Below are positions 1 to 64,000 of a stretch of DNA of 64,000 nt, in pieces. Source of the DNA: Jiangella asiatica (lineage in GTDB: Bacteria; Actinomycetota; Actinomycetes; Jiangellales; Jiangellaceae); assembly GCF_004349065.1 (NCBI RefSeq), contig NZ_SMKZ01000001.1, positions 310,001-374,000 on the forward strand. Reading direction: 5' to 3'. Numbering within the stretch: position 1 is the stretch's first letter; the number at the start of each line of letters is the position of its first letter. Below the pieces are notes generated by a model. It was not told the origin of the DNA, made no database searches, and was given only the letters and a program-made list of their open reading frames with translations. Both the position numbers and the translations under genes were made by a program.

Positions 1-681
1 CTCCTCGGGCCGGCGACGGTACGCCGTCTACCCCCGCCGCCAGGGCAGCGGCCGCACCTCGCGGCGCCAGAGCCAGCAAATCTGCCGTTGAGCGGGCGGC
101 CGGAGCCCGCTCACCTGTCGTCGGCCGGGTGGCTGGAGCCAGTCGGTCTGCCGCTGGCCGGGGCGGCCGCGTACGCCGATCCCGTCCGGGCGGTGATCAT
201 CGCGCACAAGGAGCGCGGGCGCCTCCCACTGTCCCGGCCGCTCGGCGACGCGCTGGCGGTGGCTGCCACGGCGCTGCTGGAGTCGGACCTCGGGTGCGGT
301 CACGATGGGCGGCCCGTGGCGCTGGTGCCGGTGCCGTCGAGGCGCTCCGCGGTGCGTCGGCGCGGTCACGACCCCGTCCTGCGCACCGCTCGCCGGGCGG
401 CCGCGACGCTGCGCCGGTCCGGGCAGGCGAGCACCGCCGTCGCGGCGCTTCGGCACCGGCGGAAGGTGGCCGACCAGGCCGGCCTCGGGCGGTCGGCGCG
501 CGAACACAACCTGCACGGCTCGCTGGCGGTGCGCCGTGGCGCCGCCGACCTGATGCCCGGGCGGTGCGTGCTGCTCGCCGACGACATCGTGACGTCGGGG
601 GCCACGCTGCGCGAGGCTGTTCGCGCGCTGGCCAGCTCGGGTGTCGAGCCCTGTGGGGCGGTGGTGGTCGCGGTGGCCTGA
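1..681 (+). CDS. ComF family phosphoribosyltransferase (5' end outside or near window edge)
   Basis: Predicted double-zinc-ribbon/phosphoribosyltransferase protein of the ComF family, linked to DNA uptake or nucleotide salvage. The PRPP-binding loop LLADDIVTSGATL lies near the C-terminus, preceded by the family motifs PVPSRRSAVRRRGHDP and QAGLGRSAREHN. The frame is open back to base 1. A TTG at 88 would give 197 residues, but the cysteine-rich zinc domain normally found at the N-terminus is not visible, so the true start is probably upstream of the window. It lies directly before hpf, the usual actinobacterial order comF-hpf-secA. Confidence 0.75.
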   Translation, partial: LLGPATVRRLPPPPGQRPHLAAPEPANLPLSGRPEPAHLSSAGWLEPVGLPLAGAAAYADPVRAVIIAHKERGRLPLSRPLGDALAVAATALLESDLGCGHDGRPVALVPVPSRRSAVRRRGHDPVLRTARRAAATLRRSGQASTAVAALRHRRKVADQAGLGRSAREHNLHGSLAVRRGAADLMPGRCVLLADDIVTSGATLREAVRALASSGVEPCGAVVVAVA

Positions 682-854
682 CACGAGAAATGCGGGAGAT
701 CGAGGTGTACAGAAGGCGACGAGCAGCTAACGTTTGTGCATGGCACCCCATGTCAGACTCCGCATCACCAAGGAGGAAGGCCGGGTGCGCAACCCGGTCT
801 CGCGAGCGCGCGGGTGTCCCTCGACCGTCTGACCCCACGACCGGGAGGTTTCGA

Positions 855-1511
855 GTGGATATCGTCATCAAGGGCCGACACACTTCTGTGCCCGAGCGGT
901 TCCGGAATCACGTGACCGAGAAGCTCGCGAAGCTCGACAAGATCGCTCACAAGGTCATCCGGGTGGACGTCGAGATCACGGTAGAAGCCAACCCCCGTCA
1001 GACCGGCCAGTCCGAGCGCGTCGAGCTGACCCTCCACTCCAAGGGCCCGGTCATCCGGGCCGAGGCGGCGGCCGCCGACCGCTATGCCGCACTCGACCAG
1101 GCCGCCGACCGCCTCATCTCCCGGCTGCGCAAGGCCGCCGATCGTCGCCGCGTCCACCACGGCAATCGCACGCCCATCTCCGTTGCCGCGGCCACGGCCT
1201 CGCTCGGCGGCGCGCCGCACCTCCCGGCGCAGCCGTCGCCTGCCACCGTCGCGCAGGCCACCGGGACCGCCCTCGCGACGTCCACGCGGCTCGACGACCG
1301 GCCCGGGACGTTCGCGTCCGAGGAAGGCGGGCCCATGGTGGTCCGCGAGAAGACGCACCGCGCGGAGCCGATGACGCTCGATCAGGCGCTCTACGAGATG
1401 GAGCTGGTCGGCCACGACTTCTACCTGTTCGTCGACGCCGAAAGCAAGATGCCCAGCGTGGTCTACCGGCGCCGCGGCTACGACTACGGGGTCATCCACC
1501 TCGACGTCTGA
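855..1511 (+). CDS. hpf: Ribosome hibernation promoting factor, long form
   Basis: Binds the 30S decoding region and dimerises ribosomes into inactive 100S particles in stationary phase. The protein is 218 residues, the long form: an N-terminal S30AE/RaiA domain (about 1-105, starting VDIVIKGRHTSVPERFR), a low-complexity Ala/Thr/Pro linker, and the C-terminal dimerisation domain (about 160-218, REKTHRAEPMTLDQALYEME ... YDYGVIHLDV). The GTG at 855 is chosen because a GGGAGG Shine-Dalgarno precedes it and homologues begin at this point. The frame stays open upstream but that part has no family similarity. Confidence 0.93.
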   Translation: MDIVIKGRHTSVPERFRNHVTEKLAKLDKIAHKVIRVDVEITVEANPRQTGQSERVELTLHSKGPVIRAEAAAADRYAALDQAADRLISRLRKAADRRRVHHGNRTPISVAAATASLGGAPHLPAQPSPATVAQATGTALATSTRLDDRPGTFASEEGGPMVVREKTHRAEPMTLDQALYEMELVGHDFYLFVDAESKMPSVVYRRRGYDYGVIHLDV

Positions 1512-1641
1512 TCATCCTGACGACGGCTTCAGCCCCTCCGGTCCGCTGGTGGAAAGCCGCCCCGAGCGGTGGCCCTCCACCCGACACCGTCGGCGACTGT
1601 GAGCGTCCGGCGTTGTCGGTGGCCGCTGGTAGCTTCCCGGC

Positions 1642-2856
1642 ATGGCTCGTCGAGAACGCTTGTCCACAGCCGCTGCCCGCCGGGTGGCCCTGGCTGCGCA
1701 GGGCTTCGCCGACCCTAGGCCGGCCGTGCCCGACCGGCGGGCCATCCGCCGCGTGGTCGACCGCGTCGGCGTGGTGCAGATCGACTCGGTAAATGTGCTG
1801 TCCCGATCGCACTACCTGCCGTTCTTCAGCCGGCTCGGCCCCTACCCGCACGAGCAGCTCGACCGGGCGGTCAACAAGGCGCCGCGCATGCTGTTCGAGT
1901 ACTGGGCGCACGAGGCGTCGCTGCTGCCGGTGCGCACCCAGCCGTACCTGCGTGCCCGCATGGAGCGGGCCGAGGAAGCGGCCTGGGGGAGCATGCGGCG
2001 CATGGTGCGCGAGAAGCCGGAGTTCGTCGAGTGGGTCTTCGACGAGGTCAAGCGGCTGGGTCCGGTCACGGCTGGCGAGATCGAGCACGAGGCGCCGCGT
2101 GCCAAGGACAGCTGGGGCTGGAACTGGTCCGAGGTCAAGACGGCGTTGGAGTTCCTCTTCTGGGCCGGCCGGGTCACCTCCGCCGGCCGCAACGGCTCGT
2201 TCGCGAGAATCTACGACATTCCCGAGCGGGTGCTGCCCAAGGCCGTGCTCGACATGCCGACGCCCGCCCCCGCCGAGGCGCACCGTGAGCTCGTCCGGGT
2301 GGCGGCGCGGGCGCACGGTGTCGGTTCCGAGCAGTGCCTGCGCGACTACTTCCGGCTCCAGCCGGCACCGGCCAAGGCGGCCATCGCCGAGCTGGTCGAG
2401 GACGGCGAGCTGCTGCCGGTCACCGTCGACGGCTGGAAACGGCAGGCGTACCTGCACCGTGACGCGCGGGTCCCGCGCAGGGTCGACGCGCGGGCCCTGC
2501 TGAGCCCGTTCGACTCGCTGATCTGGGAGCGGCCACGTACCGAGGCGCTGTTCGGGTTCCGCTACCGGCTGGAGATCTACGTGCCGCCCGACAAGCGGGT
2601 CCACGGCTACTACGTGTTGCCCTTCCTGCTCGGCGACGAGCTGGTCGCGCGCGTCGACCTCAAGGCCGACCGGAAGGCCGGGGCGCTACTGGTCCAGTCC
2701 GCGTGGGGCGAGCCGGGGTCGCCGGCCGACACCTCGGACGAGCTGACCGACGAGCTGGTGTCGCTCGCGGGGTGGCTCGGGTTGTCCGAGGTCGTCGTCA
2801 CCGGACGGGGCGACATCGCCGCTGCGCTGGAGGCCGCGCTGCGGGGCGTCGCCTGA
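1642..2856 (+). CDS. YcaQ/AlkX-type DNA glycosylase (winged-helix, HTH_42 family)
   Basis: A 404-residue protein of the YcaQ/AZL family, which unhooks DNA interstrand crosslinks and bulky alkyl adducts. The N-terminal region has the catalytic Q-x-D motif of the family (VQIDSV, about residue 47), followed by the conserved [14 protein letters not shown] and [13 protein letters not shown] segments. The C-terminal half keeps the family block [19 protein letters not shown]. It is a single gene between hpf and the GNAT gene. Family assignment is firm; substrate range is inferred. Confidence 0.85.
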
Positions 2857-2883
2857 CCCCGTCGTGCCCAGCGGCCGACCACG

Positions 2884-4014
2884 TCAGGGGCGCGGGTCGT
2901 CGCAGAGCAGGTCGTACCAATGCAGGTCGACGACGCCGCCGCCGCGGATGCGGTCGCCGGCACGCTCGACGCCGTAGGGCCGGAACCCAGCGCGTTCGAT
3001 GACCTTGCGTGAGGCGTCGTTGCCGGTCACGTGTGCGACGATCAGCCGGCGCAGGCCCAGCCCGCCCTCCGACGGCGCCGCGAATGCGTGCTGGGCCATG
3101 AGCCCCACCGCCTGCGTTGCCACGCCGCGCCCGCGCGCGGACGGGTGCACCCAGTAGCCGACCTCGGCGCCGCCGTCGTGTGAAGGCATCGCCATCAGCG
3201 AGAACGCGCCGACCGCCGGACCGCCTTCGGGCATCGCCGCCGCCCAGTGCACACCTCGGCCGGCCGCCGCCTCCTCCTCGCGGTCGCGGATGTAGGCGCG
3301 GGCGATGTCCGGGGTGTACGGCGAGGGCAGGCCGCCGAGCCAGTGCTGGGTGACGGGGTCGTTGCACGCCTCGACGATGGCGTCGACGTCGGTGTCCTGG
3401 AACCGCCGCAGCACCACACCCGAGCCGTGCACCGTCGGGATGTCCAGCCACGGCGAGGTCGGGCGCATCGGCTCGCCGGCCACCAGCGTCGCCACCCAGG
3501 TGTCCTCGCGGACGCCGCGCCGGGCGATGCCGCCGCGCACCTTACCTTCGATCCGGAAGCCGCACGCCCACGCGACCCGGCGCGACGGCCAGTTGCCGAC
3601 CGAGGCGCGCCAGCGCAGGTGGGTGAGGCCGGGCCCGACGTCGGCGAAGGCGTACTCGGCCACCAGCCGGACCGCACGGGACATCAGGTGCCGGCCGCGG
3701 GCTTCCGGCGCCAGCCAGAAGCCGACCTCGGCTGCTCCGTCGCCCTGCGACCGCAGGCCGACCATCCCCAGGACGCGGCGGTCCTCCGGGTCGCGCAGTG
3801 CCCAGATGAGGTCGTTGCCGGACTCCCACCCGGTGCGGACGAGGTCCTCGACGAAGCCCTTGGCGTGCTCGTGCAGATAAGGCGAGGGGAGCGTCGTCCA
3901 CCGCAGGATCTCCGGGTCCTGGCAGATCTCGGCGATGCGGTCGATGTCGTCGGACGTCGGCGCGGCGAGCAGGAGCCGGTCACTGCGGAGCTCGAACGGT
4001 TGCACGTCAAGCAT
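2884..4014 (-). CDS. Tandem GNAT-domain acetyltransferase
   Basis: Two GNAT (RimJ/RimL-type) N-acetyltransferase domains in one 376-residue chain. Domain 1 covers about 1-175 (LRSDRLLLAAPTSDDIDRIA ... EVGFWLAPEARGRHLMSRAV) and domain 2 about 185-376 (LRRFQDTDVDAIVEACNDP ... EVGYWVHPSARGRGVATQAV). Both keep the acetyl-CoA loop R-G-x-x, and the second is closer to consensus. The ATG at 4014 (MLDVQPFELRSD) is chosen because the frame further upstream runs antisense into secA and lacks domain similarity. Substrate unknown; amino-terminal or antibiotic acetylation are possible. Confidence 0.8.
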   Translation of the reverse strand: MLDVQPFELRSDRLLLAAPTSDDIDRIAEICQDPEILRWTTLPSPYLHEHAKGFVEDLVRTGWESGNDLIWALRDPEDRRVLGMVGLRSQGDGAAEVGFWLAPEARGRHLMSRAVRLVAEYAFADVGPGLTHLRWRASVGNWPSRRVAWACGFRIEGKVRGGIARRGVREDTWVATLVAGEPMRPTSPWLDIPTVHGSGVVLRRFQDTDVDAIVEACNDPVTQHWLGGLPSPYTPDIARAYIRDREEEAAAGRGVHWAAAMPEGGPAVGAFSLMAMPSHDGGAEVGYWVHPSARGRGVATQAVGLMAQHAFAAPSEGGLGLRRLIVAHVTGNDASRKVIERAGFRPYGVERAGDRIRGGGVVDLHWYDLLCDDPRP

Positions 4015-4153
4015 CCTGCCGTTCGCCCGGTCCTGAGGTCGAGTCGTTATCTTTTCCGTGACCCGACGTACCATGGGTCGTCGGAGCCCCGTGTAGGCGG
4101 GGTGCACCGGGCGCGCCCCGCCGCCCAAGCCCGCAACGTAGGAGTTGACCCGC

Positions 4154-7006
<2,853 letters not shown>

Positions 7007-7242
7007 CGCGGAACGTCCGCTTCGACCGCCAGTCGGCCCCTCGCGGCCGGCGGGCGGTCGCGCGCGTCCCCACCGGGTGGTGGACTCGAGCTGTTCTCCT
7101 GATCTTGGCCCGTCTGACGGTTCCGTCCGGTATCGTCCTGGTTGACGCTCGGTGATTCCGGGAGTCAAGGCCCGGCTCGGCCTGATTCGGATCGGCTCGG
7201 ACGGCGGATGGAGGGGCGGTCGCTCGCGGCCGCGCAGCGCTC

Positions 7243-8283
7243 ATGACACACGCACCAGGCAGCCACGAACCCACCGACACTCGATCGTCCCGCTCGATCA
7301 GGAGAAAGGCCGTCGCGCTCTGTGCGGCGGCCTTCGTCGTGGTCGGGCTCGTCCCCACAGCGACGGCGGCGGCCGCGGGCGGCGCTGAGGCAGGCGTCGC
7401 CGCTCAGGCGTCTGTACCCGCGGCGGCGGCGCGGACGACGACCGCCGCGGAGGCCCTGCCGGACGCCGTCGTCGCCCTGGGTGACTCGTACTCGTCCGGC
7501 CTGGGCGCCGGCGGCTACCAGAACCACTGCGACCACACGCCGCAGGCGTGGATCCACCTGCTGTTCGGCGGGGCGGTCGCCGACCGGACGCTGCTCGCGT
7601 GCTCCGGTGCCACCATCTCCGACGTGGCCACACAGGTCGGGCAGTTGGCGGCGCTGCCGGGCGAGTCCGGCGACCGGCTCATCACGGTGACCGTCGGCGG
7701 CAACGACGCGGGCTTCGCCGACGAGCTGGTCAACTGCCTGGTCTCCTTCGTGTCGTGCACCAGCCGCGAGGCGGCGCTGACCGCCCGCATCCAGGCCCTG
7801 CACCAGCCGCTGGTCGACCTGTACAACTCGATCCAGGCCGCAGCGCCCGGCGACGAGGTCATCGTCGGCGGCTACCCGATGCTCGTGCCCGACCCGGCCG
7901 TCCGCAGCGACTGCCCGGCGCTGACGAGCTTCCTGTCCACCTCCGAGCGCCGGATGATCCGCCGGCTCGGCGTCCTGCTCAACGACGTCGTCGACGGTGC
8001 CGCCGCCGCGGCCGGCGTGCGGTCGGCGTCGTCCCGGGTGGAACAGACGTTCGACGGGCACGAGGCATGCGCCAACGGAGCCGGCGACTGGCTCTACGGG
8101 CTCAAGCTCTCGTTCGGCGACGGTGCCGCCACGGCCGAGCCGTCCGAGGCGGCGAGCGCGACACCGCCCTCCCACCCGCAATGGGAGATCGTCTCGTCAT
8201 TCGTGCGCGACTCCTTCCACCCGACCGTCGCCGGGCAGGCCGGCTACGCCTCGGCCTTCGAGGCCGAGTGGGCCGCCGGCTGA
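7243..8283 (+). CDS. Secreted SGNH/GDSL hydrolase (esterase/lipase)
   Basis: Predicted exported ester hydrolase of 346 residues. The N-terminus has a basic stretch then a hydrophobic segment (about 22-45, AVALCAAAFVVVGLVPTATA), a signal peptide. The SGNH blocks are visible: GDSYSSG at about 80-86 with the nucleophile Ser, Gly at GAGGY, GGND near 150, and the catalytic DSFHP near the C-terminus. Cysteines are consistent with extracellular disulfides, as in Streptomyces SEST-type esterases. Its 3' end overlaps the convergent Rv3235 gene by 87 bases. Confidence 0.85.
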   Translation: MTHAPGSHEPTDTRSSRSIRRKAVALCAAAFVVVGLVPTATAAAAGGAEAGVAAQASVPAAAARTTTAAEALPDAVVALGDSYSSGLGAGGYQNHCDHTPQAWIHLLFGGAVADRTLLACSGATISDVATQVGQLAALPGESGDRLITVTVGGNDAGFADELVNCLVSFVSCTSREAALTARIQALHQPLVDLYNSIQAAAPGDEVIVGGYPMLVPDPAVRSDCPALTSFLSTSERRMIRRLGVLLNDVVDGAAAAAGVRSASSRVEQTFDGHEACANGAGDWLYGLKLSFGDGAATAEPSEAASATPPSHPQWEIVSSFVRDSFHPTVAGQAGYASAFEAEWAAG

Positions 8284-8922
8284 CCGACGCTTCCCGGGCC
8301 GCCGCGTCGACGGCCTCTCCACCAGGTCGAACGCGGTGCATACCCAGCGGTCGTCGACGGCCTCCAACCGAACGGCGACCGCCGACACCCGCCGTCCCAG
8401 CTGCACGACGACACACGTCTCGGCGACGGTGTCGGTGACCCGGCAGGCGCGGATGGTCCGCACCCGGGGACGGGCCGTGGGCGTGGCCGGCTGGTCGGCG
8501 GCGCGGCGGGCCAGGGCCCGGAAGACGGCCTCATCGGTCCACCGGACCAGCTGCTGGAGCGACCGGCGGCCGTGTACGCCCTCGATCGCGGCCTGTGCCA
8601 GCGTGGCCGTCCAGCGTCGCGGGTCCGGTAGCGCGGCGGGTGCCGCCGCGGCAGGGGTGCTTCCCTCGAACGGCAGGTCGTCGACCACGAGTGCCGGCGG
8701 TTCGGCCGGCTGCGCGGACGGCCCGACCGAGACCGCCAGCGTGCCCTGGACGTGACCGCTCGGTGCCCGGCTCCGTTGGACCGCCGACGTGGCCGGCACG
8801 ATGCCGAGCTCGTCGTCGAAGGGCGGCTCGCATACCGGCAGCGGCAGCCGGCGCACCCGCCCGCCGTCGACTCGGCCGGTCGAGGCCGGTCCGGCGGCGG
8901 CATGGCTGGTCGTAGTGGGCAT
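8197..8922 (-). CDS. Rv3235 family protein
   Basis: A 241-residue protein resembling the actinobacterial Rv3235 family, found next to secA in many genomes. The N-terminal signature LPLPVCEPPFDDE is followed by a disordered Pro/Ala/Ser stretch, then a compact C-terminal domain (about 110-215, ending VSAVAVRLEAVDDRWVCTAF). Function is unknown; the position suggests a link to secretion or the envelope. ATG at 8922 is preceded by AGGAG at good spacing. The last residues overlap the convergent SGNH gene, so the tail beyond FDLVERP may be a read-through extension. Confidence 0.7.
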   Translation of the reverse strand: MPTTTSHAAAGPASTGRVDGGRVRRLPLPVCEPPFDDELGIVPATSAVQRSRAPSGHVQGTLAVSVGPSAQPAEPPALVVDDLPFEGSTPAAAAPAALPDPRRWTATLAQAAIEGVHGRRSLQQLVRWTDEAVFRALARRAADQPATPTARPRVRTIRACRVTDTVAETCVVVQLGRRVSAVAVRLEAVDDRWVCTAFDLVERPSTRRPGKRRSAGGPLGLEGRGVAGLPGDGRVEGVAHE

Positions 8923-9130
8923 CAGGGCTCCTGTCCGCGGGCCGTTGGGGTCAGCAGGATCGAAACCGCCGCGCCCGAGCGCGGTCAACAGAGTCCGAAG
9001 CGCGGGCCAGTTGCCCGACCGGACGGGCTAGTCGGGCTAACGCGGGCGATGACCGGCCCGGTCGAACGGGCAACGCGACACCTGTCACGCATGCATGGCA
9101 GGAACGCCGTTGTTACATCATCATTAACAG

Positions 9131-10207
9131 ATGGAGGCCATCGGTAACACCGGTCGCCAGCCCGGTCGCCGTCCGAGTGGAAAACACCGGACCGGCGGCT
9201 CGACACGCGCGGCGGACCCGGGCGCTTTGAGCCGCTCCGACGACGGGCCGCGGCGGGGCCTCGTGCTCGGCGGCGGTGGCGTGCTGGGCGCGGCGTGGAT
9301 GGTGGGCGCGCTGAGCGCGATCGAGGACTCCACCGGCGTCGACCTGCGCTCCTTCGACTACATCCTGGGCACGTCCGCGGGCTCGGTCATGGCCGCGCTG
9401 TTGGGGGCTGGGCTCAACGCCAGCCAGCTGCGCGACCACCAGCTGGGCCGGTCCATCGACGGGCCGCTGGCAGATCACTCCTGGGACTACGACACCGCGA
9501 CCGGCGGTTCCCGCCCGCAGCTGCCGCGGCTGGGTGTCGGCTCGCCGGCCATGGTCAGGAACAGTGTGCGCCGGTTGCGCCGCATGCCGCCGACTGCCGT
9601 GCTGTCGGCGCTGTTGCCAGTGGGCCGCGGGTCGCTCGACGGCATCGGCGAGCTGATCGGCGCGGTCACCGGGCCAGATGCCGGCTGGTCGCCGCACCCA
9701 GGCGTGTGGATCGTGGCGATGGACTACGAGACCGGCCGGCGCATCCCGTTCGGCCGCCCGGGCGAGCCGCGGCCGTCGTTGCCGCAAGCCGTCATGGCAT
9801 CGTGCGCCATCCCCGGCTGGTTCGCGCCGGTCGTCGTCGACGGACACCGCTACGTCGACGGCGGCACCTGCTCGGCCACGTCGGTGGACCTCATGGGCGG
9901 CCTCGACCTCGACGAGGTCTACGTGGCCGCGCCGATGGTCTCCTTCGAGACCGACCGGCCCCGGCCGCTGTTGTCGCGGCTGGAACGACGGTGGCGGCGT
10001 CGCTGCACCCGCCGCTGCCTGCACGAGGCTCAGAAGCTGCACGCCCAGGGCACCGAGGTCACCATCCTCGGGCCCGGGCCGGAGGACCTGGCCGCCATAG
10101 GTGCCAACGTCATGGACACCGGCCGTCGCCTGCGCGTCCTGGAGACGTCGCTGCGGACGTCGGCGGCGACGTTGGCGCGCGGGCGGTCGTGGGCCGACGC
10201 CGGGTGA
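9131..10207 (+). CDS. Patatin-like phospholipase
   Basis: Serine acyl hydrolase of the patatin family, 358 residues. It has the oxyanion glycine-rich loop GLVLGGGGVLGAAW, the nucleophile elbow GTSAG (about residue 78), and the catalytic aspartate motif VDGGT (about 243), the Ser-Asp dyad of the family. No signal peptide or membrane segment is seen, so a cytosolic or peripheral lipase/esterase is likely. The first 38 residues are low complexity and the true start might be later. It is a single gene before pruA. Confidence 0.85.
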   Translation: MEAIGNTGRQPGRRPSGKHRTGGSTRAADPGALSRSDDGPRRGLVLGGGGVLGAAWMVGALSAIEDSTGVDLRSFDYILGTSAGSVMAALLGAGLNASQLRDHQLGRSIDGPLADHSWDYDTATGGSRPQLPRLGVGSPAMVRNSVRRLRRMPPTAVLSALLPVGRGSLDGIGELIGAVTGPDAGWSPHPGVWIVAMDYETGRRIPFGRPGEPRPSLPQAVMASCAIPGWFAPVVVDGHRYVDGGTCSATSVDLMGGLDLDEVYVAAPMVSFETDRPRPLLSRLERRWRRRCTRRCLHEAQKLHAQGTEVTILGPGPEDLAAIGANVMDTGRRLRVLETSLRTSAATLARGRSWADAG

Positions 10208-10292
10208 GCGAGACTCGTCGGCGATACTGGCACTGAGCGGGACCACCTGACAGAGACGAGACACCACGACGTCGACGTCCACGATCGGAGCT

Positions 10293-11942
10293 GTGAGTAC
10301 CATGCCTGGCGCCCTTGATGCCGTGACCAACGTTCCCGCGCCCACCAACGAGCCGGTGCTCACGTATGCGCCGGGCACGACGGAACGCACCGAGCTCGAG
10401 AACGCGCTGGCCGGCATCGCCTCCCGCCACCACGAGCTGACCTGCACCATCGGCGGCGACCAGAAGTTGGGCAGCGGGCCTGAGGCTGAGGTCGTCCAGC
10501 CGCATGCGCGCGCCAAGGTGCTGGGGACGTTCCGGCACGCCGGCACCGACGACGCGCAGGCGGCCATCGACGCAGCGCGCGAAGCTGCGCCGGGCTGGCG
10601 CTCGCTGTCCTACGACGACCGCGCCGCCGTCTTCCTCAAGGCCGCCGAGCTGCTGGCCGGCCCGTGGCGGCAGACCCTCAACGCCGCGACCATGCTGGGG
10701 CAGTCGAAGACGGCCGCGCAGGCCGAGATCGACGCCGCCTGCGAGCTCATCGACTTCTGGCGGTTCAACGTCGCGTTCGGCCGGCAGATCCTCGCCGAGC
10801 AGCCGGTCGCCAACTCGCCGGGTGTGTGGAACCGGGTCGAGTATCGGCCGCTGGAGGGCTTCGTCTACGCCATCACGCCGTTCAACTTCACCGCGATCGC
10901 CGGCAACCTGCCCACCGCGCCGGCGCTGATGGGCAACACCGTCATCTGGAAGCCCAGCCCCACCCAGCAGCTCGCCGCGCACTACACCATGCGGCTGCTC
11001 GAGGCGGCCGGGCTACCGCCGGGCGTCATCAACCTGCTGCCCGGTGACGGGCTGGCGGTCTCCGAGGTGGCGCTGGCACACCCCGACCTCGCCGGCATCC
11101 ACTTCACCGGGTCGACGGCGACCTTCCAGAAGCTGTGGCGCACGGTCGGCGAGAACATCGGGTCGTACCGCACCTATCCGCGGCTGGTCGGCGAAACCGG
11201 CGGCAAGGACTTCGTGCTGGCCCACCCCAGCGCCGACCCGGACGTCCTGCGGACGGCGCTGGTCCGTGGCGCGTTCGAGTACCAGGGCCAGAAGTGCTCC
11301 GCGGCCTCGCGCGCCTACGTCCCGCGCAGCGTGTGGGCCCGGATGCGCGACGACTTCCTCTCCCTCACCGAGTCGCTGTCGATGGGCCCGGTCACGGACC
11401 TGTCCAACTTCATGGGCGCGGTCATCGACGAGCGCGCGTTCGCCAAGCACACCGCAGCCGTCGAGCGCGCCAAGGCGGACCCGGCGGTCGACATCGTCGC
11501 GGGCGGCTCCCTCGACGACAGCGAGGGCTGGTTCGTCCGGCCTACCGTGATGGAGAGCACCGACCCGGAGAACGAGATCTTCTCCACCGAGTACTTCGGC
11601 CCGCTGCTCGGCGTCTACGTCTACGACGACGCGGACTTCGACGCCGTCGTCGGGCAGGTCGAGAGTGTCGCGAAGTACGCGCTGACCGGCGCCATCATCG
11701 CGCAGGACCGGACGGCTATCGCTTATACCACAGAGGCGCTACGCTTCGCAGCCGGTAACTTTTACGTCAACGACAAACCAACCGGAGCGGTTGTCGGACA
11801 GCAGCCATTCGGTGGAAGTCGGGCTAGTGGGACGAACGACAAGGCGGGTTCGGTGCAGAATCTTCTACGGTGGGCGAGCACTAGGGCTTTGAAGGAGACG
11901 TTCGTGCCGCCGACCTCGCACGAATACCCGCACATGGGTTGA
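10293..11942 (+). CDS. pruA: L-glutamate gamma-semialdehyde (1-pyrroline-5-carboxylate) dehydrogenase
   Basis: Second step of proline degradation: oxidises glutamate-5-semialdehyde to glutamate with NAD. The 549-residue aldehyde dehydrogenase has the cofactor segment VIWKPSPTQQ, HFTGSTATFQ, and the catalytic cysteine in EYQGQKCSAASRAY. The C-terminal PFGGSRASGTNDKAGS block is also typical of P5C dehydrogenase. GTG 10293 or ATG 10302 may start it. No proline dehydrogenase gene is adjacent. The last 80 codons (from about 11700) use many A/T-ending codons, unlike the rest of the gene. Confidence 0.93.
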   Translation: MSTMPGALDAVTNVPAPTNEPVLTYAPGTTERTELENALAGIASRHHELTCTIGGDQKLGSGPEAEVVQPHARAKVLGTFRHAGTDDAQAAIDAAREAAPGWRSLSYDDRAAVFLKAAELLAGPWRQTLNAATMLGQSKTAAQAEIDAACELIDFWRFNVAFGRQILAEQPVANSPGVWNRVEYRPLEGFVYAITPFNFTAIAGNLPTAPALMGNTVIWKPSPTQQLAAHYTMRLLEAAGLPPGVINLLPGDGLAVSEVALAHPDLAGIHFTGSTATFQKLWRTVGENIGSYRTYPRLVGETGGKDFVLAHPSADPDVLRTALVRGAFEYQGQKCSAASRAYVPRSVWARMRDDFLSLTESLSMGPVTDLSNFMGAVIDERAFAKHTAAVERAKADPAVDIVAGGSLDDSEGWFVRPTVMESTDPENEIFSTEYFGPLLGVYVYDDADFDAVVGQVESVAKYALTGAIIAQDRTAIAYTTEALRFAAGNFYVNDKPTGAVVGQQPFGGSRASGTNDKAGSVQNLLRWASTRALKETFVPPTSHEYPHMG

Positions 11943-11979
11943 GCGCACAGCGAACTACAGACATGAGGTGTCTAGCGTG

Positions 11980-12555
11980 ATGGATGACCGGCTGTCGACC
12001 AGGCCGTATGTCGCACGAGCGGTGCGGTTGCTGTCCCAGCCCCGTCGGAGTCCGGCGGACGGAGCTCTCGTCACCGCGGTGGCCCTGCGGCTGGCCTCGC
12101 TCGACAGCGACAGCGAGACGGCCGAGCGTCTCGTCGCCGCGTCCGACCGGGTGATGACCGGGGTGGCCGGGCTCATCGGCGAACAGGCGCCCGCGTCGGA
12201 CTGGAGCGACACCGCCGAAGCGCTGGCGCTCATGATCGCCGGGCGGCCGCTGCAGCGCGGCCACCTCATGGCGGCACGGTCCACGCTGGGCACGGCCGAC
12301 AAGGTCATCGACCTCTCCGACCGGCTGCGCCGCACCGCCGAGGAGCCCATCGACCGCGACGACCTCGGGCGCGCGCTGGCCATGGCCGTCACCGGCCCGG
12401 CCGAGCTGGCCGAAGCGCTGCTTGAGCGCGAGAACACCGAGAGCACACCGGCGGCTCCCGAGGCCCCGGCGCCGCGGCAGCCCGGTCGCCGGGCCGGTGC
12501 GGCCGAGCGCAACGTCTCGCTGCGGGCGCTCGACGGCGGCGTACCCGGTCGTTGA
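11980..12555 (+). CDS. Hypothetical helical protein downstream of pruA
   Basis: A 191-residue protein with no domain I can name. It is mostly Ala/Leu/Arg-rich predicted helix (RPYVARAVRLLSQPRR, TAVALRLASLDSDSETAERL) with a basic, Pro-rich tail (about 150-191). It starts 37 bases after pruA stops, with GAGGTG upstream, so co-transcription with pruA is likely. GTG 11977 is an equally possible start. A PruA-associated accessory role is conceivable but there is no direct evidence. Confidence 0.6.
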   Translation: MDDRLSTRPYVARAVRLLSQPRRSPADGALVTAVALRLASLDSDSETAERLVAASDRVMTGVAGLIGEQAPASDWSDTAEALALMIAGRPLQRGHLMAARSTLGTADKVIDLSDRLRRTAEEPIDRDDLGRALAMAVTGPAELAEALLERENTESTPAAPEAPAPRQPGRRAGAAERNVSLRALDGGVPGR

Positions 12556-12615
12556 AAGGGCCCGGCTCCACGTCGATGATCGACCGGGTGCTACCGCCAC
12601 GGGAAATGAGCTGGT

Positions 12616-13110
12616 TCAGCGCTGGCCGGCGAGCCACGACCGGCCGACCTGCTCCTCGATCTTCGCCGCCTCGGTCAGGCCCTGATGCACGGCCTGCTCG
12701 ATCTTGCCGCCCACCAGTGGCACCGACGCCTTCACCGTCGCCGTGATGGTGACGGTGCTGCTGGCGCCGTTGCTGCTCAGGGACATGGTGCCAGTGCACT
12801 TGACCGGCGCGCCGATCATGTCCAGGTGGATGCTGCCGCTCCGCGACCCGTCCGGCGCGGCCGGCTCCCAGACGTCGCGCTGCTGGATGTCGATGGTGTC
12901 GCCGACGAACCGGCGCACGAAGTCGGGCACGTCCGGCGGCATCACTCGCTTCAGGTCGATGGTGACGCGGTCGCCATCACGGCTGACCGACACCTCGTGC
13001 CGCAGTGCCTTCGCGGCCGTGGTCTTGCGGGCGATGTAGGCCTCGTCGGTCAGCATCGCGAAGACAGTCACCGGATCGGCGTCGAAGCGGAGCTCGCTGT
13101 ACAGGTCCAT
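12616..13110 (-). CDS. DUF2505 domain-containing protein
   Basis: A 164-residue protein covering the DUF2505 domain (MDLYSELRFDADPVTVFAML ... GKIEQAVHQGLTEAAKIEEQ), a START/SRPBCC-like fold of actinobacteria. The beta-rich middle and long C-terminal helix are consistent with a ligand-binding cavity; the ligand is unknown. ATG at 13110 is used because the family similarity begins there. It is divergent from the tryptophan dioxygenase gene with only 32 bases between the two starts, so the promoters overlap. Confidence 0.8.
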   Translation of the reverse strand: MDLYSELRFDADPVTVFAMLTDEAYIARKTTAAKALRHEVSVSRDGDRVTIDLKRVMPPDVPDFVRRFVGDTIDIQQRDVWEPAAPDGSRSGSIHLDMIGAPVKCTGTMSLSSNGASSTVTITATVKASVPLVGGKIEQAVHQGLTEAAKIEEQVGRSWLAGQR

Positions 13111-13142
13111 GGCCCCCAATCCTGACCCATACGCTGGACCTC

Positions 13143-13967
13143 GTGACACACGACCACGACATCAGGGTGACGGAGGCGGCCATCGAACCGCCGTCCGCAC
13201 ACTTCGGCGAGGACGGTGCCCGTCTCACCTACGGTACCTACCTTCGCCTCTCCGAGCTGCTCGACCAGCAGCGACTGGAGACCGACGCTCATGATGAGCT
13301 GCTGTTCATCACCATCCACCAGGTCTACGAGCTGTGGTTCAAACAGCTGCTGCACGAGGTGGAAGCCGCCCGCGACGCGATGTTCGACGACCGGCTGTGG
13401 TGGGCCCGGCACCTGCTGAAACGCGTGCACGAGATCGAACGGATCCTGATCGAACAGGTCGGCGTCCTGGAGACGATGACGCCGCAGGACTTCCTGCAGT
13501 TCCGAGCCCAGCTGGCGCCGGCCAGCGGCTTCCAGTCCGTGCAGTTCCGCGAGCTGGAGTTCATCTCCGGCGCCAAGGACGAGGCGTTCGTGCAGCGTTT
13601 CCGGGGTCTCACCGAGGACGAGCGCTCCCGGCTGCGCCGCCGGCTGGACGAGCCGACCCTGTGGGACGCGTTCCTCGCCGTCCTGCGTACGCACGACCTG
13701 CCGGCCGGGTCCGACGACGAGGTCGGCGCGTCTCTGCGGATGGCCGCGCACGACCGCGCCGAGTTCGGCGACGTCTGGGAACTCGCGGAGGCGCTGCTGA
13801 CCCACGACGAGATGGCCGCCGGTTGGCGAGCCCGCCACGTCACCATGGTCGAGCGCATGATCGGCACCAAGACCGGCACCGGCGGTTCGTCCGGCGCCAC
13901 TTACCTGCGCAGCCGCCTCGACCTGCGCTACTACCCCTCGCTCTGGGAGCTCCGCTCCTGGCTGTGA
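13143..13967 (+). CDS. kynA: Tryptophan 2,3-dioxygenase
   Basis: Haem dioxygenase that opens the indole ring of L-tryptophan to N-formylkynurenine. At 274 residues it has family length. Family blocks are LTYGTYLRLSELLDQQ, DELLFITIHQVYELWFKQLL (distal His region), and the C-terminal HVTMVERMIGTKTGTGGSSG substrate-binding loop. GTG at 13143 gives the usual N-terminus. No kynureninase or formamidase gene lies nearby, so the rest of the kynurenine pathway must be elsewhere. The first of the 86-bp palindromic elements follows 25 bases after the stop. Confidence 0.93.
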   Translation: MTHDHDIRVTEAAIEPPSAHFGEDGARLTYGTYLRLSELLDQQRLETDAHDELLFITIHQVYELWFKQLLHEVEAARDAMFDDRLWWARHLLKRVHEIERILIEQVGVLETMTPQDFLQFRAQLAPASGFQSVQFRELEFISGAKDEAFVQRFRGLTEDERSRLRRRLDEPTLWDAFLAVLRTHDLPAGSDDEVGASLRMAAHDRAEFGDVWELAEALLTHDEMAAGWRARHVTMVERMIGTKTGTGGSSGATYLRSRLDLRYYPSLWELRSWL

Positions 13968-13992
13968 CCCCCACCCGCCCCGTCGGCCTCGC

Positions 13993-14078
13993 AATGATCA
14001 CGTTCAGCACGAAATCTCGTGTCGCACCAGGATCGCAAGCCTTGTGATGCACGGGTGATCCTGCTGAACGTGATCATT
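13993..14078. repeat. 86-bp palindromic element, copy A
   Basis: The terminal inverted repeats AATGATCACGTTCAGCA (13993-14009) and TGCTGAACGTGATCATT (14062-14078) match perfectly over 17 bases. The interior has an imperfect palindrome, CACGAAATCTCGTG, and a CAGGATC/GATCCTG pair. Reversed, it aligns along its whole length with copy B at 24800-24885. It lies between kynA and the NAD-GDH gene. It has no coding capacity; it could be a MITE-like or REP-like element. Confidence 0.85.
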
Positions 14079-14287
14079 TCGGGTGACGACGCTGCGTCGA
14101 CGTGGGGAGATCACGGCGCTGTTGGCGGCAGCACCGCCGCACCGTAGCCACAGCGAACCAACGCCGTTCCACAGCCAAGGGGATGATCATGGAAGCGGGG
14201 GTACAGGGAGCGCATGGAAGCGCGAGCTACTAATGTCTGAGACGTTCCGCACAACGGCGTGCGGAGTGTCGCACCGGGGGTTGGTGG

Positions 14288-17200
14288 ATGATGCGTAATC
14301 GGCTCGACGAAGCCAAGTCCGAGCTCCTTGCCAAGGCCGCGCTGGTCGGCGACCGAGGTTATCGTGACGAGGACGAGGCGTTCCTCCGGCGCTACTACCG
14401 GCATGTCGCCGCCGAGGACCTCGTCGACCGCGACGTCGTCGACGTCTACGGGGTCGCCGCCTCGCACCGTCGTTCGGCCCAGCTCCGGCCGCAAGGCACC
14501 GCCGTCGTCAACGTCTACACGCCGACCATCGACGAGCACGGGTGGGCCTCCGGGCACACCATCGTCGAGGTGGTCATCGACGACATGCCGTTCCTGGTCG
14601 ACTCCGTCACCATGGGGCTGTCGGAGCACGGGTACGCGATCCGGCTGGTCGTGCACCCACAGCTGGTGGTGCGCCGCGACATCACCGGCCAGCTGGTCGA
14701 GATCAGCGACCTCAACGAGAACGATCCCCGCCGCGACGCGGACACCATCGTCGAGTCGTGGATGCACGTCGAGATCGACCGCACCGACGACCCCGAGGAC
14801 CAGGCTGTCATCGAGCAGCTGCTGCGCGACGTGCTGCGTGACGTGCGCGAGGCGGTGGAGGACTGGCCGCGGATGCGTCAGCGCGCCACCGAGATCGCCG
14901 ACGAGCTGGAGAAGCCGCCGGCGCCCGTCCCGCAGCCGGAGGTCGACGAGGCGCGTGAGCTGCTGCGCTGGCTCGCCGACGACCATTTCACCTTCCTCGG
15001 CTACCGCGAGTACCTGCTCGACCAGGTCGACGGCGAGGACGTGCTGCGCGCGGTCACCGGGACCGGCCTGGGCATCCTGCGCTCGGACCAGGACCTGTCC
15101 GGGTCGTTCGCGAAGCTGCCGCGCGAGGTGCGCGCGAAGGCCCGCGAGAAGCGGCTGCTGGTGCTGACCAAGGCCAACTCCAAGGCGACGGTGCACCGCC
15201 CGGCGTATCTCGACTATGTCGGGGTCAAGTTGTTCGACGACGCCGGCGAGGTGATCGGCGAGCGGCGCTTCCTCGGGCTGTTCACGTCGGCGGCCTACAC
15301 CGAGAGCGTCATGCGCATCCCGGTGCTGCGCCGCAAGGTGCAGGAGGTCATCGAGCAGGCCGGGTTCGCGCCGTCGGGCCACTCCGGCAAGGACCTCCTG
15401 CAGGTGCTGGAGACCTACCCGCGCGACGAGCTGTTCCAGATCCCAGCCGATGAGCTGCTGCCGACGGCGCTGGCCGTCGTGCACCTGCAGGAGCGGCGCC
15501 ACCTGCGGATGTTCATCCGCCGCGATGACTACGGCCGCTACCTGTCGATCCTGGTCTACCTGCCGCGCGACCGCTACAACACCGACGTCCGCGAGCGCAT
15601 CCAGCGCATCCTGCTGGCAGCCACCGAGGGCGACTCCATCGACTTCACCGCCCGGGTGGGCGAGTCGGTGCTGGCGCGGCTGCACTTCGTCATCCGGATG
15701 GGTCGCGACCAGGAACTCCCGGAGATCGACGTCTCCGCGCTGGAGAAGCAGCTGGTCGCGGCCACGCGCTCCTGGACGGACGAGCTGTCCGACGCGCTGG
15801 CCGAGCAGGTGGGCGAGGAGGGCGCGGCGAAGCTGCTGCGGCGCTACCGTGGCGGCTTCCCCGAGGGCTACAAGGAGGACTTCCCGGCGCGCACCGCCGT
15901 CGCGGACGTGCGGCGCCTGGAGGACCTGCCCGCCGACGACGGCCTGGGCATGAACCTGTACCAGCCGGTCGGCGGCCTGGCCACGGACCGGCGCTTCAAG
16001 ATCTACCGCACCGGCACGCCGATCTCGCTGACCCAGGTGCTGCCGATCCTGTCGCGGATGGGCGTGGAGGTCGTCGACGAGCGGCCGTACGAGATCGCCC
16101 GCCGTGTCGGCGACACCGAGTCCACCGCCTGGATCTACGACTTCGGGCTGCGCTACCAAGGTCTGCGCGCCGCCGACGCCGACCGTCTCAAAGTGCTGTT
16201 CCAGGACGCGTTCGTCGCGGTGTGGCGTGGCGACGCGGAAAGCGACGGGTTCAACGCGCTCGTGCCGCAGGCCGGGCTGTCGTGGCGGCAGGCGTCCATC
16301 CTGCGGGCGTACGCCAAGTACCTGCGCCAGGCTGGCTCGACGTTCAGCCAGAACTATCTCGAGGAGGCGCTGTCCGGGCACGTCGAGGTCGCCCGGATGC
16401 TGGTCGACCTGTTCGAGGTGCGCTTCGACCCCGAGCGCGCCGCCGCCGACGACGACGGACGGCGCGCGCGCCAGGCTGCGGCCGAGCAGGTGAACGGCCG
16501 CATCGAGGAGGCCCTGGACCAGGTGGCCAGCCTCGACCAGGACCGCATCCTGCGCTCGTTCCTGCGGTTGATCAACGCCACGCTGCGCACCAGCTACTAC
16601 CGCGGCGCCCTGGGCGGGCCGCAGACCGTCACCAGCTTCAAGCTCGACTCCCGCTCGCTGCCGGAGCTGCCCGAGCCGCGCCCGAAGTACGAGATCTGGG
16701 TGTACTCGCCGCGGGTCGAGGGCGTCCACCTGCGCTTCGGCGACGTCGCGCGCGGCGGGCTGCGTTGGTCCGACCGTCGCGAGGACTTCCGCACCGAGAT
16801 CCTCGGCCTGGTCAAGGCGCAGGCGGTGAAGAACTCCGTCATCGTCCCGGTCGGCGCCAAGGGCGGTTTCGTCGGCAAGCGGCTGCCCGACCCCGCGGTC
16901 AACCGCGAGGCGTGGCTGGCCGAGGGTGTGGAGTGCTACAAGACGTTCATCCGCGCGATGCTCGACATCACCGACAACCGTGCGGCCGACCGCAGCGTCG
17001 TCCCGCCGCCGCAGGTGGTCCGGCACGACGGCGACGACCCCTACCTGGTGGTCGCGGCCGACAAGGGCACGGCGTCGTTCTCCGACATCGCCAACGAGGT
17101 GTCGCGCGAGTACGGCTTCTGGCTCGGCGACGCGTTCGCGTCGGGCGGGTCGGCCGGCTACGACCACAAGGCCATGGGCATCACCGCCCGCGGCGCCTGG

Positions 17201-19183
17201 GAGTCGGTCAAGCGCCACTTCCGGCAGCTCGGCCGCGACATCCAGAACGAGGACTTCACCGTCGTCGGCGTCGGCGACATGTCCGGCGACGTGTTCGGCA
17301 ACGGCATGCTGCTGTCCGAGCACATCCGGCTCGTGGCCGCGTTCGACCACCGCCACATCTTCCTCGACCCCGACCCGGACGCGGCGACGTCGTATACAGA
17401 GCGCCGCCGGCTGTTCGAGCTGCCGCGGTCGAGCTGGGAGGACTACGAGCCCAAGCTCATCAGCGAGGGCGGCGGCGTGTTCCCGCGCTCGGCGAAGACC
17501 ATACCGCTGACAACCGAGGTCAAGCGCGTGCTGGGCATCGACGAGCAGGCGGAGTCGATGAGCCCGCCCGAGCTCATGCACGCCATCCTGGGCGCGCCGG
17601 TCGACCTGCTGTGGAACGGTGGCATCGGCACGTACGTCAAGGCCAGCACCGAGTCGCAAGCCGAGGTCGGCGACAAAGCCAACGACGCCATCCGGATCAA
17701 CGCCGACGAACTGCGGTGCAAGGTGGTCGGTGAGGGCGGCAACCTCGGCCTCACCCAGCGCGGCCGCATCGAGTTCGCCCTGAAGGGTTCGGACGGCCGC
17801 GGCGGTCACATCAATACCGACGCCATCGACAACTCCGCCGGCGTCGACACTTCCGACCACGAGGTCAACATCAAGATCCTGCTCGACGGGGTGGTGCGTG
17901 CCGGCGACCTCACGGAGAAGCAGCGCAACCAGCTGCTGGCCGAGATGACCGACGAGATCGCCGAGCTGGTGCTGGCCAACAACTACGGACAGAACGTCGC
18001 GCTGGCCAACGGCACCTTCCAGGCGGCCAACCTGGCGCACGTGCACCGCTCGTACCTGGCCAAGCTGGAGCGCAAGGGCCTGCTCGACCGCCAGCTCGAG
18101 GCGCTGCCCACGGACCGGCAGCTGGCCGAGCGCATCAACGCCGGCAAGGGCCTGTCCAGCCCGGAGCTGTCGGTCGTGCTCGCATACACCAAGAACCTCA
18201 TGTACGAAGAGCTGCTGGCCAGCGGCATGCCCGACGACCCCTACCTGAGCGCCGCCCTGCACGCCTACTTCCCCAGCGCGCTGCGCGAGCGCTACCCGAA
18301 CCAGATCGACGAGCACCCGCTGCGCCGCGAGATCATCACCAACGTCGTCGTCAACGAGCTGGTGAACACGGCCGGGACGACGTTCGCCTACCGGCTGGGC
18401 ATGGAGACCGGCGGCTCGGTCGAGGACCTCGCCCGCGCGCACACCGTCGCCGACGTCGTCTTCCGCATGCCCGAGCTGATGACCGCGGTGAAGGAGCTGG
18501 ACAACGTCGTCGCCGACGAGGTCCAGATCCGGATGCGCCTGGAGGGCCGCACCATCACCGAGCGCGCTACTCGCTGGCTCGCGGTCAACCGGCGTCCGCC
18601 CATCGACATCGCCTGGCAGATCGGGTTCTTCGAGGAAGCCATCGCCCGGTTGCTGGTCGCCCTGCCGAAGGTCCTGGTCGGCCGCGAGCTGGACCTGTTC
18701 CAGGAGCGGCAGCAGTCGCTGCTGGAGGCCGGGGTCCCCGAGCCGCTGGCCACGCGGGTCTCGGTGCTGCCGCCGGCGTACTCCGGCCTGGGCATGGTGG
18801 AGAACTCCCTCGCCACCGGCACCGACCTGCTCGAGGTCGCGCGGGTCCACTTCACCCTGGGCGCCTTCCTCGAGCTCGGCCGGCTGCTGGAGCGCATCGT
18901 CTCCCTGCCGCGGCACGACCGGTGGCACACCATGGCACGGGCGGCGCTGCGCGACGAGCTGCACGCGCTGCAGGCCTCGCTCACCGCCCAGGTGATCCAG
19001 CACACCGAGGAGGACGCCGAGCCGCAGGCCAGGGTGGAGACGTGGGCGCTACAGGACGACGTGGTCGTCGGGCGGACGCAGGAGATCCTGCGCGAGATCG
19101 TCGAGAGCGACAGCTTCGACCTCGCCCGGCTGTCGGTCGGACTGCGCGCCGTCCGCGGCCTGCTCCGTCCCGCCGCCGGCTGA
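14288..19183 (+). CDS. gdhB: NAD-specific glutamate dehydrogenase, 180-kDa type
   Basis: Catabolic oxidative deamination of glutamate to 2-oxoglutarate. The 1631-residue length is that of the large L_180 family, with a long N-terminal regulatory region containing ACT-like segments, a catalytic core with KGGFVGKRLP (about 857), GTASFSDIANEVS (about 927) and the NAD-binding VGVGDMSGDVFGNGM (about 993), and a helical C-terminal region. Start is ATG 14288 or 14291. It is a single gene. Together with pruA it would carry proline carbon into the TCA cycle; a second, small glutamate dehydrogenase lies at 27.1 kb. Confidence 0.93.
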   Translation: MMRNRLDEAKSELLAKAALVGDRGYRDEDEAFLRRYYRHVAAEDLVDRDVVDVYGVAASHRRSAQLRPQGTAVVNVYTPTIDEHGWASGHTIVEVVIDDMPFLVDSVTMGLSEHGYAIRLVVHPQLVVRRDITGQLVEISDLNENDPRRDADTIVESWMHVEIDRTDDPEDQAVIEQLLRDVLRDVREAVEDWPRMRQRATEIADELEKPPAPVPQPEVDEARELLRWLADDHFTFLGYREYLLDQVDGEDVLRAVTGTGLGILRSDQDLSGSFAKLPREVRAKAREKRLLVLTKANSKATVHRPAYLDYVGVKLFDDAGEVIGERRFLGLFTSAAYTESVMRIPVLRRKVQEVIEQAGFAPSGHSGKDLLQVLETYPRDELFQIPADELLPTALAVVHLQERRHLRMFIRRDDYGRYLSILVYLPRDRYNTDVRERIQRILLAATEGDSIDFTARVGESVLARLHFVIRMGRDQELPEIDVSALEKQLVAATRSWTDELSDALAEQVGEEGAAKLLRRYRGGFPEGYKEDFPARTAVADVRRLEDLPADDGLGMNLYQPVGGLATDRRFKIYRTGTPISLTQVLPILSRMGVEVVDERPYEIARRVGDTESTAWIYDFGLRYQGLRAADADRLKVLFQDAFVAVWRGDAESDGFNALVPQAGLSWRQASILRAYAKYLRQAGSTFSQNYLEEALSGHVEVARMLVDLFEVRFDPERAAADDDGRRARQAAAEQVNGRIEEALDQVASLDQDRILRSFLRLINATLRTSYYRGALGGPQTVTSFKLDSRSLPELPEPRPKYEIWVYSPRVEGVHLRFGDVARGGLRWSDRREDFRTEILGLVKAQAVKNSVIVPVGAKGGFVGKRLPDPAVNREAWLAEGVECYKTFIRAMLDITDNRAADRSVVPPPQVVRHDGDDPYLVVAADKGTASFSDIANEVSREYGFWLGDAFASGGSAGYDHKAMGITARGAWESVKRHFRQLGRDIQNEDFTVVGVGDMSGDVFGNGMLLSEHIRLVAAFDHRHIFLDPDPDAATSYTERRRLFELPRSSWEDYEPKLISEGGGVFPRSAKTIPLTTEVKRVLGIDEQAESMSPPELMHAILGAPVDLLWNGGIGTYVKASTESQAEVGDKANDAIRINADELRCKVVGEGGNLGLTQRGRIEFALKGSDGRGGHINTDAIDNSAGVDTSDHEVNIKILLDGVVRAGDLTEKQRNQLLAEMTDEIAELVLANNYGQNVALANGTFQAANLAHVHRSYLAKLERKGLLDRQLEALPTDRQLAERINAGKGLSSPELSVVLAYTKNLMYEELLASGMPDDPYLSAALHAYFPSALRERYPNQIDEHPLRREIITNVVVNELVNTAGTTFAYRLGMETGGSVEDLARAHTVADVVFRMPELMTAVKELDNVVADEVQIRMRLEGRTITERATRWLAVNRRPPIDIAWQIGFFEEAIARLLVALPKVLVGRELDLFQERQQSLLEAGVPEPLATRVSVLPPAYSGLGMVENSLATGTDLLEVARVHFTLGAFLELGRLLERIVSLPRHDRWHTMARAALRDELHALQASLTAQVIQHTEEDAEPQARVETWALQDDVVVGRTQEILREIVESDSFDLARLSVGLRAVRGLLRPAAG

Positions 19184-19226
19184 GCGCCGGTACGCCCGGG
19201 CCGCCGCCGCGGCGCCCCTAGAGGGC

Positions 19227-19440
19227 TCAGCGGGCGGTCGCCAGCTCGAGGTCTGCGTCCGGCTCGCCGGCGTCGACGAGGATGGCGGCGGCCATGCCGA
19301 CGCCGATGACCTCGAGGCGATCTCAGGGATGACACCTCCGAGCCGATCTCCTGTTCGGCGAGGGCCACGGTCTGCCCGCCCAGCGCGATGTCGAGGCCGG
19401 GTCGCTCGGCCGCTTCGGCGGCGACCAGGCGTTCGGTGTC
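19227..19440 (-). pseudogene. Remnant of an MMPL/RND-type transporter
   Basis: Two short pieces in different frames resemble an MMPL-family lipid/drug transporter: RPGLDIALGGQTVALAEQ, then VIGVGMAAAILVDA, which matches the conserved block before the late transmembrane segments (GVGLAVAVLVDA in relatives). They are separated by a frame change and a large loss of sequence. It reads in the opposite direction to the neighbouring TetR-type gene, the common layout of an MMPL exporter and its repressor. Assignment is by motif only. Confidence 0.45.
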
Positions 19441-20005
19441 AATCGACGAGATCAAGCAGACAGCGCCCGGGCTGATGCGCGAGCACAGCACCACCGATTT
19501 CCGCTCCTCCGGCATCGCCCGGCTCATAGGCATGACCGCGCCCGCGCTCTACCGCTACGTCGCCGACCGCGCCGAGTTGCTCACGGCCTTGATCGTCGAC
19601 GCGTACGACGACCTCGGCCAGGCGGTGGCGCAGGCCCGCGACCGGGTGCCGCTGGACGACCCCGGCAGCCGCTTCGTCACCGTCGCGCAGGCGTACCGCC
19701 AATGGGCCAAGGACGAGCCGCAGCGCTTCGCGCTCATCCTCGGCCTGCCCGTGCCCGGCTACCACGCACCCGTCGAGGCCCCCACCACCGAGGCCGCTCG
19801 GCGGGCGATGACCCAGCTCAAGGCGCTGTTCTCGGAGGCGGCCCGGCTGGGGCGCCCTGCGCCCACCGACGCTGCGCGGCGACGGCGACACCGTCGGCGC
19901 CTACCTCGCCGCCGACCCGCCCGAACCCATCGACGGACCCGCGGCGTCGCCATGAGGGTGTCCGCCCCGATTGCGCGTAACCTAGTGCGACGTGGCAGTA
20001 CGTGA
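19436..20005 (+). CDS. TetR/AcrR-family regulator with C-terminal frameshift
   Basis: Repressor-type DNA-binding protein. The N-terminal helix-turn-helix is intact: [20 protein letters not shown]. The ligand domain is similar to the WHG subfamily up to about residue 140. There the reading frame turns into Arg-rich nonsense ([14 protein letters not shown]), while the neighbouring frame carries a sensible ending, [17 protein letters not shown], stopping at 19955. One extra base near 19850-19862 explains this, so it is a recent pseudogene or a sequencing error. GTG 19436 or TTG/ATG codons upstream may start it. The shifted frame runs into prfB. Confidence 0.6.
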
Positions 20006-21110
20006 CTTCGAGGCCGAGATCGCCGACCTCTCCCAGACTCTGGCCAGCATCGAGCAGGTCCTCGAGCCGGACAAGATGCGCGAGCGCATCACCGACCTCG
20101 AGGAGCACGCCGCCGCGCCCGACCTGTGGGACGACGTCGAGAAGGCGCAGCAGGTCACCAGCCAGCTGTCTTACCTGCAGGCCGAACTGCGCAAGGTGAC
20201 CGACCTGCGCCAGCGCATCGAGGACCTCCCGGTCATGCTGGAGCTGGGCCGCGACGAGAGCGACGCCGACGCCATGGCCGAGGTGGAGCGCGAGATCGAC
20301 GAGCTGCGCAAGACCGTCTCCGACCTGGAGATCCGAACCCTGTTGGCGGGGGAGTACGACGAGCGCGAGGCCGTGGTCACCATCCGGTCCGGTGCCGGAG
20401 GTGTCGACGCCGCCGACTTCGCCGAGATGCTCCTGCGCATGTACCTGCGGTGGGCCGAGCGGCACGGCTACAAGACCGAGGTGCTCGACACCTCCTACGC
20501 CGAGGAAGCCGGCCTCAAGTCGGCGACGTTCGAGGTCAAGGCGCCGTTCGCGTACGGGACGCTGTCGGTCGAGGCCGGCACCCACCGCCTGGTGCGCATC
20601 TCGCCGTTCGACAACCAGGGCCGCCGACAGACGTCGTTCGCCGCGGTCGAGGTGATCCCGCTGATCGAGCAGACCGACCACGTCGAGATCCCCGAGTCCG
20701 ACATCCGCATCGACGTGTTCCGCTCCTCCGGCCCCGGCGGGCAGAGCGTCAACACCACCGACTCCGCCGTGCGCATCACCCACCTGCCCACCGGCATCGT
20801 GGTGTCCATGCAGAACGAGAAGTCGCAGATCCAGAACCGCGCCGCCGCGATGCGCGTGCTCCAGTCCCGGCTGTTGCTGCTGCGCCGCGAGGAGGAGCAG
20901 GCGCAGAAGAAGGAGCTGGCCGGCGACGTGAAGGCGTCCTGGGGTGACCAGATGCGCTCCTACGTCCTGCACCCGTACCAGATGGTCAAGGACCTGCGCA
21001 CCGAGCACGAGGTCGGCAACCCGCAAGCGGTGTTCGACGGCCAGATCGACGACTTCCTCGAGGCCGGCATCCGCTGGCGCATGCGCGAGCAGGCGGAGAC
21101 GTCGTCGTGA
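19992..21110 (+). CDS. prfB: Peptide chain release factor 2
   Basis: Recognises UGA/UAA and triggers peptide release. The 372-residue chain has the RF2 tripeptide SPF ([10 protein letters not shown]) and the catalytic GGQ loop ([17 protein letters not shown]). The frame is continuous from GTG 19992, so the autoregulatory +1 frameshift of many RF2 genes is absent, as is common in actinobacteria. It heads the conserved prfB-ftsE-ftsX group. Confidence 0.96.
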
Positions 21111-21124
21111 CGGCGGTCGTGACG

Positions 21125-21148
21125 GCCCGCGCGGCTGACGGCGCGGGC
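21125..21148 (+). terminator. GC-rich hairpin after prfB
   Basis: Perfect 8-base stem GCCCGCGC / GCGCGGGC with an 8-base loop, 14 bases past the prfB stop and without a U-tract. It may end or attenuate the prfB transcript ahead of ftsE, whose start is 170 bases further on. Confidence 0.4.
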
Positions 21149-21318
21149 ACGAGCGCACCTCGCGCGCACGCCGTCGTCGCCGGAACGGGAACCTTCGCGG
21201 TGACTCTCCACGTTGGTTCTCCCAGCGTTCGGACACCGGCGGACGTACACTCACAGACGAGCTTCAGGCGGTCGACGAGCATCGCAGGAGCGTCAGGCAT
21301 CCAGATCGGCGAGGCACC

Positions 21319-22008
21319 GTGATCCTTTTCGACAACGTCAGCAAGCTGTACCCGACGCAGAACCAACCGGCCCTCGACAGCCTCACCATGGAGGTCGAGA
21401 AGGGCGAGTTCGTGTTCCTCGTCGGGCCCTCGGGCTCGGGGAAGTCCACGTTCCTGCGCCTGACCCTCAAGGAGGAGCGGCCGACGGCCGGGCGCATCCG
21501 CGTCGCCGGCAAGGACCTGCACCGGCTGTCGAACTGGAAGGTCCCGCACCTGCGCCGCCGCATCGGCACGGTCTTCCAGGACTTCCGGCTGCTACCCAAC
21601 AAGACGGTGTTCGAGAACGTGGCGTTCGCGCTGCAGGTCATCGGCAAGCCGCGGCGGCAGATCAACCGCGACGTGCCCGCCGTCCTCGAGCTCGTCGGGC
21701 TCGACGGCAAGGAGGACCGGCTGCCCGACCAGCTCTCCGGCGGCGAGCAGCAGCGTGTCGCCGTCGCCCGGGCATTCGTCAACCGTCCGCTGATCCTGCT
21801 GGCCGACGAGCCGACGGGCAACCTCGATCCGGGCACCAGCGTCGGCATCATGAAGCTGCTGGACCGGATCAACCGCACCGGCACCACCGTCGTCATGGCG
21901 ACCCACGACCAGTCGATCGTCGATCAGATGCGCAAGCGCGTGATCGAGCTCGAACACGGCAAGCTCGTCCGTGACCAGTCGCGCGGTGTGTACGGCTACA
22001 CCCGCTAG
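21319..22008 (+). CDS. ftsE: Cell division ATP-binding protein FtsE
   Basis: ABC ATPase of the FtsEX complex, which couples divisome assembly to activation of a periplasmic or extracellular peptidoglycan hydrolase. The 229-residue protein has Walker [11 protein letters not shown]-loop [19 protein letters not shown], signature LSGGEQQR and Walker [17 protein letters not shown] at 21319 starts it. ftsX follows 53 bases later in the same direction, so one operon is likely. Confidence 0.96.
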
Positions 22009-22061
22009 CGCGCCACCACAGCCAGGGCCGTCCGCGGCCACCAGCCGACCCGGAAGAAACG

Positions 22062-22967
22062 ATGCGCGTCCAGTATGTCTTGTCCGAGATCGCCACCGGA
22101 CTACGCCGCAACCTCACGATGACCATCGCACTGGTCATCGTGGTCGCGATCTCCATCGCGATGTTCGGCACCGGCCTGCTGGTGCGGTCCCAGGCCGAGA
22201 CCACCAAGGGTTACTGGTACGACCGCATCGAGATCTCGGTGTTCATGTGCAACGAGTACTCCACCGGCGCCGGATGCGCCGACGGAGCGGTCACCGACGC
22301 ACAGCGCGACACCATCCGGCAGACGCTGGAGGCGCACCCCGAGGTCGACGAGGTCTTCTACGAGAACCAGGAACAGGCCTTCGAGCGGTTCCGCGAGCAG
22401 TTCGACGACTCCGACGTCGAGAACATCATCACCCCCGACCAGCTGCCCGAGTCCTTCCGCGTCGCGCTGCAGGACCCGGAGGAGTACGACGGCGTCGTCT
22501 CGGCCGTTTCCGGTCTGCCGGGTGTGCAAGAGGTCACCGACCAGCGTCAATTGCTGGAGCCGCTGTTCCAGACGCTCGATGGCGTCCAGGTCAGCGCGTT
22601 CGCCATCACGCTCATCCAGGTGATCGCGGCCGTCCTGCTGATCGGCAACACCATCCGGCTGGCCGCGTTCAGCCGCCGTCGCGAGACCGGCATCATGCGG
22701 CTGGTCGGCGCGTCGAACTTCTACATCCAGCTGCCGTTCATCCTGGAGGCCGCGATCGCGGGCCTGCTCGGGTCGTTGTTCGGGGTGGTCGCGCTGTTCT
22801 TCGGCGTCGAGTTGGTGGTTGGCCGGTTCATCGCGCCGAACCTGCAGTTCACGTCCTGGGTCGACAGTGGGGACGTGTGGGCGGCGGTGCCGTGGCTGCT
22901 GCTGGCCGGCGTCCTGATCTCGGTGGTCGCGTCCTTCGTCACGCTGCGCCGCTACCTGCGCGTCTGA
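22062..22967 (+). CDS. ftsX: Cell division protein FtsX
   Basis: Membrane partner of FtsE, 301 residues. It has four predicted membrane segments: one near the N-terminus (about 20-41), then an extracellular domain (about 45-175, with a Cys pair MCNEYSTGAGC), then three segments in the C-terminal half (about 180-300). The extracellular domain is expected to bind and activate a hydrolase, probably the M23/coiled-coil protein at 25034. In this window a reversed sulfatase gene lies between the two. Confidence 0.95.
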   Translation: MRVQYVLSEIATGLRRNLTMTIALVIVVAISIAMFGTGLLVRSQAETTKGYWYDRIEISVFMCNEYSTGAGCADGAVTDAQRDTIRQTLEAHPEVDEVFYENQEQAFERFREQFDDSDVENIITPDQLPESFRVALQDPEEYDGVVSAVSGLPGVQEVTDQRQLLEPLFQTLDGVQVSAFAITLIQVIAAVLLIGNTIRLAAFSRRRETGIMRLVGASNFYIQLPFILEAAIAGLLGSLFGVVALFFGVELVVGRFIAPNLQFTSWVDSGDVWAAVPWLLLAGVLISVVASFVTLRRYLRV

Positions 22968-23012
22968 CGGTGGGTCGCCTGCGGTCGTCGGCCGTCCGAC
23001 TGCCCACACGAC

Positions 23013-24506
23013 CTACGCCGGGTCACGGTAGGAGGCGTCGAGCTCCTTCCTCGCCTCGAACTGGTGGAAGGCCTCGGCGCCGGGCTGTCCGACCGGGAGG
23101 AGCTGCCCCCTGCCGGTGACCGCCTGCACCCGTCCGTCGCGGCGGGGGTCGGCGTAGCGGTCGAACCAGCGCTCCAGGTGGGTGCGCAGCTCGGCTGCCC
23201 GGGTGAGGCGGTCCGGCTCGTCCCGGTCGAGGACGCGCTGGTCGAGCAGGAGGTTGATCCGCTCATCCGGGTCGCGAACGAGGTCGTAGAGCTCGTGCGG
23301 ACCGTAGGGGTACCGGTGGACGTACTTGACCTCGCGGGTGCGGATCATCCGGGTCGGGCCGAACTCGTCGTACACGACGACGGGCCGGTCCGGGCCTGCG
23401 TCCCGGCCCTCGAGGTCGGGGAGGAAGCTGCGTCCCGGGAGCCCGGTTGGTAGCCGGTCGGCGAGGCCGGTCACCTCCAGCAGCGTTGGCAGGAGGTCGT
23501 ACCCGCTGAGCATCGAGTCGACCTCGGCGACCGGGACACGGCCGGGCAGCGACGCGATCATCGGCACCTTGACCGAGGAGTCGTACATGTTCTGGGGGAA
23601 GGTCGCGTTGCCCTTCCCCCAGATGCCGTGATGGCCGCAGTTGAAGCCGTTGTCGCTGGTGACGAGGAGCAGCGTGCTCTCCTCGAGCGACAGCGCGCGG
23701 AGCTCGCCGACCAGGCGCCCCACGCAACGGTCCAGCGCTGTGACCGCGGCGAAGTACCCCTGCAGGTGGTCCCGGATGGTCACCGGACCGCGTGCGGGGT
23801 CGGCGTTCTGCTCCGTGTTGTCCATCTCGATCGGGTGCTGCTCGATCCAGGGGTGCCGCGTCTCCTGCGGACAGCTGGCGAACTCGCAGTCGGCGTAGGA
23901 GTCGACGAGGTCGGCCGGATGCTGGTCGACCCAAGGGCTGTGCGGTGCGGTGAAGTTCACGTTGAGCAGGAACGGTGCGTCGTCGTCGGCGCGCGCACGG
24001 AGGAAGCCGACGGCGTCGTCGGTGATGACGTCGGTGAGGTAGCCCTGGGTCGCCACCCGCCGGCCGTCCCGGTACATGACCGCGTCGTGGTAGCGGCCGC
24101 CGCCGCTGGGGTGGACGAACCAGTGGGTGTAGCCCTGCTGCGGGGATGGGCTGTCGCCTAGGTGCCACTTGCCGCTGATGCCGCAGGTGTAGCCCGCGTC
24201 CGCCATGATTCGCGGGTAGCTCGCCTGCCCGGCCAGATAGCTGATGCCCGGGTCGTCCTGACCGTTGCCGCCACGAATCCAGTCGTGGACGCCGTGCGCG
24301 GACGGTATCCGGCCGGTGAGCATCGACGCGCGCGACGGTGAGCAGACCGGCGAGGTGCAGTAGAACTCGGTGAATCGTGTGCCGCCGCGAGCGAGTGCGT
24401 CGATGTGCGGCGTCCGGATCTCTGCGTTGCCGTAGCAGCCCAGGGCCCAGATCGCGAGATCGTCCGCCATGACGACGACGACATTGAGCCGGTCGACCTG
24501 CGGCAT
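23013..24506 (-). CDS. Sulfatase (type I, arylsulfatase/choline-sulfatase-like)
   Basis: Hydrolyses sulfate esters. The 497-residue alkaline-phosphatase-fold protein has the metal-binding N-terminus VVVVMADDLAIWALGCYG, the formylglycine motif CSPSRASMLTGR (Cys converted to formylglycine), GKWHLGD and the ITSDNGFNCGHHG-like block (LLVTSDNGFNCGHHGIWGKG). No signal peptide is seen. ATG 24506 has GAGGAG upstream. It is transcribed against the flow of the division cluster and separates ftsX from the M23 gene, so it was probably inserted later. Confidence 0.9.
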   Translation of the reverse strand: MPQVDRLNVVVVMADDLAIWALGCYGNAEIRTPHIDALARGGTRFTEFYCTSPVCSPSRASMLTGRIPSAHGVHDWIRGGNGQDDPGISYLAGQASYPRIMADAGYTCGISGKWHLGDSPSPQQGYTHWFVHPSGGGRYHDAVMYRDGRRVATQGYLTDVITDDAVGFLRARADDDAPFLLNVNFTAPHSPWVDQHPADLVDSYADCEFASCPQETRHPWIEQHPIEMDNTEQNADPARGPVTIRDHLQGYFAAVTALDRCVGRLVGELRALSLEESTLLLVTSDNGFNCGHHGIWGKGNATFPQNMYDSSVKVPMIASLPGRVPVAEVDSMLSGYDLLPTLLEVTGLADRLPTGLPGRSFLPDLEGRDAGPDRPVVVYDEFGPTRMIRTREVKYVHRYPYGPHELYDLVRDPDERINLLLDQRVLDRDEPDRLTRAAELRTHLERWFDRYADPRRDGRVQAVTGRGQLLPVGQPGAEAFHQFEARKELDASYRDPA

Positions 24507-24799
24507 GGCGGTGCTCTCCTCGCTGGCGACGCTGGATTCCGCCCGAACCTAGGCGGGCCGGCCGTTGGGAGTCAACGGCGGTTGCGACCCTCGCAACGAT
24601 CGCGATTCACGCCATGAGGACTTCCCATGCATCTCGAGTCGCCTGCGTCGTCGGGTTCGGTGCCGCTCTGATCGCGATGCCGGTGCGGACAGGTGCCGTG
24701 GCCCCGGCCGGCCATGTCGGGGGGTGTCGTCGACGACCCGGTTTGGCGGGGCCCCCGGGGCGCCCGGTCACCCGTAGCAACTTCGCACTGTGGCCGCGG
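24507..24799. other. Intergenic region upstream of the sulfatase gene
   Basis: No convincing gene. A short plus-strand frame from 24614 begins like a signal peptide (MRTSHASRVACVVGFGAALI), soon becomes random and runs into the palindromic element; it may be a broken secreted-protein start. The sulfatase promoter should lie here. Confidence 0.3.
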
Positions 24800-24885
24800 A
24801 ATGATCACGTTCAGCAGGATCCTCCGAGCCTCACCATGATTGCGAGCGTGGTGCGACACGAGATCTCGTGCTGAACGTGATCATT
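24800..24885. repeat. 86-bp palindromic element, copy B
   Basis: Same length as copy A and in the opposite orientation: AATGATCACGTTCAGCA at 24800-24816 and its complement at 24869-24885. The inner palindrome CACGAGATCTCGTG is perfect in this copy. It lies in the gap between the reversed sulfatase gene and the M23 peptidase gene. Confidence 0.85.
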
Positions 24886-25033
24886 CGAGGTCATGCGGCC
24901 CACGGAAGCAGTAGAAAAGCCAGATTTCCGGACGGAACGCAACGAATGACAGCGGTGTAATTCGCGCAGGTGGGCTTCGCGCCTGGAGTGAATGATGTTA
25001 CGGTCATGCACGAGTGGTGCGAAGGGGGCAGCT

Positions 25034-26461
25034 GTGAAAGCTGTGACTGATGAGATGTCTTGGGGTCGGCGGTTGACGATCCTGATCGTCACCGTCGGCA
25101 TTCTCTGTACCGGTCTCAACCAGGCATGGGCGACCTCGGATGCCGAAGAGCGGCTCAAGGACGCGCAGAACAGCCTGGCCCGAGCGCAGGACGAGCTCGC
25201 CCACTCCACGCAGGCACTCGCCGACGCCACCCGCGACTACCAGGCGGCGACGGCGCAGCTCCCGGCAGCGGAGGCCGGCCTGGCCACCGCACAGCAGACC
25301 CTGGCCGTCGCCGAGCAGGAGCTCGAGGTGGCGCGCGGGGAGGTCGTCGCCGCGCGGGCCGCGGACCAGGCGGCCGCGGAGCGGCTGGCCGAGGCCGAGC
25401 AGAAGGTCGCAGACCAGCTCGTGAAGATCGACGAGGTCAGCGGGCGCATCGACGACAAGCGGGCCTCGATCAGCCAGGTCGCGGTGCAGGCCTACACCAG
25501 GGGCGCCGGGGGCGACCTCGCGACCATCGCATCGATGATGCAGGCGTCGAGCCTCGACGAGATGGCGGCTCGTGCCGCCGCGTCGCGCTCGGTCATCAAC
25601 GCCGAGAGCAGCATCATGGACGACCTCAAGGATGACCGCGCCGCCCTGTCCAACGAGCGCGTCGTGCTCGAGGAGCTGGAAGCCGAAGCCGAGGTACTTC
25701 GGCAACAGGCCGCCGAGAAATTGGCGCTGACCGAGGAGCGCGAGCGCGCCGCGGAGGCCGCGCGGTCGGCGGCCCAGGCCGCGAGCGACGCCGCTGCCGC
25801 GGCGAAGGCGCAGGTCGACCACCTGATCGCGGCGCAAGGCACCGCGATGGCCGCCGCTGATGCGGCCAAGGATGAGGACGCCGCCCAGGCCGCGGCGTGG
25901 GAGACCGAGCGCGACCAGATAGCCGCCGAGATCGCCGAGATCGAGCGGCGGCAGCGTGAGGAGGCCGAGCGCGAAGAGGCCGAACAGGAGCAGGCCGAGC
26001 AGGACCAGGCCGAGCAGGACCAAGAGGACTCCGACGACGACAGCGGCTCCGGCGGCGGAGGCGACGGCGAGAGCTCGTCCGGCCTGCAGTTCCCGACCGC
26101 CAACCCGTACGTGACGTCGCCGTACGGCATGCGGACCCACCCGATCACCGGCGTCTACAAGCTCCACGACGGCACCGACTTCCGCGCCTACTGCGGCACA
26201 CCGATCCGGGCGGTCGCCTCCGGAACCGTCGAGTGGGCGTACTACCGGGGTGCGTACGGCAACCAGGTCGCCGTCAGCCACAGCGGGATGGTCAGCACGT
26301 ACAGCCACCTGTCGCGGTTCGCCGTCTCTTCCGGCGAGCGGGTCTCGCAGGGGGAGGTCATCGGCTATTCCGGCACCACCGGCAGCTCGACCGCGTGCCA
26401 CCTGCACTTCATGCTGTACGTCCACGGCGAACGCGTGAACCCCATGAGCTACCTGGGCTGA
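25034..26461 (+). CDS. Coiled-coil M23 (LytM) peptidase, probable FtsEX-controlled hydrolase
   Basis: Secreted endopeptidase that cuts peptidoglycan cross-links. The 475 residues comprise a signal peptide (about 10-35), two long coiled-coil stretches (about 36-120 and 175-320, rich in Ala/Glu/Arg), an acidic Gln/Glu and Ser/Gly linker, and a C-terminal M23 domain with zinc ligands in HDGTD (LHDGTDFRA) and HLHF. The plan is that of EnvC/PcsB-type proteins that FtsX activates. GTG 25034 follows AGGGGG at good spacing; the frame extends upstream but that part does not look like a signal peptide. Confidence 0.9.
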
Positions 26462-26505
26462 AAGCCATTGGTCCCGGTGGCCGCCGGAATGGGATCATTG
26501 GTGTC

Positions 26506-26979
26506 ATGGCACGAGAGCGCGGACGCACCGTGGTGGCCCAGAACCGCAAGGCCCGCCACGACTACCACATCGACGACACCTACGAGGCCGGCATCGTGCT
26601 CACCGGCACCGAGGTGAAAGCCCTGCGGGCGGGCAAGGCATCGCTGGTCGACGGGTTCGCGGAGGTCCGCGACGGCGAGGTGTGGCTGCGCAACGTGCAC
26701 ATCCCCGAGTACGACCTCGGCACCTGGAACAACCACGCACCGCGCCGCTCCCGCAAGCTCCTGCTGCGCAAGGAGGAGATCAGCCGGCTCATCGGCAAGA
26801 CTCGCGAGACCGGCTTCACCCTCGTGCCGCTGTCGCTGTATTTCAAGGACGGCTACGCCAAGATCGAGCTGGCGCTGGCCCGTGGCAAGAAGTCGTACGA
26901 CAAGCGGCAGACGATCGCCGAGCGCGAGGCGAAGCGCGAGGCCGAGCGGGCCATGGCCCGAGCCCGGCGCCGCGGCTGA
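26506..26979 (+). CDS. smpB: SsrA-binding protein SmpB
   Basis: Binds tmRNA and delivers it to stalled ribosomes in trans-translation. 157 residues, the usual length: oligonucleotide-binding barrel ([36 protein letters not shown]) and the basic C-terminal tail ([20 protein letters not shown]) that acts in the decoding site. ATG 26506 is the first good start. Its RNA partner ssrA is at 32438-32806, separated by six genes. Confidence 0.96.
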
Positions 26980-26988
26980 GCTTGTCCG

Positions 26989-27038
26989 TGATCATCAACG
27001 GGTGGCGACGCCATGACGTCGCCATCGGTTGATGATCA
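26989..27038. repeat. 50-bp perfect-arm hairpin after smpB
   Basis: The arms TGATCATCAAC and GTTGATGATCA (11 bases) enclose a second stem TGGCGACG / CGTCGCCA (8 bases), with a 3x3 internal mismatch and a 6-base loop. It begins 9 bases after the smpB stop and lacks a T-run. It may serve as a terminator or be a REP-type palindrome; its ends share the TGATCA core with the 86-bp elements but it is otherwise different. Confidence 0.6.
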
Positions 27039-27084
27039 TTGGTCGATGCGTGTGTGACTGACACCTCATGCCTGTGGTGTTGCG

Positions 27085-27124
27085 CCTCCGATAAATAGAA
27101 GGGATATTCGTTTTACATCGGAGG
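27085..27124. promoter_or_regulatory. Inverted repeat with AT-rich core before the glutamate dehydrogenase gene
   Basis: CCTCCGAT (27085-27092) and ATCGGAGG (27117-27124) flank a 24-base AT-rich core containing GATATTCGTTTTAC. Such low GC is rare in this window. It is 19 bases upstream of the GTG start and may be an operator, or a leader hairpin hiding the GGAGG in its right arm. Confidence 0.4.
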
Positions 27125-27142
27125 ATCGATCGAGGGACAGTC

Positions 27143-28405
27143 GTGAGCATCGAGAACGCCACACCCGTACCAGCACCCGATGCCGCCGTACGCAGGTACG
27201 TCGCCGACGCGGCCCGCGCCATCCAGCTCCCCGGTGACGTCGCCGAGGTGCTGGAGACCAGCTACCGCGAGGTGAACGTCCAGGTGCCGCTGCGCCGCGA
27301 CGACGGGAGCCTGCTCGTCGCGCAGGGGTACCGGGTGCAGCACAACGGCGCCCGCGGGCCATACAAGGGTGGCCTGCGGTATCACCCCGAGGCGGATCTC
27401 CAGGAGATCCGGGCGCTCGCGGCGTTGATGACGTGGAAGACGGCGCTGCTGGACCTGCCGTTCGGCGGCGCCAAGGGCGGCATCCAGGTCGATCCGACCC
27501 AGCTGTCCGCGCGGGAGCTGCAGTCCCTGACCCGTACGTTCGCGCTGTCGCTGAGTCACGTGCTGGGCGCCTACCGCGACATCCCCGCACCCGACGTCAA
27601 CACCAACGCCCAGGTCATGGCGTGGTTCATGGATGCCTACAGCAGCCGGCACGGCTACACGCCGGCTGCGGTCACCGGCAAGCCGGTCGAGCTGGGCGGT
27701 GCGCCGGGGCGCGAGCCGGCGACCGGCCGGGGCCTGGTCTACGTCGTGTCTGCCGCGGCCAGGCGGTGGGGGTGGGACCTCGCCGGCCGGCGGGTGGTGA
27801 TCGAGGGCTTCGGCAACGTCGGCTCCTGGGTCGCTCGCGAGTTCGCGGCTCTCGGCGCCCGGGTGATCGCGGTCAGCGACGTGCACGGCGGCGTCTTCAA
27901 CGACACCGGCCTCGACGTCGCCGGCCTGGTCGATGCCGTGGCGCGGGGCGGCTCGGTGCGCGACGCCGATGTCGCGTTCACCCCGATCTCCGGCGAGGAG
28001 CTGTTGACGCTGGACTGCGACGTGCTCGTCCCCGCGGCGCTGGGCGGCAGCATCACGGCCGCGAACGCGACCTCGATCAACGCGTCGGTCGTCGCCGAGG
28101 GTGCGAACCACCCGGTGACGCCGGACGCCGACAGCATCCTGGCCGACCGTGGCGTGCGGGTGATCCCCGACATCCTCGCCAACGGCGGCGGCGTCACCGG
28201 CTCGTACTTCGAGTGGACCCAGAACATCCAGCAGTTCCAGTGGCGGGAGGAGCGCTTCAACACCGAGCTGCGCGACCGGCTCGAACGCGCCCATACCGCG
28301 GTCGCCGAGTACGCGGAGTCGAACGGGTGCACCTACCGACTGGCCGCGTACGCCATTGCCCTGGGCCGCGTGGGCAGCGCGGTCCGGACCCGCGGTTACA
28401 TCTGA
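27143..28405 (+). CDS. Glu/Leu/Phe/Val dehydrogenase (small glutamate dehydrogenase)
   Basis: Interconverts glutamate and 2-oxoglutarate plus ammonia, or acts on branched-chain amino acids. 420 residues, hexameric-type GDH length: substrate lysine regions GPYKGGLRYH (about 73) and LDLPFGGAKGG (about 105), and Rossmann motif GFGNVGSWVAREF (about 225). GTG 27143 follows GAGGG. The last gene residues overlap nothing; a small gene follows 15 bases later. Cofactor choice cannot be read with certainty. Confidence 0.9.
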   Translation: MSIENATPVPAPDAAVRRYVADAARAIQLPGDVAEVLETSYREVNVQVPLRRDDGSLLVAQGYRVQHNGARGPYKGGLRYHPEADLQEIRALAALMTWKTALLDLPFGGAKGGIQVDPTQLSARELQSLTRTFALSLSHVLGAYRDIPAPDVNTNAQVMAWFMDAYSSRHGYTPAAVTGKPVELGGAPGREPATGRGLVYVVSAAARRWGWDLAGRRVVIEGFGNVGSWVAREFAALGARVIAVSDVHGGVFNDTGLDVAGLVDAVARGGSVRDADVAFTPISGEELLTLDCDVLVPAALGGSITAANATSINASVVAEGANHPVTPDADSILADRGVRVIPDILANGGGVTGSYFEWTQNIQQFQWREERFNTELRDRLERAHTAVAEYAESNGCTYRLAAYAIALGRVGSAVRTRGYI

Positions 28406-28420
28406 GGCCGGGCGGGCGAC

Positions 28421-28660
28421 ATGAGTGAGGTACCTGCGCCGTCGGCGGCGTCCCCCGTGCTCGTGGGCATGGAGCACGGGGGGTCCGCGTTGCGCAGCGT
28501 CCTGGTCGCCGGGCGGTGGTGGTGGGTGCGGCTCGATCGCGACGGCCGGGTCGGGGCGATGGCAGCCGATCCCGCCGCCATCGAGATCCTCGACGTCGCC
28601 GTGGTCACCGCGCGCGGCGGCACGGCCCGCCTCGGAACTCGGCGGAAGGGGCCAGCATGA
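28421..28660 (+). CDS. Small hypothetical protein coupled to a MaoC dehydratase
   Basis: 79 residues, no recognised domain. It has an aromatic patch (GRWWWVRLDRDGR) and a hydrophobic end. Its stop overlaps the start of the MaoC gene (ATGA), so the two are translationally coupled and probably belong to one operon starting with the glutamate dehydrogenase. It is not a FAS1-like dehydratase subunit, the usual partner of such MaoC proteins. Confidence 0.55.
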   Translation: MSEVPAPSAASPVLVGMEHGGSALRSVLVAGRWWWVRLDRDGRVGAMAADPAAIEILDVAVVTARGGTARLGTRRKGPA

Positions 28661-29088
28661 TCTCCGCAATCCGCGCCCCGGCAGTCGTCGCCGGCGAGGT
28701 CGTGGCGCGGGAGGACTACCGGCTCACGCGCCTGGACCTGCTGCGCTACGCGGGAGCCTCCGGCGACTTCAACCCCATCCACTGGAGCCAGCGGGTCGCC
28801 CGGTCCGCGGGCCTGCCCGACGTGATCGCGCACGGCACGCTGACGCTGGGCCTGGTGGCCCGGTCGCTGACCGGCTGGCTGGGCGACCCGGCGCGGCTGG
28901 CCGACCTCACGTTCCGGTTCGCCCGCCCGGTCCCGGTACCCGACGACGGCGACGGGGCCACTGTCCGCGTCGTGGCGACGATCGCCGAGCTGCGCGCCGA
29001 CGGGTGCGCCGTCGTGACCGTCGAGGTCACAGCCGGCGGCTCCGACGCGGGCACTGTCGGCCGGGGCCGGGCGGTCGTCCGCCTGTGA
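28657..29088 (+). CDS. MaoC-like hot-dog dehydratase
   Basis: (R)-specific hydratase/dehydratase of acyl-ACP or acyl-CoA. 143 residues, a single hot-dog domain with the hydratase signature GDFNPIHWS (catalytic Asp and His) at about 38-46 and the helix IAHGTLTLGLVARSLTGWLG. It resembles HadB-type subunits of the mycobacterial dehydratase, but no HadA gene is beside it. Confidence 0.85.
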   Translation: MISAIRAPAVVAGEVVAREDYRLTRLDLLRYAGASGDFNPIHWSQRVARSAGLPDVIAHGTLTLGLVARSLTGWLGDPARLADLTFRFARPVPVPDDGDGATVRVVATIAELRADGCAVVTVEVTAGGSDAGTVGRGRAVVRL

Positions 29089-29120
29089 TCGTGGGCGCTC
29101 GCGTGTGCGAGGCTGGCGGG

Positions 29121-29621
29121 ATGACTGACGACGACTGGGAGCGGCGACTCGCGGCCACGTGGGCCACCCTCGACGAGCACGAGCCGGCCGAGTTCGTCGC
29201 GCTGATCGAAGCGCTGGCGGCGGAGCTCGGGCCCGGCAGCAGCGTCGGCGCGTTCGAACGGGCGAGCTCGTTCGACTCCACCGGGCAGCCGGACCTGGCC
29301 GTACCGCTGTACCGGGCGGCGCTGGCCGGTGAGCTCCCCGGCGAGCGCCGTCGCCGCGCGGTGATCCAGCTGGCCAGCTCGCTGCGCAATCTCGGGCGCC
29401 CGGACGAAAGCGTCGCGCTGCTGACCGAGGAGCTGCGGGCCGGCTCGGACCATCTCGACGACGCCGTGGCCGCCACTCTCGCGCTCGCGCTCACCGACGT
29501 CGGCCGGGAACGGGAGGCCGTGGCGATCGCCGTCGGCGCCCTGGCCCCGCACCTGCCGCGCTACCAGCGCTCCTTGGCCAACTACGCGCGGCTGCTGGTG
29601 GAGCCGACCGGCACCGCGTGA
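29121..29621 (+). CDS. Tetratricopeptide-repeat protein
   Basis: 166 residues built of helical hairpin repeats: FDSTGQPDLAVPLYRAAL, SLRNLGRPDESVALLTEEL and ALTDVGREREAVAIAVGAL show the TPR pattern of small residues and aromatic packing. Likely a soluble protein-protein adaptor; partner unknown. ATG 29121 follows a GGCGGG sequence. The next gene starts 13 bases after the stop. Confidence 0.7.
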   Translation: MTDDDWERRLAATWATLDEHEPAEFVALIEALAAELGPGSSVGAFERASSFDSTGQPDLAVPLYRAALAGELPGERRRRAVIQLASSLRNLGRPDESVALLTEELRAGSDHLDDAVAATLALALTDVGREREAVAIAVGALAPHLPRYQRSLANYARLLVEPTGTA

Positions 29622-29634
29622 CATCCTGACCGGC

Positions 29635-30330
29635 GTGTGGGAGCGAGTGAGCGCCGGGCAGTCCGGCGCCGAGGTGAGCCGGCGGGACGGGGTGTTCCGC
29701 AAACGGTCCGACCACCCCGGCGACGACCTCGTCGGCGAGGGCGAGCGGCTGCGCTGGCTGCGCCGCCACGGCATCCCCGCCGCCGAGGTGCTCGAGTGCC
29801 GGCCCGGGCGGCTGGTCACCGCGCAGGTACCCGGCCGGTCCGCGGACCAGCCGTGGCCGGACGACGACCTGCCGCGGGTCGTTGACGCGCTGGCCGACCT
29901 CACCCGGGCGCTGCACGCCATCCCCGTCGCCGAGTGCCCGTTCGACCGCCGGCTGGCGACGACGGTGCCCGCGGCGCTGTCCGCCGATCCTGACCTGGAC
30001 GACCTCGACGACGAGCGTGCCGGCTGGACCCGCGACCAGCTCGTCGCCGAGCTGCTGGCCACCCGCCCCGACGGCGAGGACCTCGCGGTCTGCCACGGTG
30101 ACCTCGACCTGCTCAACGTCCTGCTGGACCCGACGACCTGCACGGTGACGGGCGTGATCGACGCCGGACGGCTCGGGGTGGCCGACCGCTGGCTGGACCT
30201 GGCCGTCGTCACCCGGTCCCTGGAGGGGAACCACGGCGCCGAGAGCGGGCGGCGCTTCCTGGAGCGCTACGGTGTCGCGGCCGACCCGGCCAAGCAGGAC
30301 TTCTACCGCCTGCTCGACGAGTTCTTCTGA
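29635..30330 (+). CDS. Aminoglycoside-phosphotransferase-family kinase
   Basis: 231-residue kinase-fold protein of the APH family. The catalytic loop is CHGDLDLLNVLLD (Asp base and Asn) and the metal-binding segment GVIDAGRLGVADRWLDLAVV, the pattern of the APH(3') branch. Drug resistance cannot be inferred, since most such genes in actinobacteria act on unknown metabolites. GTG 29635 starts it, close behind the TPR gene. Confidence 0.8.
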   Translation: MWERVSAGQSGAEVSRRDGVFRKRSDHPGDDLVGEGERLRWLRRHGIPAAEVLECRPGRLVTAQVPGRSADQPWPDDDLPRVVDALADLTRALHAIPVAECPFDRRLATTVPAALSADPDLDDLDDERAGWTRDQLVAELLATRPDGEDLAVCHGDLDLLNVLLDPTTCTVTGVIDAGRLGVADRWLDLAVVTRSLEGNHGAESGRRFLERYGVAADPAKQDFYRLLDEFF

Positions 30331-30340
30331 CCGGGCAGCG

Positions 30341-32287
30341 TCAGTCCGGCCGGGTCGAGGGCAGCATCCGGCGCGCGACGTTCTCGGCCGGCTGATCGGA
30401 CGGAGCGAACTCCGCTATCCATGGCCCCGTCCCCTCGCTGGGGTCGAGCACGTCGGCCTCGAACCAGGTGTGCTCGCCGGCCAGGACGGAGCGGGCGAGG
30501 CGCTCGTCGGAGCGGTCGGAGTTGTGCCACAGCACGTCGAAGAGCCGCTCGGTGCGCAGCCGCGACTGCCGGGCGAACGCGTCGGCGAGTTGGACGGCGT
30601 TGGGCTGGCCGTCCTGGCTCAGCATCCGTGCCCGCACGCAGCAGGCGGCGACGGCGAACAGCTCGGCGCCGATGTCCACCACGCGCGCCAGGAAGCCCTG
30701 CTTCTTCTCCAGCGCGCCCTGCCAGCGGGCCATCGCGTAGAACGTCGAACGGGCCAGCCGCCGCGACGCCCGCTCGACGTAGCGCAGGTGCGGTGCCAGC
30801 AGCCCGAACTCCTGGTACGACGTGGGCAGCTGGCCGGCGCCGGTGACCAGCTGGGGCAGCCAGCGCGCGTAGAACCCGGTGGCCTTGACCGCGGCGCGTG
30901 CCTTGCCGGGCAGGTCGACGTCGGGGTCGACGATGTCGCCGGCGGCCTGCAGGTGCGCGTCGACCGCCTCCCGCGCGATGAGCAGGTGCATGATCTCGGT
31001 GGAGCCCTCGAAGATGCGGTTGATGCGCAGGTCGCGCAGGATCTGCTCGACAGGGACGGCCCGCTCGCCGCGCGCCTTGAGCGACTCGGCGGTCTCGTAG
31101 CCGCGGCCGCCGCGGATCTGGACCAGCTCGTCGGCCACCTGCCAGGCGGTCTCGCTACACCACAGCTTCGCCAGGGCGGCCTCGATGCGGATGTCGCGGC
31201 GGCCCTCGTCGGCCAGGTGCGCGGACAGGTCGAGGACCGCCTCCTGCGCGAACGACGTCGCCGCGATGAAGGAGAGCTTGTGCGCCACCGCGGCGTGCTC
31301 GCCGATGGGCTTGCCCCACTGCACCCGCTCGGCCGACCACTCGCGGGCGATCTTCAGACACCACTTCGAGGCCGCGGTGCACAGCGCCGGTATGGACAGC
31401 CGGCCGGTGTTGAGCGTGGTCAGCGCGATCCGCAGGCCGTCGCCCTCGCCGCCGACGCGGTTCGCGGCCGGCACCCGCACCCGGTCGAACCGGGTGAGGC
31501 CGTTCTCGATGCCGCGCAGCCCCATGAAGGCGTTGCGGCGCTCGACGGTGATGCCCGCGGCGTCCGCCTCGACGACGAACGCCGTGACCCCGCCGCGTCC
31601 GCCGTCGTGGGCCGGCACCCGCGCCATGACGATGAGCAGCTCGGCCACCACGCCGTTGGTGGTCCACAGCTTGGTGCCGCTGATCTCGTACGCCGCGCCG
31701 CCGTCGACGGGTTCGGCGACCGCGGCCAGCCGCGCCGGGTCCGAGCCGACGTCGGGCTCGGTGAGCAGGAACGCGCTGATGGCGCCCTGGGCGCAGCGGG
31801 GGAGGAAGGCGCGCTTCTGCTCCTCGCTGCCGAACAGCTTGACCGGCTCGGGCACGCCGATGGACTGGTGCGCCGACACCAGCGCCCCGATGGACGGGTG
31901 GACGTCGCCGAGCAGCATGAGGCCCCGGTTGTAGCCGACCTGGGTCAGCCCGAGACCGCCGTGCTCGCGTGGGATCTTCATGCCGAAGACGCCGATACGG
32001 GCCAGGGCCTTCACGTACTCGTCCGGGATGCGCGCCTCGCGCTCGATGACGCTGCCGTCGAGCTCGGCGCAGACCTCACGCAGCCGCCGCAGGAACGCCG
32101 TCGTGGCAGCGTCGTCGTCGGCGGCGGACCGGGGATGCGGATGGATGAGGTCGAGCCGGAACCGGCCCAGGTAGAGCTCCTTGGCGAACGACGGCCTGCT
32201 CCACCCGGTCTCGCGGGCGGCCTCGGCCACCCTGCGGGCCTCGCGTTCGTCGACGTGGACGGTGCCGGGCCGGGTGCTCGTGCTCAT
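30341..32287 (-). CDS. Acyl-CoA dehydrogenase, large form
   Basis: FAD enzyme introducing the alpha-beta double bond in fatty-acid beta-oxidation. The 648 residues are longer than the usual 380 and match the VLCAD/FadE5-like type with an extra C-terminal domain. Visible are SIGVPEPVKLFGSEEQKRAF, the FAD motif AFLLTEPDVGSDP, WTTNG, and the catalytic-region RGGRGYETAESLKARGERAV. No electron-transfer flavoprotein genes are nearby. It is convergent with the phosphotransferase gene. Confidence 0.9.
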   Translation of the reverse strand: MSTSTRPGTVHVDEREARRVAEAARETGWSRPSFAKELYLGRFRLDLIHPHPRSAADDDAATTAFLRRLREVCAELDGSVIEREARIPDEYVKALARIGVFGMKIPREHGGLGLTQVGYNRGLMLLGDVHPSIGALVSAHQSIGVPEPVKLFGSEEQKRAFLPRCAQGAISAFLLTEPDVGSDPARLAAVAEPVDGGAAYEISGTKLWTTNGVVAELLIVMARVPAHDGGRGGVTAFVVEADAAGITVERRNAFMGLRGIENGLTRFDRVRVPAANRVGGEGDGLRIALTTLNTGRLSIPALCTAASKWCLKIAREWSAERVQWGKPIGEHAAVAHKLSFIAATSFAQEAVLDLSAHLADEGRRDIRIEAALAKLWCSETAWQVADELVQIRGGRGYETAESLKARGERAVPVEQILRDLRINRIFEGSTEIMHLLIAREAVDAHLQAAGDIVDPDVDLPGKARAAVKATGFYARWLPQLVTGAGQLPTSYQEFGLLAPHLRYVERASRRLARSTFYAMARWQGALEKKQGFLARVVDIGAELFAVAACCVRARMLSQDGQPNAVQLADAFARQSRLRTERLFDVLWHNSDRSDERLARSVLAGEHTWFEADVLDPSEGTGPWIAEFAPSDQPAENVARRMLPSTRPD

Positions 32288-32437
32288 CGCGCCTCCTTCG
32301 GCGGTGGCGTATGACCCAATGTTACCCGCTGGTAGCGCTACAGGGTGAGTCCCGGGAATCTCGCTCGCCCGTCGGGCGTTGAAAGCTGTAACCTTGGTGG
32401 ACCTTCGGGTTCGCCCGAGGTGGTTGACAACTCCAGA

Positions 32438-32806
32438 GGGGCTGAGCGGTTTCGACTTCGCACGTCGAACCAGGGGAAGCGGGTCGAGGAGGCCGCGTTA
32501 TCTCGTTAACGCTCGCGGCAAACGTTACAAGTGCCAACGCTAAGCGCACTGACTTCGCCCTCGCCGCCTGAGGCTAGGGACTGAAGTCTGTCGACCCGGG
32601 GTTGCTTCCGACCCGGTGTTCGGCATCATCAAGGAGGCTCACCTGCAGGTACGGTCGCGGGACCGGCAGGGACACTCACGCGACTGGGCTCGTCACGGTG
32701 TACTCGCCTGTGTGATCACCGGAGCCGAGTAGAGGCACAGCAGGCTGCGCCCGGAGAAGCCCTGGAGAAGCGTCGAAGGACCCGGGTTCGATTCCCGGCA
32801 GCTCCA
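32438..32806 (+). ncRNA. ssrA: Transfer-messenger RNA (tmRNA)
   Basis: Rescues stalled ribosomes with SmpB. The 5' end GGGGCTGAGCGGTTTCGACT and the 3' T-arm (GGGTTCGATTCCCGGCAGCTCC) form the tRNA-like half: GGGGCTG pairs with CAGCTCC. The 3' CCA is not encoded. The tag frame begins at 32518 and reads ANVTSANAKRTDFALAA, stopping at 32571. This is the actinobacterial type (DFALAA end). Its 3' end borders a recombinase remnant. Confidence 0.97.
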
Positions 32807-33254
32807 CGTCAGGTTCGCTGATGCGAACCGTTGTCCCTGGTGCCCGGGCCGATGCCGGCCCGGGCACTGGCATGTCCGGCACCAGGTAGCTCGGATGGGC
32901 GGTCATGTCCGGGGCGATCCTGATCTGGTGGATCACCTGTCTGAACAGGTGCTTGATGGCGGACGACTCGCCGGTCCTGATCGCGTCGTGGATGATCCCG
33001 GTGACCTGGCGTAGATCTTCCTTGCGCGGCGGGGCGGTGTGCTCGGCGATTGCCCCGGCGAGCTCGTCACGGTGGGCGGTGAGTTCCCGGCGTTGGGTCG
33101 TGAGCTCGTCGACCCCCGTTGCGCAAAGGTGTGCGGACGCAGGCCCGACTGCTGGGATGACGGCCAGCAGGCAGCCGGCGTGGGCCAAGGTGACCTGGTT
33201 GAGCGCGATCGCGCCGGTTTCGGCCGGCTCCAGCCAGCGGCCCTCCAGCAGGGG
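32676..33254 (-). pseudogene. Serine-recombinase (integrase) C-terminal remnant at ssrA
   Basis: An open frame without an N-terminal catalytic domain, bounded upstream by a TGA at 33255-33257. The middle part looks like the coiled-coil and tail of a large serine recombinase: LEGRWLEPAETGAIALNQV, TTQRRELTAHRDELAGAI, KHLFRQVIHQIRIAP. The last 44 codons read antisense through the tmRNA 3' end (ELPGIEPGSF), as expected for an integrase gene adjoining the attachment site in ssrA. The lost catalytic part means that it cannot act. Confidence 0.55.
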
Positions 33255-33292
33255 TCAGTGTTGGAGACCAGCTGAGGTGAATACGGAGCCGA

Positions 33293-34786
33293 TCAGGCAT
33301 CTTGCGGGCGTATCACGGGGCGGCGGCCGGGTTCCTGCTTCGGGGGGACCTGGTCGTTGGGTGCGACAGGTTCGGGGAGGTTCGCGACTTCGTAGTGAGC
33401 CAGCGCGACGCCGGCGGTCGCGCCTGGAAGGTTCGGTGGGCGCGCGGGCCGGTCACGGAACCGGATCGCCGAGGTGAGGTCGCCGAATGTGTGTCGGCGC
33501 CACTGGCTGATGTTCGGGGATCGGACACCGGTCACCTGCTCGAGGAGGCGCAGATTCGACGTGTGATCGAACGGCTCGCTGCACACCCACCCGCCGGCGG
33601 TCCATGGCGAGACGATGATGCACCCCACGCGGAACCCCGCACCCACCGGCAGGCCGCCGCCCTCGATGCCGGTCGGTGAGGTCAGTGTCACGAACTCATC
33701 GGGCGTACCGGGCGGCGGTGTCGGCGGCAGGACGTGGTCGAACATGCCACCGTGCTCGTCCCAGACCAGGACGAACACCGTCTTGGCCCACACGTCGGGG
33801 TTGGCGGCGATCGCATCGATCTTGCCGGCGATGAACTCCGCACCGGCAGCCGGCATGCCTTGATTCGGATGTTCGTTCTGGCCCGGCCCTGGCCATAGCC
33901 AGCTCACCGTCGGCAGCTGGTCGTGCAACGCGTCGTACTCGAACTGGCCGACGGGGACGATCTGGGAGTTCTTGTACAGCGGCGAGGTCGTCGGCGCCTC
34001 CCGGAATCCCCGGAAGTATTTGGTCGCGCTCGACATGCCTCCCTCCACTTGGTAGAACTTCCAGCTCACCCCGGCGTCGGTGAGCTCCTCGGCGTAGGTC
34101 CGCCAGTGCTTCTCCACGCCCTCGTTGCCGAGAATCGGACCGCCGGCCAGTCCGTTGGGATCGATCGTGCCGGTCTCCCACATGATGCGGTTCGGCGAGG
34201 TGGGCCCCAGGACCGAGCAGTGGTAGTGGTCGCAGATCGTGAACGCGTCGGCGAGGGCGCGGTGGAAGGGAATGTCCTGCTCTTCGAAATACCCCATGAG
34301 GCGCGGAATGTGCTCCTTGTCGCCCTGGAAGTATCGATAGCTGGACGGCAGCCACAGGTCCATCTTGCCGCCGTTCCACGCCATGTGCGACGGATCCCAC
34401 GCGTAGCCACCCGCCGTCGGCATCCCTTGCGCGGATGTCGTGCGGGTATCGAGATGGAAAGGCAGCTGATAGCCGTCAGGGTTCTTGTCGGTGGGTTGGT
34501 AGAACACGCTTTGACCGTTCGGCAGTCGGATTGCGTCCGGATCCGAAAAGCCGGCGACCCCGGACATGGTGCCGAAGTAGTGGTCGAAGCTGCGATTCTC
34601 CTGCATGAGCAGCACGACATGCTTGATGTCACGCAAGGAGGGCCGGCCGCGGGACGACTCCGTGGCCGCCAACGCCCTGCCGACATTCGGAGCCAGCGAC
34701 GTCAGTGCGATCGCTCCGCCTCCCGCAGCTGCGCCTCCTAGGAGTCGACGACGGGTGAGAGGAACCTTCTGGGGGGGTACCTTCAT
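33293..34786 (-). CDS. Tat-exported phospholipase C / phosphoesterase, paralogue 1
   Basis: 497-residue secreted phosphoesterase of the PlcC/acid-phosphatase family. It has a twin-arginine signal (LTRRRLLGGAAAGGGAIAL) and then the family start KHVVLLMQENRSFDHYFGTM with metal-binding Glu-Asn. Further blocks are FTICDHYHCSVLGPTSPNR and VWDEHGGMFDHVLPP with GCIIVSPW at the C-terminal half. It probably releases phosphate or headgroups from phospholipids outside the cell. Paralogue 2 is directly upstream, 84 bases away, in the same direction. Confidence 0.88.
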   Translation of the reverse strand: MKVPPQKVPLTRRRLLGGAAAGGGAIALTSLAPNVGRALAATESSRGRPSLRDIKHVVLLMQENRSFDHYFGTMSGVAGFSDPDAIRLPNGQSVFYQPTDKNPDGYQLPFHLDTRTTSAQGMPTAGGYAWDPSHMAWNGGKMDLWLPSSYRYFQGDKEHIPRLMGYFEEQDIPFHRALADAFTICDHYHCSVLGPTSPNRIMWETGTIDPNGLAGGPILGNEGVEKHWRTYAEELTDAGVSWKFYQVEGGMSSATKYFRGFREAPTTSPLYKNSQIVPVGQFEYDALHDQLPTVSWLWPGPGQNEHPNQGMPAAGAEFIAGKIDAIAANPDVWAKTVFVLVWDEHGGMFDHVLPPTPPPGTPDEFVTLTSPTGIEGGGLPVGAGFRVGCIIVSPWTAGGWVCSEPFDHTSNLRLLEQVTGVRSPNISQWRRHTFGDLTSAIRFRDRPARPPNLPGATAGVALAHYEVANLPEPVAPNDQVPPKQEPGRRPVIRPQDA

Positions 34787-34870
34787 CGTGATCCATGGTC
34801 CTTCGACTCCTTCGCGGTGTGCCGGTCGGGCGTTGGCCGCCTTGCCCGCTTCCTATGACGCGAATGCCGA

Positions 34871-36373
34871 TCAGCGATCCCGCGGGCGGATCACGGGTCG
34901 GTCGCCTGGTTCCTGCTTCGGCGGGATCTGCTCGTCCGGGGCGACCGGTTCGGGCAGGTGCGCAACCTCGTACTGAGCCAAAGCAGCACCCGCGGTGGCA
35001 CCTGGCAGCGTCGGCGGGTCAGCGGGTCGTCCGCGGAACCGGAACGCCGAGGTGAGATCGCCGAACGTCTGCCGGCGCCACTGGCTGATGTTCGGAGATC
35101 GGACACCAGTCACCTGCTCGAGGAGGCGCAGATTCGACGTGTGATCGAACGGCTCGCTGCACACCCACCCGCCGGCGGTCCATGGCGAGACGATGATGCA
35201 CCCCACGCGGAATCCGGCACCGAGCGGAAGTCCCGCACCGTCGACGCCACCCGGGGATGTCAGCGTGGTGAACTCCTCGGGGGTGCCCTCCGGGGGTGTG
35301 GGCGGCGGGACGTGGTCGAACATGCCACCGTGTTCGTCCCAGACCAGGACGAACGCCGTCTTGGCCCACACGTCCGGGTTGGCGGCGATCGCATCGATCT
35401 TGCCGGCGATGAACTCCGCACCGGCAGCCGGCATGCCTTGATTCGGGTGCTCGTTCTGACCCGGACCCGGGAAGAGCCAGCTCACCGTCGGTAGCTGATC
35501 ATGCAGCGCGTCGTACTCGAACTGCCCGACCTCGGTGACTTGCGTGTTCTGACGCAGTGGTGACGACTCCGGCGCGTCCTGGTAGCCCTTGAACCAACCG
35601 ATCTGGCTCCGCATCCCGCCTTCGACCCAGTAGTGCTTCCAGCTGACGCCGGCCTCGGTCAGGGTCTCGGCGTAGGTCTGCCATGAGTTGACGTTCATGG
35701 CATTGGTCAGAATCGGCCCGCCGGCCTTCCCGTCAGGATCGACGGTGCCGCTTTCCCACATGACCCGGTTGGGCGTCGTCGATCCCAGAATCGAGCAGTG
35801 GTAGTGATCGCAGATCGTGAATGCGTCGGCGAGGGCGCGGTGGAAGGGAATGTCCTGCTCTTCGAAATACCCCATGAGCCGCGGAATGTGCTCCTTGTTG
35901 CCCCGGAAGTACTGGTAGCTGGACGGCAGCCACAGGTCCATCTTGCCGCCGTTCCACGCCATGTGCGACGGAGCCCAGGCATAGTCACCCGCCGTCGGCA
36001 TCCCTTGCGCGGATGTCGTGCGGGTGTCCAGATGGAAGGGAAGCTGATAGCCGTCAGGGTTCTTGTCGGTGGGCTGGTAGAACACGCTGCGGCCGTTCGG
36101 CAACTGGATCGCGTCCGGATCGGAGAAGCCAGCAACGCCTGACATGGTGCCGAAGTAGTGGTCGAAGCTGCGATTCTCCTGCATCAGCAGCACGACATGC
36201 TTGATGTCACGCAACGACGGCCGCCGACTGGACGACTCCGTGGCCGCCAACGCCCTGCCGACATTCGGAGCCAGCGACGTCAGTGCGATCGCTCCGCCTC
36301 CCGCAGCTGCGCCTCCCAGGAGCCGACGACGGGTGAGCGGCGCATGCGGAGGCTGAGTTCCGTCCTGATCCAT
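34871..36373 (-). CDS. Tat-exported phospholipase C / phosphoesterase, paralogue 2
   Basis: 500-residue copy of the downstream gene, with the same Tat signal and phosphoesterase blocks. The N-terminal 210 residues and the C-terminal 200 are nearly identical to paralogue 1. The stretch around 215-285 differs (for example WKHYWVEGGMRSQIGWFKGY in place of WKFYQVEGGMSSATKYFRGF), near the expected substrate-facing part. The two form a recent tandem duplication, probably co-transcribed. Confidence 0.88.
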   Translation of the reverse strand: MDQDGTQPPHAPLTRRRLLGGAAAGGGAIALTSLAPNVGRALAATESSSRRPSLRDIKHVVLLMQENRSFDHYFGTMSGVAGFSDPDAIQLPNGRSVFYQPTDKNPDGYQLPFHLDTRTTSAQGMPTAGDYAWAPSHMAWNGGKMDLWLPSSYQYFRGNKEHIPRLMGYFEEQDIPFHRALADAFTICDHYHCSILGSTTPNRVMWESGTVDPDGKAGGPILTNAMNVNSWQTYAETLTEAGVSWKHYWVEGGMRSQIGWFKGYQDAPESSPLRQNTQVTEVGQFEYDALHDQLPTVSWLFPGPGQNEHPNQGMPAAGAEFIAGKIDAIAANPDVWAKTAFVLVWDEHGGMFDHVPPPTPPEGTPEEFTTLTSPGGVDGAGLPLGAGFRVGCIIVSPWTAGGWVCSEPFDHTSNLRLLEQVTGVRSPNISQWRRQTFGDLTSAFRFRGRPADPPTLPGATAGAALAQYEVAHLPEPVAPDEQIPPKQEPGDRPVIRPRDR

Positions 36374-36856
36374 GGCTTCGTGGCTCCTTGTCTGCGACTG
36401 CTTGATCCCGCTGTGCGAATGTGCGGTGATTCGTCGCAGCTCCGCACGCTATTGCGGGGACTCGACATCACAACCAAGCCGCGGCGACATCCGTATGACA
36501 TCCAAATGGCCCGGCGATGTGGGCGCGCGGTACCGCCAACGGCACGGCGATCGTCGTCAGCCACGCCGTCGCGGTCAAACCGCACGACGACCTCGGCGAG
36601 ACCCGGTCGAACCGACTGCCGGCGAGCCATCGGTCACCGATCCGCCGCGCCATGATCAACGCCGCTCGCGCTCCCTCACCAGGCGGTGCTTCGCCACGTC
36701 CGCGTCTTGGGGGCACCGCCAGAGTGGCCGGTGGATTCACGTGGTGGTCAGAGCGGCTCGGTGCGCGAGCCGCGATGGGTTTCCGGCCCAGCGGGCGTTT
36801 GGCGTTGCTGCACGCCACTTCGGCATTTGGAGCCGAATGACAACCCGATGCACCCT
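36374..36856. other. Intergenic region without a recognisable gene
   Basis: 483 bases between the second phosphoesterase gene and the VOC gene. Short frames on both strands show no family similarity and no ribosome binding site. The promoter of the phosphoesterase pair should be near 36374-36450. Confidence 0.4.
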
Positions 36857-37240
36857 TCAGGCAACACAGAACTCGTTCCCTTCAGGGTCATACATGACGA
36901 CGTGACCGAGGATTGCACCATCTGACTCTTCACGCCATGCTGTCGCCCCAGCAGCGATCAGCTCGGTCACTTTCGTGCGGATCAGTTGCTCCCGCTTCGC
37001 CATGTCCCAGGGTGGCTCGCCTGCCACCCGGATGTCGATGTGCATCCTGTTCTTGGCTGTCTTCGGCTCCGGCACCCTGAGAAATCCGATCGCCGGGCCT
37101 TTGCCGTCCGGGTCGATGATCGACGCGCCATCCGGGAAGTCGTAGCCGGGCTCGTCCACATACCCGAGTGCCAGCGCCCAGAACGCAGCAAGCCGACGAG
37201 GATCGATGGCATCACACCCGAGAGTCCAATGAGTAGCCAT
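36857..37240 (-). CDS. VOC-family (glyoxalase-like) protein
   Basis: 127 residues, the Glyoxalase_6-type VOC fold: LGCDAIDPRRLAAFWALALG at the start, a central GFLRVPEPKTAKNRMHIDI with metal-ligand His, and the typical end MYDPEGNEFCVA. Such single-domain proteins act as metal-dependent isomerases, dioxygenases or drug-binding proteins; the substrate is unknown. ATG 37240 is chosen because the fold begins there; the upstream extension of the frame is not related. Confidence 0.8.
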   Translation of the reverse strand: MATHWTLGCDAIDPRRLAAFWALALGYVDEPGYDFPDGASIIDPDGKGPAIGFLRVPEPKTAKNRMHIDIRVAGEPPWDMAKREQLIRTKVTELIAAGATAWREESDGAILGHVVMYDPEGNEFCVA

Positions 37241-37552
37241 GGCCGGAAGGCTACCGAGGTGCTCGAGCAGGCGGGTTTGAGACAGGCGGTGGTCCGGTGG
37301 ACACGGCTGCGGGGTTCGAGCGGTTCGTGGTTGTCGTCCAGCTGGGCCTGCGTCATCGCGCGGACGCGGTTGCTGGGCCCAGCCCCACGCCGACCGTGTC
37401 ACCGTCGCTACACGTTCATCCCGGTTGGTGGGCGGGATGGTGCCGGAGAAGGAGTCCTCGGCGGCAAGCACGGAGCGCCGGGACGGCATGGGTTCTCCTG
37501 GCATCGGGAGGTTCGTTTTCGGGGATCGTGGCGGACCGATGACTCGCAGAGT
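37241..37552. other. Intergenic region without a recognisable gene
   Basis: 312 bases between the VOC gene and the DD-peptidase gene, both on the minus strand. I see no gene, hairpin or repeat worth naming. Confidence 0.3.
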
Positions 37553-39214
37553 TCAGGCCAGGGCGTCGTAGACGGTTGCGAGGATCTCCCCCATCGTGTC
37601 GCGCATCAGGGTGTCCAGCGGTTCTTTCTCCGCGGGATCGTCCGACTTCGTTGTCTGTTCGGTGAGGACGGCGAAGCCGACCATGTCCTTGCCGGGCGGC
37701 GCGAGGTACCCGGCGCCGGCGAGGTGGAACTCCGTTCGACCGTCCGGCAGGAGCGCGAATCCGCTGCCACCCTTGGTGAACGCCGGCACACCGGCCGGGT
37801 TCTCGTCGTCGAGCGCGTCGAGGTACGAGTCGAGGTACGGCTTGCCATGGATGTGGTCGAGAAAGGTGACGAAGAAGTCGGGGGAGTACAGGTCCCGTTC
37901 CGAGCCCGGCGGGTGTGGGTCCAGGCCGGCCTCGACGAACAGGTCACTCTGGAGGCTTTCGTACGCATCCCGGGCGTTCTCCGGATCGCCGCTGGCGATG
38001 GCGCCGACGACGTAGGGCAGGTTGGCTGCGTGAGGGTTGCTGCTGACCTTGAGCATGGGCCAGACCTGCTTCGCCAGCGGCACCGTCACCAGTTCGGCAA
38101 GCGGCCTGCCGTGGTGGGAGGTTGTAGCTACGGTGCCGCGGTCCTCGGGGACGGCCGGCGGCTCGGCCTGGATGCCCTTGTCCTGTAGGGCCGTGGCGAA
38201 CGCGTATTCGCCGAAGCGGCCGGGGTCGGGGATGAAGTACGGGAAGAGCAGGGACTCCACGCCGGCCGGGACGCCGCCGGTGAGGGTGGCGGTGTGCGTG
38301 CCGTCGGGGTGGGTGATGTCGTCGGTGAACGCCACCCGCTGGGCTGTCTCCGTCTCGGGGTCGATCGTCCTGAGCTGGTTGACGATCTGAAGATACGGAG
38401 TCTGCGGCGACATCGTGACGGAGGCGGGTTCTCCTGCCTTGGCTCCCGGGACGATGGTGATGTCGATGATGTTGTCGTTGATCATCAGCGGCGAGGTGGT
38501 CATCGGGCTGCCTCCGGTGTTCGATGGCGCCTGGCGGAACAGCGAAGTGTCCACTCGGACCGTTCCGGAGACGCGCCGGATCCCGTGGGCGGCCACTTGG
38601 TCGGCCAGTTCGCGAATCGACCGCAGGGGATCGCCTGGGATCGGCTTGGCTTCCTCCATGAAGTTGGCGGCATAGCCGTGGTCCGGGGCCTCGAGGTACA
38701 TCGACCCGTCGGGCTGGACGCGGGAGCCCAGCAGGAGGTCGCCGCCCGCGACCAGGACCATGTCGCCGTGCAGGACGCCGTGGCGAACGGGTCCGGTGGC
38801 GTAGATCCGGGTCGGGAACGTACGGTCCGGTCCTAGTTGCTCGAATGCCGTTGTCGCGTAGAACTGCTTGATCGCGGAGGCCAGGCGGTGCGGCACCGCG
38901 GAGTCCAACGCGCAGATCGACTCTCCGGTTCCCACCGAGGCGAACTTGAGACTCCACTGTCCGGTGAACTCCGGCTTGTCGATGAGCTGGCGAATCTTCT
39001 CCTCCAACGCCGGATCAGCGGTGGACCTGCCAGACCGGGCGCTGGTGGACTGAGAAGAGTACGCGACGCCGGGGATGGCCCAGGTGGCGCCGGCTGCGAC
39101 AGGAGCCGCGGCCATCAGCCGAAGTACGGCCCGCCGCGAAAAGTGATGCTGCCCCAGTCCGTTGCGGTTCGTGAACACGTCTGGGGATTCAGGGAACGAT
39201 TCGTGTTCGCTCAT
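37553..39214 (-). CDS. D-alanyl-D-alanine carboxypeptidase/endopeptidase, S13 (PBP4) family
   Basis: Trims peptidoglycan stem peptides outside the membrane. The 553-residue protein has a Tat-like signal (SRRAVLRLMAAAPVAAGA). The catalytic motifs are SAIK (SXXK nucleophile and lysine, LASAIKQFYA), SSN (KVSSNPHAANLP) and a TKGGSG segment in place of the canonical KTGT. The replaced third motif is unusual and may lower activity. The fold blocks LVAGGDLLLGSR and SGTVRVDTSLF are typical. It stands alone, downstream of a degraded locus. Confidence 0.85.
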   Translation of the reverse strand: MSEHESFPESPDVFTNRNGLGQHHFSRRAVLRLMAAAPVAAGATWAIPGVAYSSQSTSARSGRSTADPALEEKIRQLIDKPEFTGQWSLKFASVGTGESICALDSAVPHRLASAIKQFYATTAFEQLGPDRTFPTRIYATGPVRHGVLHGDMVLVAGGDLLLGSRVQPDGSMYLEAPDHGYAANFMEEAKPIPGDPLRSIRELADQVAAHGIRRVSGTVRVDTSLFRQAPSNTGGSPMTTSPLMINDNIIDITIVPGAKAGEPASVTMSPQTPYLQIVNQLRTIDPETETAQRVAFTDDITHPDGTHTATLTGGVPAGVESLLFPYFIPDPGRFGEYAFATALQDKGIQAEPPAVPEDRGTVATTSHHGRPLAELVTVPLAKQVWPMLKVSSNPHAANLPYVVGAIASGDPENARDAYESLQSDLFVEAGLDPHPPGSERDLYSPDFFVTFLDHIHGKPYLDSYLDALDDENPAGVPAFTKGGSGFALLPDGRTEFHLAGAGYLAPPGKDMVGFAVLTEQTTKSDDPAEKEPLDTLMRDTMGEILATVYDALA

Positions 39215-39700
39215 GGAGAGCAGCCTGTCCGAAGCCGGTCAGGATCCTGTCAGGATCATGGTCCGCGCAAGGTTTTCTTGGCGGATTCATAGGAACCGCG
39301 ATGAGGCAAGCGACCGGGTCTGTCGATCATTTCCAGTCACCGTAGAGCTCGACGTACGCGCGGCCGGAGGCTGGTCGGCCGTCGTAGGTGCCGGTGACGA
39401 TGGAGTCGGCTTCGTACATGCCGCGGGATCCCGCCCGCGAACGCCACAGTGGTCTCGGCCCGGTCCGGCGACACCGAGGCGACTGGCTCGCCGACCTGGC
39501 GCCTGAGCACCCGTGACGCGGTCTCGTGTACGACGGGGCCCAACCGACGTGGCCGGCCCGATTGGTCCGGACTCCAGGCCGCGGATTGGTCCTTCCACCG
39601 TCACCGACGCGTGCCGATGATGGACCCGGACAACCCAGCTGCGAGTGGTCAGCCGGCGCGACCGTGCGTCAGCAGCTCGCCCCCACATGGAAGACAGGCC
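39215..39700. other. Intergenic region holding a lipocalin-like remnant
   Basis: 486 bases between divergent genes. It contains the remnant listed at 39327-39545; the rest shows no gene. The promoters of the DD-peptidase and of the DHFR-like gene should be here. Confidence 0.3.
39327..39545 (-). pseudogene. C-terminal remnant of an AttH/lipocalin-like hydrolase
   Basis: Two pieces in different frames. The last is YEADSIVTGTYDGRPASGRA followed by YVELYGDWK and a stop, which resembles the C-terminal block (EGAV..G...G.P..GRGYVEL.GY) of AttH/carotenoid-hydratase-like lipocalins. An upstream piece, SPDRAETTVAFAGGIPR, is in another frame. No start is present. Motif-level evidence only. Confidence 0.35.
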
Positions 39701-40273
39701 GTGAGAACCATCATCAACTCCACGTTCGTCAGCCTCGACGGAGTGGTCAACCACATGGACAAGTGGCACTTCGACTACGTCGACGCCGAGTCCGACGAGT
39801 TCGCGCTAGAGCAGCTCCGGGCCGCCGACGCGATGCTGATGGGTCGCAAGACCTATGAGGTGTACGCCGGTGCGTGGCCGGGCAGGGACGGCGAGTACGC
39901 CGACGCGATCAACGCCATTCCCAAGCACGTCGCGTCCACCACCCTCCAGAATCCGGCCTGGCACAACACCAGCGTGCTCGACGGCGACCTGGTCGAGGCG
40001 GTCCGGGCGCTGCGCGCTCAGGACGGCACGTCGATCCTGATGCACGGCTACGGCCCGGTGGCCAAGACCCTCCTGCAAGCCGACCTCCTCGACGAGCTCC
40101 ACCTGTGGGTGCACCCGCACCTGGCCGGAGCCGGCGACGAGAACGACCTGCTCCTCCACCACGGCCTCACCAAGAAGCTCGAGCTGACGGCCACCCGCAC
40201 GCTGAACTCCGGGGTCGTCGTACTCACTCTTCGCAACCCCGACGCGAGGCCGGAGGGAGCACCACATGTCTGA
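39701..40273 (+). CDS. Dihydrofolate-reductase-like (RibD C-terminal) protein
   Basis: 190 residues of the RibD_C/DHFR fold: TIINSTFVSLDGVVNHMDKW at the N-terminus, MLMGRKTYEVYAGAWP (NADPH site) and the C-terminal ADLLDELHLWVHPHLAGAG. Proteins of this kind are NADPH-dependent reductases of unknown substrate, not the housekeeping folate enzyme. GTG 39701 gives the normal N-terminus. The SRPBCC gene overlaps its end by 8 bases, so the two form an operon. Confidence 0.85.
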   Translation: MRTIINSTFVSLDGVVNHMDKWHFDYVDAESDEFALEQLRAADAMLMGRKTYEVYAGAWPGRDGEYADAINAIPKHVASTTLQNPAWHNTSVLDGDLVEAVRALRAQDGTSILMHGYGPVAKTLLQADLLDELHLWVHPHLAGAGDENDLLLHHGLTKKLELTATRTLNSGVVVLTLRNPDARPEGAPHV

Positions 40274-40718
40274 GAAGCTCCAAGACTCCAGCGGCGGGTT
40301 CACCGTGCGTCGCCGGCTGCCCGCCACCGCGGAGCGGGTCTACGCAGCGTTCGTGGAGCCGAGCAGACTCGAGCAATGGTTCGTCGTGCCCGGCTACCAC
40401 ACGCCCGCCGACCGGATGCGGGTCGACGCGAAGGCGGGCGGGCGGATGGACGCGGTGATGATCTCCGACGCGGACGGTTCCGAGATCCCGTTCGGGTTCG
40501 AGTACACCGAGGTCGATCCGCCGCGCCGAGTCGTCTTCCGGTTCCAGGAGCCGCGCGAGCTGGTCACCGTGACCCTTGCCGACGCCCCCGACGAGACGGT
40601 GGACCTCACCTACGAGTTCGTCAGCTGGCCGGCCCCCGCCCGCCAGGAAGCCTCTCGACGCGCCGTGGAGGACATGCTCGACCTCATCGAGACAGGGATC
40701 CAGCGCGGCACCATCTAA
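40266..40718 (+). CDS. SRPBCC/AHSA1-type protein
   Basis: 150 residues, START-like fold of the AHSA1 family: FTVRRRLPATAERVYAAFVE, WFVVPGYHTPADRM, and the long C-terminal helix RRAVEDMLDLIETGIQRG. Such proteins bind hydrophobic ligands. It is translationally coupled to the DHFR-like gene; this pair is common in actinobacteria but has no known role. Its 3' end overlaps the convergent aldo/keto reductase gene by four bases. Confidence 0.85.
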   Translation: MSEKLQDSSGGFTVRRRLPATAERVYAAFVEPSRLEQWFVVPGYHTPADRMRVDAKAGGRMDAVMISDADGSEIPFGFEYTEVDPPRRVVFRFQEPRELVTVTLADAPDETVDLTYEFVSWPAPARQEASRRAVEDMLDLIETGIQRGTI

Positions 40719-41716
40719 CCGCCGGGTTTACCGGGCGCGACGGTAGCCCGGATGAGACCTCGTCGCTCGAGCGCTGCCCAGCAGGCCGGCGGAACGGGAT
40801 GGCCCAGGAGCGCGGCGGTCTCGGCGATCTCGTCCGGCGCGCGCGCACCCACCACGACCGACGACACCGGGGCGTGGCGAAACGGGTACTGGACCGCCGC
40901 CGCGAGGACGGGGACGTCGTGGTGCTGGCAGGTGTCCCGGATCGCCTGGATACGCGCGGCCATCGCGGCGGGCACCCAGCCGGGGGCACCAGGCGCATCG
41001 GCTCGGGACGCGGTGAGGGCGCCGCCTTGGTAGACCCCCGCGGCCATCATCGCGATGCCACGCTGCTGACACAGCGGCACCAAATCGTCCAGACCCGACT
41101 GGTCCAGGAGGGTGAGCCGGCCTGCCAGGAGCACGCAGTCCGGACCCGGCGGGGGCGCGTCGCGAATGAAACGTGCCGCCACGTCGGCATGGTTCACCCC
41201 CAGCGACACGGCGCCGATGACACCGTCATCGCGCAGTTCGGCGAGGGCGCGGTACGTCTGGGCGAGCGCCGTCGGGTAGTCCTGCTCCGGATCGTGGATG
41301 TGCAGCACGTCGACCCGATCGGCGCCGAGCCGCTCCAGGCTGTCCTCCAGCGACCGCAGCGTGGCGGCGTAGGAACGGTCCAGGCGCGGCCCGACACCCG
41401 CGGGAGGATCCGCCCAGATCGGCTGCGTGTCCGGTCCGCCCGGTTCGATCAGCCGGCCGACCTTGGTGCACAGCACGAACCGGTCCCGCGGGCGCTTCCG
41501 CAGCGCGGTACCCGCCCGGCGCTCCGACCTGCCGTAGCCGTAGACCGGCGCGGTGTCGAACAGCCGGATGCCGAGGTCCCAGGCGCGATTTACCGTCGCC
41601 AACGCTTGCTCCTCGGGGACCGGCGCGAACAGGCCGCCGATGGAGGCGAGTCCGAGGCCCAGCCGGCTCACCCGGAGGTCGGTTCGGCCCAGGGTGACCA
41701 GTTCGCCCGCGCGCAT
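40715..41716 (-). CDS. Aldo/keto reductase
   Basis: NAD(P)-dependent oxidoreductase of 333 residues, (beta/alpha)8 barrel. The catalytic tetrad is visible: Asp in LFDTAPVYGYGRSE, Tyr in YGYG, Lys in LCTKVGRL and His in DVLHIHDPEQD. It resembles the D-threo-aldose (L-fucose) / pyridoxal dehydrogenase branch. Substrate not decided. Confidence 0.88.
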   Translation of the reverse strand: MRAGELVTLGRTDLRVSRLGLGLASIGGLFAPVPEEQALATVNRAWDLGIRLFDTAPVYGYGRSERRAGTALRKRPRDRFVLCTKVGRLIEPGGPDTQPIWADPPAGVGPRLDRSYAATLRSLEDSLERLGADRVDVLHIHDPEQDYPTALAQTYRALAELRDDGVIGAVSLGVNHADVAARFIRDAPPPGPDCVLLAGRLTLLDQSGLDDLVPLCQQRGIAMMAAGVYQGGALTASRADAPGAPGWVPAAMAARIQAIRDTCQHHDVPVLAAAVQYPFRHAPVSSVVVGARAPDEIAETAALLGHPVPPACWAALERRGLIRATVAPGKPGG

Positions 41717-41954
41717 CCCGCCACGCTACGGCACCCGCGCCACGCCGGCGTCCGGCCCGCGCCGCCGAGGCGTCACCCCCGACGGGTTCACACCACTTGC
41801 CCGACGTCTGTTGCCCGGGCGCGGGCAGCGCCGGCTGATCGGCGGCCTCGGTCGTGACGTTGGCGGCGCACATCACCGTCACCAGCGCGCCCGGCACCCA
41901 TCGATCGGCTCCCTGTCGCGACCACGGGCATGGGGCACGCACTATCCAACCCTA
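41717..41954. other. Intergenic region, nothing recognised
   Basis: High-GC stretch between the aldo/keto reductase start and the AT-rich promoter at 41955. A minus-strand frame extends the aldo/keto reductase gene upstream, but carries no family similarity. Confidence 0.3.
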
Positions 41955-41988
41955 CTGGTTACTATAAGAACCGAGTGGTTATAAAAGT
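41955..41988 (+). promoter_or_regulatory. AT-rich promoter/operator of the MNT-HEPN pair
   Basis: Two similar half-sites, TGGTTACTATAAG and TGGTTATAAAAG, 20 bases apart, of which the first is part of an inverted repeat GGTT-N8-AACC. Both contain TATAA. This is the most AT-rich point for several kb, 25 bases upstream of the AGGAGG of the wHTH-MNT gene. It is a good candidate for autoregulation by the winged helix of that protein. Confidence 0.5.
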
Positions 41989-42012
41989 GTCACAGGTGGA
42001 AGGAGGGCAGGC

Positions 42013-42639
42013 GTGGATATCTCGAGGCCGGCGACGAGCGTCGTGCCTTCGTTGGATGCGGACGTTCTGATGGTCTTGGCGGGGACGACGCGTCCGCTGA
42101 CTGGCCGGGAGGTCAGCCGTATTGCCCGGCGAGGTAGCTGGTCAGGTGTGCGTCGAGTCCTGAGTCGGCTCGTGGAGCACGGTTTGGTGGAGGTCCAGGA
42201 GGCGACTCCGTCGCTGCTGTACACGTTGAACCGCGACCACGTCGCTGCGCCGGCAGTACTCGCTTTGGCCGACATTCGATCCGAGTTCATTCGCCGCATC
42301 CGGGACCACGTGCGAACCTGGGAGCTGCGACCGGTCTCGGTCGCCGTCTTCGGTTCGATGGCGCGTGGAGACGGCGACGTCGAGTCGGATGTCGACGTCT
42401 TCGTCGTGAGACCGGATCAGGTAGATGGCGAAGATGTGACCTGGCGAAAGCAGGTCTCGGACCTTTCGGACGCGATCGCTCGGTGGAGTGGGAACCGGGC
42501 GAGCATGATCGAAGTGTCAGTCCGTGAGGCGCGAGGGATGCAAGATCGGCTGGAACCCGTCGTCGACGAGCTCGCACGCGATGCGGTGCACATCGCCGGG
42601 CGGCCGGTCGCTGATCTCCTCGGCGGGTCGATCTCGTGA
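42013..42639 (+). CDS. Winged-helix/MNT nucleotidyltransferase fusion (putative antitoxin)
   Basis: 208 residues in two parts. An N-terminal winged-helix domain (about 15-85, RPLTGREVSRIARRGSWSGV, RRVLSRLVEHGLVEV) is followed by a minimal nucleotidyltransferase domain (about 95-200) with the active-site signature VFGSMARGDGDVESDVDVFV (G-S-x10-D-x-D). GTG 42013 has a perfect AGGAGG at 42001-42006. The next gene overlaps by four bases. MNT proteins paired with HEPN proteins act as antitoxins that AMPylate the HEPN toxin; the fused DNA-binding part suggests that this one is also the repressor. Confidence 0.82.
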   Translation: MDISRPATSVVPSLDADVLMVLAGTTRPLTGREVSRIARRGSWSGVRRVLSRLVEHGLVEVQEATPSLLYTLNRDHVAAPAVLALADIRSEFIRRIRDHVRTWELRPVSVAVFGSMARGDGDVESDVDVFVVRPDQVDGEDVTWRKQVSDLSDAIARWSGNRASMIEVSVREARGMQDRLEPVVDELARDAVHIAGRPVADLLGGSIS

Positions 42640-43061
42640 GTCCTCGTGGGACCGGTAGGACCGAGGGATGCGATCCCGGCCAGGCCCGTGTACGGCTGAG
42701 CCAAGCGATGAAGTATCGCGAGGTCGCCGAACTGGTGGCCTCCGAGAGCGACTCGGTGGCCGCGTCGGCGAGCGTCGCAGCGGGTCTGGCTGTGCTGGCC
42801 GGGATCGCGGCGGCCGACGCCGCTTGCTGCGGCGCGCTGGGCCGTCGTGGCCGCGGTCAGGATCACAAGCAGGCCGTCGCGCTGCTGGCTCAGATCGAAC
42901 CAGGCGGTCGCGAGGTGTCGCGACATCTCGAGAGATTGCTCGATGTGAAGGACGCTGCGCACTACGGCGTCATCAACGTGAGGTCCGCGGAGCTGCGTCG
43001 CGCCTTGCGCAGTGCCGAACGCCTCGTCGAGTTCGCGCGTGACGTCCTGGCACGTGGCTAG
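42636..43061 (+). CDS. HEPN-like protein (putative toxin partner)
   Basis: 141-residue helical protein. It has the HEPN-type pattern AGIAAADAACCGALGRRGRG followed by QDHKQAVALL, giving an R-x5-H arrangement of a possible RNase site, then LLDVKDAAHYGVINVRSAEL. GTG 42636 overlaps the stop of the MNT gene (GTGA), which indicates coupled synthesis. In the known family the helical partner is the toxin. The Arg-His spacing is read by eye and should be treated as tentative. Confidence 0.7.
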   Translation: MSPRGTGRTEGCDPGQARVRLSQAMKYREVAELVASESDSVAASASVAAGLAVLAGIAAADAACCGALGRRGRGQDHKQAVALLAQIEPGGREVSRHLERLLDVKDAAHYGVINVRSAELRRALRSAERLVEFARDVLARG

Positions 43062-43901
43062 CCGGCGAACGGGATCTCGGGAACGTCCGCTACGCCCGGG
43101 CGGCAGCGGAACAGAGCGCTGGGCGGACCGGCCTCGTCGGCGGGGATGCTGTGTCGTGAGGTGGTGATGTAGAGGTCGGTGAGCTCCGGCCCGCCGAACG
43201 CGCACGCCGTGACCTGGCGTGCCGGCAGTGCACGACGGTGTCCAGCGTGCCGTCCGGCAGGTAGCGGTGGACAGCGGCGCCGTCCCACATCGCCGGCCAG
43301 AGCCCGCCGTCGGGGTCGAGGGCCATGCCGTCGGCATGCTGGCGTCGTTCGGGGTACGTGCAATGGTGCGTCGGCCGGTGAGGCTGCCGTCAGGCAGAGC
43401 GTCCAAGGCGTCGATCCGACGCGTGGGAGAGTCGATGTAGTAAGCCGTCGTCTCGTCGGGGTCCAGACGATGCCGTTGGAGATCACAGCTCCGGTCAGGA
43501 CGACCGATGTGGTGAGGTCCGGGTCCAGCCGGAAGACAGTGCCGACTGGTAGCGCCTGGTCCTGCTGGTACGACATCGACCCACAGTAGAACCGCCCGGC
43601 TCTGTCGCAGCCGCCGTCGTTGAAGCGGATCGTGGGATCGGTCCACAGCTCGTCCAGGAGGCGTAGCACTCCGTCGGGGTCGAGGAGGGCGGCGCTCCAA
43701 CGCCAGCACCAGCCCACCGCCGGCCCGTGGCCGGGCGACGGTGCCGACGTGCCGGGTGGTCACCTCGCCGGTCGACGGGTCGAGGCTGAGCAGGTCGCCC
43801 GCGAGCATGTCGACCCAGTGCAGCCGGCTGGCCGTCGCGTCCCAGGTCGGGCCCTCACCGTATTCGGACAGCGGCTCCGCCACCTCCTCGACCGCGATCA
43901 T
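43058..43901 (-). pseudogene. SMP-30/gluconolactonase-family gene, multiply frameshifted
   Basis: Normally a sugar-acid lactonase. Family blocks appear in order but in changing frames: MIAVEEVAEPLSEYGEGPTW and LHWVDMLAGDLLSLDPSTGE (frame 1), IRFNDGGCDRAGRFYCGSMS to AVISNGIVW (frame 2), AYYIDSPTRRIDAL (frame 1 again), [20 protein letters not shown] (frame 3), and [20 protein letters not shown] to the stop (frame 2). At least four shifts are needed. The start ATGA overlaps the mannonate dehydratase stop and has GGAGGAG upstream, so it was the last gene of that operon. Confidence 0.8.
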
Positions 43902-44956
43902 CGGATCTCCTCCGAGCGTCGGCCGTCCAGACCGAGCGCGTTCATGGTGCCCTGCAGATACCCCAGGGCGTGGGCGCGGCCTCGGCTGCAGTAGGCCGCC
44001 GGTGAGGTCTCGGTCCAGGTGTCCGGGTCGCCGATCATCGCCGGCACATGATCGTCGATCATGAACCCGTCGAAGCCCACTCGCGCCAGCCGGGTCAGGA
44101 CCGCCGCCGGATCGTAGTTGCCTTCGCCGAGGAAGCACTCGGCGAACCGGGGAACGACCCCGGACACGTCGCGGAAGTGTACGTAGAAGATCTTGCCCTT
44201 CGGGCCGAAGAAGTCGATCACGCGGTTCACGCTGCGTTCGCCGTCCATCTCCGACACCGTGCCCAGGCACAGGTTGAGCCCCCAAGCTGGGCTGCCGCCG
44301 GACAGGTCGTACGCCCGCTCCAGTCCCTCGGGACTGGACAGGATCCGGGCGATACCGCCGAGCGGTACCTGTGTCGGCGGGTCGTCGGGATGCAGGGCCA
44401 GCCGGACGCCCACCTCTTCAGCCACGGGGAGCACGGTTTCGAGGAAGACCCGGTAGTTGTCCCACATGGTCCTGGCGTTGATCGGCTCGGTGACCGGTGC
44501 GGGGGGTGTCAGCTTGTAGCCGAGTAGCTTGTTGCCCTCGTCGACCCGGTCGGCGTCGTACGCCGTGACGAGCGCTCCGCCGCGGCCGGCGGCGCGCAGG
44601 TCGGTACGCCAGACGTAGCCGGGCAGGAAATGGTGCCCGAGCACCGTGATGCCGGCATCGGCCAGGTTGCGGATCGTCCGGCAGTAGTTCTCCAATTGCG
44701 CGGCCCGCCCGGGCTGGCCGAGCAGCACCCGGTCCCAGTGGTGGTAGGGGACGTTCTCGATGGCCTCGACGATCAGCCCGGCATCCTCACAGCGTCGACG
44801 CAGCGCGCCGAGCTCGCCGGCATCCCAGTACCCGCGGCTGCCGTCGAGGTTGGCCGGGGTGTGCAGGTGGATGCTTCGCAGGCCGAGCTGGTGGGCGAAG
44901 GTGACCACCGTGTCGTCGAGGTCGTCGATGTGTCCGAGCGCGAGCCTGATGCTCAT
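43898..44956 (-). CDS. uxuA: Mannonate dehydratase
   Basis: Dehydrates D-mannonate to 2-keto-3-deoxygluconate in hexuronate breakdown. 352 residues, TIM-barrel UxuA: NVPYHHWDRVLLG, RLALHPDDPPTQVPLGGIAR, LNLCLGTVSEM, FYVHFRDVSGVVPRFAECFL, with the metal ligands His, Cys and Asp of the family. ATG 44956 has AAGGAG upstream. It lies between an SDR remnant and the SMP-30 pseudogene, so the pathway around it is broken. Confidence 0.85.
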   Translation of the reverse strand: MSIRLALGHIDDLDDTVVTFAHQLGLRSIHLHTPANLDGSRGYWDAGELGALRRRCEDAGLIVEAIENVPYHHWDRVLLGQPGRAAQLENYCRTIRNLADAGITVLGHHFLPGYVWRTDLRAAGRGGALVTAYDADRVDEGNKLLGYKLTPPAPVTEPINARTMWDNYRVFLETVLPVAEEVGVRLALHPDDPPTQVPLGGIARILSSPEGLERAYDLSGGSPAWGLNLCLGTVSEMDGERSVNRVIDFFGPKGKIFYVHFRDVSGVVPRFAECFLGEGNYDPAAVLTRLARVGFDGFMIDDHVPAMIGDPDTWTETSPAAYCSRGRAHALGYLQGTMNALGLDGRRSEEIR

Positions 44957-45039
44957 GCGTCTCCTTCCGGAAGGGTGACGCCGACGGTGGCGAGCAGGCC
45001 GCCGTCGACGCGCAGGTCGGCGCCGGTAGCCTGGTTCGG
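44953..45039 (-). pseudogene. C-terminal scrap of a short-chain dehydrogenase
   Basis: About 28 codons ending at 44953, overlapping the uxuA start as ATGA. The peptide ATGADLRVDGGLLATVG is the classic SDR ending (tG..l.vDGG). Everything upstream has been deleted and the Zn-dehydrogenase gene follows immediately. Intact, it would have been a fructuronate/mannonate-type reductase of this operon (inference). Confidence 0.65.
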
Positions 45040-45060
45040 CGCGCGTGATCAGCACCGTCG

Positions 45061-46107
45061 TCATACCGCGCCGACGCTCAGCCCGTTGGGGAACACCAGG
45101 ACCTTGCTGGCCGTCCAGTCGCCGCGGGCCAGCCGGACGAAGGCGTCGGGCCCACCGCTCAGGTCCACGCGCCCCTCGATCAGGCGCTCCAGGTCGTCCG
45201 GTGCCGTGCCCGCCCACCGAGCGGTGTCACGGAACTCCGCCGGCGTGTAGCAGAAGCTGCCGAAGATGGTGCGCTCCTCGGTGGACACGTCGTAGGCAGG
45301 GATGGCGAGCTCCGGCTCGGCCATGCCGACGAGGACGACGCTTCCATTGGGACGCGCCGAGGCCAGGGCGGCGGCCAGCGTCGCACCGGACCCCACGGCG
45401 TCGACGACCACCGCGGGTCGTTCCCCGAGTGCCCGCTGTGCGGCCGGAGGTAGCGGGCCGGTCGCCGGGTCAACGGCCACGGCGCCGAGCGACGCGGCCA
45501 GGCTGCGGCGATGCGCATCCGGTTCCGACACAGCCACGGCCCCGGCGCCCTCCCTCCGCGCGGCGAGAACGCAGGCTTGGCCGATCGGCCCGCCGCCGAT
45601 GACGAGGACCGCGTCCCCGGGCCGCACCGGTGCTCGCCGGACCGCGTGGTATCCAACGGCCAACGGTTCGACCAAGGCGCCGTGCTCGTCGGGCATGCCG
45701 GCCGGGAGCGGCACGAGGTTGGCGGCCGGCGCGACGATGAGTTCGGCGAACGCCGCCGCTCGGCGCGGCGTGACACCGATGACCGTCTTGTCCTCACACA
45801 GCTGAGGTGCGCCGGCGGCACACCGTGAGCAGGAGTGGCAGCCGATCACCGGGTTGATCGTGACCACATCACCCACCGCCAGGCCGCCGCCGACCTCCGC
45901 GCCCAGTTCCACGACGTGGCCGGCTGTCTCGTGGCCCATCACCTGGCCGTGCCGGCGCCGCCCGTTGTGGCCGGTGAAGCCGTGCAGGTCCGATCCGCAG
46001 ATACCGGTGGCCAGCACCCGGACGAGAACGTCCTCCGCACCGACGCGAGGGTCCGGCTGTTCGGCCACCGTCAGGCTCCACCAGTCCTGCAGTACGAGTG
46101 CGCGCAT
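45061..46107 (-). CDS. Zinc-dependent alcohol/polyol dehydrogenase (MDR family)
   Basis: 348-residue medium-chain dehydrogenase. Catalytic zinc ligands are in GICGSDLHGF and GHETAGHVVELG, structural zinc cysteines in GCHSCSRCAAGAPQLC, and the NAD fold in VLVIGGGPIGQACVLAA. It resembles sorbitol/L-idonate/threonine-type dehydrogenases, in keeping with a sugar-acid operon. ATG 46107. It is first in the operon and is divergent from the IclR regulator. Confidence 0.88.
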   Translation of the reverse strand: MRALVLQDWWSLTVAEQPDPRVGAEDVLVRVLATGICGSDLHGFTGHNGRRRHGQVMGHETAGHVVELGAEVGGGLAVGDVVTINPVIGCHSCSRCAAGAPQLCEDKTVIGVTPRRAAAFAELIVAPAANLVPLPAGMPDEHGALVEPLAVGYHAVRRAPVRPGDAVLVIGGGPIGQACVLAARREGAGAVAVSEPDAHRRSLAASLGAVAVDPATGPLPPAAQRALGERPAVVVDAVGSGATLAAALASARPNGSVVLVGMAEPELAIPAYDVSTEERTIFGSFCYTPAEFRDTARWAGTAPDDLERLIEGRVDLSGGPDAFVRLARGDWTASKVLVFPNGLSVGAV

Positions 46108-46136
46108 GGGTCGGGCCGTCCCCTCGACGATTGGCG

Positions 46137-46231
46137 AATTTCATATGAGTGACACGGTCATCGCACCTGTGAAGGAGCATCGCTGTCCATGCCAGCGGGC
46201 GTCAAGCCCTCAGTCGAGCGGGAATTCCGCC
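46137..46231. promoter_or_regulatory. Candidate control region between the dehydrogenase and IclR genes
   Basis: An AT-rich stretch AATTTCATATGAGT with a perfect TCATATGA palindrome (46141-46148) lies 33 bases upstream of the dehydrogenase start. A second palindrome GGAATTCC is at 46221-46228. Either could be the IclR operator. This is inference from position and symmetry only. Confidence 0.3.
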
Positions 46232-46346
46232 GTTATGAAGCCGATGGCAGTCCCTTGGAATCCCCTGGGCGACACGCTGAACCGACGTCGTCGATCGGGA
46301 TGCCCTCTGGTCGGACGATTTCACGACCGGCGAGTAGGATTTATGT

Positions 46347-47162
46347 ATGCGAAGCGACGTGCACAATCATGATTCCGAGGACACGTCGCCGGCCGTGAAA
46401 TCGGCAGACCGAGTGCTCACCATCCTCGAGTACCTCGCGGACAACCGCGGCGCCACCTTCGTCAGCATCGTCCGCGACCTCGGCCTGCCGAACTCCTCGA
46501 CGCACCAGCTGCTGCGTACGATCCGGCAGCGCGGGTTCGTGGAGCTCGACGAGGTCACCCGCGAGTTCAAGCTCGGATTCCACCTCTGGGAGGTCGCCCA
46601 GGCGTACTCCAGCATCCAGCACCTGGCCGACATCGCCCAACCGTTCATGGACGAGCTCACCGCCACCACCAAGGAGACCGTGCAACTGTCGCGCTTGGAC
46701 GGCCTTGAGAACGTCTATCTCGCGATCTCGGAGTCGCCGCACCCGATGAAGCTGGTGTCCTCGATCGGCAACCGGCTGCCGGCGCACACAACCGGCCTGG
46801 GCAAGGTGCTGCTCGCCGAACTCCCCGACGCCGTGCTCGATGAGCGCCTGCGCGATGTCACGCTCGAACGCTTCACCGATAACACCATCACCGATCCCGA
46901 TCGGCTGCGCACCGAGCTGCGCCGCATCCGCGAGCGCGGCTACGGCGAGGACCGCGAGGAATACGTCGTCGGGTGTCGCTGCATCGCCATGCCCATCCAC
47001 GACCCGAGTGGCGCCGCCATCGCGGCCATGTCGGTCTCCGTGCCCACGCCACGGTTCAACCAGCAGGTCGCCCGGCAGATTCGCGCATCTCTCCCCGAGA
47101 CCATCCGCGAGCTCGAGGCCAAGCTCGGGGCCCAACGACAGGCGGAGGCCGAGCCGCGGTAG
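46347..47162 (+). CDS. IclR-family transcriptional regulator
   Basis: 271 residues: N-terminal winged helix (about 18-80, VKSADRVLTILEYLADNRGA, LGLPNSSTHQLLRTIRQRGF) and the IclR effector domain (about 95-260, HTTGLGKVLLAELPD, GYGEDREEYVVGCRCIAMPI, AAMSVSVPTPRF). It is divergent from the Zn-dehydrogenase/uxuA operon and is its likely regulator, with a sugar acid such as 2-keto-3-deoxygluconate as the probable ligand (inference). Confidence 0.9.
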   Translation: MRSDVHNHDSEDTSPAVKSADRVLTILEYLADNRGATFVSIVRDLGLPNSSTHQLLRTIRQRGFVELDEVTREFKLGFHLWEVAQAYSSIQHLADIAQPFMDELTATTKETVQLSRLDGLENVYLAISESPHPMKLVSSIGNRLPAHTTGLGKVLLAELPDAVLDERLRDVTLERFTDNTITDPDRLRTELRRIRERGYGEDREEYVVGCRCIAMPIHDPSGAAIAAMSVSVPTPRFNQQVARQIRASLPETIRELEAKLGAQRQAEAEPR

Positions 47163-47506
47163 AACGTCGACTCGTACTCGACAAGGCAGCCGTAGCGAGC
47201 CGCCCTCAGCGCTTGGACGCGTATTCGCCAAGCCACGGTCGTAGATGGCCGGACGTCGTCGGTGGTGACCGCGCACCTTCGAGCCATTGCCAACGGCAAG
47301 CGAACCAGATGCGGCTGTTTCTGGGCGATACCGTCACCCCGAACCGGGCCGCGCTGGTGACGATGACCAGGGGACCGCCTTGCCGGTGGCGGTTACCGGA
47401 TCGCGGGCGAGGAAGCCCAGCGGCAGCGGGTTGGCGAGCGGTCCAACCTGCCCCGGGGCCGGCGTCGATGTTGGGCGCTGTGGCGTTCGTCATCGGACGG
47501 CTCCCA
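47163..47506. other. Intergenic region without a recognised gene
   Basis: 344 bases between convergent genes. A minus-strand frame of 95 codons starts at 47493 with a plausible ATG (MTNATAPNIDAGPG) but quickly loses any family resemblance; it might be a broken gene start. Confidence 0.3.
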
Positions 47507-48028
47507 TCAGCCGGTGACCATCGTTTGGGCGGCGGTCTCCTTGATCTTGGAATTGGCCCAACGCATCTGACGGAGGGTTCGCGGATGGCAGTCCTGTGCC
47601 GTCGTAAGCAGCTCGCGGTCCTTCATGGCCTGCGCGGTCTGGGCGAGGACTTCCCAGTCCACCGAGACCCCGGCGGCGGTCCTCTGGATGTGACGCAAGT
47701 CGGCCAGTAGCAGCAGCGCCGGTTCGTGACGGCGCCCGACGATCTCGGCGCTCTTCTGCTTCATCCTGGCGAGCAGTGTGGCCTCGTCCTCGGGTTCGGG
47801 ATCGAGGTCGAGGTCATAGTCGCGACCAACGGTGGCGAGCCGGCTCACGTGTTCCTGTGACCAGCGGGCGATGTCACGAGCGACGTAGAAGATCTCGTGA
47901 TCGGCCTTGTGCCGGTCGGAGACGCTCAGCAATGCAGCGGCCAGGTCGTTCTCGCTGCGGTGCAACTCTTCGATGGCGGCGCCGACCTTGTTGGCGTGCA
48001 GGCTGCGCAGGGTCTGGGCGAGGTTCAT
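47507..48028 (-). CDS. Helical partner protein of the molybdopterin oxidoreductase
   Basis: 173 residues with no named domain. It is almost entirely amphipathic helix: LRSLHANKVGAAIEELHRSE, HKADHEIFYVARDIARWSQE, RRHEPALLLLADLRHIQRTA. The Glu/His pairs in these helices (DHE, RHE) recall ferritin- or rubrerythrin-like four-helix bundles, but the ligand pattern is not conclusive. ATG 48028 overlaps the stop of the oxidoreductase gene (ATGA), so the two are made together and probably form a complex. Confidence 0.7.
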   Translation of the reverse strand: MNLAQTLRSLHANKVGAAIEELHRSENDLAAALLSVSDRHKADHEIFYVARDIARWSQEHVSRLATVGRDYDLDLDPEPEDEATLLARMKQKSAEIVGRRHEPALLLLADLRHIQRTAAGVSVDWEVLAQTAQAMKDRELLTTAQDCHPRTLRQMRWANSKIKETAAQTMVTG

Positions 48029-50487
48029 CGGGCACCTCCAGCTGTCGCGGCGTCCTCGAGCGCCATGGCCGACGGATCGCCGCGGGTCGGCGGGACAGCG
48101 GAGGTGACCGGTCGCGACGCCGTCGTGGTAGGGGCCGGAGCCGGCACACCACCGGACTCGGCGACGCGGACGGCAGCAGCCGCGGCGGTCTTGAAGATCG
48201 GCTGTTTGGAGGCGGGATCCCAGTCGGTGAAGGTCAGTTCGTTGGCGGCGCGGCCGTGGCCGTCCGGCTCGTGCCCGCTCGAGACGTCCCAGTAGCCGTA
48301 GTGGAAGGGAAGGAAGAGCACCCCGTCGCGGATGCCGCCAATCCGCAGCCGTGCCGTCACTTCGCCGCGTGGGGTCGTCACCTGGAGTATGTCGCCCTCC
48401 GACCAGCCCTCCCGGGTGGCGTCGCCGGTGGACGCCTCGACCCACACCTCCGGGGCGGCGCCCTGCAGTTGCGGCGCGCGGGCGGTCTTGGTGCGGGTGT
48501 GGAAGTGGTAGAGGGTCCGGCCGGTGATCAGCTGGTACGGGAACTTCTCCGAAGGTGGCTCGTGCAGCGGAAGATACTCGGCGGCCTTGATGATCGCCTT
48601 GCCGGCGGGGTTGAGTGCCCTGTACTCGGTGGGTTCGACCGGACTGCCCGTGACCAGGTCGCAACCGTAGCTCTCGCAGTAGCCGGGTTGCGCCCAGAAC
48701 TCGCCATCGACGTAGATGCGCTCGGCGCCGTCGGGGTGCTCGTCGTTGCACGGCCACTGGATCCCGCTCCCGCCACGGAGCTTGTCATAAGTGATACCGG
48801 TGTAGTCGCATGGCCGGCCTCGGCTGCAGTCCTTCCAGCCCTCGAAGGCCTCCTCCGGGGTGCTCCACTTCACGAGCGGCGCGCCGTCCTTGTCGCGCAG
48901 GTCCAGCCTTCGGGCATAGTCGATGAGGATGTCCAGGTCGGCCCGTGCATCGCCTGGAGGGTCGACCGCCTTCTCACTCAGGTGGACGGTGCGGTCGACG
49001 TTGGTGAACGTGCCGGTCTTCTCGCCCCAGGTTGCCGCCGGCAGCACCACGTCGGCCAATTGGGCGGTCTCGGACAGGAAGATGTCCTGGACGACGAGGA
49101 ACAGGCGGTCCTGGGAGAGGATCTCGCGCATGCGAGCCAGTTCCGGCATCGACACCGCGGGATTCGTCGCCGTCACGTAGAGCAGGCGGATGGAGCCGTC
49201 CTCGACGTAGCGCATGATCTGCATCGCGTGCGTGGGCGCGGTGTAGTGCGGGATGTCCATAGGGTCGACGTTCCAGACCCTGGCCAGTTCCTCGATGTGG
49301 GCGTCGTTCGACCAGTTCCGGAACGCGGGCAGATCGCCGTCCGCGCCGCACTCGCGCGTGTTCTGCGCGGTGGGTTGTCCGTTCATCTGCAGGATGCCGC
49401 ATCCCGGCCGGCCCAGCATGCCGCGAAGGATGTGGATGTTGTTGACCTGCACGGACGCGGCGGTTGCCTGGTGGGACTGGTAGAAGCCCTGGAGCACGGT
49501 CGACACCAACTGTTGGGAGGTGCCGATGAGCCGGGCGGCCTCGCGCAGGTCGTCGGCCGGGATGTCGCACACCTCGGCGGCGTGCTCGACGGTGTGGCCC
49601 TGCAGCATCTTCCGCAGTTCCGCCAGCCCCACGGCGTGGGCGTCGACGTACTCATGGTCGATCCAGTCGTGGTCGAGCAGCTCGTGGAGAAGCGCGTTCA
49701 TGAGCATGACGTTCGTTCCGGGGCGCGGAGCGAGGTGCACTGTGGCGTGGTCGGCCACCGGGGTCCGCCGCGGATCGACGCACACGATCCGGGGTGGGTT
49801 CGGCCCGGCGAGCCGGTCGAGGATACGGGTCCAGAGCACCGTCTGGGTCTCGGCCATGTTGTGCCCATAGAGGCAGACGACGTCGGCGTGGTCGATGTCG
49901 GTGTACGACCCCGGCTGGCCATCGGAGGCGAACGACTGCTTCAGTGCCGTAGCCGCCGTGGCGGTGCAGAGCCGGGTGTTGCCGTCCACGTGGTTGGTGC
50001 CGATGCCTGCGTGCGCGATGAGCCCGAGGGTGTAGTACTCCTCGAGGAACAGCTGGCCGGTGGTGTAGAAGCCGATCGAGGACGGACCGAGCTCGCAGAG
50101 CAGCTCCCTGGTCCGGCTGGCGACCGCGTCCATGGCGGTGTCCCAGTCCGTCTCCACCAGTTCACCGTCGCGCCGGATGAGCGGGCGCGTGAGGCGGTCC
50201 GGCGAGTTGTTCGCCTGCCATCCGTAGAGGTCCTTCGGACCCAGCCGTCCGTGGTTGGTCCGGTCGATCGCGCGACCTCTCACCCCCACGATGCGCCCGT
50301 CGACGACGGCGATGTCCAGCGCGTCGCCGTTGGAGTGCAGGATCGAGGCCGACTGCGCCCAGTGCTGCACGTCGTCGGCGGTGACGCCGTCGGCAAGGTA
50401 CGAGTCCACCCGCACCGGCCAGGGCTCCCCCGGCCCGTACGGCGTCCGACTCCCCCATGGCTCAGCGATCCGGTCGGTCCGTCGCAT
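48025..50487 (-). CDS. Molybdopterin oxidoreductase (NapA/Nas-like) lacking the [4Fe-4S] ligands
   Basis: 820-residue bis-MGD enzyme of the DMSO-reductase superfamily. Matching blocks are GRLGPKDLYGWQANNSPDRL, DGNTRLCTATAATALKQSF (Cys as the expected Mo ligand), RTPVADHATVHLAPRPGTN, MNGQPTAQNTREC and LITGRTLYHFHTRTKT. At the N-terminus, where relatives have C-x2-C-x3-C, the sequence is SASILHSNGDALD (residues 46-58), and the fourth Cys position is Gly (GRLGPKD). No export signal; cytoplasmic. ATG 50487 follows AGGAGAGGTGG. The electron partner is unknown. Confidence 0.88.
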   Translation of the reverse strand: MRRTDRIAEPWGSRTPYGPGEPWPVRVDSYLADGVTADDVQHWAQSASILHSNGDALDIAVVDGRIVGVRGRAIDRTNHGRLGPKDLYGWQANNSPDRLTRPLIRRDGELVETDWDTAMDAVASRTRELLCELGPSSIGFYTTGQLFLEEYYTLGLIAHAGIGTNHVDGNTRLCTATAATALKQSFASDGQPGSYTDIDHADVVCLYGHNMAETQTVLWTRILDRLAGPNPPRIVCVDPRRTPVADHATVHLAPRPGTNVMLMNALLHELLDHDWIDHEYVDAHAVGLAELRKMLQGHTVEHAAEVCDIPADDLREAARLIGTSQQLVSTVLQGFYQSHQATAASVQVNNIHILRGMLGRPGCGILQMNGQPTAQNTRECGADGDLPAFRNWSNDAHIEELARVWNVDPMDIPHYTAPTHAMQIMRYVEDGSIRLLYVTATNPAVSMPELARMREILSQDRLFLVVQDIFLSETAQLADVVLPAATWGEKTGTFTNVDRTVHLSEKAVDPPGDARADLDILIDYARRLDLRDKDGAPLVKWSTPEEAFEGWKDCSRGRPCDYTGITYDKLRGGSGIQWPCNDEHPDGAERIYVDGEFWAQPGYCESYGCDLVTGSPVEPTEYRALNPAGKAIIKAAEYLPLHEPPSEKFPYQLITGRTLYHFHTRTKTARAPQLQGAAPEVWVEASTGDATREGWSEGDILQVTTPRGEVTARLRIGGIRDGVLFLPFHYGYWDVSSGHEPDGHGRAANELTFTDWDPASKQPIFKTAAAAAVRVAESGGVPAPAPTTTASRPVTSAVPPTRGDPSAMALEDAATAGGAR

Positions 50488-50610
50488 GCATTCCCACCTC
50501 TCCTCAGCGTTTGGTCGTTCCACAGCGAGCCCCGTCCATGCAGCGCCGTCGCTCCTGACGCGACTCAGGCGTCACGGTCCCCTCGTCAGGCCCACGCTGG
50601 CGTCCGTGCC

Positions 50611-50715
50611 TCAGCCGAGCGCGGCCATCAGCTCGTCACAGGCCACAGCACACTGTCGGCACGCCAGCAGCCGTTCCCGATCGACACCACCGAGGTCCTC
50701 GGGATACGTCCTGAG
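50611..50715 (-). pseudogene. Deleted four-helix copper-binding (Csp/DUF326) gene
   Basis: The peptide RTYPEDLGGVDRERLLAC followed by RQCAVACDELMAALG and a stop. The first part is the N-terminus and the second the C-terminal Cys helix of Csp-like copper-storage proteins; the ~70 residues in between, with most of the cysteines, are missing. The initiator codon is also gone. It abuts the molybdopterin gene upstream region. Confidence 0.6.
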
Positions 50716-50833
50716 CGTTTCCGATCGGCATCGGAATCCCTCCCGAGTCGCCGAACGGCATACGCGCGCCGCGTACCCGCGCGTACGGGAACCATTCACG
50801 GCCCCATCAGTCCCAGCGACAAGCTGAGGCGAT

Positions 50834-51043
50834 CTACGGGCTCGTGAGGCCGGCTTGGACGTTGCCGCAGCGGAGCTTCTCGAGCAGGCACGACAGGTGG
50901 CCCTTGACCGTGGCTTCGGCGAGGCGGAGGCGCCCGCCAATCTCGGCGTTCGACAGGCCCTCGCGCTGTCGGGCCTGGACGAGGGTCGCCGCCTCCCGTT
51001 CGGTGAGCGTGCCGCTGACCTGACCTTGAAAATGCTACGACAG
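50834..51043 (-). pseudogene. LuxR-type HTH remnant
   Basis: A C-terminal LuxR/NarL DNA-binding domain is readable: LTEREAATLVQARQREGLSN followed by AEIGGRLRLAEATVKGHLSC and a stop at 50834. The receiver part is absent, with stops just upstream. In family members this region reads LTxRExxVLxLxAxGLSNxEI; the insertion of QRE suggests decay. Confidence 0.6.
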
Positions 51044-51268
51044 ACGATGCTGACGCACGACCGAGCCCGTCAGCTCGCAACTGGTGCAGACGATCTTGCC
51101 TGTCGGTTGCCTCCGATCCCGCCAGTGTGTGAGGTACCCGATGCGTGCCAAGCGAACGTGTCTCCGGAGCGGATCGAACGGATCGTCCGCCGTCCACGCA
51201 TGACTACCTGCGGCGCGGGTACTCGCGGAGCTACGAATCATCCAGGCCTAGCCGATCTTGGGGCGGAC

Positions 51269-51475
51269 ATGAACCGACATCGCGATGCGGACGACCATGG
51301 GCGGGCACACGAACCCGAAGCGGATGATGTGGCTCCCGACGAAGCAACGGACGACTTCGCAACCGAGCACGACGACACCACCTTCGCCGACGAAATGCCC
51401 GGAGGTCCGGAAGGGATCAAGGAACCAGAATCGCCGTCAGGCCGCGGCGGCGATGGAGGAATGGATCCGCCATGA
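51269..51475 (+). CDS. Small acidic hypothetical protein
   Basis: 68 residues, strongly acidic and predicted disordered: EPEADDVAPDEATDDFATEH, PEGIKEPESPSGRGGDGGMD. No hydrophobic core. It resembles small stress-induced hydrophilic proteins near DUF2267 genes. ATG 51269 has a GGGGCGG sequence upstream. Weak call. Confidence 0.4.
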   Translation: MNRHRDADDHGRAHEPEADDVAPDEATDDFATEHDDTTFADEMPGGPEGIKEPESPSGRGGDGGMDPP

Positions 51476-51787
51476 GGCATGGGCCAGGAGCCGAACAAGC
51501 ATGACAACGGGGCATCGACCCGCATGCCCCCAGACACACGACTCCGCGGAGGAGTCACGGCGCAGACCGTGGCCATGCCGATGACAACCCAGGCCGTCGG
51601 CGCATCTCCGAGCGCCCCAGTGGGAGTAGCCGGCCCAAGCGATGCGTGACGACGACTTCGGCGACGTCGTGGTTCTCGACGGCGACCGCGTCCGGGCATG
51701 ACCGTGCACCTGCCTGATGCGAACGACGCTGGTGAGCTCAGAGTCCGCCGTATCGGTATCCTCACTGGTCGGTAGCCATCCAGCGCT
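51476..51787. other. Intergenic region without a recognised gene
   Basis: About 310 bases, high GC, with several short frames but no ribosome binding site or family similarity. The promoter at 51788 follows. Confidence 0.3.
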
Positions 51788-51812
51788 GTTTACCGTCGCC
51801 TCACGCGGGTAC
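51788..51812 (+). promoter_or_regulatory. Sigma-B/F-type stress promoter
   Basis: GTTTAC (51788-51793) and GGGTAC (51807-51812); counted from GTTT, the spacer to GGGTAC is 15 bases. This matches the actinobacterial stress-sigma consensus GTTT-N14-17-GGGTA. It lies 50 bases upstream of the DUF5709-like gene at 51862, which suggests that this gene and the DUF2267 gene after it are induced by osmotic or envelope stress. Confidence 0.55.
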
Positions 51813-51861
51813 TGAACAACCTCCGCCGCAAACGCGAAAACGTACGGAGGCGACGACGACC

Positions 51862-52212
51862 ATGACCGACTCCGACCCGGAACGCCCCATCGATCCGGAC
51901 GATGTCGAGGTTGACGACGTCGACGGCTACAGCCGGGATCCGGGAGCCACCCCTGACGACGCCGGTGTCCCTGAGGTAGCCGACGACGTGACCCCCGGCA
52001 CCGGAGAGGTGGCGGAGCCCCAACGGGCCAGCATGCCGACCGAGGCGCCGGTGGAATCGACTGCGCACGGCATCACCGCCAGGGAGCAAGCCGAGGACAC
52101 CTCGATCGAGGATCGATTGGCTGCGGAGGAGCCCGAGCTCGACTCGCCTGCACGACAAGCGACAGACGCACCCGGCGCCGTCCACGTGGAGGAGGAGCCT
52201 CCTGAGCCGTAG
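51862..52212 (+). CDS. Acidic DUF5709-like protein
   Basis: 116 residues, rich in Asp/Glu/Pro and predicted disordered, with one recognisable patch ITAREQAEDTSIEDRLAAEE PEL as in the DUF5709 family (T.rEqa..etieqRLaqEePe). Function unknown. ATG 51862 follows GGAGGCG. The sigma-B-like promoter is just upstream, and the DUF2267 gene starts 24 bases after the stop. Confidence 0.65.
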   Translation: MTDSDPERPIDPDDVEVDDVDGYSRDPGATPDDAGVPEVADDVTPGTGEVAEPQRASMPTEAPVESTAHGITAREQAEDTSIEDRLAAEEPELDSPARQATDAPGAVHVEEEPPEP

Positions 52213-52236
52213 TCCCACGAACGGAGACGTGACGCC

Positions 52237-52650
52237 ATGCAGCATGACGAATTCATCGGACAGGTCCAGCACCGAGCCAAGCTGTCCTCCCGCGGTGATG
52301 CCGAGCGGGCTACTCGAGCGACACTCGAGACACTGGGCGAGCGGGTACCAGGAGGCTTGGCGACAAACCTCGCCGCCCAACTGCCTCCGGAGATCGGCGA
52401 GCATCTGCGCCGCACGCTCGACTTCGGCATCGAAGACACTCCGGGCGAACGTTTCGACGCCACCGAGTTCGTGGCACGCGTCGCCGAGCGCTCGGCCACT
52501 GACGAACCGATCGCGGCGTACCTCGCGCGGGTCGTCTTCGAAGTAGCCAACGACGCCACCGAGGGAGCGGTAGCCCAGAAGGTCGCTGACACGCTTCCCG
52601 ACGATATTCGCCGACTGGTCACCGCCGGAAGCAGCGGCGGGGTCGGGTGA
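52237..52650 (+). CDS. DUF2267 domain-containing protein
   Basis: 137 residues, one DUF2267 domain: MQHDEFIGQVQHRAKLSSRG, ATLETLGERVPGGLATNLAA, LPPEIGEHLRRTL, then a second half-repeat (FDATEFVARVAERS ... LPDDIRRLV). These helical proteins are common in stress regulons of actinobacteria; molecular role unknown. ATG 52237 follows GGAGACG. It is likely co-transcribed with the gene at 51862. Confidence 0.8.
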   Translation: MQHDEFIGQVQHRAKLSSRGDAERATRATLETLGERVPGGLATNLAAQLPPEIGEHLRRTLDFGIEDTPGERFDATEFVARVAERSATDEPIAAYLARVVFEVANDATEGAVAQKVADTLPDDIRRLVTAGSSGGVG

Positions 52651-52702
52651 GCCCTGTGCCGCAAGTGACGGTGCCAAGATCTGAGCGAAGGGCGCATAGG
52701 CG

Positions 52703-54067
<1,365 letters not shown>

Positions 54068-54113
54068 GTTCCTCACGTGCCGACGAGGCACGCGAACGGG
54101 AGACCGGACGGAC

Positions 54114-54364
54114 ATGGCCCTGTACGTCGCGCAGAAACTGATCGCCTCGCACCTGGTGTCCGGCCAACACGTCCATCGCGCTCGGAGGGTTGTTCGGTGG
54201 CCTGGTCGTCGATCATCTGGGAGTCACGAGTGCCGTTCGGTTCGGCGTGGCTCTGACCGCGGTCTCGCTGCTCCTCGGGCTCGGCGCGGGCCGGATGATC
54301 TCCGGCACCGTCTTCGGATGGAGAGCGGGCGCGCGCCCGGTGACGATGTGGCACCATTCTGTAG
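54114..54364 (+). pseudogene. Deletion scar: aconitase start joined to an MFS transporter tail
   Basis: The first 18 codons (MALYVAQKLIASHLVSGQ, with ATG 54114) match the N-terminus of aconitate hydratases. At about 54166 a different frame continues with SIALGGLFGGLVVDHLGVTS and VRFGVALTAVSLLLGLG, which looks like the last membrane segments of an MFS transporter. Both genes are otherwise absent. The joint marks a deletion or recombination event. Confidence 0.5.
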
Positions 54365-54808
54365 GTGACCAGCAGTCCCGTCGAGGAGCAGCGCCTGCGC
54401 GACCTGGCGCGGCTGCGGCGTGTTCGAGACCGGATCGACCGCGAGTACGCACAGCCGCTGGACGTCGCGGCACTGGCGCATGGCGTGAACATGTCGTCCG
54501 GGCATCTGAGCCGCCAGTTCCGGCAGGCCTACGGCGAGTCGCCCTACTCGTACCTGATGACGCGACGGATCGAGCGGGCGATGGCGCTGCTGCGTCGTGG
54601 CGACCTCAGCGTCACCGAGGTCTGCTTCACCGTCGGCTGCTCCTCGCTGGGCACGTTCAGCACGCGCTTCACCGAGTTGGTCGGCGTGCCGCCGAGCGTC
54701 TACCGGGACCAGTCGGCGCGCGCCACGGTCGGCATGCCGTCCTGCGTGGCGCGCAAAGTCACCAGACCGATCAGGAATCGAGAAGCGTCGGCCCGGAGCC
54801 GCAGCTAG
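54365..54808 (+). CDS. AraC-family transcriptional regulator
   Basis: 147 residues, essentially only the AraC double helix-turn-helix: VDVAALAHGVNMSSGHLSRQ-type first HTH (DVAALAHGVNMSSGHLSRQF) and the second with VTEVCFTVGCSSLGTFSTRF, ending GVPPSVYRD. A short Arg/Ser tail follows. GTG 54365. The VOC gene starts ten bases after it, and a repeated 27-base motif lies in its 3' end; this pair (AraC-VOC) is common in actinobacteria. Confidence 0.88.
   Translation: MTSSPVEEQRLRDLARLRRVRDRIDREYAQPLDVAALAHGVNMSSGHLSRQFRQAYGESPYSYLMTRRIERAMALLRRGDLSVTEVCFTVGCSSLGTFSTRFTELVGVPPSVYRDQSARATVGMPSCVARKVTRPIRNREASARSRS
54769..54795. repeat. Direct repeat GATCAGGAATCGAGAAGCG, copy 1 (upstream of VOC gene)
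   Basis: 19 identical bases, and 25 of 27 if the following TCGGCCCG is counted, are shared with 57642-57668. It lies 24 bases upstream of the VOC start, inside the end of the AraC gene. It is a candidate operator for the AraC protein. Confidence 0.6.
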
Positions 54809-54818
54809 CGTGGCTGCC

Positions 54819-55229
54819 ATGGACCTCAAAATCAACGCCACGTTCCTCCCGCACATCGACCCGGACGCCTCCCTGGCCTTCTACCGCGACGTCCTCGGCT
54901 TCGAGATCCGCAACGATGTCGGACACGAAGGGCTGCGCTGGATCACGGTCGGCCCCGCCGGGCAGCCCGACACGGCCATCGTCCTGCACCCGCCGGCGGG
55001 CATCCCCGGGCTGACCGACGAGGAGCGCCGCACCATCCTCGAACTGCTGGCCAAGGGCAGCTACTTCGGCGTGAACTTGGCGACCTCGGACGTCGACGGC
55101 ATCTTCGCGACGCTGGAGGCCGGTGGCGCCGAGGTGGTTCAGGAGCCGGTCGACCAGCCGTATGGTGCTCGTGACTGTGCCGTCCGCGATCCCGCCGGCA
55201 ACGAGATCCGGATTCAGCAGCAGCACTGA
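54819..55229 (+). CDS. VOC-family (glyoxalase/bleomycin-resistance-like) protein
   Basis: 136 residues, two beta-alpha-beta-beta-beta modules: DPDASLAFYRDVLGFEIRND at the start, FGVNLATSDVDGIFATLEAG in the middle and RDCAVRDPAGNEIRIQQ at the end. Likely a metal-dependent lyase or a ligand-sequestering protein; substrate unknown. ATG 54819. Controlled probably by the AraC gene just upstream. A second, truncated copy of its last codons lies after the UvrA-like gene. Confidence 0.85.
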   Translation: MDLKINATFLPHIDPDASLAFYRDVLGFEIRNDVGHEGLRWITVGPAGQPDTAIVLHPPAGIPGLTDEERRTILELLAKGSYFGVNLATSDVDGIFATLEAGGAEVVQEPVDQPYGARDCAVRDPAGNEIRIQQQH

Positions 55230-55251
55230 GCCGCCAACAGATGGAGTGAGC

Positions 55252-57639
<2,388 letters not shown>

Positions 57640-57641
57640 AC

Positions 57642-57724
57642 GATCAGGAATCGAGAAGCGCCGGTCCGACTGCGCCGTCCGCGATCCCGCGGGCAACCTG
57701 ATCCGCCTCAACGAGCTTCGCTGA
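57642..57724 (+). pseudogene. Second copy of the 27-base motif followed by a VOC C-terminal scrap
   Basis: GATCAGGAATCGAGAAGCG (57642-57660) repeats the motif at 54769. Immediately after it, SDCAVRDPAGNLIRLNELR and a stop correspond to the end of a VOC protein like the one at 54819. The whole VOC body is missing, so a second motif-VOC unit was collapsed to its ends. The motif is now 75 bases upstream of the MFS gene. Confidence 0.6.
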
Positions 57725-57734
57725 GCCGGCCCAC

Positions 57735-58976
57735 ATGGCCGCAGCCGAGACCCGAGGGGCCAACCAGTCCTACCGCGAGGTCCTGCGCAACCGGCGGGTA
57801 GCTGGTCTCCTGCTGGGCGACCTGCTCGCCCACGTCGGTACCGGCATGATCCTCGTGGCCATGCCCGTGCAGACGCTCTCCATCCACGGTGACGTCCCGA
57901 AGGCGATCGCCATCGGGATGGTCGAGGCGGCACCGTTCGTGCTGTCCACCGTGCTGGCGCTGGCCATCGGACTGGGACGGGTGCGGATACCGCCGCGGAC
58001 GCTCCTGATCGCCGACTGCGTGCTGCGATCGCTGACCTTCGCGTGCCTCGGTGCCCTGGCGGTGACCGACCGCCTCACGCTGCCCGTTCTCATCGTCGGG
58101 TTGTTCTTCGGCGCGACCTTCCGGATGGCCGGCTCCAGCAGTCGGCGTCTCCTGGCCACGTCTATGGTGGACGACACGGGCCGGTTCGCCGTCAACGGTC
58201 TGCTCGGCCTCAACGTCACGTTCGCGCTGTACATCGTCGGCCCGGTCGTGGGTGGGCTGATCGTCGCAGCCACGAGCCCCGGCGTCGCCCTCTTCCTCGA
58301 CGCCGGCGGTGCGCTGATCCTGTTTGCCGCCGTCGTCGCATCCGTCCCGCGCGTCGCCAAGGACCACGACGCGCTCCGGCGCCGGCCGTCACACGAGTCG
58401 GGCTGGCGGATCCTGCGCCGGCGTCCAGTGGCCGCACGCCTGTTGGTCGTCGAGTTCTTCTTCAACTTCCTCTACATGCCGATCGAGATCGCCCTGCCGC
58501 TGTACGTCCGCGGCACTCTGGACACCGATGCGACCGGCCTCGGCCTCATGTGGGGCGCGTTGGGGGTCGGCGCGTTCGTCGGCGCCGCTCTCGTCAACCA
58601 GCTGCGCAACCTGCCGCAACGCCATCTCCTCATCGCGATCATCGCGTTGTGGGCGTTCTGTCCGATCGTGCTGGCCTTCGTCGGAACCCTGCCGGCCGCG
58701 ATGGTCGTGTTCGGCCTGGGCGGCCTGGTCTGGGCGCCGTTCACGCCGGTCGCCTACAGCTTCCTGCAGTCCGGTCTGGCGCCGGACGAACAACAGCAGG
58801 TGGTGACGCTCTGGACGACCGGCTCGATGGTGGCCGCCCCGCTCGGCCTGTTGATCGGCGGCCCTCTCATCGAAGTGGCCGGGACGACCGGCGGGCTGGT
58901 GCTCTCCGGCGGGCTCACCCTGCTCCTGGTCCCGATCGCGGTCGTCGCCGTCCTGCGTGGGACCACGCCCGGGTAG
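57735..58976 (+). CDS. MFS transporter
   Basis: 413 residues with about twelve membrane segments, major facilitator superfamily of the DHA/MFS_3 exporter type: RNRRVAGLLLGDLLAHVGTG (segment 1), VGLFFGATFRMAGSSSRRLL, a central basic loop (about 215-235), and the C-terminal six segments. No solute can be named. ATG 57735. It is likely to be expressed with the UvrA-like gene or from the repeated motif upstream, as an efflux partner. Confidence 0.85.
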   Translation: MAAAETRGANQSYREVLRNRRVAGLLLGDLLAHVGTGMILVAMPVQTLSIHGDVPKAIAIGMVEAAPFVLSTVLALAIGLGRVRIPPRTLLIADCVLRSLTFACLGALAVTDRLTLPVLIVGLFFGATFRMAGSSSRRLLATSMVDDTGRFAVNGLLGLNVTFALYIVGPVVGGLIVAATSPGVALFLDAGGALILFAAVVASVPRVAKDHDALRRRPSHESGWRILRRRPVAARLLVVEFFFNFLYMPIEIALPLYVRGTLDTDATGLGLMWGALGVGAFVGAALVNQLRNLPQRHLLIAIIALWAFCPIVLAFVGTLPAAMVVFGLGGLVWAPFTPVAYSFLQSGLAPDEQQQVVTLWTTGSMVAAPLGLLIGGPLIEVAGTTGGLVLSGGLTLLLVPIAVVAVLRGTTPG

Positions 58977-59199
58977 GTCGCACTCCCCGCGTCGAGGCGT
59001 CGAAGCCGTTCGACGTCCTCCAACGATGTGAGATCGTCGCGGTTGCCCGGGACCCATCACCAGGCGTTTGCGCGCTCCACGAGGCTTACACGCATGGTGC
59101 GACACGAGATTTCGTGGTGAACGTGATCATTTGAGGCTCACTCGATGGCGGCCCGGCGTCGCGTTGCCGGGCCCGGATGTGGATGGCAGGGTTGGGCGC
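58977..59199. other. Intergenic region with palindromic element
   Basis: No gene is seen. It holds the decayed copy of the 86-bp element and the start region of the GntR gene. Confidence 0.4.
59046..59131. repeat. 86-bp palindromic element, copy C (left arm decayed)
   Basis: The right half, GGTGCGACACGAGATTTCG then GTGAACGTGATCATT, matches copies A and B (in B orientation). The left terminal repeat is no longer recognisable. The left limit is set by assuming 86 bases. Confidence 0.6.
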
Positions 59200-59958
59200 G
59201 TGGCGTCAGCCAAGTACCGGGAGATCGCCGCGGTCATGGCGGCTGAGATCGCCGGCCTGCCTCCGGGAACGAAGGTCGACGGCGAGCTCGCGGTGGCCGC
59301 GCGGTTCGGGGTCAGCAGGGCGGCGGCGCGCGCCGCGGTCCAGGAGCTCGAGCGGCAGTTCCTCGTCCGCCGGGTGCGGGGTCTGGGGACGTTCACGTCC
59401 CGGCGCGTCGACTACCTGATCTCCAGCAGGCGGCCGCCGTCGTGGAGTCAGACGCTGCGCGATGCGGGCGCGACGCCACGGACGGTGGTGCGTTCCTGCG
59501 TCGACGTGCCCATGCCGGCGGCCGTGGCGCACATGTTGCACGCGGTCGAGGGGAGCGCCGTGTGGCGGTTGCAGCGTTGCTCGTTCACCGATGACCTGCC
59601 GGCGTCCTGGGGCACGGAGTGGGTGCCGGCGGCGACCGTGCCGGAGCTTCCGGCCGCTCTCCGGCGGGTCGAGTCGCTGGATCGGATCCTCCGCGACATC
59701 GGTGCTGTCGTGCCGGCACGCAGCAGAGTCCGGGCCAGCATGGAGGCTGCCGGTGAGGAGGTCGCCGACGAGCTGGCCATCGGCCTGGGTGCGCCGGTGT
59801 GGCTGGTCGAGTCGCTCAACAAGGACGCCACCAGTGGCGCGCCGGTCTACCTGACCGAGCGGTGGATTCGCGCGGACGCCATCCGCGTGGTCTTCGAGGC
59901 CGGAGACATCTTCGGTCAGGACGGGTCCGCCGTCGGCACGCGGCCGGCCAGCAACTGA
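59200..59958 (+). CDS. GntR-family regulator with UTRA domain (phosphonate operon)
   Basis: 252 residues: a winged helix (about 5-70, KYREIAAVMAAEIAGLPPGT, ARFGVSRAAARAAVQELERQ) and a UTRA ligand domain (about 85-240). It is the PhnF-like layout, convergent with the phosphonate operon and overlapping its last gene by 43 bases. It is the likely repressor of that operon. GTG 59200 is used; GTG 59179 would add seven residues. Confidence 0.85.
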   Translation: MASAKYREIAAVMAAEIAGLPPGTKVDGELAVAARFGVSRAAARAAVQELERQFLVRRVRGLGTFTSRRVDYLISSRRPPSWSQTLRDAGATPRTVVRSCVDVPMPAAVAHMLHAVEGSAVWRLQRCSFTDDLPASWGTEWVPAATVPELPAALRRVESLDRILRDIGAVVPARSRVRASMEAAGEEVADELAIGLGAPVWLVESLNKDATSGAPVYLTERWIRADAIRVVFEAGDIFGQDGSAVGTRPASN

Positions 59959-61058
59959 TCGACGACGTGAGCGGCGAGGCCGAGCCCGGTGGTCATGCCG
60001 ATGCCGGTGGTGACGCCGACCACGGTGTTGCCCGGCGCGGTGTGACGGACCAGGAAGTCTCCGGGCGCCGAGGCGTACACGCCGCGCCATCGCTCCTGGA
60101 CCCGCAGCGAGGCAACGCCCAGCAGGCGCGCCGTCTCCTCCAGGATCAGCTGGTCGACGGGCTCGGCGGCGAACGGGTCGACGCTGGCGCCGTAGGCGTG
60201 CGTATCGCCGATCAGCAGGTCACCGCCGGGGTGCTGGGTGAACATCAGGTTCACCTCGAGGTCCAGCAGCTCGGGCCGTTGGGAGGTTAGGCGCTCCCGG
60301 ACCCTGGCGGCCGCGGGCTGGCGCGCCAGGGCCGAGTACCGCAGCATGGACAGTCCGGTGAGCACGGCCGGGGCGGTCACCGCGTCCAGGAGGCGACCAT
60401 CGGGCGCGGCCACCCGGAGCATGTGCAGGCTGCAGCGACGCACCCCGGCGTCGGCGGCGAGCTGGGGGAACAGCTGGTCCACGTCGTGGCCGACGCACAC
60501 CACGACCTGGTCGGCGGCGATGTCCCCGCGACTGGTGCGGACCCCGCCGGGCTCGACACCCAGAACGGTGGTGGACCACCGGAAGGTCACCCCTGGCTGC
60601 TCGGCGAGCCAGCGCGCGATGCTCGGCACCGCCTCCCTGGGATCGACCCGGATGTCGCCGGCCAGGTAGGCGCCGCCTCGAGCACCGGCGGTGCCGGCGC
60701 GGGCGTCGGTCTCGGCGCCGGTCAGCAAGGTCACGCCGTCCCCGGCGCGCTCCGCGGCCAGCGAGCGCAGCACGTCGAGCTCGTCGTCGGCGCGTGCGAC
60801 CACCACCGTCCCGGTCTCACCGGCCCAGAACCCGGCGGTGCGCGCCAGGCGCAACCAGCGCTTTCGGCTGGCGACGGCGTGCGCGTACGCCGCGTCGCTC
60901 TGGGCGGTCACACAGCCGTGACCGAAGTTGCGCACCGACGCGCCCAGCGGCCGGTCGTCCCGTTCGACGACGGTGACGGTGAGCCCGCGCGCCACCGCCT
61001 CGACGGCGTGCCCGAGCCCGACGACGCCGCCACCGACGACGACCAGGTGGACGCTCAC
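59916..61058 (-). CDS. FAD-dependent oxidoreductase, TIGR03364 type (phosphonate-associated)
   Basis: 380-residue DAO-fold flavoenzyme: dinucleotide motif VVVGGGVVGLGHAVEAVARG at the N-terminus, SVRNFGHGCVT, and the C-terminal GVTTGIGMTTGLGLAAHVVD. This matches the TIGR03364/HpnW group, found almost only in phosphonate loci and thought to oxidise an aminophosphonate such as an N-alkyl or hydroxy derivative. GTG 61058 overlaps the stop of the upstream dehydrogenase gene (GTGA). Confidence 0.85.
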   Translation of the reverse strand: MSVHLVVVGGGVVGLGHAVEAVARGLTVTVVERDDRPLGASVRNFGHGCVTAQSDAAYAHAVASRKRWLRLARTAGFWAGETGTVVVARADDELDVLRSLAAERAGDGVTLLTGAETDARAGTAGARGGAYLAGDIRVDPREAVPSIARWLAEQPGVTFRWSTTVLGVEPGGVRTSRGDIAADQVVVCVGHDVDQLFPQLAADAGVRRCSLHMLRVAAPDGRLLDAVTAPAVLTGLSMLRYSALARQPAAARVRERLTSQRPELLDLEVNLMFTQHPGGDLLIGDTHAYGASVDPFAAEPVDQLILEETARLLGVASLRVQERWRGVYASAPGDFLVRHTAPGNTVVGVTTGIGMTTGLGLAAHVVDQLLAGRVPTADPS

Positions 61059-62134
61059 GGGGCGACCGCCGCCCTGGGCCGCGACTGCCTCGGCTGGGTG
61101 AGCAGGGCGCCGACCCGGTCCAGGGGAACCGCCGGGCTCACCAGCCGCTCCCACGGCCAGGCTGAGCGGCTGGCATCGAGGTAGCCGATCGCCTCGGCCA
61201 GGTGCCGAGGTTCGTAGTTGTGCACGCCGGTGATCGTCAGCCAGCTCCGCACGACGCGCTCCGGGTCGACCGGAACCGGTGCGACCGGGGTCACCGCGCC
61301 GGCCAGCACCAGCCGGCCGCCGATGTCGAGAGCCGCGAGCGCGCCGGCCGCGGCGCCGGTGTCGCCGGACAGCTCCACCGCGACGTCGACCGGGCGCGGT
61401 GCCTGCGCCGACGGCACGGTGGCGGTCGCTCCGAAGGTCCGCGCCAAGGCACGCCGGGCAGGGTCGACGTCGGTCACCACGACCGCGGCGGCACCACGAT
61501 CGGCCGCGGCGGCCGCGGCCGTCAGTCCCAGCATGCCGGCGCCGCAGATCAGGACCCGGGTGCCGGCCAGCGGCCCGGCGGCTTCGAGCGCCGCCATCAC
61601 CGTCGCGGTCGCGCACGCCGCCGGTGCGGCGAGCACGTCCGGCAGCGCGGGCGGGACCGGCACGACCGTGGCACCTGCCGGCAGCAGCACGTGCTCGGCG
61701 TACCCGCCGGACAGGTGCCAGTCGCCGTCGAACGGCTCGTGGCCGACCTTGCGGACGCGCCGGCACTTGGCGGTGCGGCCGCTCGCGCACCGGTCGCAGC
61801 GGCCACAGCTCACCGTCACGCCCCACACCACCCGGTCGCCGACGGCGGCGGGGGCACCGTCGCCGGCCGCGACGACGTGGCCGACGGCCTCGTGGCCGAG
61901 CACGCTGGGGCACGCGGCACCGCGTCGCCCGGCGACAGTGTGCCGGTCGCTGCCGCACACCGTGGCCAGGTCGACGGCGACGAGCAGCTCGCCGGCCGCC
62001 GGCTCGGGCAACGGGACCGACTCGAGCCTCACCGTGGCACCGCCGCGCCAGACCGCGGCGACCGTCGTCGCCGTCGTCGGTGCCCAGGGTTCGGGACGGC
62101 CGCCCGGTGTGGTCAGACCTGCGCGCGGATCCAT
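61055..62134 (-). CDS. Zinc dehydrogenase, phosphonate-associated (HpnZ/TIGR03366 type)
   Basis: 359 residues, medium-chain dehydrogenase: catalytic zinc motifs VCGSDRHTVAG and GHEAVGHVVAAGDG, structural zinc cysteines in SCGRCDRCASGRTAKC, nucleotide fold VLICGAGMLGLTAAAAA, and the conserved HNYEPRHL segment near the end typical of the phosphonate-catabolism alcohol dehydrogenases. ATG 62134 lies 22 bases inside phnE, so translation is coupled. The substrate is not established for the family. Confidence 0.85.
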   Translation of the reverse strand: MDPRAGLTTPGGRPEPWAPTTATTVAAVWRGGATVRLESVPLPEPAAGELLVAVDLATVCGSDRHTVAGRRGAACPSVLGHEAVGHVVAAGDGAPAAVGDRVVWGVTVSCGRCDRCASGRTAKCRRVRKVGHEPFDGDWHLSGGYAEHVLLPAGATVVPVPPALPDVLAAPAACATATVMAALEAAGPLAGTRVLICGAGMLGLTAAAAAADRGAAAVVVTDVDPARRALARTFGATATVPSAQAPRPVDVAVELSGDTGAAAGALAALDIGGRLVLAGAVTPVAPVPVDPERVVRSWLTITGVHNYEPRHLAEAIGYLDASRSAWPWERLVSPAVPLDRVGALLTQPRQSRPRAAVAP

Positions 62135-63726
62135 CCCGAAAGCCTTTCTATGACGTAGACGATGACGAAGACGATGAGGATGATGGCGCCGGCGAACTCG
62201 AAGTTCAGTGTGCGGACGGCCTCGTAGAGGAGGAAGCCGACGCCGCCGGCACCGACGATGCCCAGCACCGTGGAGTGCCGGATGTTGACGTCGAGCAGGT
62301 ACAGCGACGAGCCGATCAGGCTCGGCATCACTTGCGGGAGGACGGCCGAGAACAGCACCTGCCACCAGCCGCCACCGACCGCGCGCACCGCTTCGACGGG
62401 TCCGAGGTCGATCTCCTCCGCCGCGTCCGCGACCAGCTTGCCGAGGAACCCGATCGAGCCGATGCCCAGCGCGCAGACCCCCGCGACGGGACCGAGGCCG
62501 ACCGCGGCCACGAAGACGACGGCCAGGATCAGCTCGGGCACGCTGCGCACCGCCAGCATCAGCCCGCGCGCCGCCCACGCGAGAACCGGGTGCGGCGACA
62601 CGGTCCGCGCGGCCAGCAGACCGAGGGGGATCGACATGACGATGCCGCCGGCGGTCGCGAGCACCCCGATCGCGAGGGTCTGGAGGACCGCCTCCCACAG
62701 TTGGCCGCCGACCAGGCCGAAGTCCGGCGGCACCAGACGCATGGCCGCGGCCACGACGTCGGGCGCGGATGTAACCATCGTGAGCGGGTCGATCCGCAGC
62801 CAGGCGAACGCGAACCCGGTCGCCAGCAGCAGGCCGGCACCGAAGATCCACCGAGCCGCCCGGTCCCGGCGCGGGTGCCGGGCCGAGGGCTGGAGCAGCA
62901 GGTGACGGACGCCGACGGAGGCGACCTCCATGGCCGCGAGCACGGCGAGGATGGCCAACACCATGCCCAGAGCGGCGTCGTACGACAGGCTGCGCAGCGA
63001 GCTCTGCAGCGCGAACCCGATGCCGCCGGCGCCGACGAAGCCCAGCACGACCGAGATCCGCAGGTTGATGTCGACCCGGTACACGAACGTGCCGATCCAC
63101 GACGGCACCACCTGGGGGACGACGCCGCTGACCAGGACGGCCAGGCGGCCGGCGCCGGTGCTGCGGACGGCCTCCCTGGGGCCTTCGTCGATCTCCTCGA
63201 TGGCGTCGGCGAACAGCTTGCCCAGCATCCCGACGGAGTGCAGCGCGAGCGCAAGGACGCCGGCCAGCACGCCGATGCCCATCGCGCGGACCAGCACGAT
63301 GGCGAAGACCAGGTCGGGTACGGCGCGGCAGAACGTGATGACACCGCGGGCCGCGGCCTGGACCACCGGGTGCGGCGTGGTGTTCCGCGCGGCCAGGAAG
63401 GCCAGAGGCACCGACAGCACGGTGGCGATCACCGTGCCCAGCAGGGCCATCAGCAGCGTCTCGACGACCAGGTCGACGGTGCGTCCCGGGTCGTCGACGA
63501 CGGGCGGGAGCATCCGGCCGACCAGGCGAGCCACCGCGTCGGTGCCGTCGAGCAGGACCGCCGGTGAGAACTCCAGGTACCACCACGACGCCACGGTTGC
63601 GAACAGGCCGACGCCGCCCAGCGTCACGAGCACCCGGCGGCGCCAGCTCAGCGGCGGGCGAGAGCGGGGACGCGGGCGCCCGGTGCCGCCGGGACCGCTC
63701 ACCCGTGGCGGGGCGAGGGCGTTCAT
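62113..63726 (-). CDS. phnE: Phosphonate ABC transporter permease, fused double PhnE
   Basis: 537 residues made of two PhnE permease domains in tandem, about 1-275 and 285-537. Each has about six membrane segments and the EAA-type loop (DAIEEIDEGPREAVRSTGAG and DAAEEIDLGPVEAVRAVGGG), which contacts PhnC. Each also has FVGAGGIGF or IVGAGGVGF near its end. Normally two separate PhnE chains form the pore. ATG 63726 overlaps the phnC stop. Confidence 0.92.
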   Translation of the reverse strand: MNALAPPRVSGPGGTGRPRPRSRPPLSWRRRVLVTLGGVGLFATVASWWYLEFSPAVLLDGTDAVARLVGRMLPPVVDDPGRTVDLVVETLLMALLGTVIATVLSVPLAFLAARNTTPHPVVQAAARGVITFCRAVPDLVFAIVLVRAMGIGVLAGVLALALHSVGMLGKLFADAIEEIDEGPREAVRSTGAGRLAVLVSGVVPQVVPSWIGTFVYRVDINLRISVVLGFVGAGGIGFALQSSLRSLSYDAALGMVLAILAVLAAMEVASVGVRHLLLQPSARHPRRDRAARWIFGAGLLLATGFAFAWLRIDPLTMVTSAPDVVAAAMRLVPPDFGLVGGQLWEAVLQTLAIGVLATAGGIVMSIPLGLLAARTVSPHPVLAWAARGLMLAVRSVPELILAVVFVAAVGLGPVAGVCALGIGSIGFLGKLVADAAEEIDLGPVEAVRAVGGGWWQVLFSAVLPQVMPSLIGSSLYLLDVNIRHSTVLGIVGAGGVGFLLYEAVRTLNFEFAGAIILIVFVIVYVIERLSGWIRAQV

Positions 63727-64000
63727 CAGGCGACCGCCATGCCGGTGGCGGTCTCCAGCCGGCGGTAGACCTCCATGACTTCGGCCCGGCTGACTCCGTC
63801 GGCGGTGCGGTCCAGCACCTTCCGGCCACCGCGCAGGCCCACCAGCCGGTGCGCCCAGCCCAGAGCGAGGTCGACCTGATGCAGGGTGCACACCACGGTG
63901 AGCCGGTCCTCTCGGCACACGCGCAGCAGCAGGTCCATCACGGTGCCGGCGTTCTCCGGGTCCAGCGAGGCGACCGGTTCGTCGGCCAGCAGGAGCCGTG
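63726..64000 (-). CDS. phnC: Phosphonate ABC transporter ATPase PhnC (C-terminal part; cut by window end)
   Basis: The last 90 residues of an ABC ATPase: Walker B LLLADEPVASLDPEN, H-loop CTLHQVDLALGWAHRLVGLR and a C-terminal helix. The Walker A and signature lie outside the window. It is upstream of the fused phnE with an ATGA overlap, so the periplasmic binding protein PhnD gene is expected next beyond the edge. Confidence 0.9.
   Translation of the reverse strand, partial: RLLLADEPVASLDPENAGTVMDLLLRVCREDRLTVVCTLHQVDLALGWAHRLVGLRGGRKVLDRTADGVSRAEVMEVYRRLETATGMAVA

Follow-up and report, generated by a model that had tools for sequence, protein, structure and literature searches.

Functional elements that overlap coding sequence have reportedly been recognized in RNA viruses through reduced synonymous variability (PMC4227794). 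The locus described here, at the 3' end of the pruA gene of Jiangella asiatica, resembles those cases in that synonymous sites are conserved where a second function would overlap coding; it differs in lying on a bacterial chromosome, and in that lineages which have lost the gene provide an independent check, free of coding constraint. A further parallel comes from Mycobacterium smegmatis, likewise a high-GC actinomycete, in which transcription starts inside coding sequence are common: 995 internal starts were reported in 12% of genes, excluding those assigned as primary starts of the downstream gene (PMC6448022). The evidence in M. smegmatis is transcript mapping, whereas that in Jiangella is evolutionary, and the excerpts of that report used for this comparison describe for its internal starts neither survival of an element after repeated loss of its host gene nor a strong codon-usage footprint. 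In the spacers of Buchnera, according to the parts of the study drawn upon here, purifying selection keeps ribosome-binding sites, terminators and small RNAs amid gene decay (PMC3164680). The retention of short functional sequences while genes decay is common to both cases. Buchnera, however, represents genome reduction in a symbiont, while Jiangella is free-living with a large genome and retains the defined tail of a lost gene, in an element that, unlike the Buchnera spacers, can be dated before the loss through intact genes. The general kind of phenomenon is thus known, both as signals inside coding sequence and as functional spacer sequence kept during gene decay. No description of this particular element was found in the open-licence literature searched and, as far as that literature goes, the way it joins a codon-usage footprint to parallel losses of the host gene is new.

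The window (the whole stretch of DNA analyzed, 64,000 nucleotides of J. asiatica) contains an intact pruA, whose product matches TIGR01236 over residues 19-548 with 802 bits (cut-off 613.6). The best two-class split of its 550 codons separated codons 15-474 (10335-11714; GC3 0.959, 441/460) from the other 90, i.e., the first 14 and the last 76 with the stop included (GC3 0.633). The likelihood ratio of this split was 67.6, as compared to a maximum of 18.2 among 100 codon shuffles, these being scanned on a coarser grid and with a minimum segment longer than that applied to the gene itself. The best breakpoint fell at 11714/11715. The last 76 codons alone have a GC3 of 0.632, and 28 of them, counting the stop, end in A or T. 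Among seven genes examined (7243-19183), pruA was the only one with a 75-codon window below a GC3 of 0.81, its lowest window (0.64) starting at codon 475. The preliminary description had reported, from a hand count of about 25 A/T-ending codons in 70, an abrupt change of codon usage at this end of the gene, after codons ending nearly always in G or C. Scanning of GC3 along the gene confirmed the change (0.96 to about 0.63), the count and the composition of the preceding codons; the position of the patch also stood, except for its left edge, given as 11700. The statement that the protein remains a normal P5C dehydrogenase holds as well, since the C-terminus is regular and the family score is high. 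The features of the locus are collected in Table 1.

Table 1. Features at the pruA 3' end and the adjoining gene p, in coordinates of the window.
Feature	Position	Strand	Remarks
pruA, L-glutamate gamma-semialdehyde (P5C) dehydrogenase, 549 aa	10293..11942	+	TIGR01236 equivalog, Pfam Aldedh
Low-GC3 patch, last 76 pruA codons including stop	11715..11942	+	GC3 0.63 vs 0.96
Module A, left conserved part	11716..11760	+	Core 11737-11760 varies at 4/24 columns in 8 orphans
Spacer A-B, evolves freely in orphans	11761..11801	+	11761-11797 varies at 19/36 columns
Module B (block B), 71-bp core, nearly invariant in genus	11802..11872	+	7/71 columns vary in 8 orphans
Spacer B-C	11873..11918	+	Shortened by deletions in G005, G008, G001, G011
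Ribosome-binding region of p	11945..11979	+	GAGG at 11965-11968
Gene p, coding for a helical protein of 191 aa; presumed to be the element's target	11980..12555	+	In 20/22 family genomes

The distribution of the patch was analyzed in relatives of the strain. In a protein search of 60 related genomes, full-length PruA was detected in three of the 12 Jiangella genomes (G003, G006 and G000, the latter being the species of the window itself), while a search with the patch alone recovered its DNA in 11 of the 12. Eight genomes (G001, G004, G005 and G007-G011, termed "orphans" below) carry the patch without the rest of pruA: codons 1 to about 464-474 are gone, and the patch adjoins the same 191-aa gene p. 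The gene order is a patatin gene, the patch within ~100 bases (judged by eye) and then p. Of the genomes named here, G006 is from J. aurantiaca, G007 from J. endophytica and G009 from J. muralis. In the remaining genome, G002, the patch, p and the patatin gene were all not found, and its assembly of 440 contigs may miss the locus; its sole match to the patch query lies inside a PutA-like frame. The patatin gene, p and the genes for a DUF2505 protein and tryptophan 2,3-dioxygenase (TDO) occurred together (9131-13967 in the window) in all 10 Jiangella genomes read. A mobile element carrying a replacement pruA 3' end was considered and dropped because the orphans are syntenic, with patatin upstream and p, DUF2505 and TDO downstream.

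The junctions of the deletions differ. By eye, similarity to pruA begins at about codon 464 in G007 and at about codon 475 in G001 and G011. In the latter two genomes the stop codon of the patatin gene directly adjoins the patch near 11716, such that the left limit of the DNA kept coincides with both the GC3 break and the left edge of module A. In the tree of the neighboring gdh gene, the intact G006 falls within the orphans, and branches with strong support require two changes, which implies at least two losses of pruA, unless G006 regained the gene. The pruA sequence itself places G006 beside G000 and G003, and its divergence is ordinary (0.85 nucleotide identity to G000), so nothing points to its reacquisition from a close donor. 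The sequences thus point to at least two parallel losses of pruA in which the same remainder was kept, with regain in G006 as the alternative.

The orphan patches do not read as a remnant that still encodes protein. In the old pruA frame, the first possible start codon lies inside block B in all eight; G007 has a stop just before block B, and single-base indels interrupt the frame in G001 and G011. In the remaining orphans the old frame is open, but it offers no start codon ahead of block B. Neither a coding remnant nor a small ORF was supported in any of the six frames across 11 species.

Variation among the orphans is distributed very unevenly along the patch. Block B was far less variable than the four-fold sites of p (7/71 vs 46/88 variable columns; Fisher 9.5e-9, a guide rather than an exact value, since the columns share one phylogeny). 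Pairwise identity over 11798-11871 was similarly high at the three former codon positions (0.953, 0.969 and 0.930), as compared to 0.838 at third positions of p (codons 16-140). The spacer between A and B, in contrast, was about as variable as the four-fold sites of p (19/36 vs 46/88), and G001 and G011 carry their single-base indels there; a terminator-like hairpin on the minus strand also lies inside the patch (11779-11793; one found, 0.3 expected). In the region of the second spacer (11872-11918), 796 gapped comparisons were counted in the orphan alignment. The conserved stretch then runs on into the ribosome-binding region of p (11949-11979; one of 31 columns variable in orphans) and into the first codons of p, and 19 of the 20 aligned family sequences have GAGGTG ahead of p (GAGGAG in G014). 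The conservation of block B was judged from the alignment among the orphans rather than from identity to G000. At two sites of the block (11825 and 11837) the latter departs from every orphan, and because of such private changes the per-window identity to G000, which is highest at 4.6-6.6 and 17.1-17.4 kb and leaves block B unremarkable, is misleading. The longest invariant stretches between the window and the orphans (at least 7 of 8 aligned) were 56, 55 and 47 bases at 5153, 5023 and 5930, respectively.

A corresponding signal was observed in intact pruA genes. Between Jiangella and Haloactinopolyspora (three vs two genes, the latter from G018, which is named, and from G016, a metagenome bin with the same genus label), the synonymous identity of codons 503-527 was 0.931 against 0.677 overall, ranking first of 525 windows; by observed/expected ratio this window ranked sixth, the top being the overlapping window 505-529. 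In the same comparison, A/T-ending codons were kept in 54/60 comparisons over codons 501-525, as opposed to 22% before codon 476. Within the Phytoactinopolyspora-type set (six genes: G012, G015, G017 and G019-G021), the best window by observed/expected ratio was codons 508-532 (2.01), and window 503-527 ranked 24th. Between Jiangella/Haloactinopolyspora and Phytoactinopolyspora, the ratio for window 503-527 was 0.89 and thus not above expectation. This argues for lineage-specific versions of the element: either the block turned over between the two lineages, or the lineages may hold different elements. The split also accounts for the modest rise in the mixed profile of 11 family genes, in which the ratio for codons 501-525 was 1.22, similar to many other windows, whereas the three Jiangella genes alone gave 1.52, the highest window there. 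At module A (codons 475-499) no synonymous excess was observed in intact genes (ratios of 0.92, 1.03 and 1.00), and the evidence from intact genes therefore concerns block B and the gene end, not module A. Being visible in intact genes, the element can be placed before the loss of pruA.

The association of the patch with p was examined in 30 of the full-length pruA loci found in the protein search. Twelve of these, all from Jiangellaceae, have p as the next gene; the 18 without p comprise 17 from other families and the family member G013. The last 76 codons showed a GC3 drop of 0.138-0.317 in 11 of the 12 loci with p, representing four genus groups, as compared to a GC3 difference of -0.045 to +0.041 in all 18 loci without an adjoining p. 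In the exception, G014, p lies directly after pruA, the drop is 0.057 and there is no block B, from which it follows that p can exist without the element. In the orphans, the patch is directly upstream of p in eight of eight. The spacer between pruA and p measured 73, 205 and 100 bases in G018, G017 and G015, respectively, and 27-43 bases in the six other family genomes listed.

The p gene gave a single match in each of 20 of the 22 genomes of the family, Jiangellaceae (Jiangella, Haloactinopolyspora and Phytoactinopolyspora by named records), and two weak partial matches elsewhere among 393 genomes drawn from the class. Its product matched no family in Pfam (E <= 0.01) or NCBIfam (E <= 1), and its fold matched no PDB entry by Foldseek at E <= 0.001; the single phmmer match among PDB sequences had E 0.83. 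The AlphaFold model has a mean pLDDT of 78, with seven helices and a low-confidence tail, and this C-terminal tail carries a motif (LRA-DGG-PGR pattern) that is invariant at most positions in 20 sequences. On position and co-occurrence, the element can be assigned to p with moderate confidence.

Comparison among the species shows the patch to behave as a nucleotide sequence under selection, independently of reading frame; it likewise shows that the patch, observed solely at loci in which p follows, survives deletion of the rest of pruA. Of the two origins that the preliminary description had put forward, a selected nucleotide element is strongly supported by the near invariance of block B in orphans (7/71) and by its top synonymous identity in intact genes. 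The further suggestion that such an element acts for the next gene gains moderate support from the GC3 drop in 11/12 loci with p and 0/18 without it. We consider it likely that the patch is the control region of p, i.e., its promoter or operator and early leader, overlapping pruA. The pruA 3' end of Jiangellaceae would then perform two jobs, encoding the C-terminus of PruA and serving as a cis-acting control region that holds the promoter, the operator and the start of the 5' leader of p. Module A, module B or both may bind RNA polymerase and a regulator, and transcription would proceed across the variable B-C spacer as far as the conserved GAGG and ATG of p. The need to keep the control sites would override the preference for GC-rich codons and lower GC3.

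A promoter in the patch is plausible. No sigma-70-like consensus was detected in 11500-12100, and the hexamer TACGCT of module A (11740-11745), which fits TANNNT in all 11 genus sequences and lies 18 nt after CTATCG/CTGTCG/CTGTTG (11716-11721), is a weak promoter candidate, judged by eye; its TANNNT is not kept family-wide. The nearly invariant 71 bp are long for a single promoter. No second copy of the element was found in its own genome, where only short matches appeared (E 0.04 or weaker). A search with block B in the 12 genus genomes returned 11 syntenic copies and otherwise short matches only; the three of these that were viewed, one each in G007, G009 and G010, lie in long open frames and look like chance. 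It is possible, though we hold this more tentatively, that the regulatory element arose inside a coding gene and outlived it more than once, and that the unstructured 71-bp block is a site of an undescribed type (a sigma-factor or regulator array, or a site acting at the RNA level) that controls the Jiangellaceae-specific p.

A PutA-like ORF (1063-1180 codons open) gave a second match in all eight orphans, as well as in G006 and G002, and was not found in G000 or G003 in the same search. For the PutA-like fragments of G009 and G006, PutA was the best NCBIfam match, below the cut-off because the fragments are truncated, and Pfam showed the aldehyde-dehydrogenase domain alone. In lineages with such a bifunctional enzyme, pruA would become redundant and be deleted, and deletions past ~11716 would damage expression of p and hence not be tolerated. 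The losses are most simply explained if PruA became redundant once PutA had been gained, and G006, with both PruA and a PutA-like enzyme, looks like an intermediate. Four genomes of the family, assigned to Phytoactinopolyspora where they have a name, contain a second full-length gene resembling pruA at 70-74% identity (G015:C1:919535, G019:C6:134657, G020:C21:106938 and G021:C31:150427; one read through a TGA).

Several other readings of the patch were weighed against control of p. The patch might be a small regulatory RNA or a structured, riboswitch-like 5' leader of p, given that its nucleotides are conserved without coding. In the region from A to the start of B (~100 nt), folding surpassed that of 60 dinucleotide shuffles (z <= -2) in four of 11 species on the plus strand (G006, G004, G010 and G008) and in G007 and G008 on the minus strand; for the genus, RNAalifold gave z -5.7 relative to column shuffles. 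Block B, however (11798-11875), folded less than its shuffles on the plus strand in 11/11 (z +0.58 to +2.20) and gave z -0.44 to +1.74 on the minus strand, such that the RNA structure proposed earlier is unsupported there. Moreover, the predicted folds of the A region differ from species to species, covariation terms were near zero for both strands in the genus and family alignments, and the family-wide consensus fold was weak (-36 kcal/mol vs -88 for the genus). Rfam returned no family at E up to 10, apart from two chance-level matches that both lie outside the patch, and nothing at the gathering score in four loci. We therefore regard action at the RNA level, the chief rival to control of p from DNA sites, as unlikely. 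It is highly improbable that p is controlled by a leader peptide encoded in block B, from a shifted-frame ORF of about 18-39 codons whose ATG lies at 11836. By eye, the ATG is present in 10 of the 11 genus sequences, but it reads ACG in the species of the window itself, the position of the stop differs between species and three of the six orphan substitutions in the stretch alter a residue of the shifted frame.

The element might instead act on something other than p, such as a DNA site for a chromosome-organizing or recombination protein. The absence of a promoter consensus, the length of block B and the wide variation among species in the distance from B to p would fit such a site; furthermore, DUF2505 and TDO are always present beyond p, so that the patch keeps company with these genes as well as with p. 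Against this, the patch was not seen in any of the 18 pruA loci without p, its conservation extends over the ribosome-binding region to the first codons of p, and it is single-copy in the genome; accordingly, we rate a target other than p as quite improbable. The other origin in the preliminary description, gene conversion from a lower-GC donor, and with it a horizontally acquired patch, is ruled out as the main cause and retains almost no probability. The sharp GC3 edge would suit it, but the patch occupies the same place in 11 of the 12 intact genes followed by p, across four genus groups, and its A/T-ending codons were conserved (the 54/60 given above) rather than ameliorated. Its retention after gene loss also contradicts such an origin, and the conserved patch in the orphans together with its shared place in relatives argues for a selected nucleotide element.

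Control of p from within pruA would mean that a codon-usage break inside one gene can mark the control region of the next. The locus offers a clean natural test, in which eight species lost the protein-coding role of this DNA and kept the rest, and it predicts where deletions may end once a gene is redundant. It also suggests a genome-wide screen for hidden control regions, combining 3' GC3 drops in high-GC bacteria with orphaned gene tails in their relatives. Finally, it draws attention to p itself, a strongly conserved protein specific to the Jiangellaceae and without a known family.
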